Made by a program: the position numbers and the translations under genes. Source: Acidihalobacter ferrooxydans (lineage in GTDB: Bacteria; Pseudomonadota; Gammaproteobacteria; DSM-5130; Acidihalobacteraceae). Taken from it: a DNA stretch of 64,000 bases. Positions 1 to 64,000 of this stretch are shown here, one piece after another. Under the pieces are notes generated by a model. That model had not been told where the DNA came from, ran no database searches, and was given only the letters and a program-made list of their open reading frames with translations. The stretch lies in assembly GCF_001975725.1 (NCBI RefSeq), contig NZ_CP019434.1, positions 186,001 through 250,000 of the forward strand, read 5' to 3'. Position 1 is the first letter of the stretch. The number at the start of each line of letters is the position of its first letter.

Positions 1-246
1 GTCGTGCCGCCGGAGCGGGTCGTAGAAGAAGCTCTGACGCGCGCGGCGCAGCTCGCCGCGCTACCGCCCAATGCGCTCGCTGCCACTCGGGCGCTCGCAC
101 GTGCTGACCTCGTCGACTTATTCAATGACCTGAGCGAAGATCTTTATCGTGAGATGAATGTCATATGGTTCGGTACGGAAACGCAAACAGCGATGCGTGC
201 CTTGCTTAACCGTATAGCAGATAACAAAAAGCGCGCCGATGCATGA
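1..246 (+). CDS. Enoyl-CoA hydratase/isomerase family protein, C-terminal end (truncated by window edge)
   Basis: The reading frame is open from the first base, so only the last 81 residues are present. The alanine-rich helix followed by an FxxDLSEDLY segment and a terminal tail with a W-F-G-T-E-T-Q-x-A-M pattern resembles the C-terminal trimerisation helices of crotonase-fold enoyl-CoA hydratases, which hydrate trans-2-enoyl-CoA in beta-oxidation and related acyl-CoA pathways. The catalytic glutamates would lie upstream, outside the window, so activity cannot be judged. A dispersed repeat (family D) starts directly after the stop codon. The family call rests on the general look of the C-terminus only. 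Confidence 0.55.
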   Translation, partial: VVPPERVVEEALTRAAQLAALPPNALAATRALARADLVDLFNDLSEDLYREMNVIWFGTETQTAMRALLNRIADNKKRADA

Positions 247-376
247 ATTCGATAAATTCATCTGGAGAGGCACCCTTGCTTGATATTTGAATCCTCAAAT
301 CGCTTCTTCGCTCGGGCATCGCGCATTGATGCCGCTCGCTCAGAATTTTCCGTGAATCCCAATCTCTGCGCAATCA
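247..376 (+). repeat. Dispersed repeat family D, copy 1
   Basis: This non-coding stretch matches the segment at 8917-9064 and the reverse complement of 40396-40560. The best shared block is GCTTCTTCGCTCGGGCATCG, preceded by a GCTTGAT/TTGAATCC-type block and followed by CGCTCGCTCAGAA and an AATCCxAATCTCTGCGCAATC-type end. It begins at the stop codon of the preceding gene. No open frame is conserved among the copies. Confidence 0.65.
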
Positions 377-394
377 CCCTCTCGTCTAATAGTA

Positions 395-459
395 TGTTGT
401 TGTCTACTCATGCGGTACGTTAGCGCGTCAATATCAGGCTCGCCCGAGAGACAACAACA
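395..459 (+). repeat. Dispersed repeat family C, copy 1 (short form)
   Basis: A 65-bp unit bounded by a perfect 11-bp inverted repeat, TGTTGTTGTCT at 395-405 and AGACAACAACA at 449-459. The left end continues ACTCATGCGGTACG, as at 13299-13422 and roughly at 23872-24005. This copy is about half the length of the others and looks internally deleted. Confidence 0.6.
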
Positions 460-539
460 GCCTTGCTCATGGTTCATTCGGATCAAATCAATTTTCTGCG
501 AAATATCAGCGCAGAATTATGAAGCATCCGGAGTGAGAG

Positions 540-680
540 ACTGCCGGACAGGGGAAAAACGTCTGCGACGGTGGGCTAATGGGCCGCGTTTCGTGCGCGT
601 ATGCGCCGAATAGAGCCGCGATTGGTGGAAAACTGACCTCCATCCCCCCTGGTCTCGCTACGACCCACCAGATCCGACAG
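540..680 (+). repeat. Dispersed repeat family A, diverged copy
   Basis: It aligns by eye along its length with the well-preserved copy at 8553-8714: a CTGCCGGAC left end, a GGCTAATGGGCC block, a GCGCCGAATAGA block, a GGAAAACTGACCTCCAT block and a GATCCGACAG right end. The terminal inverted repeats have decayed. The rest of 460-843 shows no gene I can support. Confidence 0.5.
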
Positions 681-759
681 TATCTCAGGGAAATATCCCG
701 GTGGCTATGAGGCGACGGATTGAGTGTCCGCTGCTACGAAACTTTCAGGCGGTTTATGA

Positions 760-1266
<507 letters not shown>

Positions 1267-1632
1267 TTACCGGATATCAGGGTTCTGAAGTCCACAGGGG
1301 ATAGGCGACGGTTTGCCAGCCTGAAGTCGATTAATAAGAAGCCGAAGTCTGTCTCCTGTATTATTTTTTGGCAATGATGGCGGTAAGTTTCTGAGTTCCG
1401 CTTTTTTCGCGTATGTACCAGAATCCATCATTCATTTTTGGACTATCTGAGTTGAAGGCATCTCTCAGATTTCTAAAAAAGGAATGACTGAGGTGTGGTA
1501 ACCCCGCATAGAACTGGGATGGTTTTTCCGAAAAGCCGTTCGATGAGACTGCACCCCAGCATCGTTTCTTAATGTACCTTGAACATCGGCGGATAGAGAA
1601 AAACCGGACGATGTGGCCGCTTCTACCGTCTG
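1267..1632. other. Intergenic stretch with no confident gene
   Basis: About 370 bases between the bufferin-like gene and the thiC terminator hairpin, with visibly lower GC than the neighbours. A minus-strand frame (1361-1675) ends in a plausible-looking tail (MNDGFWYIREK...) that could be the decayed 3' end of a gene, but I recognise no family, and it overlaps the thiC downstream hairpin. I treat it as a possible remnant. Confidence 0.35.
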
Positions 1633-1680
1633 TCTCCGTGCAGCGGAGGCGTGCTCTGACACGGCTCCGCTGCACGGGGA
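1633..1680 (-). terminator. Long hairpin downstream of thiC
   Basis: Two 20-base arms (1633-1652 and 1661-1680) match at 18 positions as an inverted repeat around an 8-base loop, starting just after the thiC stop codon. There is no following U-run on the thiC strand, so it may act as an mRNA 3'-end stabiliser or a Rho-linked end rather than a classical intrinsic terminator. Confidence 0.55.
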
Positions 1681-1686
1681 CGCTTA

Positions 1687-3737
<2,051 letters not shown>

Positions 3738-3938
3738 CCTCGTGCTATACAGGGAAGCTAGCGGAGTGCGCTGGGCATTGCAAGAAAACGCGATTTCATG
3801 TCCGATGTCCTGGCGCAACGGCGGCGTGTCGCAGGCGATGCTGAAGCTATACGATTCCTTCATATTCAGCGCGCGGACGGCGCGCACAATACACACTGTG
3901 CAACCCAATCGGCAGCGACAGAGGCGGCGTGTGAACAA

Positions 3939-5390
3939 ATGAAATTTTCGACTTTATTGGCGGGCATGGATATCGAGGTGCCAGAGATCGAGGCGTGCGA
4001 TTTGACGCTCGACTCACGCTGGGTCAAGCCTGGAGACGCCTTCGTTGCGCTTGCGGGTGGCATTGCCTATTTGGATGACGCGGTCCGCCGGGGTGCTGTG
4101 GCCGCCCTCGTGGATGCCGCGCCGCCTGAACCCGCGCCGCTGCCTGTTATCGTCGTGCCCGATCTGCGGGCGCGTCTGGGCGAGCTGGCAGGGCGTTTCT
4201 ACGGACATCCGGACCGCGAGCTCACGTTGATCGCCGTGACCGGGACGGACGGCAAGACTTCCACGACGCATTACATTGCCCAGGCGCTCAATGCGACGGG
4301 CTGCCGGTGTGCGGTGATCGGAACGCTGGGGGTTGGCTGGCCGGATCATCTGGTTGCCGAAGGCAATGGGCTGACCACGCCGGATGTGATCACCTTGCAG
4401 CGCACGCTGGCGCGCTTGCGGGCGCAAGGCGCGCAGGCGGTTGCGCTGGAAGCCTCGTCGCACGGCCTTAGCCAGGGGCGTCTGGACGGGGTGGCGATCG
4501 ATGTCGCCGGGCTGACGCACCTGAGCCGTGACCATTTGGATTATCACGGCTCGCTGGAGGCCTATGTGGCCGCCAAGCGGCGCTTGTTCGAGCGTTCCGA
4601 GCTGCGCGTGGCGGTGTTGAATGAGGATTGCGCGTTCGGGCGAGACTGCCGTTCGGCGTTGGTGCCCGGCGTGCGTGTGGTCGCGTATACACTGGCCGAC
4701 GCTCCGCATGCCGACGTGACGGGGCGGATCGCGAGTTCGGACCGCCATGGCCTGGTGCTCGATATGACCTGCGCGGGCTTCTCGGGGCGCCTCGAAACAC
4801 GGTTGCGGGGCGCGTTCAACGGGCCCAACCTGCTCGCCGCGCTAGGCGCGTTGCTGGGTCTGGGGGTGGATGTCGATCGCGCAATCCGGACCTTGGGGCA
4901 GGTGACGCCTGTGCCAGGCCGGATGGAGCTGTTCTGTGCGCCCGGCCGTCCCCTGGTTGCGCTGGATTACGCGCATACGCCGAATGCCCTGGAGACGGTG
5001 CTGAGGGATTTCCGCACCTATGTTGCGGGCCGGATCTGGTGTGTGATGGGGGCGATGGGGCGGCGCGATCGCGGTAAGCGCCCGCTCATGAGCGAGGTGG
5101 CCGCGCGTTGGGCCGACCACATCGTGCTGACCGATTCGCTGACCCATGGCGAAGACCCGGATGCGATCATTGCGGATCTGCGCAGCGGCTTGCCGTCCGG
5201 CGCTGCCGTGGACGTCGTGCATGATCGCGCGGCGGCCATTGCCTACGCAGTCGATCACGCCGGCCCTGAAGATGGCGTGTTCATTGCCGGGACGGGCAAA
5301 GGCAATGAACGCGAGTCGATCGATCTGAACGGTCAGGTCGTCGCATCCGATTACGCCCATCTCAGTGCCTGTCTGGAGGTTGTTTCCTGA
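3939..5390 (+). CDS. Stand-alone MurE-like Mur ligase (UDP-MurNAc-tripeptide synthetase family)
   Basis: A 483-residue Mur ligase, the ATP-dependent family that adds amino acids to UDP-MurNAc-peptides. Three-domain layout is present: an N-terminal UDP-binding region, the P-loop TGTDGKTS at about 101-108, TTPD, the EASSHGLSQGRL and LSRDHLDYHG motifs, the carbamylated-lysine region YVAAKRRLF, and a C-terminal domain. Two features differ from meso-diaminopimelate MurE: the DNPR specificity motif is replaced by DSLTH in a TDSLTHGEDP context (about 397-407), and the usual GKGHE is GKGNE. It is outside any dcw cluster, divergent from thiC and convergent with pdxH. The substrate may therefore not be diaminopimelate. 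The frame extends upstream to 3798, but homology begins at this ATG, which has only a weak ribosome site. Confidence 0.85.
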   Translation: MKFSTLLAGMDIEVPEIEACDLTLDSRWVKPGDAFVALAGGIAYLDDAVRRGAVAALVDAAPPEPAPLPVIVVPDLRARLGELAGRFYGHPDRELTLIAVTGTDGKTSTTHYIAQALNATGCRCAVIGTLGVGWPDHLVAEGNGLTTPDVITLQRTLARLRAQGAQAVALEASSHGLSQGRLDGVAIDVAGLTHLSRDHLDYHGSLEAYVAAKRRLFERSELRVAVLNEDCAFGRDCRSALVPGVRVVAYTLADAPHADVTGRIASSDRHGLVLDMTCAGFSGRLETRLRGAFNGPNLLAALGALLGLGVDVDRAIRTLGQVTPVPGRMELFCAPGRPLVALDYAHTPNALETVLRDFRTYVAGRIWCVMGAMGRRDRGKRPLMSEVAARWADHIVLTDSLTHGEDPDAIIADLRSGLPSGAAVDVVHDRAAAIAYAVDHAGPEDGVFIAGTGKGNERESIDLNGQVVASDYAHLSACLEVVS

Positions 5391-5419
5391 CCGTGATTGC
5401 ACGCGGCGCGATGCGTGCT

Positions 5420-6013
5420 TCAGGGATAGAGCAGTCGCGCGTTCCACTGGCCATCGGTTCGCTCCCAGCAGACCCGTTCATGCAGGCGGAAGTTGGCGCC
5501 GTACCAGAATTCCACGCGATCGGGCATGACGCGGTAGCCACCCCAGTGCGGTGGGCGCGGGACATCGCTGCCGGCGAATTCGGCTTCGTAGCGGGCGTAA
5601 CGCGTGTCGAAGGTTTCACGCGAGTCGAGTGTTTGCGATTGCAGCGAAGCCCAGGCGCCGAGTTGGCTGCCGCGCGGGCGGGTGGCGAAGTAGGCGTCGG
5701 AGGCGGCGCCGGACAGGCGCTCGGCGTGGCCTTCGATGCGTATCTGCGTGCCACCGCCTGCGCCGAGGGTCGGCCAGTGGATGCAGAGGGAGACGGCGTC
5801 GTTGGCGGCGATTTCGGCGCCTTTGTCGCTGGCGTAGTTGGTGTAAAAGCAGAATCCGTCGGCATCGAAGCTTTTGAGCAGCACGATGCGGCTGCGTGGT
5901 CGGCCGCGCGCGTCGACGGTGGCGAGGTTCATCGCCGTCGGAGTCGGTTCGGCCGAGTCGAGTGCGGCGGCGTAGAGCGCGTTAAATGTATCCAGAATGC
6001 GCGGGTCGAGCAT
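5420..6013 (-). CDS. pdxH: Pyridoxamine 5'-phosphate oxidase
   Basis: A 197-residue FMN-dependent oxidase making pyridoxal 5'-phosphate from the pyridoxine or pyridoxamine phosphate, the last step of vitamin B6 synthesis and salvage. The flavin-binding split barrel is recognisable: PTAMNLATVDARGRPRSRIVLLK, GFCFYTNYASDKGAEI, the GSQLGAWAS motif, and the C-terminal signature WGGYRVMPDRVEFWYG with RLHER. The length is slightly short because it lacks an N-terminal extension. It ends 29 bases from the convergent murE-like gene and lies downstream of the hydrolase/mtfA pair on the same strand. Confidence 0.95.
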   Translation of the reverse strand: MLDPRILDTFNALYAAALDSAEPTPTAMNLATVDARGRPRSRIVLLKSFDADGFCFYTNYASDKGAEIAANDAVSLCIHWPTLGAGGGTQIRIEGHAERLSGAASDAYFATRPRGSQLGAWASLQSQTLDSRETFDTRYARYEAEFAGSDVPRPPHWGGYRVMPDRVEFWYGANFRLHERVCWERTDGQWNARLLYP

Positions 6014-6045
6014 GGCGTCCTCATGAAGGGTGAAACGGTGGCGGG

Positions 6046-6828
6046 TCAGCGCACGGCCAGTGGGCGCGAAGCCCAGGCGGCGATCAGGTCTGCGCAGTAG
6101 TCTACGTCGGTTTGTCGGCGCAGAAGGTGATCGGCGTCATCCAGACTGACAAAAGCGCGCGGTTCGCGGGCGGCATCGAACAGGGCGCGGGCATGAGCGT
6201 AGGGCACGACGGTGTCGCGCGGCGCGTGCAGCACGAGATAGGCCTGGCGCAGGCGGGCGGCGGCAGCGGCCGGGTCGTGCCGCGCGAGGGTGGCGAGAAA
6301 GCGGGCGTTGAACGTGAAACGCTGGCCGCCGATGGTGGCGACGAACCTGCCGTCGGGCAGGGGGTGTTCGGCTGCGCTGTGCAGCAGTCCGGTCAGGTGG
6401 TCGAGCGTGGCTGGCGTGCCGATGGTGACGACGGCGCGGGCTTCGGGCAGCTGCGCGGCGGCTTCGAGCATGGCGGCTCCGCCGAGGCTGTGGCCGATCA
6501 GAAGCCGCGGGGCGCTGTGGTGTTCGCGTAGCCAGTCAGCCGCGTGCAGCACGTCGTCGATCTCGCTGTCGAAGTCGCTGTCACCGAAGTCGCCCGCGCT
6601 TTCGCCGAGGCCGGTGAGATCGAAGCGCAACACGGCATAACCGCGTTGGGCGAGCGCATGGGCCAGACGCACGGCGACGGGGATGTCCTTGTCGCAGGTG
6701 AAACAGGCCGCATACAGGACAAATGCGCGCGGTGCGTCCACCGGCCAGTGCAACACGCCGGCCAGAGACTCACCGCGCGCATTGGCGAAGCGGATGCGCG
6801 CGGGACGGGGCGGGTGGTCGTGGGTCAT
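6046..6828 (-). CDS. Alpha/beta hydrolase
   Basis: A 260-residue cytosolic serine hydrolase of the alpha/beta fold. The nucleophile elbow is GHSLGG in LLIGHSLGGAAML, the acid is in the HAPRDTVVPY segment, and the histidine is in DDADHLL. The substrate is unknown; relatives are often called esterases or dienelactone-hydrolase-like. Its ATG overlaps the mtfA stop codon as ATGA, so the two are probably translationally coupled. A longer in-frame extension to 7140 overlaps mtfA coding sequence and is rejected as a start. Confidence 0.85.
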   Translation of the reverse strand: MTHDHPPRPARIRFANARGESLAGVLHWPVDAPRAFVLYAACFTCDKDIPVAVRLAHALAQRGYAVLRFDLTGLGESAGDFGDSDFDSEIDDVLHAADWLREHHSAPRLLIGHSLGGAAMLEAAAQLPEARAVVTIGTPATLDHLTGLLHSAAEHPLPDGRFVATIGGQRFTFNARFLATLARHDPAAAAARLRQAYLVLHAPRDTVVPYAHARALFDAAREPRAFVSLDDADHLLRRQTDVDYCADLIAAWASRPLAVR

Positions 6829-7601
6829 GGGGTGTTCTCCAGCGGCGCAATTCGCTGGCGCGGGTCCTGGCGCAGCAGCGCGGCGAGCAGGGCGTAGACT
6901 GCGGGGAAATCGCGCGTCAGTGCGTGCGGTATCTCGAAGAAGGCTTCGCAGGCGACGGCGAAGAACTCCGCGGGCGCTTCGGCTGCGTACGGATCGAGCG
7001 ACGGGTAGTGCCGCGGCGTGTGCCGGAATGCGGCGTAGGCTTGGGTAAAGACGCGGGTCCATTCCGCGGCCGACATGCCGGGGTGCAGAGGCGGACGGCC
7101 GTTCGCTGCGCCGGCCTGCATGTCCAGCCAGTGGGCGCATTCATGCAGTACGACATGGTGCCCGTCGAGCGGCGCGGCGGCCTGTACGTCGGCCCAGGAT
7201 ACGATGAGCAGTCCCTCGTTCCAGGCTTCGCCGCTCAGTGCGCGGCGCTCGGTATGGACGATGCCGCACTCGTCCGTCCAGTTGTGTTGCGGGGCGAAAC
7301 CGGCCGGATAGACGACGACTTCGTGCAGACCGTGATACCAGTTCAGGCCGAGTTCGAGCACGGGCAGCGCGGCGAGCAGGGCAAGGCGCAGACGTGCGTC
7401 GTTTTCGAGCGCGAGTCCGCCGACGGGATTGATCGCGCGCGTGCGCAAAAAATCGTGCGCCAGAGCCCAGAGTTTTTCGCGCCCCGCATCCGGCAAGGTG
7501 GTCAGCACAGCCTGATCTGCGCTGGCGCGGCGCCAGATTTCGGCGTCGAACGGCGGCGGGCGGTGGTGTAGCTTGGCGGAGAGGGTCGAGAGTAATGTCA
7601 T
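6825..7601 (-). CDS. mtfA: MtfA-type zinc-dependent peptidase (DUF980)
   Basis: A 258-residue metallopeptidase. The HExxH zinc motif is HECAHWLD in HHVVLHECAHWLDMQAG, followed by a conserved EFFAVACEAFFE segment that would supply the third ligand. In enterobacteria MtfA binds the Mlc repressor and so affects glucose uptake; whether Mlc exists here cannot be seen. The start is the ATG at 7599-7601, where homology begins; an extension to 7841 looks non-coding. It overlaps the downstream hydrolase by four bases. Confidence 0.88.
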   Translation of the reverse strand: MTLLSTLSAKLHHRPPPFDAEIWRRASADQAVLTTLPDAGREKLWALAHDFLRTRAINPVGGLALENDARLRLALLAALPVLELGLNWYHGLHEVVVYPAGFAPQHNWTDECGIVHTERRALSGEAWNEGLLIVSWADVQAAAPLDGHHVVLHECAHWLDMQAGAANGRPPLHPGMSAAEWTRVFTQAYAAFRHTPRHYPSLDPYAAEAPAEFFAVACEAFFEIPHALTRDFPAVYALLAALLRQDPRQRIAPLENTP

Positions 7602-7878
7602 GGCCTGTGGTCGATCAAAATGATCGCGATCCGGAAGCCTGTCGGACATGCAGAGAATTGATTTCGGTGCTGGGGCGCAGGAACGTGTTCCCCATGCGTT
7701 TCGCGATGATTCTCCATGTCCGGCATGCGCCTGACGCAACCGACAAGGGCCATGGTACTGCGTATTGGAGTGGGTTTCTGCGGATCGAAACCGGAAAAGT
7801 GCGCGGGCGACCGCTGCGGCCCCTGCGCCGCTTCTGCCCAAGGGGCCGGGACAGTCGCCTCGCGCCGGTCAGGCCGGT
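7602..7878. other. Intergenic stretch between mtfA and wrbA
   Basis: About 280 bases without a supported gene. Near 7637 a short GGAAGCCTGTCGGACATG sequence resembles the left end of repeat family A (compare AGGAGCCTGTCGGACTTGGA), followed by AGAGAAT. It may be a truncated A element; nothing else is recognisable. Confidence 0.35.
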
Positions 7879-8499
7879 TTAGTGCGTCGTTTTCAGACGC
7901 GTGGCGATTTCGGCAACGCGGCGACCCTGATGGCGTGCGAGTTCGAGTTCGTTCGCGCTGGGCTGACGCGAGCCGTCGCCGCCGGCCAGGGTGCTGGCGC
8001 CGTAGGGTGTGCCGCCGGTGATCTCGTCCATCCGCGACAGACCTTTTTCGCTATAGGGAAGGCCGACAATGACCATGCCGTGATGCAGCAATGTGGTGTG
8101 GAAGCTCGTGATAGTGGTTTCCTGCCCGCCGTGCTGGGTGCCGGTGGAGATGAACACGCTGCCGACCTTGCCGATCAGCTTGCCTTGTGCCCATATGCCG
8201 CCGGTCTGGTCGAGAAAGTTGCGCATCTGCGCGGCCATCATGCCGAAACGGGTCGGGGTGCCGAAGATCACGGCGTCGGCCTCGGCGAGTTTATCGGGGG
8301 TGATGACGGGTACGTGCGCGAACGCGGCCTGGGCCTGTTTGGCGCCGGATTTTTCGAGCACTTCGTCGGGGGCAAGTTCGGCCACCCGCAGCACTTCGGC
8401 TTCCGCACCTGCGCTGCGGACACCCTCGGCCACGGCTTCGGCCATCTGGTAGATATGGCCGTACATGCTATAGAACACAATCTGAACTTTGGTGGACAT
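7879..8499 (-). CDS. wrbA: NAD(P)H:quinone oxidoreductase WrbA (type IV)
   Basis: A 206-residue flavodoxin-fold FMN protein that reduces quinones by two electrons and protects against redox cycling. The FMN-binding loop is [17 protein letters not shown] near the N-terminus. The family signatures [35 protein letters not shown] and [15 protein letters not shown] are all present. Full length. It is a single gene with family A, B and D repeats upstream, in the 650 bases before bpt. Confidence 0.95.
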
Positions 8500-8552
8500 G
8501 GTTGGCTCCCTGTTTTCGAGTGAACAATGGTTAAGCTGGATGATTCACCACC

Positions 8553-8714
8553 AGGAGCCTGTCGGACTTGGAAAGAATCGGCTGCGGCGATGGGATAATG
8601 GGCCCACCCCACGCTCTTTTGCGTCGAATAGAAACACTCGTCCTCAAAAGACCGTGAAACTGGCCTCCATTCCCCACTTGCCTCGCTTCGATCCTCCAAG
8701 TCCGACAGGCTCCT
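8553..8714 (+). mobile_element. Family A element, best-preserved copy (20-bp perfect terminal inverted repeats)
   Basis: A 162-bp non-coding element. The left end AGGAGCCTGTCGGACTTGGA (8553-8572) is the exact reverse complement of the right end (8695-8714). Internal landmarks are AAAGAATCGGCTGCGG, GGGATAATGGGCC, GCGTCGAATAGAAACACT and CTGGCCTCCAT. No clear target-site duplication is seen. Other copies: 540-680, 27859-28020 and 29988-30153. Half copies: 33895-33968 and 45092-45152. The structure is MITE-like. Confidence 0.8.
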
Positions 8715-8723
8715 AGCGCTGAC

Positions 8724-8850
8724 ATCGCGCCGGGTATGGGTTTGACAAAGGACTCGCAGAAGAAACGGCGTGTCTGTAATGACGGCCGAGCGACGATGTA
8801 TCCCTTGTGGAAGCAACAGACCCGTGCGGTCGGTGGTAGTTGCGAGCTAT
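8724..8850 (+). repeat. Family B element, degraded copy abutting A
   Basis: It matches the inner and right part of the B copy at 33969-34125: a TCGCGCCGG block, ATGACGGCCGA and TATCCCTTGTGGAA. The left terminus is missing and the right terminus has decayed. It starts about ten bases after the end of the A element. Confidence 0.6.
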
Positions 8851-8916
8851 TCAGGTTAAGTTTATGAGCGTCGCGCGGTGCGGTTGTTGAAGGATTTGCA
8901 ACAATCGCGTCAAACT

Positions 8917-9064
8917 TGTTGAACCCGGATCATCCAGTCGGAGGGCGCTCTTGCCCGATCTTTGGATCCACAGTCTGCTTCTTCGCTCGGGCATCGTGCA
9001 ATTATGCCACTCACTGAAGAATATTCCCTGTGAATCCGGGGCTCTGCACGATTGTCGCCATGCC
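8917..9064 (+). repeat. Dispersed repeat family D, copy 2
   Basis: It shares with copy 1 the CTTCTTCGCTCGGGCATCG core and flanking blocks (GGCGCTCTTGC, TTGGATCCACAG, TCACTGAAGAATATTCC, GGCTCTGCACGATTGTC). It is non-coding, 150 bases upstream of bpt. Confidence 0.65.
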
Positions 9065-9157
9065 GAATGGATTGTTCGGCTTGAGTGACAACCATGGACA
9101 TTTTCCGCGGTTGGTTTCACTCTGTATCCTGTCCTCGCTGCCCATTCGCTTATCGAC

Positions 9158-9883
9158 GTGCACGCGCTCAAATTTTATGTGACCCGACCGCATGACTGCC
9201 CGTATCTGCCGGGGCGGCTGGCGGTCGATGTGGTGGCCGATCCACAGGCGGCCATTGCGCGTGAGCGCATCAGCGAGTTGTTCGGTCTGGGCTTCCGTCG
9301 CAGTGGCATGTTTGTGTACCGACCGGAATGTCCGGGTTGTCAGGCATGCGTGGCGGCGCGCATCCCGGTGGCGATGTTCAGGGCGAGCCGCGCGCAACGC
9401 CGGTGCGCGGCGCGCAATGCGGACCTTGTCATCGAGCGCGCCGTGCCTGCATATACCGATGAATTTTTCGAGCTGTACTGCCGGTACCTCGGCGTGCGTC
9501 ATGCCGGTGGCGGCATGGATGACCCGACGCCGGAATCCTTCCGTGAGTTTCTCTGCACGCCGGGTGTCGAGAGCGAGTTTTTGCTGTTTCGCGATGCCGG
9601 GCGTCTGGTCTGCGTCGCGGTGACGGATGTGCTCGACAACGGTCTGTCGGCCAATTACACGTTTTTCGATCCGGATGCGACTGCGCGCTCGCTGGGCACC
9701 TTCGCGATCCTGACGCAAATCGCCCACGCGCGACGCAGCGGATACGACTATGTGTATCTCGGCTACTGGATCGCGGAAGCCGAAAAAATGCGCTACAAGA
9801 GCCGCTTTCGCCCGCTGGAGCTCTACCGCGATGGACGCTGGTGGGTTTGGCCGGCCGGCGTTGCCGAACCACCTGTAACCTGA
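9158..9883 (+). CDS. bpt: Aspartate/glutamate leucyltransferase (N-end rule transferase Bpt)
   Basis: A 241-residue aminoacyl-tRNA-protein transferase that adds leucine to N-terminal Asp or Glu, marking proteins for ClpS/ClpAP degradation. The N-terminal domain carries the CPYLPGR and CPGCQACVAARIPV cysteine motifs, and the C-terminal GNAT-like domain has GVESEFLLF, SANYTFFDP, SLGTFAILTQIAHAR and YVYLGYWI. The start is a GTG at 9158 where homology begins. It lies 16 bases before the alanyl-tRNA editing gene, so the two may be co-transcribed. Confidence 0.93.
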   Translation: MHALKFYVTRPHDCPYLPGRLAVDVVADPQAAIARERISELFGLGFRRSGMFVYRPECPGCQACVAARIPVAMFRASRAQRRCAARNADLVIERAVPAYTDEFFELYCRYLGVRHAGGGMDDPTPESFREFLCTPGVESEFLLFRDAGRLVCVAVTDVLDNGLSANYTFFDPDATARSLGTFAILTQIAHARRSGYDYVYLGYWIAEAEKMRYKSRFRPLELYRDGRWWVWPAGVAEPPVT

Positions 9884-9899
9884 AGCCCTGGAGCATCGC

Positions 9900-10613
9900 A
9901 TGCACTGTGAACGCCTGTTCGAAACCGACTCTTACCTGCAAAGCTGCGACACCCGCATTGGCGCTGTGCATCCGGGCGCCGTGGAGCTGGAGTCCACCGT
10001 ATTTTATCCCGAAGGTGGTGGCCAGCCGGGCGATAGCGGCACGCTGACGCTGGCCGACGGGCGCGTGCTGCGGGTGATGGATACGCGCAAAGGCGAAGCG
10101 CCGGGCGCGATACTGCATAGGATTGAGGATCTGCCAACCGATCTGATGCCCGGTCAACTGGCGACCGCACGCATTGATTGGGAGCGCCGCCATCGCCACA
10201 TGCGCATGCATACCTGCCTGCACCTGTTGTGCACGTTGGTCGATGCGGGCGTGACCGGCGGTTCGATCAGTGCGGACAAGGCGCGGCTGGATTTTGATCT
10301 GCCGGAGGCGACGCTGAATAAGGAGGACTTGAGCGCACGGCTCAACGAACTGATCAATCGCGACAGGCCGGTCGGTATGCGCTGGATTACCGATGCGGAA
10401 CTGGATGCCGCGCCAGAGTTGGTTCGTACCATGAGCGTGCGCCCGCCACGTGGCAGCGGCCAGGTGCGGCTGATCGAGGTCGAGGGTATCGATCTGCAAC
10501 CCTGCGGCGGGACACATGTTGCGCGTATCGGCGAAATCGGCGCGGTGGTCGTCAGTAAAATCGAGAAAAAAGGCCGGCAGAACCGGCGCGTGATCGTGCG
10601 CTTCGCACAATGA
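9900..10613 (+). CDS. Alanyl-tRNA editing protein (AlaX family)
   Basis: A 237-residue free-standing editing domain that hydrolyses mischarged Ser- or Gly-tRNA(Ala). The four zinc-site residues lie in HMRMHTCLHLL (HxxxH) and in CGGTHVARIGEIG (Cys and His), as in AlaRS editing domains. The N-terminal FYPEGGGQPGDSG segment is the beta-barrel part typical of AlaX. It sits between bpt and lgt on the same strand with short gaps, suggesting an operon. Confidence 0.92.
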   Translation: MHCERLFETDSYLQSCDTRIGAVHPGAVELESTVFYPEGGGQPGDSGTLTLADGRVLRVMDTRKGEAPGAILHRIEDLPTDLMPGQLATARIDWERRHRHMRMHTCLHLLCTLVDAGVTGGSISADKARLDFDLPEATLNKEDLSARLNELINRDRPVGMRWITDAELDAAPELVRTMSVRPPRGSGQVRLIEVEGIDLQPCGGTHVARIGEIGAVVVSKIEKKGRQNRRVIVRFAQ

Positions 10614-10655
10614 GGTGGCGCTGAACCTTTTCCCCCTGACGCGATCTCAATACCC

Positions 10656-11495
10656 ATGCTTGGACTGCCCTACGCCGATCTGCGCTATCCCAATCCGCTG
10701 AACATCGATCCCATCGCGTTCCATCTGGGGCCGATAGCGGTGCATTGGTACGCGCTTTCTTACCTGGTCGCTTTTGCGCTCTATCTGGCGCTCGCATTTG
10801 TGCGCGCCGGCAAGCCTGGCTATGCGCTGAGCCGTTCGCAGGCCATCGAGGCGCTGATCGAGGGCGAACTCGGCGCGTATCTGGGGGGGCGGATCGGCTA
10901 CATTTTGTTCTATAACCTGCCGCTGTATCTGGCGCATCCCTTACAAATATTCGCTGTATGGGAGGGCGGCATGAGTTTTCATGGCGGTTTGATCGGGGCC
11001 GTGCTGATGCTGGCCTATACGGCGCGTCGCGAGGGTTTGACCCTGTTTGCGATCACCGATTTCGTCGCCCCGCTGATTCCGCTCGGGCTGGCTGCCGGGC
11101 GTTTTGGCAACTTCATCAACGGCAATCTGTTCGGCCGCGTGTGTACCGCTGACTTCTCCTGGTGCGCCTACTTTCCCTACGGCGGCGATGTGCTGCGCTA
11201 TCCCTCGCAATTGTTCGAGGGAGCCGGCGAAGGTCTGCTGCTGTTCGCCATTCTGTGGGGGTTTTCGCGCAAGCCCCGACGTGCTGGCGCAGTGTCGGCA
11301 TTGTTTCTGGTCGGTTACGGTCTGATTCGCTTTACGCTCGAGTTCATTCGCCAGCCGGATCCGCAGCTCGGCTTCGTCGCATTCGGCTGGATGACCATGG
11401 GGCAGTTACTGTCGATTCCGATGGTCGTGGCGGGCGGTGTGTTGTTCTATTGGATATATCGAATAGCGCCGCGCGAGCAGTTGGCCACAAGTTGA
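10656..11495 (+). CDS. lgt: Prolipoprotein diacylglyceryl transferase
   Basis: A 279-residue integral inner-membrane enzyme that transfers diacylglyceryl from phosphatidylglycerol to the lipobox cysteine of prelipoproteins. Signatures: NIDPIAFHLGPIAVHWYALSY at the N-terminus, the essential SFHGGLIGAV loop, and RFGNFINGNLFGR. About seven membrane segments are visible. Full length. The stop codon lies inside the TTGA that flanks a family B element, so the gene ends exactly where the element begins. Confidence 0.96.
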   Translation: MLGLPYADLRYPNPLNIDPIAFHLGPIAVHWYALSYLVAFALYLALAFVRAGKPGYALSRSQAIEALIEGELGAYLGGRIGYILFYNLPLYLAHPLQIFAVWEGGMSFHGGLIGAVLMLAYTARREGLTLFAITDFVAPLIPLGLAAGRFGNFINGNLFGRVCTADFSWCAYFPYGGDVLRYPSQLFEGAGEGLLLFAILWGFSRKPRRAGAVSALFLVGYGLIRFTLEFIRQPDPQLGFVAFGWMTMGQLLSIPMVVAGGVLFYWIYRIAPREQLATS

Positions 11496-11496
11496 C

Positions 11497-11654
11497 CCGA
11501 ATGTTTCACAAATTCCCGCCGCTCTCGCGGGTCTCTTGATTCCACAAGGGATATTTCCTCAGTCGGCCGTCATCACCGATACGCCGCTCCTTCTGTTGTC
11601 CCTCGTAAGAACACTATCCGGCGCGATACCAGCACTCGTTATGAAACATTCGGA
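11497..11654 (-). mobile_element. Family B element (MITE-like) with TTGA target duplication
   Basis: Terminal inverted repeats are CCGAATGTTTCA (11497-11508) and TGAAACATTCGG (11642-11653), perfect over 12 bases. The element is flanked by TTGA on both sides, the left one containing the lgt stop codon. An internal inverted pair, CACAAGGGA-like and TCCCTTGTG-like, is shared with other copies. Orientation is opposite to the copy at 33969-34125. It has no coding capacity, and its hairpin may serve as the lgt 3' end. Confidence 0.85.
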
Positions 11655-12064
11655 TTGATTCGGCCCGAATCGTGACGAGCTGAATGCGCGCCTGATGGCT
11701 GTCATCGTGGTCAGATGTAGGCGCGATAGGGCAAGTCCGGCAAGCCCGGACTCTGTAAGTCTGCGCCTGGTGTGTGGCATGGTCGAATCCGTTTTGCCTG
11801 GCTGTGTTGTGTCAGCGTGCAGCGTCCGCTGCCGGTTTGAGCGCTTTACACATTGCTCGGCGACTCTCACCTGATCCTGTCGCGCGATACTTTTCGTTTC
11901 TGCAGTCAGGCGCTGCGCCTGAAAGAGCCGAGTGTTCCAGAAACGCCATGCCGGCTACTGCACGGGATGTTTGCGCAGGACTTGCTGCTTGAGTAGTTTT
12001 TCGTTATATTAATAAACACTGATATGCGGTCATTCGTATTCAGTATCTCCCTCTAATCGTTCTT
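11655..12064. other. Intergenic stretch between lgt and rplM, no supported gene
   Basis: It contains a small perfect hairpin TCAGGCG-CTG-CGCCTGA around 11914-11930 without a U-run, and an AT-rich stretch near 12000 (TTATATTAATAAA). A short transcript from that AT-rich stretch to the terminator at 12065 is conceivable, but I recognise no RNA family. Short frames here look random. Confidence 0.35.
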
Positions 12065-12091
12065 AGGCGCAGCATTGCTGCGCCTTTTTTT
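12065..12091 (+). terminator. Rho-independent terminator
   Basis: A perfect 8-bp stem AGGCGCAG/CTGCGCCT with a 5-base loop, followed by seven T residues. It lies 230 bases upstream of rplM, so it ends transcription from upstream or of a short untranslated RNA. Confidence 0.85.
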
Positions 12092-12174
12092 ATGTTATGC
12101 CTGGCGCGGCGCTCTACCGGTTGCTGCGGCGGCTGAGCGAACAGGGGGCAAAAGTTCCCTGCTCGTCTCCTTGT

Positions 12175-12191
12175 CAACCCGTCAAGGGTTG
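12175..12191 (+). promoter_or_regulatory. Hairpin in the rplM leader
   Basis: CAACCC-GTCAA-GGGTTG, a perfect 6-bp stem in the untranslated region 130 bases before rplM. Ribosomal protein leaders are often autoregulatory, but I do not recognise a known L13 leader motif; a role is speculative. Confidence 0.3.
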
Positions 12192-12320
12192 TTGTTCAGT
12201 TTCCGCATGGCTCTTGCGCCAGAAAGTTCATCCGGTTAAGATTCCGCCCCTTTCATGGGTCGGCATGCGATGTAAACGCGTGTGGTCGACGTCAGTACTC
12301 GGAGTTAGTGGGTCAACAGA

Positions 12321-12749
12321 ATGAAGACGTTCAGCGCAAAACCGGCCGAAGTTCGGCATGATTGGTTCGTCATCGATGCCGATGGCAAAACCTTGGGTCG
12401 CCTGTCGACCGAGATCGCGCATCGCCTGCGTGGCAAACACAAACCCGAGTACACGCCCCATGTGGATACAGGCGACTACATCATTGTCGTCAATGCAGAA
12501 AAAGTCCGCGTGACAGGCGCCAAGGCCAAGGACAAGATGTACTACTGGCATACCGGGTACATCGGCAATATGAAGTCCGCGAGCTACGAAAAGATGATGG
12601 AGCGTGACCCGACACGCGTACTGCAACTTGCAGTCAAGGGCATGCTGCCTAAGAACCCGCTGGGTCGCGCGATGTTGCGCAAGCTCAAGGTTTATGCGGG
12701 CAGTGAACACAAGCATGCCGCGCAGCAGCCGGCTCCGCTCGAAATTTAA
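12321..12749 (+). CDS. rplM: 50S ribosomal protein L13
   Basis: A 142-residue ribosomal protein that nucleates early 50S assembly. Recognised by [22 protein letters not shown], the [12 protein letters not shown] motif, the [13 protein letters not shown] segment and the C-terminal [21 protein letters not shown]. Normal length and start. It is followed 17 bases later by rpsI, the universal bacterial pairing. Confidence 0.99.
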
Positions 12750-12766
12750 TCTCAGGACAAGCGTTT

Positions 12767-13159
12767 ATGGCTGACACCCAGTATTACGGCACAGGCCGTC
12801 GTAAAAGCTCCTCGGCACGTGTTTTTCTGCGTTCCGGTAGTGGCAATATAGTCGTCAACAACAAGCCGATCGATCAGTACTTCGGTCGCGAAACCGCACG
12901 CATGATCAGTCGCCAGCCGCTTGAAGCTGCGCAGCTCGCCGAGCGTTTCGACGTTACAGTCACCGTCTGCGGCGGCGGATCAAGCGGTCAAGCCGGTGCC
13001 ATCCGCCTGGGCATCGCGCGTGCACTGCAGCTATACGACGAAAGCCTGCATGGCGAAATGCGTAAACATGGTTTCCTGACCCGCGATGCACGCGAGGTCG
13101 AGCGTAAGAAGGTCGGACTGCGCAAGGCTCGCCGCGCAACCCAGTTCTCCAAGCGTTAA
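12767..13159 (+). CDS. rpsI: 30S ribosomal protein S9
   Basis: A 130-residue small-subunit protein whose C-terminal tail reaches the P-site tRNA. It starts [17 protein letters not shown] and ends with the conserved [18 protein letters not shown]. It is co-transcribed with rplM. The tRNA-Gln gene begins 15 bases after its stop codon. Confidence 0.99.
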
Positions 13160-13174
13160 TTGCGCGGAAACTTT

Positions 13175-13248
<74 letters not shown>

Positions 13249-13256
13249 TACACAAC

Positions 13257-13279
13257 AGCCCGCACCTGCGGGCTTTTTT
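13257..13279 (+). terminator. Rho-independent terminator after tRNA-Gln
   Basis: AGCCCGC-ACCT-GCGGGCT followed by a run of T residues, eight bases after the tRNA 3' end. Confidence 0.92.
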
Positions 13280-13298
13280 GTTTTCGGGTTTTGACAGA

Positions 13299-13422
13299 CT
13301 GTCGTTGTCTGCTCATGCGGTACGCCAGGGCGAAATCGGGCTCTTGTGCTCATTTACGCTCTGTAACCTGCGCTTTTTCGCCCGACGATCCTTCTCCGCA
13401 TTCGTCTGAGCGGCAACAACAG
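13299..13422 (+). repeat. Dispersed repeat family C, copy 2 (full length)
   Basis: About 124 bp, bounded by CTGTCGTTGTCTGCTCATGCG and the inverted CGCATTCGTCTGAGCGGCAA end (13400-13417) running on to CAACAG. Inner arms GGGCGAAA and TTTCGCCC also pair. It is non-coding and matches the copies at 395-459 and 23872-24005. Confidence 0.65.
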
Positions 13423-14233
13423 CTTGTAAATTGCATCCCAAAGGTTTCGTGATTTCGCGCCTATTGTCATGCGGTTCGCGATCATTCTTCACTACCATAC
13501 GCGAATAATTCTCATTGCTAATTTTATGTTGAACACTGTTCAAAAGTGCCCTGTGATGAATATGTCGGGCATGGGTAGGGGCGAATCGGCGACGGGTTAA
13601 TGCGTCCGCAACCCGTGTGTTCCCTCGAACAGTGCTGCCAATGTGCAAAAGATCAAAAAACTGGCGCCATTCCCTAGCGCTTCGCCACGATCCTCTGCCG
13701 ACCCGCTTGCCTCGTGGTTCGTATGGGTGGATGGGGTCGCTAAGCCCCAAGTGGCGAAAGACTCAACAATGCAAGGTACTTTCTGTGCGGTAGCGCAGCG
13801 TTATTCCGTCCAGGGAATCCGCGGGTACACTTTTCCCTATGATTTTAATCACTTGCCGCTCTAGCTTGGCATTACCCATGAACCCCGATGTCTGGGCAAT
13901 TGCCTCGCTGCATGGGCTGTGTGACTGAAGCTCGGATCAATCGGGCAGATCACTATAGTCGTTCTCGCCAGCCCGCCGAATCAAGATGTTTGAATTGCCG
14001 CATAGACCAAGCGCGGCAGCACTGATGGCTTCATACCGCAGGGTTAAATTTTTTTTCGCATTCCTGCATCCATTCGAATTGTTCCTGCGAATAGCTAAAC
14101 AGAGCGCACTGCCCGATAGGCCTGGGACGACGGTTACGTTTCGTGATTGGCCGTCTTGGAGGGCAGCAAGGATCGATGAGTGTGTTTTGCCAAGTATGAA
14201 ACTTATGTGGTGCTTAAGAGGAGGAATGGTCTG
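13423..14233. other. Long intergenic stretch upstream of the HiPIP gene, no supported gene
   Basis: About 800 bases of moderate GC with only short frames that have no conserved look. A GAACACTGTTC palindrome (near 13530) and an AT-rich AATAATTCTCATT sequence near 13504 are visible, but both are far from any start codon. Promoter signals for the HiPIP gene should lie at the right-hand end; I cannot single out one. Confidence 0.4.
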
Positions 14234-14524
14234 ATGGATAAAACGATGACTCGCCGTGAGTGGTTGAAACTCAGCGGAAAACTTGCGCTTGCAACCGCGG
14301 TTGCTCCGCTTGCCTACATACCCTTGGCACATGCCAGCAGCGACGGTCTGGTCAGCAAAGCGTCCGTTTCATATCAGGACAAACCGTCAGGGAGCGACAT
14401 GTGCAGCAACTGTAGGCATTTCGTGCCCGGGCCATCAAAGACTGCGGATGGCACCTGCCGCGTGGTGGCCGGGAAAATCAGTCCGCACGGGTATTGCTTC
14501 GCTTATACGCCGCTTTCCAGTTAA
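14234..14524 (+). CDS. High-potential iron-sulfur protein (HiPIP), Tat-exported
   Basis: A 96-residue precursor of a periplasmic [4Fe-4S] electron carrier. A twin-arginine signal TRREWLKLSGK (R7, R8) precedes a hydrophobic stretch and an AHA-type cleavage site near residue 34. The mature part has the HiPIP signature: YQDKPSG, then C57 and C60 in MCSNC, C75 in GTCRVVAG and C88 in HGYCFAYTP, where most HiPIPs have GWC. HiPIPs shuttle electrons from bc1 complexes or Fe(II)/S oxidation to oxidases or reaction centres. The start is chosen by AGAGGAGG ten bases upstream. It is followed on the same strand by DUF3034 and globin genes. Confidence 0.93.
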   Translation: MDKTMTRREWLKLSGKLALATAVAPLAYIPLAHASSDGLVSKASVSYQDKPSGSDMCSNCRHFVPGPSKTADGTCRVVAGKISPHGYCFAYTPLSS

Positions 14525-14583
14525 CCGGAATTGCTCGTTGAGTTGCGCAAGGAGTGGTCAGAGGATCGCCCCTGCCGGTTAAC
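14520..14583 (+). terminator. Inverted repeat after the HiPIP gene
   Basis: GTTAACCGG (14520-14528, overlapping the stop codon) and CCGGTTAAC (14575-14583) form a perfect 9-bp stem enclosing about 46 bases. There is no T-run, so it is a weak terminator candidate or an mRNA processing or stability structure. Confidence 0.4.
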
Positions 14584-14670
14584 CGAAGGAAGTTGAATGA
14601 ATTTGTTTGCTTGCCGAATTCCTGAATTCAGGCGGGCAGACAAATTGATCCGGCAAGATCGGGTCAATTC

Positions 14671-14692
14671 GTACAAACGATAAAGTTTGTAC
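14671..14692 (+). promoter_or_regulatory. Perfect dyad upstream of the DUF3034 gene (possible operator)
   Basis: GTACAAAC-N6-GTTTGTAC, 66 bases before the start codon at 14758. A perfect 8-bp dyad with AT-rich centre is what a dimeric repressor would bind. A further imperfect hairpin with AATTTGT/ACAAATT ends covers about 14599-14646. The identity of the regulator is unknown. Confidence 0.45.
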
Positions 14693-14757
14693 GGGCACAG
14701 TGAGTAGGTGACTCGCAGTTCGTGCGCGAACTGCATACATTCATTGGAGGAAGATTC

Positions 14758-15786
14758 ATGAAAACGAATAATCGGTTGAAAAAAGCCGTAAGTGGCAAGC
14801 TCGGAGTCGCGGCGGTAACAGCGGCCTTGTTAGCGGGTTTGCCGGTAGCGGCCCACGCGGCCATCGGACAGGCGGAACTTTTCGGTATGGGCCGCATTCT
14901 GGGCACCGGCGGCGTCACAGCAGTGAATGGCCTGGCCGGCGGTGGCATCAATAACTGGGCGTTGATATCCGGTCTGGGGACAAACCAGCAGATCGGTGGA
15001 ACCGCGTTTTATTCACATGTGGGGCTCAGCAACTACAACCTGAATGCTTACGGTGCTTCCGTAGGTCTGTTCAATCGGGTTGAGTTGTCCGTTGCGCATC
15101 AGAGTTTTTCTCTGGGGTCGACCGGCGCACTCCTTGACAGCGCTATTGGTGCAACGCTTGGCAGCGTGCCTGCGCCGCTCAATTTCGGTGCGAATTATGA
15201 CTTCAAGCAGACGATCATTGGCCTGAAAGTCCGTCTGTTCGGCAATGTCGTATACGACCAATACAACTGGAAGCCGCAGGTGGCGATTGGCGTGACGTAT
15301 CACGACAATCAGAACAAGGCTACCTTGAAAGCCCTGGGAGCACGGCATCACACGGGTGAGACCTACTTCCTGTCGGCGACCAAAGTCTGGGTTGACGGTC
15401 TGTTCGGTTTGACAACGCTGGTCAATTACAACCTCAACTATACCAATGCGATTCAGCAGGGGTTGCTCGGGTTCGGTGGGGTGAGTCACAACAAGCGTAA
15501 GCTGGAATCCGCCGTTTCGGCTGCGATCTTCCTGAATCGCAATGTGGCGATCGGTGGCGAATATCGGCAGATGCCCCAGTACCAACTGGTCGCTCCGTCA
15601 AACACTGGTGGCAAAGTGGGTGCCCTGGCCAACGCTGTCAGCAAGACCAACAACTGGAACGACGTGTTCGTCGCCTGGTTTCCCTACAAGAACCTGTCTG
15701 TAACCGCAGCGTACGTGAATCTTGGCACGATTGCATCGGTGCCGAATCAACACGGTATGTACGTTTCGTTGACGACCACGTTTTAA
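14758..15786 (+). CDS. DUF3034 family outer-membrane protein
   Basis: A 342-residue secreted protein. The signal peptide has a lysine-rich start, a hydrophobic core and AHAA cleavage near residue 32. The mature part starts with a short glycine-rich GMGRILGTGGVTAVNGLAGGGINNW segment and continues as alternating aromatic/polar strands ending in a C-terminal phenylalanine (VSLTTTF), the pattern of an outer-membrane beta-barrel. I recognise the family as DUF3034, which has no assigned function and often accompanies truncated hemoglobins, as here. The ATG is chosen for the GGAGGAAG site; a frame starting at 14722 lacks one. It lies 20 bases before the globin gene and is probably co-transcribed with it. 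Confidence 0.8.
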   Translation: MKTNNRLKKAVSGKLGVAAVTAALLAGLPVAAHAAIGQAELFGMGRILGTGGVTAVNGLAGGGINNWALISGLGTNQQIGGTAFYSHVGLSNYNLNAYGASVGLFNRVELSVAHQSFSLGSTGALLDSAIGATLGSVPAPLNFGANYDFKQTIIGLKVRLFGNVVYDQYNWKPQVAIGVTYHDNQNKATLKALGARHHTGETYFLSATKVWVDGLFGLTTLVNYNLNYTNAIQQGLLGFGGVSHNKRKLESAVSAAIFLNRNVAIGGEYRQMPQYQLVAPSNTGGKVGALANAVSKTNNWNDVFVAWFPYKNLSVTAAYVNLGTIASVPNQHGMYVSLTTTF

Positions 15787-15806
15787 TCTAGCGAGGAGAA
15801 AATATC

Positions 15807-16349
15807 ATGCGATTTACCACTCAATCAGCCCCCCGGAAGTCACCCGTGAAAAAACATCTGGCTATCGCACTTGGCATTTCCATGATGGCGGCGGCGTTTG
15901 TTCCGGCGGCTTACGCCAGCGGCAGCTCAATGGCCAGCGGTAGTTCAATGGCGAATGAGCAATCCATCAAACAGGCCGATGTGCACGGTCCGATAAAAAA
16001 CTACTACAAGACCTTCGGTGGAATGGCCGGCATCAAGGCGCTGACCAACACCTTTGTCGACAACGTCGCGGCCGATCCGCACATTAATTACTACTTCGCG
16101 CATGCGAATATACCGCAACTGAAGTACCAGCTCGCACAGCAGTTCTGCGTGGTGCTGGGCGGACCGTGTAAGTACACCGGCCAGACCATGACGCAGGCAC
16201 ACAAGGGCCTGCAGATCACTACGGCGGCGTTCAATTACCTCGCGGCCGATATGATGGCCGCGATGAAAACTCACAACATCCCGATGGCGGCGCAAAATTA
16301 CTTTATTGCGCAATTGGCGGCAATGGAACCGCAGATCGTCACCAAATAA
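15807..16349 (+). CDS. Periplasmic group I truncated hemoglobin
   Basis: A 180-residue precursor. An N-terminal export signal (basic residues to about 22, hydrophobic core to about 38) is followed by a short serine/methionine linker with a repeated GSSMAS unit, then a 2-on-2 globin. Family marks: YYKTFGGMAGIKALTNTFVDNV, PHINYYFA, GGPCKYTGQTM and the proximal histidine in QAHKGLQIT. Truncated hemoglobins bind O2 or NO. Export is unusual for the family and, with DUF3034 and HiPIP beside it, suggests an envelope redox or NO-handling role; this is inference. Confidence 0.88.
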   Translation: MRFTTQSAPRKSPVKKHLAIALGISMMAAAFVPAAYASGSSMASGSSMANEQSIKQADVHGPIKNYYKTFGGMAGIKALTNTFVDNVAADPHINYYFAHANIPQLKYQLAQQFCVVLGGPCKYTGQTMTQAHKGLQITTAAFNYLAADMMAAMKTHNIPMAAQNYFIAQLAAMEPQIVTK

Positions 16350-16385
16350 AATCTGAAATAAAGGCGTTTCGCCCGTCTTCAGATT
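16350..16385 (+). terminator. Terminator-like hairpin after the globin gene
   Basis: AATCTGAA and TTCAGATT form the outer stem and GGCG-TTT-CGCC the inner stem, starting immediately at the stop codon. No long T-run follows. Confidence 0.6.
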
Positions 16386-16523
16386 AAATACACACGTCGT
16401 CGCCTGCTGGCCGGGCGGCGGCGTGCATCGCAAGGAGCGTCACTTTGATCGATGTGTGGCTGATCCGCCAAAAGCGGGGATGCAGTCAGGGTGATCGTGA
16501 ATCGCGAGTCCTCACCTCGCTCT

Positions 16524-17720
16524 CTAGGGGGCCGTTTGCGCTGTGCGTAGACGCGCGAAGCCGGCATCAAGGTCGTCTTTCAGATCCTGTGTGTCTTCCA
16601 GCCCGATATAAAAGCGCAGCGCCGGGCCGTTGGCTTGCCAGGATGTTGCCGTGCGGATTGCCCCCGGATCGATGGGTGTAACAAGGCTCTCGAAGCCGCC
16701 CCAGGAATAGCCCATGCCGAACAATTGGAGACCGTCGAGCATGGCGGCGACAGCATGTTGCGGCGCGGGTTGCAGGATGATTGAAAAAAGTCCCGATGAG
16801 CCCGTGTAGTCACGTTGCCACAGGGTGTGGTCGGGATGCTGTTCCAAAGCGGGGTGCAGTACCTGCGCGACTTCCGGGCGCTGTGCCAGCCAGTGCGCCA
16901 TGTCCAGCGCCTGGCGCTCCGATTCACGCAGGCGCAGAAGCATTGTCCGCAGGCCGCGCAGGCAGAGGAACACGTCTTCCGGGCCGACGGTACTGCCCAG
17001 GGCGAGATGCGTCGAACGCAAGGCGGGCCAGTATTTTTCGGTGGCTGAGGCGAGTCCGAACAGCAGATCGGAGGCGCCGCTGAGGTATTTGGTGCCGGCC
17101 TCGACGACTATGTCCACACCGTGCCCATGCGCATCGAACAGCAGCGGGGTGGCCCAGGTGTTGTCCAGGATGACCGCGGCGCCATGAGCGTGCGCGATTT
17201 CTGTGATGGCCGGTACGTCCTGGATTTCGAACGTCAATGAGCCTGGTGATTCGAGGAACACGGCGCGGGTGTTGGGGCGGATGAGTTCGTTGATGCCGGT
17301 ACCGACGCGCGGGTCGTAGTACGTGGTTTCGACGCCGAAGCGTTTGAGCATTTTGTCGCAGAAGCTGCGTGTCGGTCCATACACCGAATCGGTGACCAGC
17401 AAGTGATCACCGGCTTGCAGCACGGCGAGCAGGGCGGTGGTGATCGCCATCAGGCCCGAGGGGGCGAGAATCGTGCCGGCGGCGCCGGCGAGATCGCTCC
17501 AGGCATCCTGCAGAGCGGCGGTGGATGGGTTGCCCAAGAGGCCATAGGTGAATTCGGCGCGATCATTGAGTAGATCGTCCATGCTGTCGAACAGCACCGT
17601 CGACCCACGGTAGATCGGTGGGTTTACGAAGCCGTGCTGCGCCGCCGTATCGCGGCCGAGGTGAGTGAGTCGGGTGCTGGGGCGAAAGTGATGCAAGGCA
17701 TCCGAGGTGCGTCGGCTCAT
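16524..17720 (-). CDS. metC: Cystathionine beta-lyase (PLP-dependent Cys/Met metabolism enzyme)
   Basis: A 398-residue type I PLP enzyme that cleaves cystathionine to homocysteine, pyruvate and ammonia. The PLP lysine is in EAGTKYLSGASD. The N-terminal VNPPIYRGSTVLF and YGLLGNPSTAALQ segments and the C-terminal WGGFESLVTP and ALRFYIGLEDTQDLKDDL segments match MetC rather than MetB. It is transcribed divergently from an Lrp/AsnC regulator across a 145-base AT-rich gap, which suggests direct regulation by it. Confidence 0.92.
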   Translation of the reverse strand: MSRRTSDALHHFRPSTRLTHLGRDTAAQHGFVNPPIYRGSTVLFDSMDDLLNDRAEFTYGLLGNPSTAALQDAWSDLAGAAGTILAPSGLMAITTALLAVLQAGDHLLVTDSVYGPTRSFCDKMLKRFGVETTYYDPRVGTGINELIRPNTRAVFLESPGSLTFEIQDVPAITEIAHAHGAAVILDNTWATPLLFDAHGHGVDIVVEAGTKYLSGASDLLFGLASATEKYWPALRSTHLALGSTVGPEDVFLCLRGLRTMLLRLRESERQALDMAHWLAQRPEVAQVLHPALEQHPDHTLWQRDYTGSSGLFSIILQPAPQHAVAAMLDGLQLFGMGYSWGGFESLVTPIDPGAIRTATSWQANGPALRFYIGLEDTQDLKDDLDAGFARLRTAQTAP

Positions 17721-17865
17721 GGGGTCTCCGTGCTGAGTGTGTTAATGGAAATCATATGTCTTTGATCGAGGATTGTGTTTCTAAATATCACCCAGAATGG
17801 ACAATTATTTGGATTATTTTTCTTTGAAATGGTATTTCTAGGGTTTGAGTTTCCGGGTATGAGGC

Positions 17866-18333
17866 ATGGATAAATTTGATCGGCGGATTCTCGCGTGTCT
17901 GCAGGCCGATGCAACACTCGCTGTCGCTGATATCGCTCAGCGGGTCGGTTTGTCAGCGACCCCATGCTGGCGTCGCATCCAAAAGCTGGAGGCAGCGGGT
18001 GTTATTACCAAGCGCGTGGCTCTGCTGGACCCGGAAAAACTGAACGTCGGCGTGACAGTATTTGTTTCAGTGCGTACCAGTGAACATGATATGGCCTGGT
18101 TGCAGCGCTTCGCGGAGGGCGTGGCGAGTATTTCGGAGGTGGTCGAACTGTATCGGATGAGCGGCGACGTGGATTATCTGCTGCGGATCCAGGTGCCGGA
18201 TATCGCGGCCTACGATGCCGTCTACAAGCGGTTGATCGGGCTGGCCCGACTACAGGATGTGAGCTCGAGTTTTGCGATGGAGCGAATCAAGTCGACGACT
18301 GAGCTGCCATTGGCGTATATCGCAGACAAATAA
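17866..18333 (+). CDS. Lrp/AsnC family transcriptional regulator
   Basis: A 155-residue regulator. The N-terminal winged helix-turn-helix (DRRILACLQADATLAVADIAQRVGLS...CWRRIQKLEAAGVI) is followed by the RAM ligand-binding domain ending with SSFAMERIKSTTELPL. The divergent cystathionine beta-lyase gene is the likely target, with an amino acid as probable effector. Normal length. Confidence 0.94.
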   Translation: MDKFDRRILACLQADATLAVADIAQRVGLSATPCWRRIQKLEAAGVITKRVALLDPEKLNVGVTVFVSVRTSEHDMAWLQRFAEGVASISEVVELYRMSGDVDYLLRIQVPDIAAYDAVYKRLIGLARLQDVSSSFAMERIKSTTELPLAYIADK

Positions 18334-18334
18334 A

Positions 18335-18364
18335 ACGGCCGGGCGGGTTCACCCGCTCGGCCGT
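18335..18364. terminator. Bidirectional hairpin between convergent lrp and ompA-like genes
   Basis: ACGGCCG-G-GCGGG-TTCA-CCCGC-T-CGGCCGT, a 12-bp stem with one mismatch, directly after the lrp stop codon. Confidence 0.75.
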
Positions 18365-18405
18365 CGTCGCTGAATTGCCGCCGGCTAACTGGCGGCTGAA
18401 TCAGC

Positions 18406-19071
<666 letters not shown>

Positions 19072-19400
19072 TTTTTCCTCCAGGAGGATGGGGCTTGTGG
19101 AATCGTAGTCATCCAATATGACTACACCTATTTTGGCAGTGAATTATGCGCAGTGGCAACTGTCGCCACAAGTAGACAGTTCGCGGGCTGATTTATGGAT
19201 GTAAATAAAACGAGTAGAGACCTGCACGAGACCCTGCCGTGGCACATGAATGGATCGCAACAGCTCATTGCGAAACGCGGCAGAGACGCGAGGGGCCGGG
19301 CACGGCATTGACATCATGCCGGGGCTGCGGGAATCTTGCCGGCCTTCAGAGGTGACAGAGCCTGCGGTGACGACCGCGTGGCTTGGCAAGAGGCCAGTGG
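19072..19400. other. Intergenic stretch, no supported gene
   Basis: 330 bases between the OmpA-like gene and a small membrane-protein gene. It contains the upstream signals of both. I see no repeat of families A-D and no conserved frame. Confidence 0.4.
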
Positions 19401-19541
19401 ATGCAGCAGGAAACGCGCGAGCGAATGAAGCGGTGGGCCAAGCGTTTCGGTTGGGGCGCGCTGGCGTTCTATACCGTCAAGGGGCTGATCTGGTTGCTGA
19501 TCGGATTTGGCGCGTGGTCGATGATCGAGCATGGCGGGTGA
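19401..19541 (+). CDS. Small single-span membrane protein (46 residues)
   Basis: An ATG with AGAGG eight bases upstream opens a frame of 46 codons. The N-terminus is strongly basic (QQETRERMKRWAKRFG), followed by one hydrophobic span (about residues 18-41) containing an AFYTVKGLIWLLIG pattern. KGLxWL small membrane proteins recur in gammaproteobacteria, but I know no function. It is below usual ORF cut-offs. It lies convergent to, and 30 bases from, the MOSC gene. Confidence 0.6.
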   Translation: MQQETRERMKRWAKRFGWGALAFYTVKGLIWLLIGFGAWSMIEHGG

Positions 19542-19571
19542 AGATTCTTCGCTGACGCATGCCGGGTGCAT

Positions 19572-20078
19572 TCAGCGTGGGCCGATGAGCTCTATCGTGT
19601 CGCCGACGGTCAAGCGACCGCTTTCGAGCACCTCAATGCAGATACCGCTCTGCCGGCCGAGCGCGCGGCACAAGCCGGTACCCTCGATGCGATCCAGGTA
19701 GCCACAGGGCGGGCGCGGTTTGCGATAGACGAATACCGCGCTGCCGATTCGAAATCGCATGTTTTCCAGCATTTGCGCATGCAGCCCGCCGACGACGAGG
19801 TTGCGTCGGTGATGACCGTGCAGTAACCGTTCGCGCTGGTTTTCCGGCGCGCGGCGACGGCTGCGGACGAGGTCCCGGCTGCCGATGAGGGTGACCTGAC
19901 AGGCGTCGGTCGCTTTCCAGAAGCCCCTGTTCTCGCAATAGCGGTCGCCACTCAAGCCGAGCCCACCGATCGCGTCGGCGAACTCGACAGCGTGCATGGC
20001 TTCGCCGGCCTGTGGCGCGAGGTAGATGCCCGTCAGTACCAGCGGCTGCGGACGAGTGAATGGCCACGGTCGTTTCAT
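19572..20078 (-). CDS. MOSC domain-containing protein
   Basis: A 168-residue MOSC (Moco sulfurase C-terminal) domain. Characteristic parts are LHGHHRRNLVVGGL, FRIGSAVFVYRKPRPPCGYLDRIEG and a conserved cysteine in RPPCGYL. Such stand-alone proteins bind molybdopterin or act on N-hydroxylated or sulfur substrates; the actual substrate is unknown. The MTH1187-type gene lies 34 bases upstream on the same strand. Confidence 0.85.
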   Translation of the reverse strand: MKRPWPFTRPQPLVLTGIYLAPQAGEAMHAVEFADAIGGLGLSGDRYCENRGFWKATDACQVTLIGSRDLVRSRRRAPENQRERLLHGHHRRNLVVGGLHAQMLENMRFRIGSAVFVYRKPRPPCGYLDRIEGTGLCRALGRQSGICIEVLESGRLTVGDTIELIGPR

Positions 20079-20112
20079 CCGAGCGCCGAAAATCCGGTCA
20101 GAACGGGTAAGG

Positions 20113-20391
20113 TCACAACCGTTTACCGGCGAGCGTCGGGGGTTTGTCCGTGCGTGTTTCGAGTTTCAGGTAACTGACGATCCGGATGGTCCCTTCAGCG
20201 TGCAAGGTTTCGTGCACGGCGGCGACGGCGGCCAGAATCGTGTGTAATTCACCCTCGATGTTGGTGCCGGATGCGTGGGTTTCGATGAGCAGATCGTAGG
20301 TCTGCAACAAGGTGATCACGCGCATGATCTGCGGCCGGACGGAGACGCCCGCACCCAGCGGAATGAGTTGGAGTTCTGCGGTGGCTTGCAT
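20113..20391 (-). CDS. MTH1187 family thiamine-binding protein
   Basis: A 92-residue alpha/beta protein: AELQLIPLGAGVSVRPQIMRVITLLQ, THASGTNIEGEL and the C-terminal GTIRIVSYLKLETRTDKP match the MTH1187/YkoF-like (DUF77) family, which binds thiamine or its precursors and often lies near thiamine or transport genes. Here it precedes a MOSC gene; thiC is 16 kb away. Cytosolic. Confidence 0.85.
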   Translation of the reverse strand: MQATAELQLIPLGAGVSVRPQIMRVITLLQTYDLLIETHASGTNIEGELHTILAAVAAVHETLHAEGTIRIVSYLKLETRTDKPPTLAGKRL

Positions 20392-20784
20392 GCCTGAGGT
20401 CCGTTGATAAAAATGCGTGCGAGCATCGTTCAGTCGCGTGACGGATGCAAGTCGTTGTCGATGGAGTAAGGCTCAAGCAAGGGCGCCTCTCCTGATGGGT
20501 TATCTGGGTTGAGGCCTGTCTCCAGCTGTATTTCGCGCCATGCGCCTGAAGACTTCGATGATGGGCACCCGCCACAGCCCCACTAACGCTAACGCGCCGC
20601 AAACAGCAGCCCGGCAACAGCGCTGCGTGTTATGCGACGTTAGGGCGCCCTGCTCGGATGGTGCGGACGCCACCGATCCGTTCCGTGCGGTTCGATGGCA
20701 TTTGTATGTCCGGCGCGGTGAAAACTGCCCGGCAATGCGTTACAGTGGCTGTCCTTTTTTCACGCCGGAGGCTGGAGAGCCGCC
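20392..20784. other. Intergenic stretch upstream of rpe
   Basis: 390 bases. A plus-strand frame (20540-20803) runs into the rpe start but has no recognisable composition or domain, and I do not accept it. The rpe promoter is expected here; no strong consensus is visible. Confidence 0.4.
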
Positions 20785-21477
20785 ATGCCTAAAGACAATC
20801 TGATTGCCCCGTCCATTCTGTCGGCCGATTTCGCACGTCTCGGCGAGGAAGTCGACAATGTGCTCAAATCAGGTGCGGATATCGTCCATTTCGATGTCAT
20901 GGACAACCACTACGTACCCAACCTCACCATCGGCCCGCTGGTCTGCGAAGCCCTGCGCAAGCATGGTGTTACGGCGCCGATCGATGTGCATCTGATGGTC
21001 AAGCCGGTGGATCGCATCATTCCCGACTTCGCCAAGGCGGGCGCGACATATATCACTTTCCATCCCGAAGCCAGCGATCATATCGACCGCAGCCTGCAAC
21101 TGATCCACGACAGCGGCTGCAAGGCGGGCCTGGTGTTCAATCCGGCGACCCCGCTGTCGTATCTGGAATACGTGATGGACAAAGTCGACATGGTGCTGCT
21201 GATGTCGGTCAATCCGGGATTCGGTGGTCAGAAGTTCATTCCGGGCACATTGGATAAACTGCGTCAGGCGCGCCGTTTGATCGACGAAAGCGGTCTGGAT
21301 ATCCGACTGGAAATCGACGGTGGCGTGAAGGCCGACAACATCGGCGCGATCAAGGCTGCGGGTGCCGACACCTTCGTCGCCGGCTCGGCGATCTTCGGGG
21401 CTGCTAAGGACAGCGATCCGCACCACTATGACAGCATCGTCGCCGTCATGCGTGACGAGTTGGCCAAGGCCGGCTGA
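20785..21477 (+). CDS. rpe: Ribulose-phosphate 3-epimerase
   Basis: A 230-residue TIM-barrel enzyme interconverting ribulose-5-P and xylulose-5-P in the pentose phosphate and Calvin cycles. Signatures: [52 protein letters not shown] and the C-terminal [29 protein letters not shown]. The ATG follows a GGAG-type site. It lies eight bases before gph, the standard rpe-gph pair of gammaproteobacteria. Confidence 0.98.
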
Positions 21478-21485
21478 AGCGACCC

Positions 21486-22160
21486 ATGTTGCCACTGCCG
21501 GAACTTGCGCTGATCGACCTCGACGGCACGCTGATTGACAGTGTGCCGGACTTGACCTGGTGCGTGAACGCCATGCTGCGTGAACTCGGCCTGCCCGAGC
21601 GCAGCGAGTCGGCAGTGCGGCGCTGGGTCGGCAACGGCGTCGAGCGCCTGGTCGAGCGGGCGCTGGTCGACGACATCGAGGGCATGCCCGAGGCGGACTT
21701 GCGCGCCCGCGCCATGCCCGTGTTTATGGAGCTGTATGCCGCGCACGGGGCCGAGCGCAGCCGGGTCTATCCCGGCGTCGAGGACGGGCTGACCTACCTT
21801 GCAGACCGTGGCGTGCGCCTCGGTTGCGTCACCAACAAGGCCGAACGCTTCACGCTCCCCTTGCTCGAAGCGCTGGGGCTGCGGGCGCGCTTCGAGCTGG
21901 TGGTCAGTGGCGACAGCCTGCCGGAGCGCAAGCCTTCGCCGCGCCCGCTGCTGTACGCGGCAGAACACTTTCGCGTCGCACCCTCCGCCTGCACGATGAT
22001 CGGCGATTCACGCAGCGACGTGGCGGCCGCGCGCGCCGCCGGCTTCACCATCGTCTGCGTCAGTTACGGCTACAATCACGGGAAGGACATTCGCGACGAA
22101 CGCCCCGACGTGGTGATCGACTCATTGGCCGATTTTGCGCAGGTGTTCGCGGCAGGCTGA
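21486..22160 (+). CDS. gph: Phosphoglycolate phosphatase
   Basis: A 224-residue HAD hydrolase that removes phosphate from 2-phosphoglycolate. Motif I is LIDLDGTLIDSVPDL, motif II and the cap follow, and motif III/IV is MIGDSRSDVAAARAAG. Directly downstream of rpe on the same strand. Phosphoglycolate arises from Rubisco oxygenation or DNA repair; no Rubisco gene is in the window. Confidence 0.95.
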   Translation: MLPLPELALIDLDGTLIDSVPDLTWCVNAMLRELGLPERSESAVRRWVGNGVERLVERALVDDIEGMPEADLRARAMPVFMELYAAHGAERSRVYPGVEDGLTYLADRGVRLGCVTNKAERFTLPLLEALGLRARFELVVSGDSLPERKPSPRPLLYAAEHFRVAPSACTMIGDSRSDVAAARAAGFTIVCVSYGYNHGKDIRDERPDVVIDSLADFAQVFAAG

Positions 22161-22266
22161 TCTCATGGCCGATCTGCCGGCAAATCGCACGGCAGGCTGG
22201 TCAACATTCATAGGCTGTGTTAATAATCCGCCCACGACTGATGCGCTGACTTATCAAGCGACCGAC

Positions 22267-22320
22267 ATGATCCGATTCCGAGTCAAGAAAATCTGGTGCA
22301 CGACGCGATGGTGGCGCTGA
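22267..22320 (+). CDS. trpL: Candidate trp leader peptide (17 residues, three Trp codons)
   Basis: A short frame [17 protein letters not shown] ends 50 bases before trpE. Three Trp codons, two in tandem next to the end, are what an attenuator leader peptide needs. TTCCGAGTC inside the leader frame (22273-22281) is the exact complement of GACTCGGAA just before trpE (22350 region), which would pair over the trpE ribosome site. Weak points: a poor ribosome site, no clear U-run terminator, and a competing short frame overlapping trpE. This is a hypothesis from position and Trp content. Confidence 0.45.
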
Positions 22321-22369
22321 TCGACCGCCTGCCCGCCGCTTACGTGCAACTCAGACTCGGAAATACGCC

Positions 22370-23863
22370 ATGACTCAAGATCAGTTTGCTCAACTCGCCG
22401 CGCGCGGGTTCAATCGCGTACCCGTGGTCCGCGAAGTGCTCGCCGACCTCGACACACCGCTCTCCGTCTACCTCAAGCTCGCGCACCATGCGCCCTACAG
22501 CTACCTGCTCGAATCCGTGCAGGGCGGCGAGAAGTGGGGACGTTACTCGATGATTGGTCTGCCGGCGCGCGACGTGCTGCGCGTGAACGGCTACGACATC
22601 AGCCTGGAACGCGACGGCGAAATCGTCGAGCGCGAAACGGTGACCGATCCGCTGGCCTGGATCGAAGCCTTTCAGGCGCGCTACAAAGTCGCTGAGCGCG
22701 ACGATCTGCCGCGGTTCACCGGCGGTCTGGTCGGCTATTTCGGCTTCGATACCGTGCGTCACATCGAGCCGCGCCTGGCGCGCGCCGCCGCCAAGCCTGA
22801 CGCGCTCGGCACGCCGGACATTCTGCTCATGGTCTCCGACGAAGTCGTGGTGTTCGACAACCTCAGTGGCAAGCTGACGTTCATCGTGCATGCCGACCCG
22901 GCAGCCGACAACGCGCTGGAGCGGGCCGAGCGCCGGCTTGACGAGCTGGTGACGCGCCTGCGCGCCAGCACGGCTGACTACCAACCGGCGCAGGCGGCAC
23001 GCACGGTCGACGAACGCGACTTTCGCGCCAGCTTCACCCGCGAGGGCTACGAAGCCGCGGTCGAACGCATCCGGCGCTACGTGATCGATGGCGATGTGAT
23101 GCAGGTGGTGCCCTCGCAGCGCCTGTCGATTCCGCTCGCCGCACGCCCGCTCGACGTGTATCGCGCCTTGCGTAGTCTGAACCCCTCGCCGTACATGTAT
23201 TTTCTCGATCTCGGCGGGTTTCACATTGTCGGCTCCTCGCCCGAAATCCTCGCGCGCCTCGAAGGCCGCGAAGTGACCGTGCGCCCGATCGCCGGCACCC
23301 GCCCGCGCGGGCACAACGAGGACGAAGACCGCCAACTCGAAGCCGATCTGCTGGCCGATCCGAAGGAACTGGCCGAGCATCTGATGCTGATCGATCTGGG
23401 TCGCAATGACGTCGGCCGGGTCAGCGAGACCGGCTCGGTCGAACTGGTCGAACAAATGGTCATCGAGCGTTACTCGCATGTCATGCATATCGTCTCGCAC
23501 GTCACCGGCCGCTTGAAACCGGGCCTGGGCGCGATGGACGTATTGCGCGCCACCTTTCCCGCCGGCACGGTGAGCGGCGCGCCGAAGATTCGTGCGCTGG
23601 AGATCATTGACGAACTCGAACCGGTCAAGCGTGGCGTCTACTCCGGTGCGGTCGGTTATCTGTCCTGGAACGGCAACATGGACACCGCCATCGCCATTCG
23701 CACCGCAGTCATCAAGGACGGTGAGTTGCACATCCAGGCCGGCGGCGGCATCGTCTACGATTCCGTGCCCGCCACCGAGTGGGAGGAGACGCTGAACAAG
23801 CGCCGTGCCATGTTCGCTGCGGTCGCCCTGGCCGAGGCCGGTCTCGACGGCGCCCACCGATGA
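22370..23863 (+). CDS. trpE: Anthranilate synthase component I
   Basis: A 497-residue chorismate-using enzyme that forms anthranilate with TrpG. The N-terminal feedback region contains [18 protein letters not shown]. The catalytic core has [61 protein letters not shown] and [28 protein letters not shown]. Full length. It is separated from trpG by 165 bases containing a family C repeat. Confidence 0.98.
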
Positions 23864-23871
23864 CGGGCCGC

Positions 23872-24005
23872 AGTCGTCTGCTTGTGCGGCACCATGGTGT
23901 GCCAAAAGCGGGCTCGGAATACGGCGCCACGACGCGGCAAACCCACTGCAAACCGCGCTTGCTTGCCCATTGTTCCTTGCTTCGCATTCGTCTGAGCGAC
24001 AACAG
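23872..24005 (+). repeat. Dispersed repeat family C, copy 3, inside the trp locus
   Basis: The left end CAGTCGTCTGCTTGTGCGG resembles the CTGTCGTTGTCTGCTCATGCGG end of copy 2. The right end GCATTCGTCTGAGCGACAACAG matches that of copy 2. It occupies almost the whole gap between trpE and trpG. Confidence 0.6.
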
Positions 24006-24028
24006 TAGCCTGCCAAGAGGATAAGCTT

Positions 24029-24627
<599 letters not shown>

Positions 24628-24631
<4 letters not shown>

Positions 24632-25662
24632 ATCTGCCCGAAGCCATTCGCGCGTTGCTCGCCGGCGATGCGTTGAGCACCGCCGAAATGACCGATGTGA
24701 TGCGCCTTATCATGGGCGGTGAGGCCACGCCGGCGCAGATCGGCGCTTTCCTCATGGGGCTGGCCATGAAGGGCGAGTCGGTGACCGAGGTCGCCGCCGC
24801 CGCGCAGGTGATGCGCGGCCTGGCCAGGCCGGTCAGGATCGATCTCGACGGCGTGGTCGACATTGTCGGCACCGGCGGCGACGGTGCGCGCACGTTCAAC
24901 GTCTCCACCACGGCGAGTTTCGTCGTCGCCGGAGCCGGCGCGCGCGTCGCCAAGCATGGCAACCGCTCGGTTTCGAGTTCCTCCGGTTCGGCTGATCTGC
25001 TCGAAACGGCCGGCGTGCGTCTCGATCTGGGGCCGGAACAGATCGCCCGTTGCATTGAACAGGTCGGGGTCGGCTTCATGTTCGCGCCCATGCACCACGC
25101 AGCGATGAAACATGCCGTCGGCCCGCGCCGCGAGATGGGCGTGCGCACCCTTTTCAATGTGCTCGGCCCGTTGACCAATCCGGCCGGCGCGCTCAATCAG
25201 GTGCTCGGCGTGTACGACCTGCGCTGGGTCGAGCCGCTGGCCGAAGTGCTCCAGCGCCTCGGCAGCCGGCATGTCATGGTCGTGCACTCCGAGGACGGGC
25301 TCGACGAAATCAGTATCGCCGCGCCGACCCGGGTGGCCGAACTGCGCGACGGCGTCATCCACACCTATCGCATGGCGCCCGAGGACTACGGCCTGACGCG
25401 CGCGTCGCTGGACGCCATCCGCGTCGAGGACCCGGCTGCCAGCCGGGCGATGGTCGACGGCGTGCTGGCCGGTCAGCCGGGCCCGGCGCGCGACATCGTG
25501 CTGCTCAACGCCGGTGCGGCGCTGTACGTGGCCGGCAGAGCGGACAGCATCGCCGACGGCATTGCCGGGGCGGCGCGTGCCATCGACAGCGGCGCGGCGC
25601 GGGCGAAGCTGGACGCGCTGGTCACTCTGAGTCAGGAGCTGGCGCCGGAGGCCGGCGCATGA
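24628..25662 (+). CDS. trpD: Anthranilate phosphoribosyltransferase
   Basis: A 344-residue enzyme adding phosphoribosyl pyrophosphate to anthranilate. Recognised by [33 protein letters not shown], the [19 protein letters not shown] substrate loop, [18 protein letters not shown] and [16 protein letters not shown]. The start is the ATG overlapping the trpG stop; the long upstream extension from 24262 is out-of-frame trpG sequence. It overlaps trpC by four bases in the same way. Confidence 0.98.
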
Positions 25663-26465
25663 GCGCTCCGACGCCCGATATCCTGCGCACGATTCTTGAC
25701 CGCAAGGCGCAGGAAATCGCCGCACGCGCCGCGCACCTGCCGCTGGCCGAACTGCGCGCACGCGCCGAGCAGGCGGCGGCGCCGCGCGGTTTCGCCGCCG
25801 CGCTCGAAGCGCACATCGCGTCCGGTCGGGCCGGCGTCATTGCCGAGATCAAACGCGCCTCGCCGAGCAAGGGGCTGATTCGCCCGGATTTCGAACCGGC
25901 GGCGATCGCGCGCAGCTATCAGGCCGGCGGCGCGAGCTGCCTGTCCGTGCTCACCGACCGCGATTTTTTCCAGGGCTCCGAGGCCTATCTGATCGGCGCA
26001 CGCAGCGCCTGCGAGCTGCCGGTGCTGCGCAAGGATTTCACCGTCGACCCGTATCAGGTCTACGAGGCGCGCGCCATCGGCGCGGACTGCATCCTGCTGA
26101 TCGTCGCGGCGCTGGACGACGCGCGCCTGGCCGATCTGCTGGGTCTTGCGCAGGAACTCGGCATGGACGCGTTGGTCGAAGTGCACGACGCCGATGAACT
26201 GGCGCGTGCGCTGGCTTTGCCGGCGCCGCTGATCGGGATCAACAACCGCGATCTGCGCACGTTCGACACGCGGCTGGAAACCACGCTCGAACTGCTATCC
26301 GACATCCCGGCAGAGCGTCGCGTCGTCACCGAAAGCGGCATTCACACGCCCGCCGACGTAGCCCGGATGCGCGAAGCGGGCGTGCAGGCTTTTTTGATCG
26401 GCGAAGCCTTCATGCGCGCGCCGGAGCCTGGCGAGGCACTGGCGGCTTTGTTCGCGACGGACTGA
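25659..26465 (+). CDS. trpC: Indole-3-glycerol phosphate synthase
   Basis: A 268-residue TIM-barrel enzyme closing the indole ring of tryptophan. Signatures: [77 protein letters not shown] and [14 protein letters not shown]. Last gene of the overlapping trpGDC unit; trpB, trpA and trpF are not nearby, as is common in gammaproteobacteria with split trp loci. Confidence 0.98.
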
Positions 26466-26561
26466 AGGCGCGGAGTCACCCCGCGGCGGCGCTTCGCTCC
26501 GCCCGACCCACACGGCATCATCGCGGGAGCGTTTTGCGCTTCTCAAATTGAGGGAATCGAC

Positions 26562-26987
26562 ATGAAAGCACGTGTCAAATGGCTGGATCACATGAGTTTT
26601 GTCGGCGAATCCGAGAGCGGCCACTCGGTTGTGATGGACGGCGCGCCGGAGTTCGGCGGGCGTAATCTCGGTGTCCGGCCCATGGAAATGCTGTTGCTTG
26701 GCATGGGTGGATGCACCTCTTTCGATGTGGTCAATATTCTCAAGCGCGGTCGGCAGGACATGGTCGACTGCGAGGCGCTGATAGAGGCCGAGCGCGCCGC
26801 CGACCATCCCAAAGTGTTCACCCGTATTCATGTGCATTTCATCGTCAGCGGGCACAATCTCAGCGAGCAGCGCGTGGCCAAGGCCATCGAACTGTCTGCC
26901 GAGAAATACTGCTCGGCTTCGTTGATGCTCGGCGCCACCGCCAGGATCACTCACGATTACGAAATCGTTCAACTCGGCGGCGCGTAG
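26562..26987 (+). CDS. OsmC/YhfA-like family protein
   Basis: A 141-residue OsmC-fold protein. The peroxidatic-type cysteine is in GMGGCTSFDVVNIL and the second in EKYCSASLMLG, with RPMEMLLLGMGG before the first. Such proteins reduce organic hydroperoxides with thiols, though the YhfA branch is uncharacterised. It lies between trpC and speD, an arrangement common in related bacteria. A ribosome site is in TTGAGGGAATC. Confidence 0.88.
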   Translation: MKARVKWLDHMSFVGESESGHSVVMDGAPEFGGRNLGVRPMEMLLLGMGGCTSFDVVNILKRGRQDMVDCEALIEAERAADHPKVFTRIHVHFIVSGHNLSEQRVAKAIELSAEKYCSASLMLGATARITHDYEIVQLGGA

Positions 26988-27023
26988 CGCTGCCTGCTCT
27001 GCAAGTCTTTGGAGGCCACCCGT

Positions 27024-27848
27024 TTGCCCAGAACCCGCTCGCGCAAGATCAAGCTGCATGGTTTCAATAATCTCACCAAAAGCTTGAGCTTCAATATTTA
27101 TGACATCTGTTACGCGCAGACCGAGGAACACCGCGCCGAGTACATCGAGTACATCGACGAGGTGTATAACGCCAAGCGCTTGAGCCAGATCCTGCACGAA
27201 GTGTCCGATATCATCGGCGCCAACGTGCTGGCCGTGTCCAATCAGGACTACGAGCCACAGGGCGCGAGCGTGGTCATGCTGATTTCGGAAGAGCCGGTCG
27301 CGTCCGAGCAGATCAGCGAAAGTGCAAGCGCAGGCGAAGCGCCTGGTCCGCTGCCGGAAACCGTAGTGGCGCATCTGGACAAGAGCCACATCACCGTCCA
27401 CACCTACCCGGAAAGTCATCCGGAAAACGGCATCAGTACCTTTCGTGCCGATATCGACGTGGCCACCTGCGGGCGCATCTCGCCGCTGCGCGCACTCAAT
27501 TACCTTATCCACAGCTTCGAGTCGGACATCGTCACCATCGACTACCGCGTGCGTGGCTTCACCCGCGACATCCGTGGCAAGAAGCATTACATCGACCACA
27601 AGATCAATTCGATCCAGAATTTCATGGACAAGCCGACGCGCGCGCGCTACGAAATGATCGACGTGAACGTTTACGGCGAGCAGATCTTCCACACCAAGAT
27701 GCTGCTCAGTGAGTTCGATATGGACAACTATCTGTTCGGTGCCGGGCGGGAGGCGTACTCGGCGGCCGAGTTGCAACGCATCGAGCGCCGTCTGCGGCGC
27801 GAAATGGCGGAAATATTCTACGGCCGCAACATGCCGGTCGTTCGCTGA
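27024..27848 (+). CDS. speD: S-adenosylmethionine decarboxylase proenzyme
   Basis: A pyruvoyl-dependent enzyme making the aminopropyl donor for spermidine. [24 protein letters not shown] marks the N-terminus, and the self-cleavage serine is in [31 protein letters not shown] and [28 protein letters not shown] complete the long E. coli-type class. I prefer the TTG at 27024 because GGAGG lies nine bases upstream; the frame also allows TTG at 27009. A spacer (about residues 95-115) is rich in Ser, Glu and Ala. A family A repeat follows immediately. Confidence 0.93.
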
Positions 27849-27858
27849 ACGCGGGTCT

Positions 27859-28020
27859 TGGAGCCTGTCGGACTCGGAAAGAATCGGCTGTGGGGGTGGG
27901 GATAGTAGGCCCACAATGTGCATTTTTTAGTCGAATATAACCACTATAGTCCCCAACAGGGAAACCGGCCATCCATCTCTTCACGTGCCTCGCTTCGATC
28001 ATCCAGCTTCGACAGGCTCA
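27859..28020 (+). repeat. Family A element, copy at the slt 3' end
   Basis: Left end TGGAGCCTGTCGGACTCGGA and right end CTTCGACAGGCTCA, with the AAAGAATCGGCTG, GGGATAGTAGGCCCA and CTCGCTTCGATC landmarks of the family. The right terminus supplies the stop codon of the minus-strand slt gene, so coding sequence runs directly into the element. Confidence 0.75.
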
Positions 28021-30072
28021 CTTCGCCGACACGGGGATGCTCAGAGAACCCAGCAGGCCGCTCAGGCGTAGCGCAGCGGGTGCCTGCTCGGTCGACGGTC
28101 GGCTGCGTTGCGCGTAAACCACGCGGTTGAACAGCACGGCTTCGAGGTAGCGACGGGTTTCGCCGAAGGGTAGCGTCGCGATCCAGCGCGCGGCATCGGC
28201 GCGCAGGGCCGGTTGCGCCAGCCACGCGTTGACGTTGCCCGGCCCGGCATTGTAGGCGGCGACGGCGGCGACGGTGTCGTCGGCGAAGATGTTCATGAGG
28301 TAGCCGAGATAGGCGCCGCCGGCACGGATGCTGAGATCCGGTTCGCTCAGAAGGTCCAGATCGCAGGCGTCTTTTCCAAGGTCGGTGCGCTTGCCGATCC
28401 AGCAAGCCGTTGCCGGCATGAGTTGCATGAGTCCGCAGGCGCCGGCCGTGGAGCAGACGGTCGATTGAAAGGCGCTTTCCTGGCGCATCATGGCGAGCAT
28501 GAGCGCGGGAGGAACGTCGTTGTCGTGAGCGACCGTGCGCACCGTGTGCCAGTGCGCGAGCGGGAAGGTCAGCGGGGATCTGCCGTAGGCGCCGGACTGT
28601 GCCGCCGCGGTGTAGGCCCCGTAGGACCAGCCCTGTGCCTGGGCGAGGCGCGCGGCTGCCATCCGCGCCGCCGGCGCGAGTTCGCGGATCAATGCGCGCC
28701 ACACCGAGCCGGCGTCATCGGTCTGGTCGGCGCGATGCAATGCGAGGGCGACGCGCGTCAGGTACATGCCGCCGACCTTTTTTTGCAGGGCGATGTCGGG
28801 CGGTCGGGGCTGCGGACCCTGGGCATAGGGGCGCTGCACGAGGTCGGCGGCCAGGAAACCGTAGTAACTGAACTGCCGGGACAGCGTGTCGGCGAGCTTG
28901 CGTCCGTCCGCGACGGCGCCGGTCTGCAGGAGCGCGCGGGCCTCCCAGTAGCGCCAGACGCTGAGATGGCGCTGCCAGCGCGGCATCGTTCGAACGGCTG
29001 CCAGCAGACCGCGCCAATCGCCATTGCGCAGCGCCGCACGGGCGCGCCATTCGCGGCTCCAGGCGGTGTTGGCGGCGGCCGGCAGCGCGGCAAGCCAGGT
29101 CTCGCCCTGTGGCAGGCCGTCGACGGCAGCGAACACGGCAATAATGCGGGCGATGCGCTGTCGTTCAGCGCGGTTGAGTACGGGTTTGAGTCGGGGTTCG
29201 AGGCGGGCCCAGAGCGCGTGCGCCGCGGTCGGCTGCGTGCGCCCCATGCGGGCCAATGCGCTGCCGATGACTTGCTTTGCCTCGGCGCGGTCGCCCAGTT
29301 CTGTCCAATTCAATGAGAGCAGTTTCCGGGGCTCGGCGTAGACGGCGAGCCAGCGGTTTGCGCGTTTTTTTTGCGTGTCGGGCAACAGGGTGACGAGGTA
29401 ACGCGCCAGACCCGGGTTGCCGTCACGCAGAGCGAGCAGGAGGCGCTGGCGCACCCGCCCGGCCGGCATCGAGCCATTGCGCTGCAAGCGCTTGAAGGCC
29501 GGGTTGCAACTGTTCGGTTGGCTGTAGCCGACCAGCCATAGCCGTTTGGCGAGTGCGGTCGCGCGCGCTGTCTGGCCAGTAGCCCCGAGCGCGCGGACGC
29601 GGGCACAGGCCACGCGCGTGCCTTCGTTGCCGCTTACGTCGGTGGCCAGGAAGGCGGTCCAGTCCGCGCGTCTGGCGAGCTCCAGCAGCCAGGCGCGGCG
29701 CAGGGTGTTGTCGATCGGTAGTCGGGTGTTGCGGCGGAGAAAGCGGTTGACCGTGGCGGGCTCGGCCGTTTTCAGGGTGGCTTTCAGGTAGGCAAATTCC
29801 AGATAGGGCTGGAGGATGTAACCGCGCAGGCCTGCGGCCAGAGTGCGGTAGCGGCCGAAATCATCGGCCTGCAGCGCGGCCAGAGCCTGCTGGTAACGCT
29901 CGGCCGGTGGTGTCGAGGTGGCCGCATGGGCAAGCGGCGAGGTCAGAGCGACAGCGATGAGCAGGGCGGCGCGCAGAGGCTTGCCGAGGCGTCTGCCGAA
30001 CCTGGAAAGAATCGGCTGCGGCGATGAGGCAATGGATCCGGTTTCCCGTTCTTTTTCGTCAAACAGAATCAC
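28018..30072 (-). CDS. slt: Soluble lytic murein transglycosylase (Slt70 type)
   Basis: A periplasmic enzyme that cleaves the MurNAc-GlcNAc bond of peptidoglycan with 1,6-anhydro product formation. A long alpha-superhelical U/L region is followed by the C-terminal catalytic domain: catalytic Glu in MLAMMRQESAF, then AGACGLMQLMPATA and AVAAYNAGPGNVNAWL. A hydrophobic signal segment (LRAALLIAVALTS...AHA) lies just inside the homologous part. Upstream of it the frame continues into a family A repeat (29988-30153) with no native-looking start. I take the GTG at 30072, which has GAGGA spaced five bases; the frame also reaches an ATG at 30177. Both options give a signal peptide with a repeat-encoded leader of odd composition. 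The stop codon lies in another A repeat. Confidence 0.9.
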   Translation of the reverse strand: MILFDEKERETGSIASSPQPILSRFGRRLGKPLRAALLIAVALTSPLAHAATSTPPAERYQQALAALQADDFGRYRTLAAGLRGYILQPYLEFAYLKATLKTAEPATVNRFLRRNTRLPIDNTLRRAWLLELARRADWTAFLATDVSGNEGTRVACARVRALGATGQTARATALAKRLWLVGYSQPNSCNPAFKRLQRNGSMPAGRVRQRLLLALRDGNPGLARYLVTLLPDTQKKRANRWLAVYAEPRKLLSLNWTELGDRAEAKQVIGSALARMGRTQPTAAHALWARLEPRLKPVLNRAERQRIARIIAVFAAVDGLPQGETWLAALPAAANTAWSREWRARAALRNGDWRGLLAAVRTMPRWQRHLSVWRYWEARALLQTGAVADGRKLADTLSRQFSYYGFLAADLVQRPYAQGPQPRPPDIALQKKVGGMYLTRVALALHRADQTDDAGSVWRALIRELAPAARMAAARLAQAQGWSYGAYTAAAQSGAYGRSPLTFPLAHWHTVRTVAHDNDVPPALMLAMMRQESAFQSTVCSTAGACGLMQLMPATACWIGKRTDLGKDACDLDLLSEPDLSIRAGGAYLGYLMNIFADDTVAAVAAYNAGPGNVNAWLAQPALRADAARWIATLPFGETRRYLEAVLFNRVVYAQRSRPSTEQAPAALRLSGLLGSLSIPVSAK

Positions 30073-30153
30073 TATTGTCCTCAAAAGACTGAGAAACTGG
30101 CCTCCATTTTCCACTCGCCTCGCTAGAATCCTCCAAGTCTGGCAGGCTTCTGG
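29988..30153 (+). repeat. Family A element, copy over the slt 5' end
   Basis: A diverged but full-length copy: left end CGTCTGCCGAACCTGGAAAGAATCGG, landmarks GAGGCAATGGATC, TTTTCGTCAAACAGAATCACT and ACTGGCCTCCAT, right end TCCAAGTCTGGCAGGCTTCTG. It is in the same orientation as the copy at 27859-28020. On the minus strand it contains a GAGGA site and a GTG that may start slt. Confidence 0.7.
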
Positions 30154-30283
30154 GCGCTGAGACGGGGTTGGGCGCATGGGCTGAAGGGGGGCCGTGGCGC
30201 AGGTCGAAGGATGCGGTTATTGTGGAAGCCTTGGCCGCGGAATGAAAGAGGCAACATGCATCGAGCGGCGCATGGTGGTCGCC

Positions 30284-30375
30284 CGGATGTTTCACAAATT
30301 TGTGCGGATTGGGCGTCGGGCAGAGAGGCACAAGGGATCTAGGAAGGAGCCGCGTATCGCCGATGATGCGCGACT
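30284..30375 (+). repeat. Family B element, internally deleted remnant
   Basis: It begins with CGGATGTTTCACAAATTTG, like the B terminus, then joins GCACAAGGGATCTAGGAAGGAGCCGCGTATCGCCGATGATG, the inner block of the copy at 33969-34125. The region 30178-30455 holds nothing else recognisable apart from the signals for the downstream deaminase gene. Confidence 0.5.
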
Positions 30376-30455
30376 CTGGAAATATCGCTGGTTAAATCGA
30401 TAGACGATTGTGATCGTTAGAGATTTGTGCAATATCCGGGGTGGGTTTTGCGGAG

Positions 30456-31817
30456 ATGACTGTTATGCGGATGTGGATACGCGCGCCTCTGGCGATTCTC
30501 GCCGAGGAGGCCGAAGGCGGCGTGGTCGTCGAGGGCGCCAGAATCGTCGAATGCGTGGCGCGTGGTGCGCAGCCAGCGGCGCCGGTGGACGAGGTTTTCG
30601 ATGCGTCCGGGCATGTCGTGCTGCCGGGCCTCATCAATCTGCATCACCACTTCTTCCAGACCTTGACGCGCGCGTGTCCGCCGGCGCTGGACAAGCCGTT
30701 GTTTCCCTGGCTGGAGGCGCTGTATCCGGTGTGGGCCGGGCTGCGGCCGGTTGATCTCGCGCTGGCGGCGCGGGTGGCTCTGGTTGAGCTACTGCGTTCG
30801 GGGTGCACGATGGTCAGCGATCATCATTATCTGTTTCCCGCCGGACTCGAAGAGGCCATCGATATCGAGGTGGCGGCGTTGCGCGAGCTGGGCATGCGCG
30901 CGGTGCTGACGCGGGGCTCGATGAGCCTGTCGGTGGAAGATGGCGGTCTGCCACCGAAGTGTGTGGTGCAGAACGAAGATGCGATCATGGCCGACAGCGA
31001 ACGCCTGCTGACGCGCTATCACGAGCGTGGCGAGGGGGCGATGCTTGGCATTGCCCTGGCCCCGTGTTCGCCGTTTTCGGTGACGCCGGCGCTGATGCGC
31101 GAGTCCGCCGCTCTGGCACGCCGCGAAGGTGCGCGGTTGCATACGCATCTGGCCGAAACCGGGGACGAGACGGCGTGGTGCCTGGAGCATACCGGGCAGC
31201 GGCCGGTGGATTACCTGGAAGCGCTGGATTGGCTGGGCGACGACGTGTGGGTCGCGCACGGCATTCATTTCGATGCACACGAGATCGTCCGGCTGGGCCA
31301 GGCCGGGGTCGGCGTCTGCCATTGCCCGGGGTCGAACATGATCCTCGCGTCTGGCCACTGCCGTTCGCTGGAGCTGGAGGAGGCCGGTAGCCCGGTCGGC
31401 CTCGGTGTGGATGGTTCGGCCTCCAACGACGCGTCCAATCTGATCGGCGAGGCGCGCCAGGCGCTGCTGCTGCAACGCCTGTATTACGGTGCCGACCGTG
31501 TCGGTCATCGCGATGCCTTGCGCTGGGCAACCGAGGGCGGCGCGCGCTGTCTGGGGCGCAGCGACATCGGCCGCATCGCGCCGGGGTTGCAAGCCGATCT
31601 GGCGTTGTTCAAGCTCGAGGAGCCACGTTTCGCCGGCGCGGGCGATCCGCTTGCCGCGCTGCTGTTGTGCGGCGCGCAACAGGCCGACCGCGTCATGATC
31701 GCCGGACGCTGGCGGCTGCTCGACGGCGAGGTCCCGGGCCTCGACCTGGATGCATTGCTCGACGCGCAGCGGCGGGCCGCACGCGAATTGCTGCGGCGGG
31801 CGGGTCTGGCGGCATGA
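30456..31817 (+). CDS. 8-oxoguanine deaminase (amidohydrolase superfamily)
   Basis: A 453-residue zinc amidohydrolase. Metal and substrate residues fit the Pa0142-type 8-oxoguanine deaminases: LPGLINLHHHFFQTLTRA, DHHYLFP, HTHLAETGDE, VAHGIHFD, CHCPGSNMILASGHC and GLGVDGSASNDASN. The reaction converts 8-oxoguanine to urate. Related ATZ/TRZ-type deaminases cannot be fully excluded. The ATG at 30456 is chosen over an upstream GTG at 30441 by spacing from a GGGGTGGG site. It overlaps the guanine deaminase gene by four bases, suggesting a purine-deamination operon. Confidence 0.88.
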   Translation: MTVMRMWIRAPLAILAEEAEGGVVVEGARIVECVARGAQPAAPVDEVFDASGHVVLPGLINLHHHFFQTLTRACPPALDKPLFPWLEALYPVWAGLRPVDLALAARVALVELLRSGCTMVSDHHYLFPAGLEEAIDIEVAALRELGMRAVLTRGSMSLSVEDGGLPPKCVVQNEDAIMADSERLLTRYHERGEGAMLGIALAPCSPFSVTPALMRESAALARREGARLHTHLAETGDETAWCLEHTGQRPVDYLEALDWLGDDVWVAHGIHFDAHEIVRLGQAGVGVCHCPGSNMILASGHCRSLELEEAGSPVGLGVDGSASNDASNLIGEARQALLLQRLYYGADRVGHRDALRWATEGGARCLGRSDIGRIAPGLQADLALFKLEEPRFAGAGDPLAALLLCGAQQADRVMIAGRWRLLDGEVPGLDLDALLDAQRRAARELLRRAGLAA

Positions 31818-33049
31818 GCGCGGCGACGGTCTATCGCGCGACGATCCTCAATCCACAGGGTCCGGAGCGCATGGCGGTGTACGCAGACGGCGCCTTGCGC
31901 GTGCGCGAGGGGCGCATCGAGGCGGTCGGCGCGTTCGATGCGCTGAGTCCTCCAAGGGCCGGCGACACGCTGGTCGAACTGGATGGCGTGCTTGTGCCGG
32001 GTTTTTACGACGTGCACATTCACTGGGTGCAGCACCGCGTGCGCGGGCGCTTCGCGGCCGAGTTGATGCCCTGGCTGCGTGAATACATCTGGCCCGAGGA
32101 AGCGCGTTACGGCGATGCCGGGTTCGCTGCCGCCGCGGCGCGCACGTTCTTCGCCGATACCGTGCGCGCCGGCACCGTCGCCGGCCTGTGCTATTCCAGC
32201 CCGCACCCGGAGGCGGTGCGGGTCGCGGTGGCTGCCGCGCAAGGCGACTGGCTGATCGGCGATGCGGTCATGCCCGAATATGCCCCCGCCGAGCTGCGCG
32301 CGGCCAGCATCCACACCGTCGACGAACTCGATCCGCTGGCGCGCGAGCTCGGCCCGGCGCGTTACGCGATCACCCCGCGCTTTGCGCTTAACTGCCCGGC
32401 GCCGCTACTCGCCGCGCTGGGCGCCTATGCGCAGGCCCACGGCCACTTCGTGCAGACGCATCTTTCCGAGTCGCCCCAGGAAATCCGCGAGGTCGCCGCC
32501 GCCTTCCCCGAGGCCGAGGATTACACCGATGTGTACGACCGCGCCGGCTTGCTTGGCCCGCGCAGCGTGTTGGGTCACTGCATTCATCTCGCGCCGCGTG
32601 AATGGCGCGTCCTGGCCGCGCGCGGTTGCCGGGTGGCGCATTGTCCGTCGAGTAACGAGGCCCTGGATTCCGGCCGTATGCCGCTGGAGCGGGTGCGTGA
32701 GCATGGCGTGCACTGGGCACTGGCGAGCGACGTCGGTGCCGGGCCGTCGCATGCCATGCTGCACGTCATGCAGCGGTTTTTGGCGCAACATCGCGCGGCG
32801 GGTGTGCCGGTCACGGGTGTCGAGGCCTTGTACCGGGCGACGCTGGCCGGCGCCGAATGCATGGGGCGGGCCGCGCAGGGCGGCAATTTCGAACCGGATA
32901 AACGGGCCGATTTTGTGCTGTTGCCGCGGCCGGGAGGGACGCCAGATGCCGAAGGCTGGCTCGCGGACTGGACGCGCGGCACGCAGCTCGAACTGGAATC
33001 GCGCCCGCTCGGCACCTGTCTGGCCGGTCAGTGGCGAGCGGTTGGTTGA
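31814..33049 (+). CDS. Guanine deaminase-like amidohydrolase
   Basis: A 411-residue amidohydrolase of the GuaD group, which converts guanine to xanthine. VPGFYDVHIHWVQHRVRG carries the first metal histidines, FVQTHLSESPQEI the third, LGHCIHLAPREW the fourth, HCPSSNEALDSGRMPLERV and ALASDVGAGPSHAML the active-site aspartate region. The start overlaps the preceding stop as ATGA. Together the two enzymes would remove normal and oxidised guanine from the pool; no xanthine dehydrogenase or transporter lies nearby. Confidence 0.85.
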   Translation: MSAATVYRATILNPQGPERMAVYADGALRVREGRIEAVGAFDALSPPRAGDTLVELDGVLVPGFYDVHIHWVQHRVRGRFAAELMPWLREYIWPEEARYGDAGFAAAAARTFFADTVRAGTVAGLCYSSPHPEAVRVAVAAAQGDWLIGDAVMPEYAPAELRAASIHTVDELDPLARELGPARYAITPRFALNCPAPLLAALGAYAQAHGHFVQTHLSESPQEIREVAAAFPEAEDYTDVYDRAGLLGPRSVLGHCIHLAPREWRVLAARGCRVAHCPSSNEALDSGRMPLERVREHGVHWALASDVGAGPSHAMLHVMQRFLAQHRAAGVPVTGVEALYRATLAGAECMGRAAQGGNFEPDKRADFVLLPRPGGTPDAEGWLADWTRGTQLELESRPLGTCLAGQWRAVG

Positions 33050-33200
33050 CGATGAAGCGGCGGATTCGCATGTTGGCTGCTGGCGCCGGACAGGTCAGGC
33101 GCCTGCGCGCCGGTCGTTCATCGGGGGAGCGACGATCATCAGGTCGAATCGGCGCCGGTCGGCTCAGCCGCGCTACGCCGCGTCAGCGAGGTCAGTTCCT

Positions 33201-33857
33201 ATGATCAGTATCGCCCTGTTTGGCGGGCTTGTGATCGTGCTGGTCGTGCTTGGCCTGCTCGGTCTGGTGCGCGGTGCGGGGCATTTGCGCAACGGTCGGC
33301 TGGTGCGTGCAGGGCTGCGGGGTACGCTGTCTTCGTTGATGATTGCGGCTGCGGCGCTGTTCGGACTCGGGGCGCTCAATCTGACCACGTATCAGCAACT
33401 CGTCTATGAACAGCCGGTGGGCTCGATTTCTTTTCGCGGTCTCGGACCCGGCCAATACGAGGCGAAGCTGCAGCGCCCGAGCGGCGCCACGTCGGATTAC
33501 GTGTTGCGCGGGCAGGACTGGGAGTTGCAGGCGCGGGTGCTCAAGTGGCGTAACTGGCTCGCGCTGATCGGGTTTCACCCGCGCTACCAGCTCAGCCGCC
33601 TGGAAGGACGCTACACCGATATCGCGCAGGCGCGCAGCGCGCGCCGGACGGTGTATGCCCTGGCGCCGACGCGCGGTTTCGACGCCTGGGCGCGGGCGGG
33701 CTGGTTGAAGGCGCCGCTGGTCGATGCGCTCTATGGCAGCGCGGTCTATCTGCCGATGGCAGCGGGCGCGCGATACACGGTCAGCCTCGGTCAGACTGGT
33801 TTGATTGCCCGACCTGCCAATGCGCGCGCGCGGCAGGCCGTGGCGGCCTGGCATTGA
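33201..33857 (+). CDS. Conserved membrane protein of unknown function
   Basis: A 218-residue protein with two N-terminal hydrophobic spans (about 3-25 and 45-65) and a soluble C-terminal part containing YEAKLQRPSGATSDYVLRGQDWELQARVLKW and HPRYQLSRLEGRYTDI. Homologues exist in gammaproteobacteria and are sometimes labelled efflux-related without evidence. No catalytic motif is seen. The in-frame extension upstream of 33201 is out-of-frame guanine-deaminase sequence and is rejected. The 150-base gap upstream has no visible feature. Confidence 0.75.
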   Translation: MISIALFGGLVIVLVVLGLLGLVRGAGHLRNGRLVRAGLRGTLSSLMIAAAALFGLGALNLTTYQQLVYEQPVGSISFRGLGPGQYEAKLQRPSGATSDYVLRGQDWELQARVLKWRNWLALIGFHPRYQLSRLEGRYTDIAQARSARRTVYALAPTRGFDAWARAGWLKAPLVDALYGSAVYLPMAAGARYTVSLGQTGLIARPANARARQAVAAWH

Positions 33858-33894
33858 GCGCGCGTCGCTGTGCGGTGTGTCGGACGCGCCCGAG

Positions 33895-33968
33895 GCCAGA
33901 GCCGGTCGGATTGGGTTGGCGACGACAGCGGCGATGGGATAATGGGGCCATTCCATCGCGCTTTTTTC
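33895..33968 (+). repeat. Family A element, left half only, abutting a B element
   Basis: It carries GTCGGATTGGGTTGG, then CAGCGGCGATGGGATAATGGGGCC and a CGCGCTTTTTT block like the left half of A, then stops exactly where the B element starts. Confidence 0.6.
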
Positions 33969-34125
33969 CCGAATGTTTCATAACAAGTGCCGGTATCGCG
34001 CCGGATAGTGTTTTCACAAGGGACAACAGAAGGAGCGGCGTATCGGCGATGACGGCCGACTGAGGACATATCCCTTGTGGAATCAAGAGACCCGCGAGAG
34101 CGGCGGGAATTTGTGAAGCATTCGG
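33969..34125 (+). mobile_element. Family B element (MITE-like), full copy
   Basis: Termini CCGAATGTTTCA (33969-33980) and TGAAGCATTCGG (34114-34125) are inverted with one mismatch. Inner TTCACAAGGGA and TCCCTTGTGGAA arms also pair, so the whole unit can fold as a nested hairpin. It is 157 bp and non-coding, with no matching direct repeats at the flanks. It lies between the membrane-protein and pldA genes, which converge here. Confidence 0.8.
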
Positions 34126-34162
34126 GGTGCACCTGTCTTTCTCTTCGCCTTGTTGCGCGCCG

Positions 34163-35167
34163 TTACAGCCAATCGGTCAGCGCAAAGCCGAGGCCGATCC
34201 GGCTCACGGAACGGTTGTAGTCGATCAGGGTTTCGCCGTAGCCGCTGAAAAACTGCACATACCCTTTGACGTGAGAGGTCAGCGGGAAGCTGTAATTGAT
34301 CTCGATCGCGCCGCGGTTGTGGTCGAGATTCAGGTTGTTGCGCAAGCGCGTCGAGAGCGTGCCGTGGGCGAAGCGGTAGGCAAGCAGCAGATCACCGTAG
34401 CCGAGATAGTGGGTGATGTCCGGATTGTCGTCGCGCGAGGCCCGCTCCGGAATGCGATACCAGCCGCGGATGGCGCCGGCCAGCGCCCCGCGCTCGAAGG
34501 CGGTCTGCACCGCCAGGCGGTTCCAGCTGCGCGACCGCGGCCCGCCCTGGCCATTCGATTGATGGATGTAACTGAAGCGCAGCTTGCGAAAATCGAGTCC
34601 CAGAAACCGGGCATCGAGAGACCAGTCCAAGCCGCCCTCGGGCGTGTAGTTGGTTTCCCGAAACGGGCTGGAGGCTGAGGTGTTGTACATCTGCCACAGC
34701 GAAAGCTGGGTATAGGCGAAATATACCGCCGTGCCGGGGCCTAACGGATTCTTCCATGCGTCCACCTGTAGGGAAATCTGGAATTTGGCCTCCTCTCGCT
34801 GTGGTGTGAACCCGTACACAGGATTGTCCAGCCGGTTGAAGGCGTAAGTGAAAGGCAGGAAATAATTGGGCTTGTAGGCGCGGATGGCAAAGGGATTTTC
34901 ACTTGCGGCCTGTTCGTTATCCAGACGGCTGGCGAGCGCCGGGGCAGACGCCGACGCCGATGCGCCTTGCGCGGGCGCCGCCGAGGGAGGTGTCTTGGAG
35001 CGGGCGAAGCGATCGTAGCACGCCAGTCGCGCGCGATCGTCCGCCAGTGTCAGGCAATTTCGCCAGTCGGCCGCCTCCGCCGCGGCCGGCAGGCAGAGCG
35101 CTGCCGCCGCGAGCAGGCGGAAAGTGTGCGATGACCTTTTTCGGTGTTCAGGAAGCGTTGTGCACAT
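34163..35167 (-). CDS. pldA: Outer-membrane phospholipase A1
   Basis: A 334-residue outer-membrane phospholipase. The signal peptide ends near EAAD, and a Ser/Ala-rich linker precedes the 12-strand barrel with KPNYFLPFTYAFN. The catalytic site is YIHQSNGQGG with the His and Ser of the HxSNG motif, and the asparagine region is in SWNRLAVQTAF. The C-terminal GLGFALTDWL ends the barrel. I choose the ATG at 35167; it overlaps the 3' end of the broken mscS gene by 20 bases, so translation was probably coupled. An ATG at 35203 is possible. Confidence 0.92.
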   Translation of the reverse strand: MCTTLPEHRKRSSHTFRLLAAAALCLPAAAEAADWRNCLTLADDRARLACYDRFARSKTPPSAAPAQGASASASAPALASRLDNEQAASENPFAIRAYKPNYFLPFTYAFNRLDNPVYGFTPQREEAKFQISLQVDAWKNPLGPGTAVYFAYTQLSLWQMYNTSASSPFRETNYTPEGGLDWSLDARFLGLDFRKLRFSYIHQSNGQGGPRSRSWNRLAVQTAFERGALAGAIRGWYRIPERASRDDNPDITHYLGYGDLLLAYRFAHGTLSTRLRNNLNLDHNRGAIEINYSFPLTSHVKGYVQFFSGYGETLIDYNRSVSRIGLGFALTDWL

Positions 35168-35448
35168 AGATTTCCCGGTGTGGGTATGGAATATGGATGT
35201 CATGCGCTTTCAACGCATCCCACAGCGCCAGCAAGACCTCCCCCTTGACATTGAGCAGACCGGCGTCGGGATCCCGGATCCGGAAAAGCAGCGCGAAATC
35301 GATGGAGGACTCGCCGAAGCCGACCGGCCAGCAGGCCGGTGGCTACCACACCGAGCTGCAGCCAGACATGCAGGTCTATCGCATGGGCCTGAACCCAAGC
35401 CAGCATGGTGTGCGCATAACGGTCGAGGCTATGGAACTGCTCAGGCAT
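35148..35448 (-). pseudogene. mscS-type mechanosensitive channel gene with a large internal deletion
   Basis: The first 41 codons (EQFHSLDRYAHTMLAWV... with a hydrophobic span) look like the N-terminus of a small-conductance channel. Near 35335-35345 the frame changes, and the following sequence reads, in another frame, FGESSIDFALLFRIRDPDAG and then ALWDALKAHDIHIPYPHREIYV, the last strands of the MscS C-terminal domain ending with a stop at 35148. The pore and most of the body are missing. The junction is at a CTGGCCGGTCGG sequence. The 35449-35595 gap upstream has no other feature. Confidence 0.75.
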
Positions 35449-35595
35449 GTTATGGAGTCTTCGGGTGAAGGGCGCAGTTTGGCCCTGGCTGCTGGATTAT
35501 AGGGCCGTCCGTCGCCGGCGGGCTAAGCTTCGACGGGGGACGTAACTGCCGGGTTCGGCGTTCGTCGTGCTGCCCGACGTGCGCGCTTGCGGCGG

Positions 35596-36240
35596 CTATG
35601 GATCTGTCGCGGCGCTTGTCGTCAGGGTCTGTGCGGCGTCGTACAGCGTTTCCAGGCTTTGCACGCCGATCAGGATCTGTGGACCGAACACATAGGTCGG
35701 AACGGAGCGGGTGCCGGCGGCCGCGGCGAACGCCCGGTAGCGTGCGAAGCGGGCGTCCAGCGCGGGGTTGACGCCCCAGGCGCGGTCGGGCAGATCGTCC
35801 GGCAGATCGCATGCGGCGACGATGGCGCGCAGGACGTGCGCATCGCCGATGTCGCGGCCGTCCGCGAAGTGCGCGTGAAAGAGCGTCCGGTGCAGCCGAT
35901 AGAAGGGTTCGCGGCCCTGTTCCTTGGCCGCTTCGGCCAGGCGCAGCGCGAGGCGGGTGTTGGGTACGCGGGAGCGGGTCACCAGGGGCAGTGCGTCCGC
36001 CGCGGCCAGCGCTGCGAGCGATTCGTCGATGACCGAGAGTTGTTCCGGGGCGTAGCCGGGTTCGCCGGGAGCTTGCCCGGCGGGTGGCGTTTCCGGATGC
36101 AGCTCGATGTATGCCCAGTTCACTCTCAGGTCGTAACGGTCCTCCAGGCGCAGCAGCCGCGCGCTGCCGATGTAGCAGAACGGGCAGGCGTAATCGAGGA
36201 ATACGCTGACGCGCAGCGGCGGTTTCACGGGTTGATGCAA
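35596..36240 (-). CDS. DsbA family oxidoreductase (FrnE-like thioredoxin fold)
   Basis: A 214-residue protein with CPFC active site in VFLDYACPFCYIGSARL close to the N-terminus, a helical insertion with NTRLALRLAEAAKEQGREPFYRLH, and the cis-proline region SVPTYVFGPQILIGVQSLETL. No signal peptide is seen, so it is probably cytoplasmic like FrnE and not a classical DsbA. The start overlaps the end of the DUF4156 lipoprotein gene upstream by 16 bases. Confidence 0.88.
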   Translation of the reverse strand: MHQPVKPPLRVSVFLDYACPFCYIGSARLLRLEDRYDLRVNWAYIELHPETPPAGQAPGEPGYAPEQLSVIDESLAALAAADALPLVTRSRVPNTRLALRLAEAAKEQGREPFYRLHRTLFHAHFADGRDIGDAHVLRAIVAACDLPDDLPDRAWGVNPALDARFARYRAFAAAAGTRSVPTYVFGPQILIGVQSLETLYDAAQTLTTSAATDP

Positions 36241-36548
36241 CGGTACATTTCGAAGGTCTGGGCGCCGTTGACCGGCTTGCCTTCGGGCACGATGGTGTCG
36301 CCGTGGACATTCTGCAGCGCGTTTCGCGCGACGACCTGGAGGTCGTGTTCCACGTCGCGTTGCGGACGCGGAATGCCGAGCACGGTGGCGGGTACCTGGA
36401 CGGTGGTGGTGCCCAGTGCCTTGCAGGTGCCGACTTGTGATGCACTCAGGACGCGAGCCTGTTCACCGTAGGGGGTGAGTCTGGCCCAGGCGCAGCCGCC
36501 AAGCGTCGCGGCAACCAGGACGGGGACAATCAGATAGCGCAGTTTCAT
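36225..36548 (-). CDS. DUF4156 lipoprotein
   Basis: A 107-residue lipoprotein: a hydrophobic signal ending in the lipobox LGGC (cysteine 19). The mature part contains GEQARVLSASQVGTCKALGTT and RNALQNVHGDTIVPEG, typical of DUF4156, whose members resemble RcsF-like envelope proteins. Two more cysteines (in GTCKA and YRCIN) could pair. Function unknown. Confidence 0.8.
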   Translation of the reverse strand: MKLRYLIVPVLVAATLGGCAWARLTPYGEQARVLSASQVGTCKALGTTTVQVPATVLGIPRPQRDVEHDLQVVARNALQNVHGDTIVPEGKPVNGAQTFEMYRCINP

Positions 36549-36603
36549 GGGTAGGCTCCGCAGATGCGTGGTCGTGTGAGGATAGTGTAGCGCCCGGCGC
36601 GGC

Positions 36604-37170
36604 TCAGTGGCGCCCGAGCAGGCGAGTCAGCCAGTTGCCACGGCGAGGCTTTTGCGTGGCGGCAGTATCCGGCGCGCGGTTCAGCGTATCCAGCAGGCGG
36701 TCGACAGAGGCGAAAAGTTCAGCCTCGGCGCCGGGCTCGCTCAAGGCCAGCTGGAGGCGCTCGATGCGTTGCGCCGCCCACAGGCCCTGGTAGCGCGCGC
36801 CGTCATCCGCGGCCAGGGCCGGGGCCAACACCAGGAAGTGCGCGTCTGGGGTGAAGGCGTTGAATTCGATCACGAGGAAGGTGGCGAAAATCACCACGGC
36901 GTAGTCTCGGGACAGGGCCGCGCCTTCGTGGCGGGCAATGAAGGCGCCGTCATCCTCGAAGAAAACCTGGGCTGATGCGCCGATCAGGTCGTGTTCGCCG
37001 TAGCGGCTCTGGCGCATGCGGTAGTCGCCAACATAGTCGGCGACGCGCAGACCGTCGAGCAAGGCGCAGCCCGCGCCGCCGCACAGCGTTTCGAGTGGTA
37101 CCCGATCATTGATGGCGTGTTCGAGGGGCCGGGTCGGCAGGCGTGGAATCATCAGTTTTCCGTTCAGCAA
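36604..37170 (-). CDS. Hypothetical protein (188 residues)
   Basis: A soluble-looking protein with two adjacent cysteines in ETLCGGAGCALLDG, a hydrophobic centre (YAVVIFATFLVIEFNAF) and a helical C-terminus ending RGNWLTRLLGRH. I recognise no family. GC and codon pattern match the neighbours, and the frame is long for chance, so I accept it as a gene. It is divergent from the glycine-zipper gene. Confidence 0.6.
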   Translation of the reverse strand: MLNGKLMIPRLPTRPLEHAINDRVPLETLCGGAGCALLDGLRVADYVGDYRMRQSRYGEHDLIGASAQVFFEDDGAFIARHEGAALSRDYAVVIFATFLVIEFNAFTPDAHFLVLAPALAADDGARYQGLWAAQRIERLQLALSEPGAEAELFASVDRLLDTLNRAPDTAATQKPRRGNWLTRLLGRH

Positions 37171-37240
37171 GCGTTCAGCGGGAGCATCCTAGACTGGCTC
37201 CAAGGTCGCAAGAAGACCGAACCCAGTTGAGGAGATGGAA

Positions 37241-37807
37241 ATGAACATGAACATGAACATCAAGCATAGCTTGGTCGCCGCCGGTATCGCGAGCGCGCTG
37301 TTGGCGGCGCCTTTGGCGCAGGCCGACGGTTGGAGCAGCGTCACGTATGCCAAGGCGCGCGTGGTCGGCGTCGAGCCGATCATGCAGACGGTGCAGGTGC
37401 GTGGCCCGGCCGAGCGAACCTGCTGGACGGTAAACCGCACCCGCGAGATACAGCGGCCGGTGAATGACCCGAACACCGTGGGCAACACGATTATCGGCGC
37501 AGTCATCGGTGGCGTGATCGGCCATCAGTTCGGCCATCACGGTCATTACGACGGCCCGACCGTGGCGGGCGCATTACTGGGCGGTGCGATCGGTAACAAT
37601 CTGTCGCAGAACGGCGTGCAAAGCTATACCGTCAATCAGCCGGTGCGGCGCTGCGAGGTAACGCGACATTATCGCAACGTGCAGCAGGTGGACGGCTATC
37701 GCGTCAGATACCGGTATCAGGGGCAGGTCTACACCACGCGGATGGATCACGAGCCCGGCCGTTTCATCCGGATTCGCGTCAGCGAGCGTGTGACTCCGGT
37801 AAACTGA
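37241..37807 (+). CDS. Glycine zipper 2TM domain envelope protein
   Basis: About 188 residues with a signal peptide ending at AQA. The glycine-zipper region NTIIGAVIGGVIGHQFG ... VAGALLGGAIGNNL (about 85-125) can insert as a paired membrane hairpin, as in SlyB/Rick_17kDa-like proteins. The C-terminal part has paired cysteines and many Arg/Tyr residues. The ATG at 37241 fits the GAGGAG site better than the one at 37235, which touches it. It lies just upstream of the PepSY/response regulator/kinase genes, as envelope-stress genes often do. Confidence 0.82.
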   Translation: MNMNMNIKHSLVAAGIASALLAAPLAQADGWSSVTYAKARVVGVEPIMQTVQVRGPAERTCWTVNRTREIQRPVNDPNTVGNTIIGAVIGGVIGHQFGHHGHYDGPTVAGALLGGAIGNNLSQNGVQSYTVNQPVRRCEVTRHYRNVQQVDGYRVRYRYQGQVYTTRMDHEPGRFIRIRVSERVTPVN

Positions 37808-37820
37808 ACGGGATATCGCC

Positions 37821-38162
37821 ATGACCCGGAACCATCCCATGCTGCGTGTGTTATTGCCTCTTGCGCTGTCGTTAACGCCGTTTGCGGTGCAGGCTGCGCC
37901 GCAATCGCCAGGGGTCGCTGGCGTTGTCGTCAGCGCCGACGCCGGCGCCAGCGCCAGCGCCACGGAGGTGCGGTGGCGGGCCGAGCGCGGGCCACACATC
38001 GGTCCCGGCGAGGCTGCCCGCCTGGCGCATGCGGAGTACGGCGGACGTGTGCTGGCGGTGCATCGGATCAGGGACGGCAAGGCCTATCGTGTGCGCTTGC
38101 TGATCGGCGGGCAGATTCGGGTCGTCATTGTGGATGCCCGCAACGGCCGCGTGCGGGGCTGA
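37821..38162 (+). CDS. PepSY domain protein, periplasmic
   Basis: A 113-residue exported protein (signal to about residue 25, AQAA) with one PepSY domain: IGPGEAARLAHAEYGGRVLAVHRIRDGKAYRVRLLIGGQIRVVIVDARNGRV. PepSY proteins next to two-component systems are thought to sense or limit envelope protease or metal signals. It lies six bases upstream of the response regulator gene, so the three genes probably form an operon. Confidence 0.85.
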   Translation: MTRNHPMLRVLLPLALSLTPFAVQAAPQSPGVAGVVVSADAGASASATEVRWRAERGPHIGPGEAARLAHAEYGGRVLAVHRIRDGKAYRVRLLIGGQIRVVIVDARNGRVRG

Positions 38163-38168
38163 GATTGC

Positions 38169-38870
38169 ATGCGCATTCTGATCGTCGAGGATGATGCCGA
38201 CCTGCGCACGCAGATGGTCGGTCTGCTGGAGGCGCAACACATGGTGGTCGATACCGCTGCGGATGGCCGCGAGGGACTGTATCGGGCCACCGAATATCCC
38301 CTCGATCTGGCCATCGTCGATCTTGGTCTGCCGGTGGTCGATGGTGTCGAGGTGGTGCGCGGCATACGTGCGGCCGGCAAGAGTCTGCCGGTGCTGGTGC
38401 TGACCGCACGGGGTCGCTGGCAGGACAAGGTGTCCGGGCTTGAGGCCGGCGCCGACGATTACCTGGTCAAACCGGTGCATCCGGAGGAGTTGCTGGCGCG
38501 GGTGCGGGCGCTGCTGCGGCGCTCCGGCGGCTGGGCGCAGCCGAAACTGGTGTGTGGCCCGATCGGGCTCGATCAGGGCGCACAGCAGGTGACGCTCGAC
38601 GGCGCGCCGGTCGAACTGACCGCTTACGAGTACCGGGTGCTCGAATATCTGATGCTGCGTGCGGGCGAGGTCGTGTCCAAGGCCGCATTGACCGAGCATA
38701 TCTATGCCGAAGACGACGAGCGCGACAGCAATGTGATCGAGGTGTTCATCCGGCGCCTGCGGCGCAAGCTCGACCCCGATGAAATCCTGCAACCGATCGA
38801 AACCCTGCGCGGGCGTGGCTATCGGCTGAATCTGGAGCGCCGTGTCGACGCCGGCGAAGCGCCCGGGTGA
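38169..38870 (+). CDS. OmpR/PhoP-family response regulator
   Basis: A 233-residue regulator. The receiver domain has the acidic pair in VEDDADL, the phosphoryl aspartate D51 in LAIVDLGLPVVDG, threonine in LVLTARG and lysine in DDYLVKPVHPEEL. The C-terminal winged helix has ELTAYEYRVLEYLMLRAGEVVSKAALTEHIY and SNVIEVFIRRLRRKLDP. It is most like PhoP/QseB. Its stop precedes the kinase ATG by 16 bases. Confidence 0.95.
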   Translation: MRILIVEDDADLRTQMVGLLEAQHMVVDTAADGREGLYRATEYPLDLAIVDLGLPVVDGVEVVRGIRAAGKSLPVLVLTARGRWQDKVSGLEAGADDYLVKPVHPEELLARVRALLRRSGGWAQPKLVCGPIGLDQGAQQVTLDGAPVELTAYEYRVLEYLMLRAGEVVSKAALTEHIYAEDDERDSNVIEVFIRRLRRKLDPDEILQPIETLRGRGYRLNLERRVDAGEAPG

Positions 38871-38886
38871 GCGCGCTGTTCGGTCG

Positions 38887-40227
38887 ATGGCGGTGATCTC
38901 CATCAAGCGCCGCCTGCTGCGGGCGGGCGGCGCGGTACTGGCGGTGTTCGTGCTGGCCACCGGTGTGGCGCTGGATCGGGCCTTTGTCACTGCCGCCAAC
39001 CAGGCCGAGCAGGACAAGCTGCGCGGGCTGGTCTATGCGTTGTTGGGCGCGGCCAATATCACGCGCCAGGGCGTCACGCTCGATCAGTCGCTGCTCGGCG
39101 CGCCACGGCTCGGGCAGCCCGATTCCGGACTTTACGCGATGGTGACCGATGCGCAGGGCAAGGTTCTGTGGCATTCGCCCTCCATGCTCACGCCACCGAC
39201 CGGGGCCACGACCGCAGCGGCGGGGCAATGGGCGTTCGGCCGCGCACGGCTGGCGGGTATGCCGGTGTTCAGGCTGGCGTTCGGGGTGCGCTGGACCCCG
39301 GACAGCGGCGGCGGGCTCTACGATTTCGTGGTCTACGAGGACACGCGCGGCTACCAGCAGCAACTCAGTGGCTATCGCAATACGCTCGCGTTCTGGCTCG
39401 GCGGCGCGGCGCTGCTGGTGCTGGCGACGCTGGTCGGCGTGCTGCAATGGGGTTTGCGCCCGCTGCGCCAGGTCTCCGGGGAGATCGCGCGGATCGAGCG
39501 CGGCGAGATCGACGCCCTGCACGGCGAGCATCCGAGCGAATTGCGGCCGCTGGTCGCCGGACTCAACGCATTGCTGGCTCACGAACGCGCGCGGCGCGAG
39601 CGTACGCGTCACGCGCTCGATGATCTGGCGCACAGCCTCAAGACGCCACTGGCGGTGTTGCGCGGCCTGCGCGCAGACGAAGGGCTGACGGGGCAGGCGG
39701 CCAGAACGGTCGGCGAGCAGGTCTGTCGAATGGATCAGATCGTCGCGTTCCAACTCGAACGGGCCGTCGGCGCACGCACCCAGGGGTTGCTGCCGCCGCT
39801 GGCCGTGGCGCCCGTCGTGGCGCGGCTGTTGCCGGCGCTGGAGCGCGTCTATGCCGGACGCGGCATCCATTTTCGCGCTGACGTGCCCGCGGACCTGCAG
39901 GCCCGGATCGACGAGCACCAGCTCATGGAACTGGTCGGCAATCTGCTCGACAACGCTGGCAAATGGGCGCGCGTGCGCGTCCGCCTCGGTGCGCGGCGTG
40001 ATGCCGGAGGGATTGTGGTGCGTGTCGAGGATGACGGTCCGGGCATCGCGGAAGAACAGGTCAATGCGTTGCTCGCCCGAGGTGCGCGCGCGGATACACA
40101 GAACCCCGGTCAGGGTATTGGCCTGGCCGTCGTCGCGCAGATCGCCGACGATTACGCCGGCGCGGTACGCATTACCCGCTCCGAACTGGGCGGGGCGCGG
40201 GTCGAGGTGCGTTTGCGTACCGCCTGA
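38887..40227 (+). CDS. Sensor histidine kinase (PhoQ-like)
   Basis: About 446 residues. One N-terminal membrane span, a periplasmic sensor region of about 130 residues, a second span (FWLGGAALLVLATLVGVLQWG), a HAMP-like linker, the H-box DDLAHSLKTPLAVLRG, and the ATPase domain with ELVGNLLDNAGKWA (N-box), EDDGPGI (G1) and GQGIGLAVVAQI (G2). The HSLKTPLAVL form of the H-box is PhoQ-like. Alternative GTG start at 38842. Together with PepSY and the regulator it suggests Mg, pH or envelope sensing; the signal is unknown. Confidence 0.93.
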   Translation: MAVISIKRRLLRAGGAVLAVFVLATGVALDRAFVTAANQAEQDKLRGLVYALLGAANITRQGVTLDQSLLGAPRLGQPDSGLYAMVTDAQGKVLWHSPSMLTPPTGATTAAAGQWAFGRARLAGMPVFRLAFGVRWTPDSGGGLYDFVVYEDTRGYQQQLSGYRNTLAFWLGGAALLVLATLVGVLQWGLRPLRQVSGEIARIERGEIDALHGEHPSELRPLVAGLNALLAHERARRERTRHALDDLAHSLKTPLAVLRGLRADEGLTGQAARTVGEQVCRMDQIVAFQLERAVGARTQGLLPPLAVAPVVARLLPALERVYAGRGIHFRADVPADLQARIDEHQLMELVGNLLDNAGKWARVRVRLGARRDAGGIVVRVEDDGPGIAEEQVNALLARGARADTQNPGQGIGLAVVAQIADDYAGAVRITRSELGGARVEVRLRTA

Positions 40228-40280
40228 GTTCGGCTGGCCTGAGTTGGATGGCCTGAGTTCGGATGACCTGAGTTGGATGG
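40223..40280 (+). repeat. Short tandem repeat at the kinase stop codon (29 bp x 2)
   Basis: Two 29-bp units, each made of CCTGAGTTCGG-type and CCTGAGTTGGATGG halves, run from 40223 to 40280. The first half-unit contains the kinase TGA stop codon. Slippage inside the coding side would alter the kinase C-terminus. Confidence 0.7.
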
Positions 40281-40395
40281 TTCCGGCGCCGTGCGCCAAG
40301 ACAAAACCGGGCGTTGGTCGGTGGGGTGTTTCCAATCGGCGACGCTTGACAGTCCCGTGGTGCGGCCTGTTAGGGTGCGCCACTTTATCCCGGAT

Positions 40396-40560
40396 GTTCC
40401 ATTAGTCGAGGTGATGATTGCGCAGGGATTCGGATTCATAGGGGGAGTTTCTGAGCGAGCGGTCGTGTTGCGCTATGCTCGAACGAAGAAACAATCTGTG
40501 GATTCAAGGATCAAGCAAGAGCGCTTTTTCTAATGAATTATCGGAGTTTATGAATGGGCA
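40396..40560 (-). repeat. Dispersed repeat family D, copy 3 (inverted)
   Basis: Read on the minus strand it has GCGCTCTTGCTTGATCCTTG, ATCCACAGATTG, TTTCTTCGTTCGAGCATAG, CCGCTCGCTCAGAAA and ATCCCTGCGCAATCATC, in the same order as the copies at 247 and 8917. Confidence 0.65.
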
Positions 40561-40610
40561 CAAGCGCAGCCCCGGCCCTTCTGCCACCTCTGCGCTTATT
40601 TTGGAGAATC

Positions 40611-41228
40611 ATGATGAAATCTATGTTTTCGCTACGCCGTTCCCATGTCGCCCGTATTGCCGGTGCGGCTTCCCTGTTTGCCTGTGTCGCGCTGCCGCTG
40701 CAGGCGATGGCCGCCAATACCTCTGCGGCCAAGCCCGTCGAACCGAACGTGCAATCCGCCCAGGCTCAGCAGAGTTCGCCGGCGCAGTTGCAGCAGCAAT
40801 ACATTGCGGTCCGCCGCGAGCTGATGCAGATCAAGGCCAAGGCCGAGCATGATGATCCGGCGCTGATCAAGCAGAGCGAGCAGTATCGCAAAGAGCTGTT
40901 CGCGGCCATGAAAAAGAACGGCAGCGATCCGCAGAAAATGATTGAGTCTTTCAATAGCATGGCAGCCAAGCTGAAGGACAAGACCCTGCCGGAAGCCAAG
41001 CGCAAGGCACTGCTGGGCGAACTGCGCGGGTTGCAGATGAGTTTCTTCGCAGCCGAGCACAAGGCGATGCAGGAGCCGGCCTTGCAGGCGACCAGCAAGA
41101 AGCTTGAGGAAGCAACCTTGGCCGCCATGCGCAAGACGAACAGCAACACCGACAAGCTGATCAAGGAAATGCAGGTTCTGCAAGGCAAGCTGCTCAAGGC
41201 CCAGGCGGGTGCGGCGCCGACCAAATAG
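40611..41228 (+). CDS. Periplasmic helical protein of unknown function
   Basis: A 205-residue exported protein. The signal peptide ends at MAAN near residue 34. The mature part is almost entirely charged helix (QLQQQYIAVRRELMQIKAKAEHDD ... FFAAEHKAMQEPALQATSKKLEEATLAAMRK), giving a long coiled coil. It resembles small periplasmic chaperone-like or lipoprotein-like helices but shows no family motif I can name. A GGAG site precedes the first of two adjacent ATGs. Single gene. Confidence 0.7.
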   Translation: MMKSMFSLRRSHVARIAGAASLFACVALPLQAMAANTSAAKPVEPNVQSAQAQQSSPAQLQQQYIAVRRELMQIKAKAEHDDPALIKQSEQYRKELFAAMKKNGSDPQKMIESFNSMAAKLKDKTLPEAKRKALLGELRGLQMSFFAAEHKAMQEPALQATSKKLEEATLAAMRKTNSNTDKLIKEMQVLQGKLLKAQAGAAPTK

Positions 41229-41306
41229 CCCGCGGCGTGCCCGCGCGAGGGCGCGCAGGAATATAATGGTGTGCTATGTTCAGCAACTGTTTACGATGAG
41301 GTGAAG

Positions 41307-41564
41307 ATGAGTCAGGCCAGCGTTCCGGTTTATCCCAGGCACGTGACGTACAACTTTGCGCAATGGGGCCAGGATCAGCCCGTGCGTCTCTGTCACGAAG
41401 GTCAGGAGTACTTTGGCTATCTGCGCGCGCCCGGTGACCAGGCGCCCTATCATCTGGTGCTTACCGAGCGGTTTGATGCAGGTGCCACGCACCGCATTAA
41501 GCCGCATGAGATTGAGTTGGCCAGCCTCGATGGCGTGGAATTCATGCACGCCCACGGGCATTGA
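41307..41564 (+). CDS. Small hypothetical protein (85 residues)
   Basis: A soluble protein beginning SQASVPVYPRHVTYNF, rich in Tyr and His, with one cysteine (VRLCHEGQEYFGYL) and a histidine-rich end (FMHAHGH). Good ribosome site GATGAGGTGA. No family recognised. It is convergent with the DyP peroxidase gene. Confidence 0.6.
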   Translation: MSQASVPVYPRHVTYNFAQWGQDQPVRLCHEGQEYFGYLRAPGDQAPYHLVLTERFDAGATHRIKPHEIELASLDGVEFMHAHGH

Positions 41565-41615
41565 TGGACCCGTCCCGGCCGGCGTTGATCCGTCGACCGG
41601 GACGGTGCGATTTCC

Positions 41616-42497
41616 CTACAGGCCGAACAGGCTCAGGTCGAGCCGGCCGTCGCGTATCGGCGGACACCAGTAATAGGCGCCGGTCCGTGGCCGGGTGAAG
41701 CGGAACAAGCCGTCTGCGATGCCATCCTCTGCGCCGGACATGCGGTGCAAGGAGGCTTCGAAGGCATCCAGCGTGTGTCCGAAGGCCACGAACATGAAGC
41801 CACCCGCGTCGCCTTCGCTCCAGGGCATCGAGCGCCGCAGCATGAACGCTTCCGGCTCGAAGCTCTCCTGCGCGGTGCGTTTGACGTGCGCCGATGGCGG
41901 GGCGTCATCGAGTTCCTCGTTGTCGCTGTAACGACGGCCGATCATGTCGTCGCGTTCGACGCGGCTGTAGGCTTCGAGCTGATCGAAGTCGTGCTCCCAG
42001 AGTTGTACGGCGACGAAACTCGAACCGGCCAGTCCGGGCACGGTGTCGTCCGCCAGCGCGACGGTGCGCGCGTGGTCGCCTTGCGGATTTTCCGTGCCAT
42101 CGATGTAGCCGCTCAGATCGCGGCCCTCCGCGTATTTGTACCCGTCCACGGACTGGGTCAGGCGGAAGGCGTCGGCGAGCGCCTCGACGATGCTGCGGCT
42201 GTAGTGGAAAATCCGTCCGCGATCCTCGCCACGGATCCAGCACCACAGGGCGGCCGGCGTCGAGGGGATGTCGAAGCCGTCACACGCTTGCGGCGGCAGC
42301 ACTCTGAGTCCGGGGATGTCGGCACCCAGCGCGCGTGCAAGGGAGGGGCCGATGCCGAGTACGGCGCGTTCACCATCGACGATGTCGCGCAGCGCCAGCA
42401 GGCTGTCGCGCACGGCCTCGGGCGCAGCGAGTTCGAAAGTCAGATAACGGGCCTGCTCGGGCAGCGGGGCGAGAATTCCAGTCTGTTCGAGATTCAT
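41616..42497 (-). CDS. DyP-type haem peroxidase
   Basis: A 293-residue dye-decolourising peroxidase. The catalytic aspartate is in the GxxDG motif GYIDGTENPQGDHA. The proximal haem histidine is in VQLWEHDFDQLEAYSRVERDDMIGR, and the distal arginine in AHVKRTA. No signal peptide, so it is probably cytoplasmic or encapsulin cargo; no encapsulin gene is in the window. The start is the ATG at 42495-42497, where homology begins; the extension to 42647 is rejected. Confidence 0.93.
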   Translation of the reverse strand: MNLEQTGILAPLPEQARYLTFELAAPEAVRDSLLALRDIVDGERAVLGIGPSLARALGADIPGLRVLPPQACDGFDIPSTPAALWCWIRGEDRGRIFHYSRSIVEALADAFRLTQSVDGYKYAEGRDLSGYIDGTENPQGDHARTVALADDTVPGLAGSSFVAVQLWEHDFDQLEAYSRVERDDMIGRRYSDNEELDDAPPSAHVKRTAQESFEPEAFMLRRSMPWSEGDAGGFMFVAFGHTLDAFEASLHRMSGAEDGIADGLFRFTRPRTGAYYWCPPIRDGRLDLSLFGL

Positions 42498-42735
42498 AAG
42501 TTGTTTGCTCTTGTCAGGTCGGGGTGAGGGTTGCATCCTGTCGCTCAGCATAACGCCTATGCCGATGCGATCAACCCGCTGGTTATAGTCGACTGGCGTT
42601 TGCCGGATCGGTTGAACCATGGCACAGAGCCGTCGCATCCGGATCAAGTGGGGTGGCGGTTGCGCTGAGGTGAATCCAGGAAGCCGGCAAGGGCCGCTCG
42701 TCTGATAGAAGATTCGGGTTCATGGAGGGAGAGAG

Positions 42736-43470
42736 ATGCGGAAGAAGAACGGGAGGGCGAAATCGCCCTGGTTGCGAGGTCTGCTCGGCGCCCTGGCGCT
42801 GACCGTGCTGGCGGGCTGCGCAAGCCAGCCTCCGACTGTGGCGACATCGGCGCAGCGCCTGCCGCCCGCGCCGAAATTGCCGGTACAGGGGGCAACCGCG
42901 TATCACGTGGTGCGGGCCGATTCGCAGCTTCGCGTGCTGGTCTACCGGGCGGGCCCGCTGGCCGCGTTCGGCCATAATCATGTCATTACCACCACCGATA
43001 TTCAGGGCACGGTCTATGTGCAGCCCCGGCTCGATCTGTCCGGCTTCGATTTGCGCATACCACTGAAGAGTTTCGTGATCGATATTCCGGCGCAGCGGGT
43101 GCAGGAGGGGCCGGGTTTCGGCGGGCAGCCGAGCCGGGCGGATCGTGCCGGCACGCGCAAGCATATGCTCGGGCCCGTGCTCGATGTTGCGCGGTATCCG
43201 GTGATGACGCTGCGTTCGCTGGGCATGGTCGGCCCCCCTTGGTATCCGCGGGTTTCCGTGCGCGTGACACTGCATGGCGTCAGTCACGATTTTGTCGTTC
43301 CGACGGCGGTCTTTCATGCCGGTGCCGGACGGCTTGTCGTGACTGGCGGTTTGGCGCTGAAGCAAAGCGATTTCGGCATCAAGCCGTTCACTATCTTCAA
43401 TGGCGCACTGAGCGTGCGCAACCGCATGGACGTGAGCTTCCATCTCGTGCTGGCGCCGAAGGCGCGATAG
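42736..43470 (+). CDS. YceI-like lipoprotein
   Basis: A 244-residue protein with a signal ending in the lipobox LAGC (cysteine 28) and a YceI-type lipocalin-like domain: YHVVRADSQLRVLVYRAG, a FGHNHVI segment, DLRIPLKSFVIDIPAQR, ISVRVTLHGVSHDFVVP-like strands and ALKQSDFGIKPFTIFNGALSVRNRMDVSF. YceI proteins bind polyisoprenoid or amphiphilic molecules in the periplasm. The ATG follows GGAGGGAGAG. Confidence 0.88.
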   Translation: MRKKNGRAKSPWLRGLLGALALTVLAGCASQPPTVATSAQRLPPAPKLPVQGATAYHVVRADSQLRVLVYRAGPLAAFGHNHVITTTDIQGTVYVQPRLDLSGFDLRIPLKSFVIDIPAQRVQEGPGFGGQPSRADRAGTRKHMLGPVLDVARYPVMTLRSLGMVGPPWYPRVSVRVTLHGVSHDFVVPTAVFHAGAGRLVVTGGLALKQSDFGIKPFTIFNGALSVRNRMDVSFHLVLAPKAR

Positions 43471-43525
43471 CGAAGCGCAGTCCTCGGGTCGGTTCGATGC
43501 GCGCACGTTGCCGCAATCGCGCGGT

Positions 43526-43591
43526 TGTAAACGAGTGCCGGTATCGCGCCTGATATGGGTTTCAGAAGAGACAACGAAGGGGCGGCGAATG
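43526..43591 (+). repeat. Family B element, fragment
   Basis: GAGTGCCGGTATCGCGCC matches the inner left block of the copy at 33969-34125, followed by GGTTTCAGAAGAGACAACGAAGGGGCGGCG. Both termini and the right half are missing. It lies between the YceI and dsbB genes. Confidence 0.5.
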
Positions 43592-43669
43592 CAGTCCTGG
43601 CCGGGTGGGGTTCGCGTGTGGCCGCTGCTGGGGTACGCTGCGCGCTGTTGGTATGGAGGAAGCAGGCAG

Positions 43670-44113
43670 ATGCGATTTTTGAACGGACGCCACCTGGGGG
43701 TGCTCGGCGTGGTGACGACGCTGGCGGCGCTTGCGGCGGCGCTGTGGTGGCAATACCACGATGGCCTTGAGCCGTGCTCGCTGTGCTGGGTGCAGCGTGG
43801 CGAAGTTGTCTTGCTGCTGGTCGGTTTCGCACTGCACTGGCGCTGGCAGCGGCTCGGCGGTGGTCTGGCGCTGCTGGCCGCGGTGGCGGGGCTGGTCACG
43901 GCGCTGCTGCAGTTGGACGAGGTGCAAAATGGCGCTGCGGCGGCGCTCAATGTGTGCACGATCACCGCCTCCGGGCTGCCTTCCTGCGCGGTGGCCGGCG
44001 CACATCGCATCCTCGGTATCCGCCTGGTCGACTGGTCGCTCGCCGGTTTTGTGTTCTGGCTGCTGCTGGCGCTGGCCGCGCTGCCCTGGCGGGCGCGTGG
44101 AGCGGCGGCTTAG
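43670..44113 (+). CDS. dsbB: Disulfide bond formation protein B
   Basis: A 147-residue inner-membrane protein with four hydrophobic spans that reoxidises DsbA and passes electrons to quinone. The first cysteine pair is C36/C39 in EPCSLCWVQR, the second C95 and C106 in NVCTITASGLPSCA. The ATG has GGAGGA ten bases upstream. The stop overlaps that of the convergent dioxygenase gene. Confidence 0.93.
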   Translation: MRFLNGRHLGVLGVVTTLAALAAALWWQYHDGLEPCSLCWVQRGEVVLLLVGFALHWRWQRLGGGLALLAAVAGLVTALLQLDEVQNGAAAALNVCTITASGLPSCAVAGAHRILGIRLVDWSLAGFVFWLLLALAALPWRARGAAA

Positions 44114-44931
44114 CCGAACCGGAAGCCCGACAGCGCCTTGCCCATCAGCCGGTCTGAGTAGACGCGCTCGCCGCTGTCGTTGGCGGCCGCGCCTGCCGCC
44201 ACCATCAGGGGCAGCAGGTGTTCTTCGCGGGGATGGCTGGCGCTGGCGCCGGGTGCGTTGCGCCAGTCGGTCAGGGCGCGGTCACGCGCCGGTGCTGCTG
44301 CGGTCACGGCATCGGTGAGCCAGGTATCGAAAGCACTGGCCTGTGCATCGCTGGTGCCGTCATCGCTGAACAGCGTGCGCAAATTGTGAAAACTCATGCC
44401 GCTACCGACGATCAGCACGCCCGCCTCACGCAGGGGCACCAGAGCCCGGCCGATGGCCAGATGCGCGGCCGGATCAAGGCCGCGTTGCAGTGACATCGCC
44501 ACGATGGGCACGTCCGCCTCCGGGAAGATCAGTTTGAACGGCACGAACACCCCATGGTCGAGGCCTCGCTCGGCGTCCTGATCCGAGGCAATGCCTGCGG
44601 CAGTCAGCAACTCGCGCACCTGCGCCGCCAGCGCCGGCGAGCCGACCGCCGGATAGGTGAGGTGGTAGGTCTGCTCGGGAAAGCCGTAGTAGTCGAACAG
44701 CAAGTCGGGTTGCGCTGCCGTGCTGACCGTCGGACGTGGGGCTTCCCAGTGCGCGGAGATTACCAGTACGGCCGTCGGTGGGGCGGCCAGTGACGGACCG
44801 ATGCCGCGCAGGTAAGCCGCCATGTGGTCCCAGAGATCGGCGGGCATGCCGGGCGGCACATCCATGAAAAAGCACGGGCCGCCGCCGTGGGGAATGTAGA
44901 GAGTGGGCATGCGCGCAGCGGTTGAAATCAT
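44110..44931 (-). CDS. DODA-type extradiol dioxygenase (YgiD/LigB family)
   Basis: A 273-residue metalloenzyme. The metal histidines are in LYIPHGGGPCFF, VISAHWEAP and GLDHGVFVPFKLIFPEADVPIVAMSLQ, followed by the SGMSFHNLR catalytic histidine. E. coli YgiD and plant DOPA 4,5-dioxygenases are the named relatives; the natural substrate is unknown. Start at the ATG of MISTAARMP. Upstream lie about 160 bases without a gene, then a half A repeat. Confidence 0.9.
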   Translation of the reverse strand: MISTAARMPTLYIPHGGGPCFFMDVPPGMPADLWDHMAAYLRGIGPSLAAPPTAVLVISAHWEAPRPTVSTAAQPDLLFDYYGFPEQTYHLTYPAVGSPALAAQVRELLTAAGIASDQDAERGLDHGVFVPFKLIFPEADVPIVAMSLQRGLDPAAHLAIGRALVPLREAGVLIVGSGMSFHNLRTLFSDDGTSDAQASAFDTWLTDAVTAAAPARDRALTDWRNAPGASASHPREEHLLPLMVAAGAAANDSGERVYSDRLMGKALSGFRFG

Positions 44932-45091
44932 GGTGAGCGTTCCTCGCTGGAGATATTGTCTACAGTATCGCTCGGTGCGCAGCGGCGAACGGCGAATTTT
45001 TTTGAGGTCGTCGTTCATGAATTCTGACGGGTCGAGCCAATCGTGGCGGGATTGGTTGCGACCGGGGCCTGGTCCGTCGGGTGATGCGAGT

Positions 45092-45152
45092 GGATCATGG
45101 ACCCCTTATCCCGTCGCCGCAGCCAATTTTTTCCAAAGTCCGACAGGCTCCT
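45092..45152 (-). repeat. Family A element, left half, inverted
   Basis: Read on the minus strand: AGGAGCCTGTCGGACTTTGG, then AAAAAATTGGCTGCGGCGACGGGATAAGGGGTCC, where it stops. The same half is preserved at 33895-33968. The remainder of 44932-45267 shows no supported gene. Confidence 0.6.
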
Positions 45153-45267
45153 AGGCCCGGGCTATTGCCGATCAGTGCGAGAGCGGCAAGTGACGGGTCT
45201 TGAATTTCAGGACTCAAGATTCAAGCGGTCAGACTCATGCGGTTCGCCTGCGAGTCATGAAAGATCG

Positions 45268-45289
45268 GGCGCACGGTATCCCGTGCGCC
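45268..45289 (-). terminator. Strong hairpin downstream of the cytochrome b operon
   Basis: GGCGCACGG-TATC-CCGTGCGCC, a perfect 9-bp GC-rich stem 33 bases after the last stop codon of the minus-strand operon. There is no U-run. Confidence 0.55.
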
Positions 45290-45321
45290 ATTTGTCACGG
45301 TTTTGTCGGTCTTTTCCCAAC

Positions 45322-46305
45322 CTACTTGGTGGCCGGTTTGCTGGGATCACCCGAAGGGTACTTCGCATACCAATCCCGCCAGATGACTTTGTAGACCGGG
45401 ATCTTGTAAGGGATCCGGTTTAGACCGGGAATGAATGGCAGGAAGATGAGTGTCCCCAGCATGGCGGCGAAGATCAGGAATGCCACTAAATCAGCATTGG
45501 GCAAATTACCTATGGCCGGTATCTGATACAGCAAGGTATATGGCCATAGCCACCAAGCCGCGGGATAAGGCCCCGCCATGTGCGACATACCCCAGTTCCC
45601 GCCAGGCTCGTCGAAATGATTCGCGACGGTGTTCATTATATTGCCGCCGAGGTAGAGAAAAGCCCGCGTATAGTCTGTGTTGTAGGGGGCTAATTTCGGG
45701 TTTGTGTTGACCGTCAAGGCAGCCTCTAACAATCCAGCGCGAGCGAACTTCAACATGCCGTCCATTAGCACCTGAACCGGGCCGTAATCACCATTTGGCA
45801 GGATTACTTGCCCGTTCTGCACCTTCGCCTTGCCGAGCGCAGCAGTATAAGCTTGGCTCCAAGCCATCTGCTGCTTGGCGCTGGCCTGCTGGTAGGTTTT
45901 CAGTGCCGTCGCCACGGCTGGATTCAGATCCGCGATCTGCTGCAAGGGCTGCATGACCAAATCCACCTTGGCATTAAGCGGGAACATGACTCCCACCCAA
46001 CAGGCCGGACAGAAGGGACCGATACGCTGCGCATTGGCGTTGTCATGCGTGTAGGGCGGTCCATATGTCTGTAGGCCGCTCGTCCCATCGAAATAGGTTA
46101 CCGTCCGGTTCAGGAAGGCGATTGGCGCTTTGGTCGCTACCTCCTTGATCGTCAGAGGCCAGTAGTTCTTTCCTGGGAAGCCCCAGAATGCGGCAAGAAT
46201 CAGCACTATGATCGCAATAGTGCTGAAGACAATCAGTCCTTCGCGCACCATGTCGTAGGGCTTCATCGGAATGCCACGCAAATTTTTATCCGAAGTGATA
46301 CTCAT
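45322..46305 (-). CDS. Membrane subunit of cytochrome b6-like complex (unrecognised family, 327 residues)
   Basis: One span near the N-terminus (about 23-43), about 200 residues of probably extracytoplasmic sequence containing a CPAC pair (C99, C102) in IGPFCPACWVGVMFP, then a C-terminal membrane part (AWWLWPYTLLYQIP and VAFLIFAAMLGTLIFLPFIPGLNRIPYKIPVYKVIW). The end loosely resembles cytochrome b C-terminal/subunit IV helices, but there is no PEWY Qo motif and no CXXCH haem c site. It is the last gene of an operon with the cytochrome b and 69-residue genes. The GGGAG ribosome site is good. Lower GC than surrounding genes. Function inferred only from context. Confidence 0.7.
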   Translation of the reverse strand: MSITSDKNLRGIPMKPYDMVREGLIVFSTIAIIVLILAAFWGFPGKNYWPLTIKEVATKAPIAFLNRTVTYFDGTSGLQTYGPPYTHDNANAQRIGPFCPACWVGVMFPLNAKVDLVMQPLQQIADLNPAVATALKTYQQASAKQQMAWSQAYTAALGKAKVQNGQVILPNGDYGPVQVLMDGMLKFARAGLLEAALTVNTNPKLAPYNTDYTRAFLYLGGNIMNTVANHFDEPGGNWGMSHMAGPYPAAWWLWPYTLLYQIPAIGNLPNADLVAFLIFAAMLGTLIFLPFIPGLNRIPYKIPVYKVIWRDWYAKYPSGDPSKPATK

Positions 46306-46317
46306 GATGATCTCCCG

Positions 46318-46926
46318 TTATTTTTCGTTCTCGTCTTTGCCTTCATTGACGATCGGGCGCACCGGACTTTCACTGCGTACGAACGTCAAATGTGCCGCTA
46401 CGAGCAACACAATCAAAGCGGCGAAGAACACCACATGCAAAGTCAATACCGTGGTGTAGTTCAGCCAGTTCATCCAAGACAGACCAATAGCGGCGAACGC
46501 GTCCTTGCCTTGCTGCGAATTCCATTGCGCGTCCCAATTGGCCTGCAGCAGGGTGCCGCTGATACCAGAAAAAATGGTGATCGCATAAATCGCCCAGCCG
46601 TTCATCCAGGTCCGTTGACGACCATCACGCCAAGCTGCCTTGAAGAACTTGAAGGTGAAATGCAGTGTAATCGCCACATAAAACACTTCGACGGACCAGA
46701 AATGCACAGCGTTGACGAACGCGCCCACCTTGGTGAAATGCCACCAATCGGGCCCGAAAAAAACCAGAATGATGCCGGAGATAAAAATCACCGCAAGTGA
46801 TGACAATGTCGCCGTGCCGAAAAAATAACCGAATGAGTTGACATATTCAGGCATTTTTGTGGGCAACGCGTCTTCCAGCGTCATATACTTGCTGATCACC
46901 TTCTGAAGAGCTTTGTCGATGTTCAT
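46318..46926 (-). CDS. Cytochrome b N-terminal domain (b6-type, di-haem)
   Basis: A 202-residue four-helix membrane protein. The haem ligands are H75 and H89 (HX13H, in NAVHFWSVEVFYVAITLHF) and H164 and H179 (HX14H, in LTLHVVFFAALIVLLVAAHL); HX14H is the cytochrome b6 spacing. The PW of the usual LPW segment is replaced (GTLLQANWDAQW). It ends after the fourth helix, as in b6, so a subunit IV equivalent is expected; the 327-residue product is the candidate. It should transfer electrons between quinone and a partner across the inner membrane. AGGAGG precedes the start, and the stop lies 12 bases before the next gene. Confidence 0.88.
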   Translation of the reverse strand: MNIDKALQKVISKYMTLEDALPTKMPEYVNSFGYFFGTATLSSLAVIFISGIILVFFGPDWWHFTKVGAFVNAVHFWSVEVFYVAITLHFTFKFFKAAWRDGRQRTWMNGWAIYAITIFSGISGTLLQANWDAQWNSQQGKDAFAAIGLSWMNWLNYTTVLTLHVVFFAALIVLLVAAHLTFVRSESPVRPIVNEGKDENEK

Positions 46927-46929
46927 CGA

Positions 46930-47139
46930 TTACTCCTCCTTATTTTTAGAGTGTTGATATTGGGCCCGTTCATCAGCATCCATTTCCATCCACTCGGGAA
47001 TGCGCGCATAAACCCCGATGCAGAAAATGATGAGGACTGCGGCCCACATTGCAATATTGGCCCAGACCCAATTAACGATCCCAAAGCTGATAAAAGATGC
47101 CGCCGGTGCATGCATAAGTTGCAAGGATTCAAGTCCCAT
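46930..47139 (-). CDS. Small membrane subunit (69 residues) of the cytochrome b operon
   Basis: A single hydrophobic span (about 17-44, IVNWVWANIAMWAAVLIIFCIGVY) followed by a charged tail (IPEWMEMDADERAQYQHSKNKEE). First gene of the operon, with AAGGAGGAG before the ATG; its stop is three bases before the next start. The size and position recall small accessory subunits of cytochrome complexes. No family recognised. Confidence 0.75.
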   Translation of the reverse strand: MGLESLQLMHAPAASFISFGIVNWVWANIAMWAAVLIIFCIGVYARIPEWMEMDADERAQYQHSKNKEE

Positions 47140-47240
47140 GGTGCGCTCCTCCTTATGGGATAGTTGTGGACAATGCAGCCATGTAAAGATGTTTTACAAA
47201 ACTACGATTACTTTTTTACACCTCGTCCTGAATAAGCAAA

Positions 47241-47254
47241 TTGACCCATATCAA
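47241..47254 (-). promoter_or_regulatory. FNR/ANR-type box upstream of the cytochrome b operon
   Basis: On the minus strand TTGAT-ATGG-GTCAA, one base from the FNR consensus TTGAT-N4-ATCAA. It is centred about 108 bases before the first start codon. If it is a class II site near -41, an AT-rich TGTAAAAAA sequence falls at a suitable -10 position. This predicts control by oxygen or NO through an FNR-family protein, not seen in this window. Confidence 0.6.
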
Positions 47255-47361
47255 TAAAAGCATGAAGGTTGCTATCTGGTAATGTTTGTTTTTTTCAGCT
47301 TGAACATATTTTTGAATGGCTTGTCTAGAAACACGTCTTTGCCTCATTCTCGGAAAATGAT

Positions 47362-47391
47362 GCCTAACTCTTTGTCCGTCATAGAGTTAGG
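47362..47391 (+). repeat. Inverted repeat upstream of the transposase remnant
   Basis: CCTAACTCT and AGAGTTAGG form a perfect 9-bp dyad separated by 12 bases, just before the start of the IS1595-type transposase remnant. It may be part of the IS end. Confidence 0.45.
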
Positions 47392-47400
47392 AGTGACAAG

Positions 47401-48446
47401 ATGAATGCAGAAGCGATGAATTTGCTGCAATGGCAGGATGTTTTTGTGCGGAGGAGGCCTGCGCGGAAGGCTTGAAGCAACAGCGATGGCCCAATGGCTT
47501 TCAGAGCCCGAGATGTTGCCAAGATCAGGGTCAGTGGGTGGCTACCTGCAAGATCCGCCCATGTGGACGCTGTCGATATCAGGCGTCGGTGACCGCCGGC
47601 ACCCTCCTTTACTCGACCCATTCAGCTCTGGTGCAGTCGTTTCTGGCTGCCTATCTGATCGCCTGCGACAAGGGCGGAATATCGGCTCTGCGCTTGTCCA
47701 AACTGATCGGCGTTTCCTGGTTCACCGCGCATCGCATGCTGCGCCACGCCGACCGAGATAGTATTTATCGCCTCGGTGGCTTGGTGGAGGTGGACGACGC
47801 GTTCGTCGGTGGAAGAAGGTCTGGAGAGTGTGGTCAGGGCGCGGAGGGAAAGATGCCGGTTCTGACAGCCGACGAAAGTCGTGGCAAGAAATCGGGTTTT
47901 ATCGCTATGGAGACGACCTCTTCGGTGTCTGGTGAAAATATCCGCCAGTTCGTGAAACGCCATCTGCTCCCGCAGCAATCAACACACACGGATGGCCTCG
48001 TAGCCCTGCCGGTTCTGGGGCGAGACGCAGCACCATGAAGGCCGTGTGAAGCCCGCCGAGTTGGTGGATGAATGGCTACCCTGGGTTATACATAGCTATT
48101 GGGAATCTAAAAGCCTATTTGCGGGGCATTTTTCACGGAGTTGCGGGGAAAATCACCAGGAGTACCTGACCCGGGTATTTCACAACTACCACCGATCTCA
48201 GGGGACTCGTGATTCCACGAGGGGTATTTCCTCGGTCGGTCGTAATCATCACTACGCCACCCCTTAGGAAATCCCCTTGTGAAATCAATATCCGGTGCGA
48301 TATCAGCAAAAATGTTTGAAACATTCGGACTGAACGAGTTCGTCTACCGCTTCAGCCGGCGATTTTGGGAGCCCGAGTGACAGATATGCCTGCTCAATAT
48401 GTGCATGGACACTACGCCTGTCCGCCTGTTGGTTGAAAATGGCTAG
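47401..48446 (+). pseudogene. IS1595-family transposase, frameshifted and split by a B element
   Basis: The N-terminus NLLQWQDVF at 47416 loses frame at a run of T near 47440 and resumes as EEACAEGLKQQRWPNGF. The zinc-ribbon-like part and ISXO2-like catalytic region follow (SKLIGVSWFTAHRMLRHA, GLVEVDDAFVGGRR). Frame is lost again near 48020-48060, then another frame gives WLPW and IAIGNLKAYLRGIFHGVAGK. A family B element (48171-48328) interrupts it, after which LNEFVYRFSRRFWEPE continues before more stops. The whole is a dead copy beside the cytochrome b operon. Confidence 0.82.
48169..48330 (-). mobile_element. Family B element inserted in the transposase gene, with CTGA duplication
   Basis: The ends read CCGGGTATTTCA (48171-48182) and TGAAACATTCGG (48317-48328). 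CTGA occurs on both sides, and removing the element with one CTGA restores a transposase frame (...GTACCTGAACGAGTTC). This is direct evidence of insertion. The orientation matches the copy at 11497-11654. Confidence 0.85.
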
Positions 48447-48518
48447 GAGGCATGTCGAGAATAACTGGGCCGGCTCCCCCATCGAACTCCGGTCAGAAAG
48501 TGCCATTTGAGCAGCGGC

Positions 48519-48668
48519 ATGTGGATGGCTAATGACATGCGCCTGATTCTGACCGGCGCGGCCTATGTACTGCATCAACTATTTCGATTGTATGCACTAT
48601 CTCAACCCAAACTGGCCCCAGACCGGCCGGCGCATGATCCGCAAACCATACAGGGGCTTTCATTTTGA
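48519..48668 (+). pseudogene. Possible C-terminal remnant of another transposase (IS4/IS1380-like)
   Basis: A 49-codon frame begins with a NDMRLILTGAAYVLHQLFRL-type segment followed by ALSQPKLA and TIQGL, reminiscent of the last helix region of IS1380/IS4-type transposases. Perfect CCGGTCAGAA/TTCTGACCGG arms lie around 48490 and 48550. Weak evidence; no rest of the gene remains. Confidence 0.4.
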
Positions 48669-48707
48669 TCAAACGAATTCCCGGCCGGCAATCGATGTCG
48701 GCGGGAC

Positions 48708-50285
48708 CTATTTCAGGTGCACGCCGTCCAGCAGCAGGAAGTACGAAGGTTGCAGCTTGAAGCCTTGCACTCTGGATGAGGTGACCGCGACCTGTTTGGC
48801 GTTGACGACGAAGATCCACGGTGGATCGTTGTGCACGATTTTCTGCAACCGGGTGTAGATCGCTGCCTGCCGGGCCGGATTGGTGGCGCGCCGCGCCTGG
48901 GCCATCAGCGTGTCGACTTCGGGATTCGAGTAGTAGCCGGAGTTGAAGCCGCCCTTGTCCGGCCAGGCACCGGTGCGCAGCGTCAGATTCGGCAGGGTGA
49001 ACGGGTTGTTGGTGATCCACGCCATTTCGGCCATGCCGACATCGGGTTTGAGGCCGGGATTGACCTTGTCGAGATAGGTGGTCCAGGTGAAGGTGCGCAG
49101 TTTCACTTTCACGCCTACCTGCGCCAGATCGTTCTGGATCACGCTGGCCATGGCAACCGGGGCGAGCATGCCGGAGCCGTTGGTCGGCACGTAGAACGTG
49201 GTCGAGAAACCATGGGGGTAGCCGGCCTCGCGCAGTAGTTTGCGGGCTTTGGCGGGGTTGTAGGCATACGGGGCGAGATGGCTGTCCCACGTCGCCTTGA
49301 AAGCCGGCGACATGAGGCCGTTGGCCGGTACGGCGGTGCCTTTGAGAATGTCTTCGGCGATGGCGCGTTTGTTCACCGCATAATTGAGTGCCTGACGCAC
49401 GAGGCGATTATGCAGCGGTTTTTGCTTCTGGTTGAGCATGACGTACCAGGCGCTCGGCGCGACCTGTGCGTGAATGGTAAAGCGCGGATTGCCGCGGAAC
49501 AGCTTCAGCGATTCGGCCGGTACGCCGTACATAAGGTCGATGCTGCCGGAGAGCAGTTCGGCCATGCGCGTTTGCGTGTTCGGCACGGGTTTGAAGATGA
49601 CTTTGTCGAGGTTGGCCGGGGTGCCCCAATAATGCGGGTTGCGCGTGAGCGTGATCTCGCGGCCGCGCTGCCAACTGGCGAACTCGAAGGGGCCCGTGCC
49701 GACCGGGTGGCTGCCGTAGTCCTTGCCATAGCGTTTCACCGCGGCAGGCGAGACGATCAGACCGGCCGGGTAGGCGAGGTTGGTGAGAAACGGGGCGTAG
49801 GCGTGCTTGAGGTGGAAGACCACGGTGTCGGCATTGGGTGTGTCGATGCGGGCAATGTCGCCGTAGAACAGCGTCGCCAGCGGGAACGGGCCGGTGTCGT
49901 GGTAGGGGTCGGATTTGTCGAGCATGCGGTCGAAGTTGAATTTGACCGCCTGCGCGTTGAACGGTGTGCCGTCCTGGAACCTGACGCCCCGGCGCAGGTG
50001 GAAGGTGTAGGTCAGCCCCTTGTCGCCGATGGTCCAGCGTGTGGCCAGGGATGGCGCGGGCGTCAGCGTGCCGGATTTGAAGCCGACCAGCCCCTGGTAG
50101 ATGTTTTCGTCGATGCGGTAGTCGCTGGCGGATGTGACCGTGGCGGGATCGAGCGATTTGACCGCCGCGCTCTGGCCCACGATGAGCGTGTTCGATGGCG
50201 CGGCGTGGGCGATTCCGCAGAGTCCGTATCCGCCCGCGGCGAGGGCGAGCAGGAGCGGTTTGGCATGACTGCGAATGCTGATCAT
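48708..50285 (-). CDS. ABC transporter solute-binding protein, peptide/nickel family 5, orphan
   Basis: A 525-residue periplasmic binding protein with a signal peptide (AHAA near 28). Family marks: NTLIVGQSAAVKSLDPATVTSASDYRIDENIYQGL, TLTPAPSLATRWTIGDKGLTYTFHLRRGVRFQDGTPFNAQAV, GTGPFEFASWQRGREITLTRNPHYWG, and the VRQALNYAVNKRAIAEDILKG segment. The ligand is probably a short peptide, but nickel or others are possible. No permease or ATPase gene is adjacent on either side. The start is the ATG of MISIRSHAK with GAGGAA upstream. Confidence 0.92.
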   Translation of the reverse strand: MISIRSHAKPLLLALAAGGYGLCGIAHAAPSNTLIVGQSAAVKSLDPATVTSASDYRIDENIYQGLVGFKSGTLTPAPSLATRWTIGDKGLTYTFHLRRGVRFQDGTPFNAQAVKFNFDRMLDKSDPYHDTGPFPLATLFYGDIARIDTPNADTVVFHLKHAYAPFLTNLAYPAGLIVSPAAVKRYGKDYGSHPVGTGPFEFASWQRGREITLTRNPHYWGTPANLDKVIFKPVPNTQTRMAELLSGSIDLMYGVPAESLKLFRGNPRFTIHAQVAPSAWYVMLNQKQKPLHNRLVRQALNYAVNKRAIAEDILKGTAVPANGLMSPAFKATWDSHLAPYAYNPAKARKLLREAGYPHGFSTTFYVPTNGSGMLAPVAMASVIQNDLAQVGVKVKLRTFTWTTYLDKVNPGLKPDVGMAEMAWITNNPFTLPNLTLRTGAWPDKGGFNSGYYSNPEVDTLMAQARRATNPARQAAIYTRLQKIVHNDPPWIFVVNAKQVAVTSSRVQGFKLQPSYFLLLDGVHLK

Positions 50286-50458
50286 CGTGGTTCCTCGAAG
50301 AGCAGGCCGAGTATGCAGGCCGATGAATTCAGGTTCTGTCGCCGGACTTCGACCCGGGGCGTTGCGGGATGAGACACGACGGTTCATTGGCGCGGGTTGG
50401 GCCGCACCTCAATCTTTGAACCCGGCAGGGTCGAAAATGTTCCCGCGTCGGTGTGGTG

Positions 50459-50510
50459 GTTGTCTGGGCGGGTTGTCGGGCCGAGTTGTCTGGCCGGGTT
50501 GTCTGGGCGA
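50459..50510 (+). repeat. Tandem repeat, 13 bp x 4
   Basis: Four consecutive units of GTTGTCTGGGCGG type (variants GTTGTCGGGCCGA, GTTGTCTGGCCGG, GTTGTCTGGGCGA) without spacers. They lie in the 360-base gap between the solute-binding protein and the next minus-strand gene, which otherwise shows nothing recognisable. Confidence 0.8.
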
Positions 50511-50645
50511 TCTCCCGACCGGTACGGCACTCTATTAATCCCGTTCACGGGGAACAGGAGTCGAGAGCGTGTCTGTGAATGATTGGCCGTGCGGCGTGCT
50601 GCGGCCGCACGGTGTTGAGCGAGTCAGGGCCGGGTGCGCGGTAGC

Positions 50646-50978
50646 TTATCGGCCCTGCTCGCGCAGCGCTTCTTCGTTGTAGGCGGCATCGACGGCGGCG
50701 ATGAATTTTTCCACGAAACGCAAACCCTCGACCGGGGCATCGTCGGCGAAGTATTTGAGCCGCGTCTGTCCCAGCGCGTTGATGGTCGTCGTGCGGGGCG
50801 GGAGTTGCGCGTCGGCATTGTCCAGCCCGAGGCGGTCGGCGAGCGCGGCGACGATTTCACCGGCGTAATCGTCGGCTGCGTGGTTCCGGGAGGCGGCGAG
50901 CGTGTCGGCCGGGCTGCCCTTGAGGATGGTCAGATCGGTGTTTTGTTCAATGAAATCGAGTAGTTCAGAAAAGGTCAT
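50646..50978 (-). CDS. Hypothetical protein (110 residues)
   Basis: A soluble protein, TFSELLDFIEQNTDLTILKGSPADTLAASRNHAADDYAGEIVAALADRLG followed by a polar C-terminus with RLKYFADDAPVEGLRFVEKFIAAVDAAYNEEALR. No family recognised. It lies 32 bases downstream of the GST gene on the same strand; the in-frame extension to 51662 is GST antisense-frame sequence and is rejected. Confidence 0.6.
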   Translation of the reverse strand: MTFSELLDFIEQNTDLTILKGSPADTLAASRNHAADDYAGEIVAALADRLGLDNADAQLPPRTTTINALGQTRLKYFADDAPVEGLRFVEKFIAAVDAAYNEEALREQGR

Positions 50979-51010
50979 GGGGTTCTCCGGGTCATTGTGG
51001 GTGGTGGCAG

Positions 51011-51688
51011 TCAGGCGCCGAGCACGCCTTCTTCGAGGTCGATGCGGCAGGTTTCGCCGACGCGCTGGAGGTAGTACATCATGTCGATCGGCAAACTCAC
51101 GCCGTCGAGCACCTGCAGCGGAAACAGGTCGGCGGCCAGCAGCAGGTCGGCGATGCTCGGTTCGCCCATGTAGAAACGCTGCCTGGCCAGATGTCGCGCC
51201 AATTGATCGAGGTGCGATAGGCGGCTGAACTGGGTGAAGCCGTCGTAGCGGTCGTTGGCGAGTTCTTCGAGGGACATGCCGAAACGTTTTTGCACATCGG
51301 CCTTGTACGCCGCCAGCGCGGCGGCGTCGCGGCCGATGTCGGCGAAGCCGGGGCGACCGGGCGCGTAGAGCCGGTCGAGTACGTGCGCGACGCTCGCGCG
51401 CCAGTCGAGCAGGGCTTGCCAGGCGGTTTGATCGATGCGGTTTTCGACCAGTGGCGGGCCGTCGGGGAACAGCGCGTCGATGTCGTGGAGGATGCCGAGC
51501 GAATCCGTGCGCAGGGAGCCGTCGCGCAGGCGCAGCACGGGGACGGTGCGCGCCACGCCGAGTTCGAAGAACGTTTCGTCGTCGTCGTACGCCAGCGCAT
51601 GAGCGTCGAAATCGACGCCTTTGTAACCCAGCGCGAGGCGCACGCGCTGGGCTTCGGGCCACGACCAGAAGTGATAGAGCTCAACCAT
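51011..51688 (-). CDS. Glutathione S-transferase family protein
   Basis: A 225-residue GST-like protein. The thioredoxin-like N-terminus has LYHFWSWPEAQRVRLALGYKGVDFD with a cis-proline in TVPVLRLRDG and DSLGILHDIDALFP; the helical C-terminus has FYMGEPSIADLLLAADLFPLQVL. The usual N-terminal Ser/Cys/Tyr catalytic residue is not obvious (SWPEAQ). Start codon and upstream stop codon overlap (TAATG), so it is coupled to the EVE gene. Confidence 0.85.
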   Translation of the reverse strand: MVELYHFWSWPEAQRVRLALGYKGVDFDAHALAYDDDETFFELGVARTVPVLRLRDGSLRTDSLGILHDIDALFPDGPPLVENRIDQTAWQALLDWRASVAHVLDRLYAPGRPGFADIGRDAAALAAYKADVQKRFGMSLEELANDRYDGFTQFSRLSHLDQLARHLARQRFYMGEPSIADLLLAADLFPLQVLDGVSLPIDMMYYLQRVGETCRIDLEEGVLGA

Positions 51689-52140
51689 TATTCGAGACCG
51701 AGAATGAAGTCCCAATGCGCGGGTTCAACGGGCATGATCGAGAGCCGGTTGCCTTTGCGCAGGAGCTGCATTTCTTCCAGTTCGGGGTGTTCGCGCAGTT
51801 CGGCCAGGGTGATGATGCGCCTGAACTTGCGTTCGAATTCGACGTCGACGAGATGCCAGCGCGGGTTGTCGGGATCGCTCTTGGGATCGTAGTACTTGGC
51901 TTCAGGGTCGAAGGCGGTCCGGTCGGGGTAGGGTGCACTGGCGATGCGCATGATCCCGGCGATGCCGATCGGTTCGGCGTTGGAGTGATAGAAGAAAACG
52001 CGGTCGCCGATTTGCATCTGGTCGCGCATGAAGTTGCGCGCCTGATAGTTGCGGATGCCGTCCCAGGGTTCGCGGCGCACGCGCGCCAGATCGTCGATGC
52101 CGAAAACGTCGGGTTCGGATTTCATCAGCCAGTACTGCAT
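51688..52140 (-). CDS. EVE domain-containing protein
   Basis: A 150-residue PUA-like EVE domain, MQYWLMKSEPDVFGIDDL, REPWDGIRNYQARNFMRDQMQIGDRVFFYHSN, and the C-terminal LLRKGNRLSIMPVEPAHWDFIL. EVE domains bind modified bases; this small ubiquitous form (thymocyte nuclear protein 1 type) has no established bacterial role. The ATG at 52140 begins the conserved part. No restriction genes are nearby. Confidence 0.92.
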   Translation of the reverse strand: MQYWLMKSEPDVFGIDDLARVRREPWDGIRNYQARNFMRDQMQIGDRVFFYHSNAEPIGIAGIMRIASAPYPDRTAFDPEAKYYDPKSDPDNPRWHLVDVEFERKFRRIITLAELREHPELEEMQLLRKGNRLSIMPVEPAHWDFILGLE

Positions 52141-52289
52141 GCATGCCTCGTCAGGGTCCGTCGAGAGGGCGCAGTATAAACCCAGATCAACCAGCGTCTC
52201 ATCCGGGTGTTGCTGGAAGGTGATGTGACAGCGATCAACAGCCCATACGGCTGGTTTCGACACAATACAGTCAATCCGGCCTCGATACT

Positions 52290-53501
52290 CTACGCCGCTG
52301 GGTCATGATGCGCCGAATCGCCTCGCTTTCGGTCATCGAAGCACGCCGGGAGCAAGGCGAACAGGGCCGCACAGGCAACTACCGTCAGCGCCGGGCGCAG
52401 GCCGATGAGTGCGCCGAGCAAGGGGCCGAGAAAGCTGCCGAGGGCGTAAGTGCCGTAAAGCAGGCCGAAGGCAGCATGCTCCTGCGCGGGCCCGGCGAGA
52501 TGAGCGGCCAGCGGCGGCAGCTTGCCGGCGATACCGCCATAGGACAGCCCGGCCAGCGTGGCGTATGCGGCGAGGGCGACAGGACTTGGCCGGTACAGGT
52601 CGGCGAACGCCAGTAGCGCGGCGAGCGCATTGAGGGTCAGGACGGTCGTGCGGCTGAAGGGCGCACCGCGCCGGTCGGCGAGCAGGCCAAAGGCGAAACG
52701 GCCGAGACCGTTGCCGAACGCCATAACGGCGACAATGGCGACTGCGTCGGCGCGGCCCAGGCCCTGCGCCCGCGCGAGCTGGCCGATGACGGCAAATGAG
52801 AGGGCGCCCAGCGGCGCGGCAGCCAGCACGCTGGTGACCGCGCGCAACAGTCCGGGGTGCGCTAGCGACCGTCGCGGCGGGGTGCGTGCCGCTGTGCGCC
52901 GTTTTGCGCTCGGGCGCGCGTCAGGCAGGCCGAGCCACGTGAGCCAGCCAAGCGCGGCATACCCGCCAAGCAGCACGGCCAGCGCCAACCGCCAGCCCAG
53001 ATGTGCGTCGAGCGTGTCGAAGACCGGGGCGCTGACGATGGACGACAGACCGTACAAGGCCAGCAGCGCGCCAGCCAGCGTGCCGCGCCGCGCGGGATAG
53101 AGCGCGCCGACCATGGCGATGCAGGCGGCGGTCGACAGGCCGGCGGCGACGCCGAGCGCGAGCACGTCGTAGCCGATCATGAATATCAGTGGCGCGGCGC
53201 CGCTGAGCGCGCCGGCGCTGCCCAGGGTGAACAACGCCAGCGCTGCGGCCAGCAGCGCCTTCGGTGACAGACGCCCGAGCAGACGCCCGGCGAGGATGAC
53301 AGCCGGGAACAGCGCCAGGGGCGTGAGCGAGAAGGCGAGGCTCAGCGTCGCGTGCGACCAGCCGGCCTGGCTGTGCAGCGCAGGCGCGATGGCGCCCCAG
53401 GAAAAGATCAGGCCGAAGATGAACTGGAACGGCGCGAGCAGCAGGAACGGGCGCCAGGCGCGCCGGGCGTCGGGTGGCGGCGTAGTGGTCGAGTCGGACA
53501 T
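52290..53501 (-). CDS. MFS transporter (OFA-like)
   Basis: A 403-residue, twelve-span major facilitator. It starts RRAWRPFLLLAPFQFIFGLIFSWGAIAPAL, with a LAGRLLGRLSPK loop 2-3 motif and a LADRRGAPFSR motif in the second half. It resembles oxalate/formate-antiporter-family carriers; the substrate is unknown. It is divergent from an AraC regulator gene across 146 bases, so the regulator probably controls it. Confidence 0.88.
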   Translation of the reverse strand: MSDSTTTPPPDARRAWRPFLLLAPFQFIFGLIFSWGAIAPALHSQAGWSHATLSLAFSLTPLALFPAVILAGRLLGRLSPKALLAAALALFTLGSAGALSGAAPLIFMIGYDVLALGVAAGLSTAACIAMVGALYPARRGTLAGALLALYGLSSIVSAPVFDTLDAHLGWRLALAVLLGGYAALGWLTWLGLPDARPSAKRRTAARTPPRRSLAHPGLLRAVTSVLAAAPLGALSFAVIGQLARAQGLGRADAVAIVAVMAFGNGLGRFAFGLLADRRGAPFSRTTVLTLNALAALLAFADLYRPSPVALAAYATLAGLSYGGIAGKLPPLAAHLAGPAQEHAAFGLLYGTYALGSFLGPLLGALIGLRPALTVVACAALFALLPACFDDRKRGDSAHHDPAA

Positions 53502-53647
53502 GCGGGAGCGGGCTGTTGGGTGTGGGTGATGCAGCCTATCGCACGCACGATGCGGAATTTGCCCATGCCGGCAGTCATTTGTTGTCCACCGCTGAACCCA
53601 TGTTGCGGCACAATGGGTTGAGGCACGCAGTGAACCGGGAGGGTCGG

Positions 53648-54628
53648 GTGAACGAATCAGCGACAGGCCGGGCGGAAACCTCCGCGCAACCGCCAATAGC
53701 GGCGCGGATGGCGCAGTGGGAGCATCTGCTCGAACGGACTTTTCTGCCGGGGCGGATACGCGGCGATCAGCATGGCCGGATCGAGCGCCTCTTTCGGCTG
53801 GAGCGTCTGCGCGTGGCTGAGATGTCGCTGGCGCCGCAGTCAATCGAGCATACCGCCGCGCATCTGCAGATGTGCGACCACGCGGCGCGCGCGGGAGCGA
53901 TTGCGCACGTGATCCTGGAGGGCGCGGGCTATATCGAGCAGAACGGCGCTCGGTTGCCGTTCGCGTGTGGCGATCTGACCTTCCGCAGTCTTGCCACACC
54001 CTCGACCGTGGCGTTTACCGCGCCGACAGGGATTTTCTCGATACAGCTCGCGGTGGGCGCGCTGACGCTGGCGCCGACATCTGGCCAGGGTGTGGCTGGC
54101 GCGATGCCGCGAGTCGTGGCGGGAACGAGCGTCAGCGCGACCGCGGCACTGAGCGTGCTGCGCGGGCTTGCACAGGCAGCCCACGGCGACGTATGCGCGG
54201 CGCAACGGCTGTGCGCGCTTTCGGCCGTGCCGTGGCTGGTGGCCGGCGCGTATTACGATGGCGGTGTCGAGGCCGACAGAGCGCCCGCGAATCCGGCGCG
54301 CTGGCAGCGCCTGATGTCATACATCGACCGGCATCTGTTCGAGCCCGACCTGCTGTCGCCGGCGGCGTGCGCGGCGAGCGCCGGGATCTCCGTACGCTAT
54401 CTGCATGCGCTATTCGAGCAGCGCGGCCTGCGTTTTACGCAGTGGGTGCGCACGCGGCGACTCGACGCGGCGCATGCGCTGCTATGCGATCCGGCACGCC
54501 GCACACTTTCCGTGGCCTCCATTGCCTATCAGTGCGGTTTCGCCAGCGCCGCGCATTTCAGTCGCGTGTTCCGGCAGCATTTCGGAATGAGCCCGATGCG
54601 GTGTCGAGCCGCGTCCGTCAGCGTTTGA
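53648..54628 (+). CDS. AraC family transcriptional regulator
   Basis: A 326-residue regulator with an N-terminal cupin-like sensor part (AEMSLAPQSIEHTAAHLQMCDHAA) and a C-terminal double helix-turn-helix (about 215-320) with SPAACAASAGISVRYLHALFEQRGLRFTQWVRTRRLDAAHALLCD and VASIAYQCGFASAAHFSRVFRQHFGMSPM. The start is the GTG with GGGAGGG before it. The divergent MFS gene is the likely target. Confidence 0.92.
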   Translation: MNESATGRAETSAQPPIAARMAQWEHLLERTFLPGRIRGDQHGRIERLFRLERLRVAEMSLAPQSIEHTAAHLQMCDHAARAGAIAHVILEGAGYIEQNGARLPFACGDLTFRSLATPSTVAFTAPTGIFSIQLAVGALTLAPTSGQGVAGAMPRVVAGTSVSATAALSVLRGLAQAAHGDVCAAQRLCALSAVPWLVAGAYYDGGVEADRAPANPARWQRLMSYIDRHLFEPDLLSPAACAASAGISVRYLHALFEQRGLRFTQWVRTRRLDAAHALLCDPARRTLSVASIAYQCGFASAAHFSRVFRQHFGMSPMRCRAASVSV

Positions 54629-54669
54629 AGCATAGCTTCCCGATGGTGTGACGGCACCGTCGTGTGCAT

Positions 54670-54687
54670 GATTGCAAGACCAGACCC
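54670..54687 (+). repeat. Left arm of an inverted repeat bounding a 4.4-kb segment
   Basis: GATTGCAAGACCAGACCC here and GGGTCGGGTCTTGCAATC at 59054-59071 are inverted with one mismatch in 18. Sequences of the GGGTCxGGTCTTGCAAT type are often seen next to RAYT-type transposase genes. The coupling-protein remnant ends within ten bases of this arm. Confidence 0.6.
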
Positions 54688-54694
54688 TGTATCT

Positions 54695-55579
54695 TCTTGC
54701 GTAGAGCACCACGCCGGTCAGCAGATCGAACCCGGTCTTGGCCCAGTGGTCGTTGAGCCCGCCGCCGTCGGGATCGACGATCATGGTGACAATGTTCTGC
54801 ACGTCCTTGACGATGTTGCCGTCGCGCCGGATTTCGTCCAGGGGGTTGAACCGCACAGCACCTGGCGTCGCCGGACTGGCGGGATCGAACTTCGCGGCGC
54901 GCTGACCGAGCGCGCGCCGGTAGCCCGCGGTGAGGTGCCAGTTCTCGCCCTTGATGTCGTGCACCAGCACCGACTCGCCCCACGACAGCAGCGTGGGGAT
55001 GACGATGCCCACGCCCTTGCCCGAGCGCGTGGGCGCGAACACCATGACGTGTTCCGGCCCCTTATGGCGCAAGTACACCTGCGAGCGCTCCTCGCCCGGG
55101 CGCTCTTCCCAGGCGCCCAGATACACCCCGCCGCGGTTCCCCGCGTTCGGCAGCAGTCCGCTCGCCTTCACCTCTTCGGTACTCGCCCAGTGCGCCGATC
55201 CGTGCAGATCGTTGCGCCCCTGCGCGAGGCGCCTCGTGCGCCGGTAGACGTAGGCCACCGGCAGGATCAGCGCCAGCAGCCCGCCGACGCCCATGCCGGC
55301 ATGCGCGCCCGCGAACACGGATAGCGCATGCGCTCCGAACGCCGGCGAGTCGTAGCGCAGCGACCAGATCACGATCTCCCACGGCGCGTAGACATGCCCG
55401 GCCATCGGCTGGCCCAGCGCCGGCGAGTAGCCGAAGCGCCAGGCGGTCCACTGCGTGACCAGCCAGAAGGACGCCAGGGTAATCAGGAAGAACAGCCCGA
55501 ACGCGGGCCAGACCACGCGGGTCATGTCGCCCTGTTCGCGGGGAATGCGGTAGAGACCGGGATCGGCGGATCGGGCCAT
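54695..55579 (-). pseudogene. traG: TraG/VirD4-type conjugative coupling protein, truncated
   Basis: The first 295 residues of a type IV coupling protein: two N-terminal spans (VVWPAFGLFFLITLASFW and MGVGGLLALILPVAYVY), the LHGSAHWASTEEVKASGLL segment, and the Walker A FAPTRSGKGVGIVIPTL with the VLVHDIKGENWHLTAGYR continuation and NDHWAKTGFDLLTGVVLYA. Walker B and the rest are missing: homology stops at the inverted-repeat arm. Full-length relatives have 600 or more residues. It is a relic of an integrative conjugative element or plasmid. No mating-pore genes remain in the window. Confidence 0.9.
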
Positions 55580-55742
55580 GTCGTCACCTCGATGCGGTTG
55601 GCTTCGACATCAATCCGCCGCGGGGGAAAGCGACAACCCGTCATTACATCGGCGTTTTGCCGGATTCCTGGATTCTGTTGTCTCTATGCTGTCACGTTTG
55701 GCCCGTTCCCAAATGTTCGAGCAAAGCTCAATCTTCCCGATA

Positions 55743-56981
55743 TCAGGTGCCAGCACTTTCTTCGGTCGGCTTTACTCCGCGCAAACGCAGAAATTCCAAC
55801 CCGAGTCCCGCAAGAGCCAACAAGATGATCGCTCCTCCGTATAGGTTCGCGACCGTCAACAGATCGATACGCCGCGCCATATATCCAGCAACAATCGTCG
55901 GTAGGCTATTGGCCAAATAACTTTCGACGTAGAAGGCGGCCATCAGCCCTGCCCGCTCCGACGGTTTGACCAGATGCACGATGCTTCGCACCGCACCGAA
56001 AAATCCGGAGCCGAACCCGACTCCGGCGATTACGGAACCGATGAGCAGGGCAAGCTCCAGTCGAAAATTGACACCAATTAAGATGACTACCATCCCGACC
56101 GTTAACGTCACCCCACCAATAGCGAAAACCCAGAACGGCTGGCTACGACGTACCAAAAAAATGGCCACGCCACCGCTCAACGTCAGTGCGGCGACGGTCA
56201 GGCCGCCGAGCCAGACCGAGTTCGATCGCGTGATCACGGCAACCAGCGAGGGCATGAGCGACAGATAGAAGCCGCCCAATGCCCACACCGCCACGTTGAT
56301 TGGCGTAATCGCCAGCAGCGCTCCCCTCGCGCCGTGCGGCACCACGATGCGCGGACGCAAGGAAGCCAGCGCTCCGGAACGGCCTTGCGACGTTTCCGGC
56401 GTGGCCCAGCTCAGCACGAGATGCACGGCGAAGACCACCATTAGCAATACGAAGACCAGATGCAACGGGGCCGGGGCCAGTTCCACCAACGCCGTTGTAC
56501 CCAGTGCGCCAAGGGTAATGCCGCCCAGCGTCGCCAGCGTGTTGGTCAGCGAGCCGCGCTCATGATGAAGGTCGACGAGTGCTGCTGCCAAGACCGCTGT
56601 CGCCAAGCCTGTAGCCACGCCTTGCAATGCCCTCGCCACCAGAAGCCAGGCAGGATTGGCAGCGGCCAGGAATATACCCATGGCGACGAATTCCAGGATG
56701 AGGGCATAGCTGATGACAGGACGTCTGCCGAGGTGATCCGAGAGGCGCCCGGCGACGAGTAAGGTGGCAAGCAGGGCAAGTGCGTATACGCCGAAGATAA
56801 GCGTCAAGAGCGCCGGAGAGAAATGCCATTGCAGCTGATAGAGCCGATAGAGCGGCGTTGGAGCGCTCGACGCGGCGAGGAATGCCATGAGCGTCAGCGT
56901 ATGGACCGTCAATGCGGCGTTTGGAGGAAGATTTCCGCCCACGAAGTTTCCGGGACTAGGGCGTGTTCGATCAGAATTCAT
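55743..56981 (-). CDS. MFS transporter
   Basis: A 412-residue major facilitator with twelve spans. APTPLYRLYQLQWHFSPALLTLIFGVYALALLATLLVAGRLSDHLGRRPV carries the conserved loop 2-3 motif. LVARALQGVATGLATAVLAAALVDL follows, as in drug:H+ antiporters. It starts at the ATG of MNSDRTRP with GGTGA upstream. It lies downstream of the F420-type reductase gene on the same strand and probably shares its promoter and LysR control. Confidence 0.88.
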   Translation of the reverse strand: MNSDRTRPSPGNFVGGNLPPNAALTVHTLTLMAFLAASSAPTPLYRLYQLQWHFSPALLTLIFGVYALALLATLLVAGRLSDHLGRRPVISYALILEFVAMGIFLAAANPAWLLVARALQGVATGLATAVLAAALVDLHHERGSLTNTLATLGGITLGALGTTALVELAPAPLHLVFVLLMVVFAVHLVLSWATPETSQGRSGALASLRPRIVVPHGARGALLAITPINVAVWALGGFYLSLMPSLVAVITRSNSVWLGGLTVAALTLSGGVAIFLVRRSQPFWVFAIGGVTLTVGMVVILIGVNFRLELALLIGSVIAGVGFGSGFFGAVRSIVHLVKPSERAGLMAAFYVESYLANSLPTIVAGYMARRIDLLTVANLYGGAIILLALAGLGLEFLRLRGVKPTEESAGT

Positions 56982-57094
56982 AGTTATCACCTGATTAGCG
57001 CGGCCGTCCGATAGACATACCTTGCAACCCACCGGACGAACCAACGCGCAAAACGAAGACGAGACAGGATGTGGACCGACAACGCGGCAGATTG

Positions 57095-57781
57095 TTATTG
57101 CTGGTGCCGATCCTGACGCGAGCGATAGGCGTACCAATCCCCCTCGGGCACCCTGGAATCCGGCGACGTGGCGAGCAGCATCTCCTGCAGAGCACATGTG
57201 CCTAGTGGCCTGCAATAGACGGGGCGGCGTCGTTCAAAACGCCAACCCTCGCTGAGAAGCCCCGCATCAACGATGTCGTAACCGATTTGATCCAGGAAGC
57301 GGGAGGCGATCGACTTCGCCTCCAGATCGTCACCGGCGATCGGCAAGGCTCGCCGATCCGCTGCACCGGCAGGGCGCGCATCCGGTATCAAATCTTCAGC
57401 CAAAATCGCGTTGAGCGCCTTGACGATTCGAGATTCCGGCAGGTGCCGCGCGAGCAATTCGGCCGTGGTCAGTTCTCCGCGATCCAGTTCTGCGATGCGC
57501 CCGAGATGCGGGAAGTAGTTTTGAGGGTTGAGTACCGTCTTACGCACCAGAGGCGCTTTCGGCACGGTCTGATAGTCCTGAAGGTATATCGCGATGCACA
57601 CCACGTCGCCGAATTCTGCGGCTTCATATGCGGTGCCGGCGACGCATCCAATTCTTCGACTGGTCTCGTCCAGGGTTTGCGGCCCTCTCGAATTGCTCAG
57701 CATGACGTCGTGTCCAGCTTGTACGGCGAGCCATCCGATCGATTGCGCCATGCGGCCAGCGCCAATGATTCCAATACGCAT
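57095..57781 (-). CDS. NAD(P)-binding oxidoreductase (F420-dependent NADP reductase-like)
   Basis: A 228-residue Rossmann protein: MRIGIIGAGRMAQSIGWLAVQAGHDVMLSNSRGP, a nucleotide loop, DVVCIAIYLQDY, and a C-terminal part with KALNAILAEDLIPDARPAGAADRRALPIAGDD and a LDQIGYDIVDAGLLSEGWRFER end, matching the Npd/F420-oxidoreductase NADP-binding family. It usually works with NADPH on unknown substrates outside methanogens. It is divergent from the LysR gene. Confidence 0.88.
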   Translation of the reverse strand: MRIGIIGAGRMAQSIGWLAVQAGHDVMLSNSRGPQTLDETSRRIGCVAGTAYEAAEFGDVVCIAIYLQDYQTVPKAPLVRKTVLNPQNYFPHLGRIAELDRGELTTAELLARHLPESRIVKALNAILAEDLIPDARPAGAADRRALPIAGDDLEAKSIASRFLDQIGYDIVDAGLLSEGWRFERRRPVYCRPLGTCALQEMLLATSPDSRVPEGDWYAYRSRQDRHQQ

Positions 57782-57870
57782 CTATCATCACTCCTTAGCT
57801 GCCATGTGACACCGAATTCCACGGGTTGCGGAAACTCGAATCGCGGGAGTGATGATAGGAGGGGACACCA

Positions 57871-57899
57871 ATATCCAACAATGCTATGGTTGAACATAT
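57871..57899 (+). promoter_or_regulatory. Dyad between reductase and LysR genes (candidate LysR site)
   Basis: ATATCCAACAATGCTATGGTTGAACATAT has the imperfect dyad CAAC-N8-GTTG with ATAT at both ends. It lies 25 bases before the LysR start and 90 before the reductase start, the usual position for a LysR autoregulatory site. Confidence 0.45.
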
Positions 57900-57923
57900 C
57901 AAAAACAACAAATACGGATAGAT

Positions 57924-58808
57924 ATGAGCAAACCAATTCTCGACGTGGACGCCGTACGGGCGTTTGTGACCATCGTCGACCTTAAGAGCTTCACCAAGGC
58001 AGCGGAAGCTCTGGGGACAACGCAGGGCGCCATCAGCGTGAAGCTGAAACGCCTGGAAACGCGCTTGGGCCACCATCTGATCGAACGCACGCCGAGATGG
58101 GTACGTCTTTCGGCGCAGGGAGCCGTTTTTCTGAACGCCGCACGCGAGTTCCTTACCGCACATGATCGCGCCGCTGCGGCTCTATCGTCCGAACAACGTC
58201 ATTTCAGACTGGGAATCGCTCAGCACGTGGCAGGGCCGGAAACTCCGACCTTGCTGGCCATGTTGTACGAAAGAGATCCTGGCTTGACCATCGAGGTGCG
58301 GCTCGATGAATCACGTGACCTGCTGAGCGCGTTCGACAATAGCGAACTGGATGCCGTTATCGTCCGGCAGGAAGACGACCATCGGGATGGAGAAGACATC
58401 GGACCGGAACATTTCGGCTGGTTCGCTGCCCCCGATTTCTATCATCGAGAGGGAGAGCCGCTGCGCTTGGCGGCCCTCGCCCCCTGTTGTGGCGTTCGAG
58501 ACATCGCCACGCAGTCGCTCGACGATGCAGGCATCGCTTGGGTCGAAGTCTTCGTCGGAGGAGGACATGCAGCTGTCATGGCAGCCGTATCGGCTGGGCT
58601 CGCGGTCGCCGCTTTATCGTGCCGCCTCGCGCCCTCTGACACGGTCGAGGTTAGTCGGCGATTCGATCTTCCTGAATTGCCCAGTTCAAGAATCATGCTG
58701 CATTCGAAACTCACCGATCAGCGCTCGCGCGATGCCCTAAGAACAATAGCGGCGGCCTACCGGGAACACCGTGCATCAATGCATCGGACCTTAGAAAAGC
58801 AGCTTTGA
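57924..58808 (+). CDS. LysR family transcriptional regulator
   Basis: A 294-residue regulator with N-terminal winged helix-turn-helix (VDAVRAFVTIVDLKSFTKAAEALGTTQGAISVKLKRLETRLGHHLIERT) and a periplasmic-binding-like effector domain. The divergent reductase and MFS genes are the probable targets. Normal length, ATG start. Confidence 0.94.
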   Translation: MSKPILDVDAVRAFVTIVDLKSFTKAAEALGTTQGAISVKLKRLETRLGHHLIERTPRWVRLSAQGAVFLNAAREFLTAHDRAAAALSSEQRHFRLGIAQHVAGPETPTLLAMLYERDPGLTIEVRLDESRDLLSAFDNSELDAVIVRQEDDHRDGEDIGPEHFGWFAAPDFYHREGEPLRLAALAPCCGVRDIATQSLDDAGIAWVEVFVGGGHAAVMAAVSAGLAVAALSCRLAPSDTVEVSRRFDLPELPSSRIMLHSKLTDQRSRDALRTIAAAYREHRASMHRTLEKQL

Positions 58809-59053
58809 GTCACGCGCACGGCCAGCCCTGGAATCCCTGCTTTCGGGGCGAACCAGGCAGTTGGACGACACCGCTCAAGACAACCGGCGTTTCATCGACA
58901 ACTCCACAGGTCGACACAGTCGGTCTACCGCACCCATAGCGGCCACGGGATATGGCATGCGCTTCTCTCGCCGTAGGTATCACCGCATGATTCCGTAAGT
59001 CCGATACCGTTTTCCTCTCCCACCGATTGTCAGAAAAATGGGGTCGAAAAATG
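58809..59053. other. Gap after the LysR gene
   Basis: About 245 bases with no supported gene. A duplicated GAAAAATGGGGTCG motif occurs at its right end (59033-59058), immediately next to the inverted-repeat arm. Confidence 0.4.
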
Positions 59054-59071
59054 GGGTCGGGTCTTGCAATC
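59054..59071 (-). repeat. Right arm of the inverted repeat bounding the 54.7-59.1 kb segment
   Basis: GGGTCGGGTCTTGCAATC, inverted relative to 54670-54687. The enclosed DNA holds the truncated coupling protein, the MFS transporter, the reductase and the LysR regulator. Confidence 0.6.
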
Positions 59072-59114
59072 CCACACGAATTTGAGTGGTTTGACGATTT
59101 CGTTACGCTAACGG

Positions 59115-59332
59115 TCGATGAGCCGGAATACAGCAGTTCAAACAACATTCGCTGGTGCAGGAGATGAACGCCGCGGCCATGGACGGCGTGTGGCTGAGCC
59201 TCAATGGGCAGAGCGCTTGCGCGGCGGTCTTCGCCGAGGCCGCGATCCAAAACGCGCTCACGGCCATGGGCCGCAGAATCGCCGCCTCAGCGACGGCGGC
59301 AGGCTTCGCTATCGCTATTGCCGTCGCGGTCT
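59115..59332 (+). pseudogene. Possible gene 3' end of unknown family
   Basis: From 59115 a plus-strand frame without an obvious start reads about 70 codons (...SLVQEMNAAAMDGVWLSLNGQSACAAVFAEAAIQNALT...) and ends with a hydrophobic tail (GFAIAIAVAV) and a stop at 59332. It overlaps the convergent acyltransferase end by 46 bases. It looks like the remaining C-terminus of a gene cut at the repeat, but I recognise no family. Confidence 0.3.
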
Positions 59333-60675
59333 GACGCGGGCTGCGTGGTGGTCGCTGGCACGTACGGAGGAGATGGCAGAGCGAATGCCTGCGCAAGGCC
59401 GGGCGCCAGCGCCGCCGCCGAAGCCAATTCATTGCGCAGATAAGCCGCCAGGGCGGCGCGCGGCGTCCAGGCGGGTTGAGGCTCCGGCATTTGGCTGCGC
59501 CGCCATGCGCCGCTCTCGCGCGCCACCAGCCCCGCACGCGCGAACCAGCGAAGGCGGGCTTCGAACGCTTCGGCTGCATCGGGCGCCACCCGCTGGCCCG
59601 CCGCCCGCAAGGGCTCGCTCAATGCTTCCAAAAATTCCAGATACCCGGCATGCGTCAATTGCTTTCCGGGGGCGGCGCTCAGTATCCAGTGCGCCAGGAA
59701 ATGGCTGGCTGTCAAGGTGGTGGCGCACAGGATGGCGCGCGCCACGGCATCGTCGAAGGCACGGCGGGCCGGATAATCGGCCCGGTGCAAAATCGCCCCG
59801 GCATGCACGAACACCCGCGTGCGGCGGGAAGGATGGGAAGGGTCATAACCCAGCCCTACCGGCAGGACCGCCAGTTCCGGCCCTGCCGCCTGCGCCAGTT
59901 GCCACGCGCCGGCGCGGGGGCGCTGGAAGAAACCGCTTGGGCTGTTCGCACCTTCGGGTGCGATCATCACGGCCTCGCCCGTCGCCAAAGCCTGTGCGAA
60001 TACCTCCAGATGAGAGCGGATGCGCGCCCGCTCCAGCGGCTTGAACGCGCGGAATGTGGGCAGGTTAAGACGGCGGTGCCCCCATTCGCCGTCCAGCAGC
60101 GAGGAGAAACGCTGTTGGCGCCCTAGCAGCCAGTCGATGCTGCGCTCGGGCGAAGCGCCGGCCGCCGCCAGCCGCTCCGCCCAGCGTGGATGCAGCACTT
60201 CACCCAGCGGCCTGTCGCCGAAGGCGCGGCGCAGATCGCGCAACACCACCGCCAGGCTCTGTTCGCGGATGCGGTGGATGGGGTGCGCCTTGAACACCTC
60301 CAGTATCCGCGGCAAGGGAATCAGGGGCGAGATCAGGCGCGGGCCGATGAGCCAGGGAGAACGCCAGTAGTGCCACAGAAAATCACGGTCGAACAGATCT
60401 TCCCGGGCCACGAAATGCGGCAGGACGCCAGTGATCCGCCGCCCGCGAACCCGCCCCAGAAACACGCCGAGCACCGGTATATCGGCATCGCGGCGGTGAT
60501 TCACCGCGATCAGGCAAGGGCGCGGCTGCCGCTCCGGCAGGCCGCTTTCCTCGATCCGGAACAAGCCGCGCACAATGCGGTCGAAACCCAGCAGGAACCA
60601 ACGCGCCCCGCCGCGCGGCGGGGCAGACGGCGAAGCGGTGCCGGGAGTCATGTCGGGAGCGCGCTGGAACGTCAT
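59287..60675 (-). CDS. 1-acyl-glycerol-3-phosphate acyltransferase-like protein
   Basis: A 462-residue member of the glycerolipid acyltransferase group. The catalytic NHX4D-like motif is VNHRRDADIPVLG, and the substrate motif is IAPEGANSPSGFFQRP. ELAVLPVGLGYDPS follows. The C-terminal half (ASHFLAHWILSAAPGKQLTHAG...) is an extension not found in short PlsC proteins. Role presumably phosphatidic acid or other lipid acylation at the inner membrane. Start uncertain: the ATG at 60675 and another eight codons inside both lack good ribosome sites. Confidence 0.82.
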   Translation of the reverse strand: MTFQRAPDMTPGTASPSAPPRGGARWFLLGFDRIVRGLFRIEESGLPERQPRPCLIAVNHRRDADIPVLGVFLGRVRGRRITGVLPHFVAREDLFDRDFLWHYWRSPWLIGPRLISPLIPLPRILEVFKAHPIHRIREQSLAVVLRDLRRAFGDRPLGEVLHPRWAERLAAAGASPERSIDWLLGRQQRFSSLLDGEWGHRRLNLPTFRAFKPLERARIRSHLEVFAQALATGEAVMIAPEGANSPSGFFQRPRAGAWQLAQAAGPELAVLPVGLGYDPSHPSRRTRVFVHAGAILHRADYPARRAFDDAVARAILCATTLTASHFLAHWILSAAPGKQLTHAGYLEFLEALSEPLRAAGQRVAPDAAEAFEARLRWFARAGLVARESGAWRRSQMPEPQPAWTPRAALAAYLRNELASAAALAPGLAQAFALPSPPYVPATTTQPASDRDGNSDSEACRRR

Positions 60676-60737
60676 GGGTCGCAAGCATACCCGATACGCG
60701 GCGAGGAAATCGCCACCATCGGTCGCCGTGGCAAGAT

Positions 60738-61061
60738 CATCCAAGGCGGTGGGGCGAGTCGCCTGTGCCGAAAACTTCAGTGAGCACTTGCTTGCGTCGC
60801 TCAACAGCGGCATTCGCGGCGCTGAAGATTGCCGACATCACAGCACTTGGCGCATCGGATCGTTCCGCAAAAACCAGCCGGTGACCGTGGTGGGTCATCA
60901 GGATACAGGCGTGTATCCGGCATCCGGTCTTGCCCGCGTACTCGCGCAGCCAATCGCGATAAAAACGGTCATTTTCATCCGCGTAAAGGCACGCCTGTCG
61001 GTGTTTACTGCGACGGATGATGTGCGGCGGGACGTTTGGTAAAGCCGGCCAGGCGAGGCAT
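60738..61061 (-). pseudogene. REP-associated tyrosine transposase (RAYT/IS200-like), remnant 1
   Basis: After an ATG at 61061 the frame shifts by one base near 61040, then reads NVPPHIIRRSKHRQACLYADENDRFYRDWLREYAGKTGCRIHACILMT, the start of a Y1_Tnp RAYT domain, continuing to a stop at 60738. The HUH motif position reads HHGHRLVF instead of NHVHL, and the tyrosine part is missing. The nucleotide sequence repeats at 62643-62815. Confidence 0.75.
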
Positions 61062-61153
61062 GGAGTTTCCTCCAGGCTGGATTGCTCCGATCCATCGCGG
61101 AAACTGTGGGCTGTCGCCTGATGGGTGATCTTCGCGTTGTTTGCTGACTGGCC

Positions 61154-62446
61154 TCAATCCTGGGCTTCGAGCCAACGGCCCAATTCGTTCATCGGCATGG
61201 GTCTGGCTAGCGCATAGCCTTGCAGTAAGGCATTTATTTCGTGTTTCATTTTGATGGCCAGATGGCTGTCCTCGATATGGGTGAAAACGGTTCGGCTGCC
61301 CAGCGAGCGAATCAATTCGGCCATAGAGCGTAGGGTGCCGACCGCATGATGTTTCGATAACGGGCCGAGCAGCGAACGGGTATCGAACTTGACCCAGTCG
61401 ACAGGAAGCTCGGCCAGCGATATCAATGGTATTTGTTGGGCATCGATGTTTATGGCCCAGCCAACACCCATCTCGCAACATGCGCTGATGACGCTTTCCA
61501 GCCGCTTGCGTTCATGCGTTATGGCCTGTATCGGCAGCTCAAAAATGAGCCTTCTCCGGTCAAAACCCGCATGATTTTGCAAATGACGTTTCAATGAAGA
61601 TTCGAATTCACCGCTCACGATCGCATTCAGGCCGATGTTGAGGCTGATCGTCAGGGGTGTACCGTTCTTGTGCAGCAATCTGGGTGCATCAGTGGCCACA
61701 TTTTGAAATACCCATTCATCGAGCTCATTCATCAGCCAGTTGTGGCGCTCTGCCAAAGACAGCAGTAAATCCGTGGTGATCTGGATCGAGGACTTGGAGC
61801 CACGCCAATGGATGAGAGCTTCGACGGCACAAGGGCCTTCGCCTTGAGAATCGATGATTGGCTGATACAGCACCTCGAATTCACCGTGCCCGAGCCCGCG
61901 GATCATCGCCTCCTGGATTTCATTGGTCGTCTGATGCCAGGATTCGAGCTCGATGTTGGCAAAATGAGCGTGATGCCCGCCGTGCTCAATCCATTCGGAT
62001 GCCGTTTGCGCGGCGAGTTGGCGCAATGCATCGGGAGATCCGGTATCGAAAGGATAAACGGCGATCCCGATACTCGTTCTCAAGTCCGGCAACCCCGGTT
62101 CGGGATCGGTCAGGACGCGGCGGATTCTATGAATGATCGATTCGAGTTCCTCGACTGTGTTGATGCTGGCGACTATCTCTACGGTGCCAGGGAACTCAAT
62201 GGGCCCTGCATAGTCGATCGAACGCATGGCTTGCTGCAATTTGGCAGGAAGCAATTCGGCTAATTCCGCTTTTTTGTTCTCAGACCATGAGTCGAGGATG
62301 GATGATCTGAACTCAAGAACCATGACAGCCGTCAATGAATGCAGGCGTTCTGTGAGCCCGAAACCCAGAGCCAAACGGCTTTCTAATTCCGAGGCTCGTT
62401 GAGAGGCTCTATTTCTGCTCGGGACCGGGGCTGACGATTTCTTCAT
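61154..62446 (-). CDS. Degenerate GGDEF-EAL domain protein
   Basis: A 430-residue cytosolic protein. Residues about 25-165 resemble a GGDEF domain without its GGDEF motif (EFPGTVEIV at that place). Residues 180-428 are an EAL domain: EAL at 209-211 in CAVEALIHWRG, a conserved N in ISLNIGLNAI, E in IFELPIQAI, K in PVDWVKFDTRSL, E in FTHIEDSHLAI and QGYALARPM. The DDFG metal motif is replaced by NIDA (333-336). This suggests loss of phosphodiesterase activity and a c-di-GMP-binding or protein-interaction role. It stands alone, between two RAYT remnants. Confidence 0.85.
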   Translation of the reverse strand: MKKSSAPVPSRNRASQRASELESRLALGFGLTERLHSLTAVMVLEFRSSILDSWSENKKAELAELLPAKLQQAMRSIDYAGPIEFPGTVEIVASINTVEELESIIHRIRRVLTDPEPGLPDLRTSIGIAVYPFDTGSPDALRQLAAQTASEWIEHGGHHAHFANIELESWHQTTNEIQEAMIRGLGHGEFEVLYQPIIDSQGEGPCAVEALIHWRGSKSSIQITTDLLLSLAERHNWLMNELDEWVFQNVATDAPRLLHKNGTPLTISLNIGLNAIVSGEFESSLKRHLQNHAGFDRRRLIFELPIQAITHERKRLESVISACCEMGVGWAINIDAQQIPLISLAELPVDWVKFDTRSLLGPLSKHHAVGTLRSMAELIRSLGSRTVFTHIEDSHLAIKMKHEINALLQGYALARPMPMNELGRWLEAQD

Positions 62447-62599
62447 GCGTGATTCCTTGCCTGGGCTCTGGGTTTTTACCGCAACGGATCGAATTCAGAT
62501 GGGGTGGCCGTTGAATTTTTACCGGTTGGAAATCATGTTATTTGCCTTGCGTGTTCATGGTGACGAAAAAATCCGCATCCGTTTTTTTCTGAAGATCCA

Positions 62600-62815
62600 T
62601 CATAACGGCTTTAATTGACACGGGCTCAATCTTTTTAGCCGTGTATTCGCGAGCCAATCGCGATAAAAACGATCATTTTGATTCGCGTAGAAAGATGCCT
62701 GTGGGTGTTTGCTGCGCTGGATGATGTGCGGCGGGACGTTGGGTAAAACCTGGCGGGTGCGGCATGGAGTTTTCTCAAGGTTGGAGTTGCTCCAATTCAT
62801 CACGGAAACGCGGTC
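62600..62815 (-). pseudogene. RAYT transposase remnant 2 (N-terminal part)
   Basis: It reads RQVLPNVPPHIIQRSKHPQ ASFYANQNDRFYRDWLANT, the N-terminus of the same RAYT domain as at 60738-61061, then leaves homology near 62643. The shared DNA extends upstream of the start into 62815. Both copies have the same orientation and share the misplaced ATG frame. The rest of 62447-62870 shows no gene. Confidence 0.7.
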
Positions 62816-62870
62816 AGCCCCCTGATTATCTTTTTCGTGTCCTCAGCTTCCGGGTTCGCTTCCCGGTGGG

Positions 62871-63350
62871 TTATCCGGGCTTGTCGGGATTTTTCTGATC
62901 GTCTTCATTTTCGTCCGCGTCCGCATCGATGTACTGCTCATCGAGCAGTGTGGCCCATTGATGCTCGTGTCGTTCGATCAATTCCAGGAGCCGTTGGCGA
63001 AACCCGAGTAGTTTTTTTTCGAAGTGCGAGAAGTCTTCGCCGCTGTCGACGCTTTGCGCGGCGCGCTCCAGGCCGAGCAGGGTGTCGCGCAGTTTCATGC
63101 TGGCGCCCATCGAGCTCTTGATTTGTTCGCGCGGATGCGGAATCCAGCCGCGGTCGTTGGTCAGCGAGCGCAGACCTTCTCCGCATTCAAGCAGCCGTTT
63201 TCGCATGCGGTCGACTGCGCCGATTTTGCCGGAGCGTACGTCGCCGAAAACTGCGAGGTCGAGCAGTTCAAGCCATTCGCGCCGTAAGGTGGCGAGGGTG
63301 TCGGGGTCGAAAGTGAGCGAGGCGGTGACACGTTCGGGGTCGAAGGCCAT
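62871..63350 (-). CDS. Hypothetical protein with coiled-coil and acidic tail (159 residues)
   Basis: Predicted largely helical: LRREWLELLDLAVFGDVRSGKIGAVDRMRKRLLECGEGL, then FSHFEKKLLGFRQRLLELIERHEHQWATLLDEQY and an acidic C-terminus (DADADENEDDQKNPD). No family recognised. It lies 29 bases downstream of the MurU gene on the same strand and so may be co-transcribed with it. Confidence 0.65.
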   Translation of the reverse strand: MAFDPERVTASLTFDPDTLATLRREWLELLDLAVFGDVRSGKIGAVDRMRKRLLECGEGLRSLTNDRGWIPHPREQIKSSMGASMKLRDTLLGLERAAQSVDSGEDFSHFEKKLLGFRQRLLELIERHEHQWATLLDEQYIDADADENEDDQKNPDKPG

Positions 63351-63379
63351 GTGCGTTGAAGTCCTTGTGAAAGATGGGG

Positions 63380-64000
63380 TTACGGGGTGGCGCTGCTGTG
63401 TGGGCGGTTCAGCGCATGCAGTCGATCGGGCGTGCCGACGTCGGCCCACAAGCCATGATGGTGCTCGCCGCTGATGCGGTCTGCGCTGATTGCATGGCGC
63501 AGCAGCGGCGCCAGCGGCTGCGGGCCATCGGGTACATCCGCGAACAGTTCGGGGCGATAGTAACCGATGCCGCTGTAGGTCAGGCGGTTGTCGTCATGAG
63601 GCCTGATGCGGGTCCCGTGCAGTGCGAAATCGCCGTGCGGATGTTGTGGCGGGTTGTCGACGAGCACGAGGTGCGCGAGGTCGCCGCCCGGGTCGTGCGG
63701 CGTCAGCGGATGGTCGCACCAGATGTCGCCGTTGACCACGAGGAAGGGGCCCGCTCCGAGCAGAGGCAGGGCGTGATGGATGCCGCCAGCGGTTTCGAGG
63801 GCGCCGTCGGGTTCCTGTGAATAGTGGATGCGCAGGCCGTAGTGCGCGCCGTTGCCGAGCGTGGCGCGGATCTGGTCGCCGAGCCAGGCGAGGTTGATGA
63901 CGATGTCGCGGTAGCCGGCGGCGGCCAGGCGCAGCAGATGGTGTTCGATCAGGGGGCGTCCGCCCACGGGTAGCAAGGGTTTGGGCGTGTGATCGGTGAG
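63380..64000 (-). CDS. murU: N-acetylmuramate alpha-1-phosphate uridylyltransferase MurU (N-terminus cut by window edge)
   Basis: A nucleotidyltransferase of the peptidoglycan recycling shortcut that makes UDP-MurNAc from MurNAc-1-P. The frame is open to the window edge, beginning LTDHTPKPLLPVGGRPLIEHHL, so about 15-20 N-terminal residues with the AAGxGxRM loop are outside. VNGDIWCDHPL gives the metal aspartate, and WADVGTPDRLHALN the C-terminal signature. The kinase AmgK is usually upstream and would lie beyond the window. Confidence 0.9.
   Translation of the reverse strand, partial: LTDHTPKPLLPVGGRPLIEHHLLRLAAAGYRDIVINLAWLGDQIRATLGNGAHYGLRIHYSQEPDGALETAGGIHHALPLLGAGPFLVVNGDIWCDHPLTPHDPGGDLAHLVLVDNPPQHPHGDFALHGTRIRPHDDNRLTYSGIGYYRPELFADVPDGPQPLAPLLRHAISADRISGEHHHGLWADVGTPDRLHALNRPHSSATP

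Follow-up and report, generated by a model that had tools for sequence, protein, structure and literature searches.

The Q cycle is usually regarded as inseparable from a cytochrome b acting together with a Rieske protein. The described systems closest to the locus considered here are the PetB/PetD pair of the cytochrome b6f complex and the split cytochrome b of bc-type complexes, in which a b6-like four-helix subunit with two heme pairs is followed by a separate downstream gene whose product opens with helix E, and which also have a one-helix small subunit. A small split cytochrome b, ExtP/ExtQ, also occurs in the Geobacter ext cluster, which contains the Rieske protein ExtO and multiheme cytochromes c (PMC5877670). 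Two further systems enter the comparison, namely the bc1 complex of the host organism, whose cytochrome b has a homologous N-domain, and the DsbB-type thiol:quinone oxidoreductases, which resemble the complex proposed below in being membrane proteins with a periplasmic CXXC pair and a proposed link to quinone.

The locus consists of three adjacent genes, hereafter the trio, at positions 47139-45322 on the minus strand of the window, i.e., the whole 64-kb stretch of DNA that was analyzed (C1:186001-250000 of a closed 3.45-Mb genome). The host is a salt-tolerant, acid-loving bacterium of the Acidihalobacter type. The trio has the features of PetB/PetD listed above, but it differs from them in that genes for a Rieske protein and for cytochrome f/c1 are missing, as are PxWY, LPWGQM, helix G, and the propionate arginines, and in that an insert of ∼200 residues precedes the position of the Qo motif. 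Among curated NCBIfam models, ExtP (NF040969) is the best match of the b6-like protein, with 37.6 bits against a cut-off of 290 that is not reached, while ExtQ, at 16.8 kDa, is too small for an insert of this kind. Unlike the trio, from which it is separate and diverged, the bc1 complex of the host has its own Rieske protein, a c1-like gene, and an APWY motif; with the DsbB type there is no sequence or family relation, and in the trio the electrons would be carried by b hemes. By the features tested, the trio is assigned to the cytochrome b superfamily and outside the Rieske/cytochrome b complexes, and the open-access literature yielded no published description of it, nor of any b6/subunit IV pair that lacks a Rieske protein.

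Organization and distribution of the trio

Re-reading of the open reading frames returned products of 69, 202, and 327 amino acids, as the preliminary description had reported, and their boundaries are collected in Table 1 along with those of two shorter features. Each start is preceded by a Shine-Dalgarno-like AGGAGG/GGGAG, and the gene order, from the small protein to the b6-like protein and then to the 327-aa protein, is kept in all five distinct trios, with the reading frames intact in every one (5/5). The 69-aa protein has one predicted transmembrane helix, at residues ∼25-43, and a conserved C-terminal motif, YAR(I/M)PE(W/F)MEMD.

Table 1. Positions of the trio and associated features in the window
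Feature	Position	Strand	Basis or remark
FNR/ANR-like box TTGATATGGGTCAA	47241..47254		115 bp upstream of the start of the 69-aa gene
69-aa small membrane subunit	46930..47139	-	ORF; homologue in five of five trios
202-aa cytochrome b6-like subunit	46318..46926	-	Profile match and four heme histidines
327-aa subunit-IV-like protein, probably remodeled	45322..46305	-	Helix E comparison, conservation, hydropathy
Codons of C99-P-A-C102-W103 (CXXC pair)	45997..46011	-	ORF reading and conservation

A second, diverged trio lies in the same genome at C1:1299546 (b6-like protein 76% identical), a second Acidihalobacter genome (G151) holds two copies, and two Acidithiobacillus genomes, one of them that of Acidithiobacillus sulfurivorans RW2, hold one each, i.e., 2 of the 17 genomes of that genus. 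The five distinct trios referred to throughout are the two of the window genome, the two of the second Acidihalobacter, and one Acidithiobacillus type. Protein or profile searches of 369 genomes of the class, 398 of the phylum, and 5 of the order, sets that overlap, returned no further trios; a scan of 84,980 species genomes detects close relatives only, and distant relatives may exist in other phyla. Two subtypes can be recognized, alpha (the window copy and L009 of the second Acidihalobacter) and beta (L007 and L008), and the Acidithiobacillus copies are closer to alpha than to beta.

Identities of the trio proteins across copies range from 65 to 84%, and dN amounts to ∼0.09-0.24 and dS to 1.7-2.3 for the pairs in which dS could be estimated; because dN is far below dS, the trios are under strong purifying selection. 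The GC content of the trio is 52%, against 62% for the window, and an ORF that looks by eye like a transposase lies just upstream, at 47430-48038, which together suggest that the trio was acquired by horizontal transfer. A viral or plasmid origin was considered and rejected, as no relative of the trio was present in viral contigs or plasmids, and libraries of defense and phage proteins gave no match to it.

The b6-like protein and the 327-aa protein

The 202-aa protein matches Pfam Cytochrom_B_N_2 (PF13631) with 39 bits against a cut-off of 27, and in HHalign it pairs over its full length, at E = 4e-9, with the cytochromes b of related genomes (32 sequences). Its matches among PDB profiles are QcrB, cytochrome b, and b6, and the top Foldseek match of its model, which is of modest confidence (pLDDT 59), is cytochrome b6 (probability 0.99, E 0.075). 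The four heme-ligand histidines of the preliminary description, HX13H (75/89) and HX14H (164/179), were found again and are invariant in the five copies. At the level of its sequence, the protein is shown to be a cytochrome b N-domain with histidines at the positions of hemes bL and bH. The HX14H spacing was also considered as a sign of b6f ancestry and rejected, since the same pattern occurs in 30 of the 32 gammaproteobacterial cytochromes b.

Other hallmarks are gone: LPWGQM, found in 29/32 ordinary cytochromes b, is in 0/5 of the b6-like subunits, and the arginine positions of GWxxR and HxxRG, occupied in 30/32 and 18/32 of the ordinary proteins, respectively, are occupied in none of the trio copies. 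The loss of these heme-propionate arginines could mean that heme binding is altered or absent. Their loss on the bL side would fit a redox or quinone sensor, an assembly factor, or another noncatalytic relic, in which the cytochrome b fold is kept for structure or signaling, and so would the location of the beta copies among regulators (CysB and a histidine kinase, joined in G151 by a sigma-54 response regulator). Such a role is nonetheless improbable in our view, given that the four heme histidines are retained, under strong purifying selection, in five of five trios, and that the alpha and Acidithiobacillus copies are without those regulatory neighbors.

The 327-aa protein has no Pfam or NCBIfam match. 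When its N-terminal stretch, KNLRGIPMKPYDMVREGLIVF, is set against the beginning of helix E in cytochrome b, PLDGIPFHPYYSVKDIVGVGVF, the alignment scores 31.0, which was reached by none of 100 column permutations preserving hydrophobicity (mean 14.0, sd 2.9, maximum 21.4), and both helix E and the G-x-P-x-x-P-Y segment that precedes it, a feature of PF00032, are present. The C-terminal part is collinear with the ef-loop and helix F, a match that is weak taken alone (7 of 100 permuted controls were as good); in this alignment AAWWLWPYTLLYQIP stands opposite PxWYFTPFYAILRAVP, and it is plausible that the C-terminal half corresponds to these elements. Hydropathy predicts two transmembrane helices only, helix E at ∼16-41 and a putative helix F at ∼271-291, and helix G is absent. 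Because the N-terminus is that of helix E and the C-terminus is compatible with the ef-loop and helix F, the protein is most likely a heavily remodeled subunit IV with an insert of ∼200 residues and no helix G.

A PxWY-type motif, also allowing A at the first position, is present in 32/32 ordinary cytochromes b and in 0/5 of the 327-aa proteins, which read (A/G)AWW where the Qo motif would probably stand. The ordinary cytochrome b of the host (L036) itself has APWY there, and the other related cytochromes b in the comparison read P-(V/L/A/E)-W-(Y/F). None of the five 327-aa proteins contains CXXCH or the Rieske pair C-x-H...C-x-x-H, so that the absences noted in the preliminary description hold in every copy, with (A/G)AWW as the degenerate counterpart of the missing motif. 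No copy retains the ordinary Qo elements, which supports that description. Its suggestion that the 327-aa protein replaces subunit IV is refined by the helix E result, in that the replacement is not simply an unrelated protein.

By the standard topology of cytochrome b, the insert (∼42-248) would be periplasmic. The CPAC pair that had drawn attention to this protein was confirmed: C99 and C102 are its sole cysteines and are invariant as C-x-x-C, and H230 and H242 of the insert are invariant too. Of the checks that the preliminary description had proposed, profile comparison revealed the kinship of helix E, and the AlphaFold model, run with three sequences, reached a pLDDT of 41, which permits no statement on the fold of the insert, nor on a metal site made up of C99, C102, H230, and H242. 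Since Pfam, NCBIfam, and PDB profiles assign the insert to no known family or fold, a redox role for its CXXC is a guess. Two leads were discarded: the Foldseek search with this model, meaningless given the confidence of the latter, and an origin of the insert from PufC, prompted by a weak PDB profile match (E = 0.33), for which HHalign against PF02276 sequences gave scores equaled by 44/100 and 11/100 permuted controls, and whose CXXCH heme sites are absent from the insert.

Rieske proteins and ordinary cytochromes b of the hosts

A Rieske gene is absent from all five trio loci, as a survey along the lines of the preliminary description established, and the 69-aa and 202-aa sequences, as read, and the 327-aa sequences contain no CXXCH of the kind expected in a c1/f subunit with covalent c-type heme. 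Elsewhere in the window genome there is an ordinary bc1 operon with Rieske, cytochrome b, and c1-like genes (L036, C1 ∼965-968 kb), and two further bc1-type Rieske genes, unlinked to it, exceed the TIGR01416 cut-off (L031 at C1:1514576 and L033 at C1:872344), the second of which reads CTF...CPCC instead of the usual cluster ligands. The second Acidihalobacter also has two orphan Rieske genes above this cut-off (L028 and L030, on contigs C47 and C7), and no ordinary cytochrome b was found in its assembly. No cytochrome b neighbors any of these four orphan genes in the loci that were fetched.

The two trio-bearing Acidithiobacillus genomes, one of which is a single 3.4-Mb contig, hold neither a detectable bc1-type Rieske nor any other PF13631 protein. 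Each encodes a single Rieske-domain protein, judged by eye to be a NirD-like protein or a NifU-like fusion, and the NirD-like protein adjoins nitrite-reductase-like genes. For Acidithiobacillus, petI/petII have been reported from the iron/sulfur-oxidizing clade alone, and the loss of bc1 in sulfur oxidizers has been discussed (PMC8528912). Because the trio persists where a bc1-type Rieske is undetectable, it does not require one. In support of the preliminary description, it can be regarded as a distinct, conserved, and probably quinone-linked module that can exist in genomes where neither a bc1-type Rieske nor an ordinary cytochrome b is detectable; the statement that there is no Rieske applies to the operon and to the two Acidithiobacillus genomes, but not to the window genome, with its bc1 operon and unlinked Rieske genes.

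These orphan genes raise the question of a modified Rieske/cytochrome b complex, in which the trio would be the docking partner of an unlinked Rieske protein and would retain, in its AAWW region, a working, altered Qo site. Both Acidihalobacter genomes have two orphan Rieske proteins to offer, and the second has them where no ordinary cytochrome b was found. We consider this arrangement decidedly unlikely, however, because the trio-bearing Acidithiobacillus genomes have no such protein, neither of the two Qo-forming segments is preserved in any trio copy beyond a degenerate form, and one of the orphans of the window genome has lost its cluster ligands.

Gene neighborhood and a possible electron path

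The box upstream of the window copy (Table 1), which we take to be FNR/ANR-like from the consensus of the FNR family, has a counterpart in the alpha trio of the second Acidihalobacter, where a perfect FNR-type palindrome, TTGATCTAGATCAA, is located at -126, and the DNA around the two boxes is otherwise dissimilar between the two species. The chance of such a box, allowing up to one mismatch, within 260 bp of this composition is ∼0.02 per copy; a caveat is that in the 64-kb window, matches to the FNR-like TTGATNNNNATCAA with one mismatch number 6 against 0.9 expected (e.g., 26229, 40821, and 48659), and are thus commoner than chance. An FNR-type regulator probably switches the alpha copies at low oxygen. 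Upstream of both Acidithiobacillus trios (L004 and L044), by ∼80-40 bp, there is an inverted repeat, TTGAATCA(A/T)ATA...TATTTGATTCAA, a possible operator of another regulator.

The beta trios adjoin a gene for a CysB-like regulator (401 bits against a cut-off of 436), which in L008 is divergent from the trio at a distance of 155 bp, and the surroundings of L008 also include a rhodanese and a sigma-54 two-component system. This CysB is the only close match to the regulator in these genomes, and its position near the trio may be due to chance, because in the sister genus CysB adjoins apparent assimilatory sulfate-reduction genes. Taken together, CysB, the rhodanese, and the FNR-like box hint at control by sulfur and oxygen.

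Just downstream of both beta trios (L007:7855-8376 and L008:8109-8636) there are members of a family of 173-175 aa, 49% identical to each other, with no informative Pfam or NCBIfam match and absent beside the alpha and Acidithiobacillus trios. A fourth common subunit was considered and rejected, as the 173-aa and 124-aa proteins that follow the other copies are mutually unrelated and absent at the window copy. The neighbors of the latter at 41616-45018 are Dyp-type peroxidase, YceI-like lipoprotein (by eye), DsbB-like, and DOPA-dioxygenase-like proteins, none of them common to the other trio loci. Beside the trio copies there is no soluble redox partner that is conserved among them.

Our reading of the trio, for which we judge the chances to be even, is that it descends from cytochrome b6/subunit IV and works as a Rieske-free, nonbifurcating transmembrane quinone oxidoreductase. 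With the homology, losses, conservation, and distribution of the trio as observed, we infer complex formation, heme binding, a quinone site, a direction of electron flow, and a substrate. The b6-like bundle would be joined by three helices, E and F from the 327-aa protein and one from the 69-aa protein, the last of these perhaps taking the place of the missing helix G. The hemes bH and bL would connect a quinone site at the cytoplasmic face with a second, periplasmic site that either belongs to the insert, with its invariant CXXC, or docks on it, giving one electron path without bifurcation or Q cycle, which is the simplest scheme because the heme-ligand pairs are kept, the Qo site is lost, and no Rieske is needed. 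For direction and donor together we favor, tentatively, a periplasmic thiol or reduced-sulfur compound delivering electrons inward to quinone; with its oxidation outside coupled to quinone reduction inside, energy would be conserved.

Electrons might also flow outward, from quinol to bH, bL, and the insert, in a reductase that passes them to a periplasmic acceptor, such as a metal or a disulfide, at low oxygen. Delivery of electrons to periplasmic acceptors is common among b-type membrane cytochromes, the hosts inhabit metal- and sulfur-rich acid, and the FNR-like box precedes both alpha copies; yet no partner reductase or c-type cytochrome lies beside any trio copy, and outward transfer through the hemes would cost proton-motive force, which makes this direction unlikely.

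Returning to the Rieske-free quinone oxidoreductase, its fuller evolutionary form is a possibility that we hold with some reserve, namely that a single-path enzyme, with its own periplasmic redox domain replacing the Rieske protein, evolved away from bifurcation, spread among acidophilic sulfur oxidizers, and is viable without bc1. A conserved cytochrome b module with neither Rieske protein nor Qo site would reveal what the cytochrome b wire accomplishes by itself and provide a natural test of the features that enable bifurcation, and the trio may represent an uncharacterized point of entry to, or exit from, the respiratory chain of biomining bacteria.
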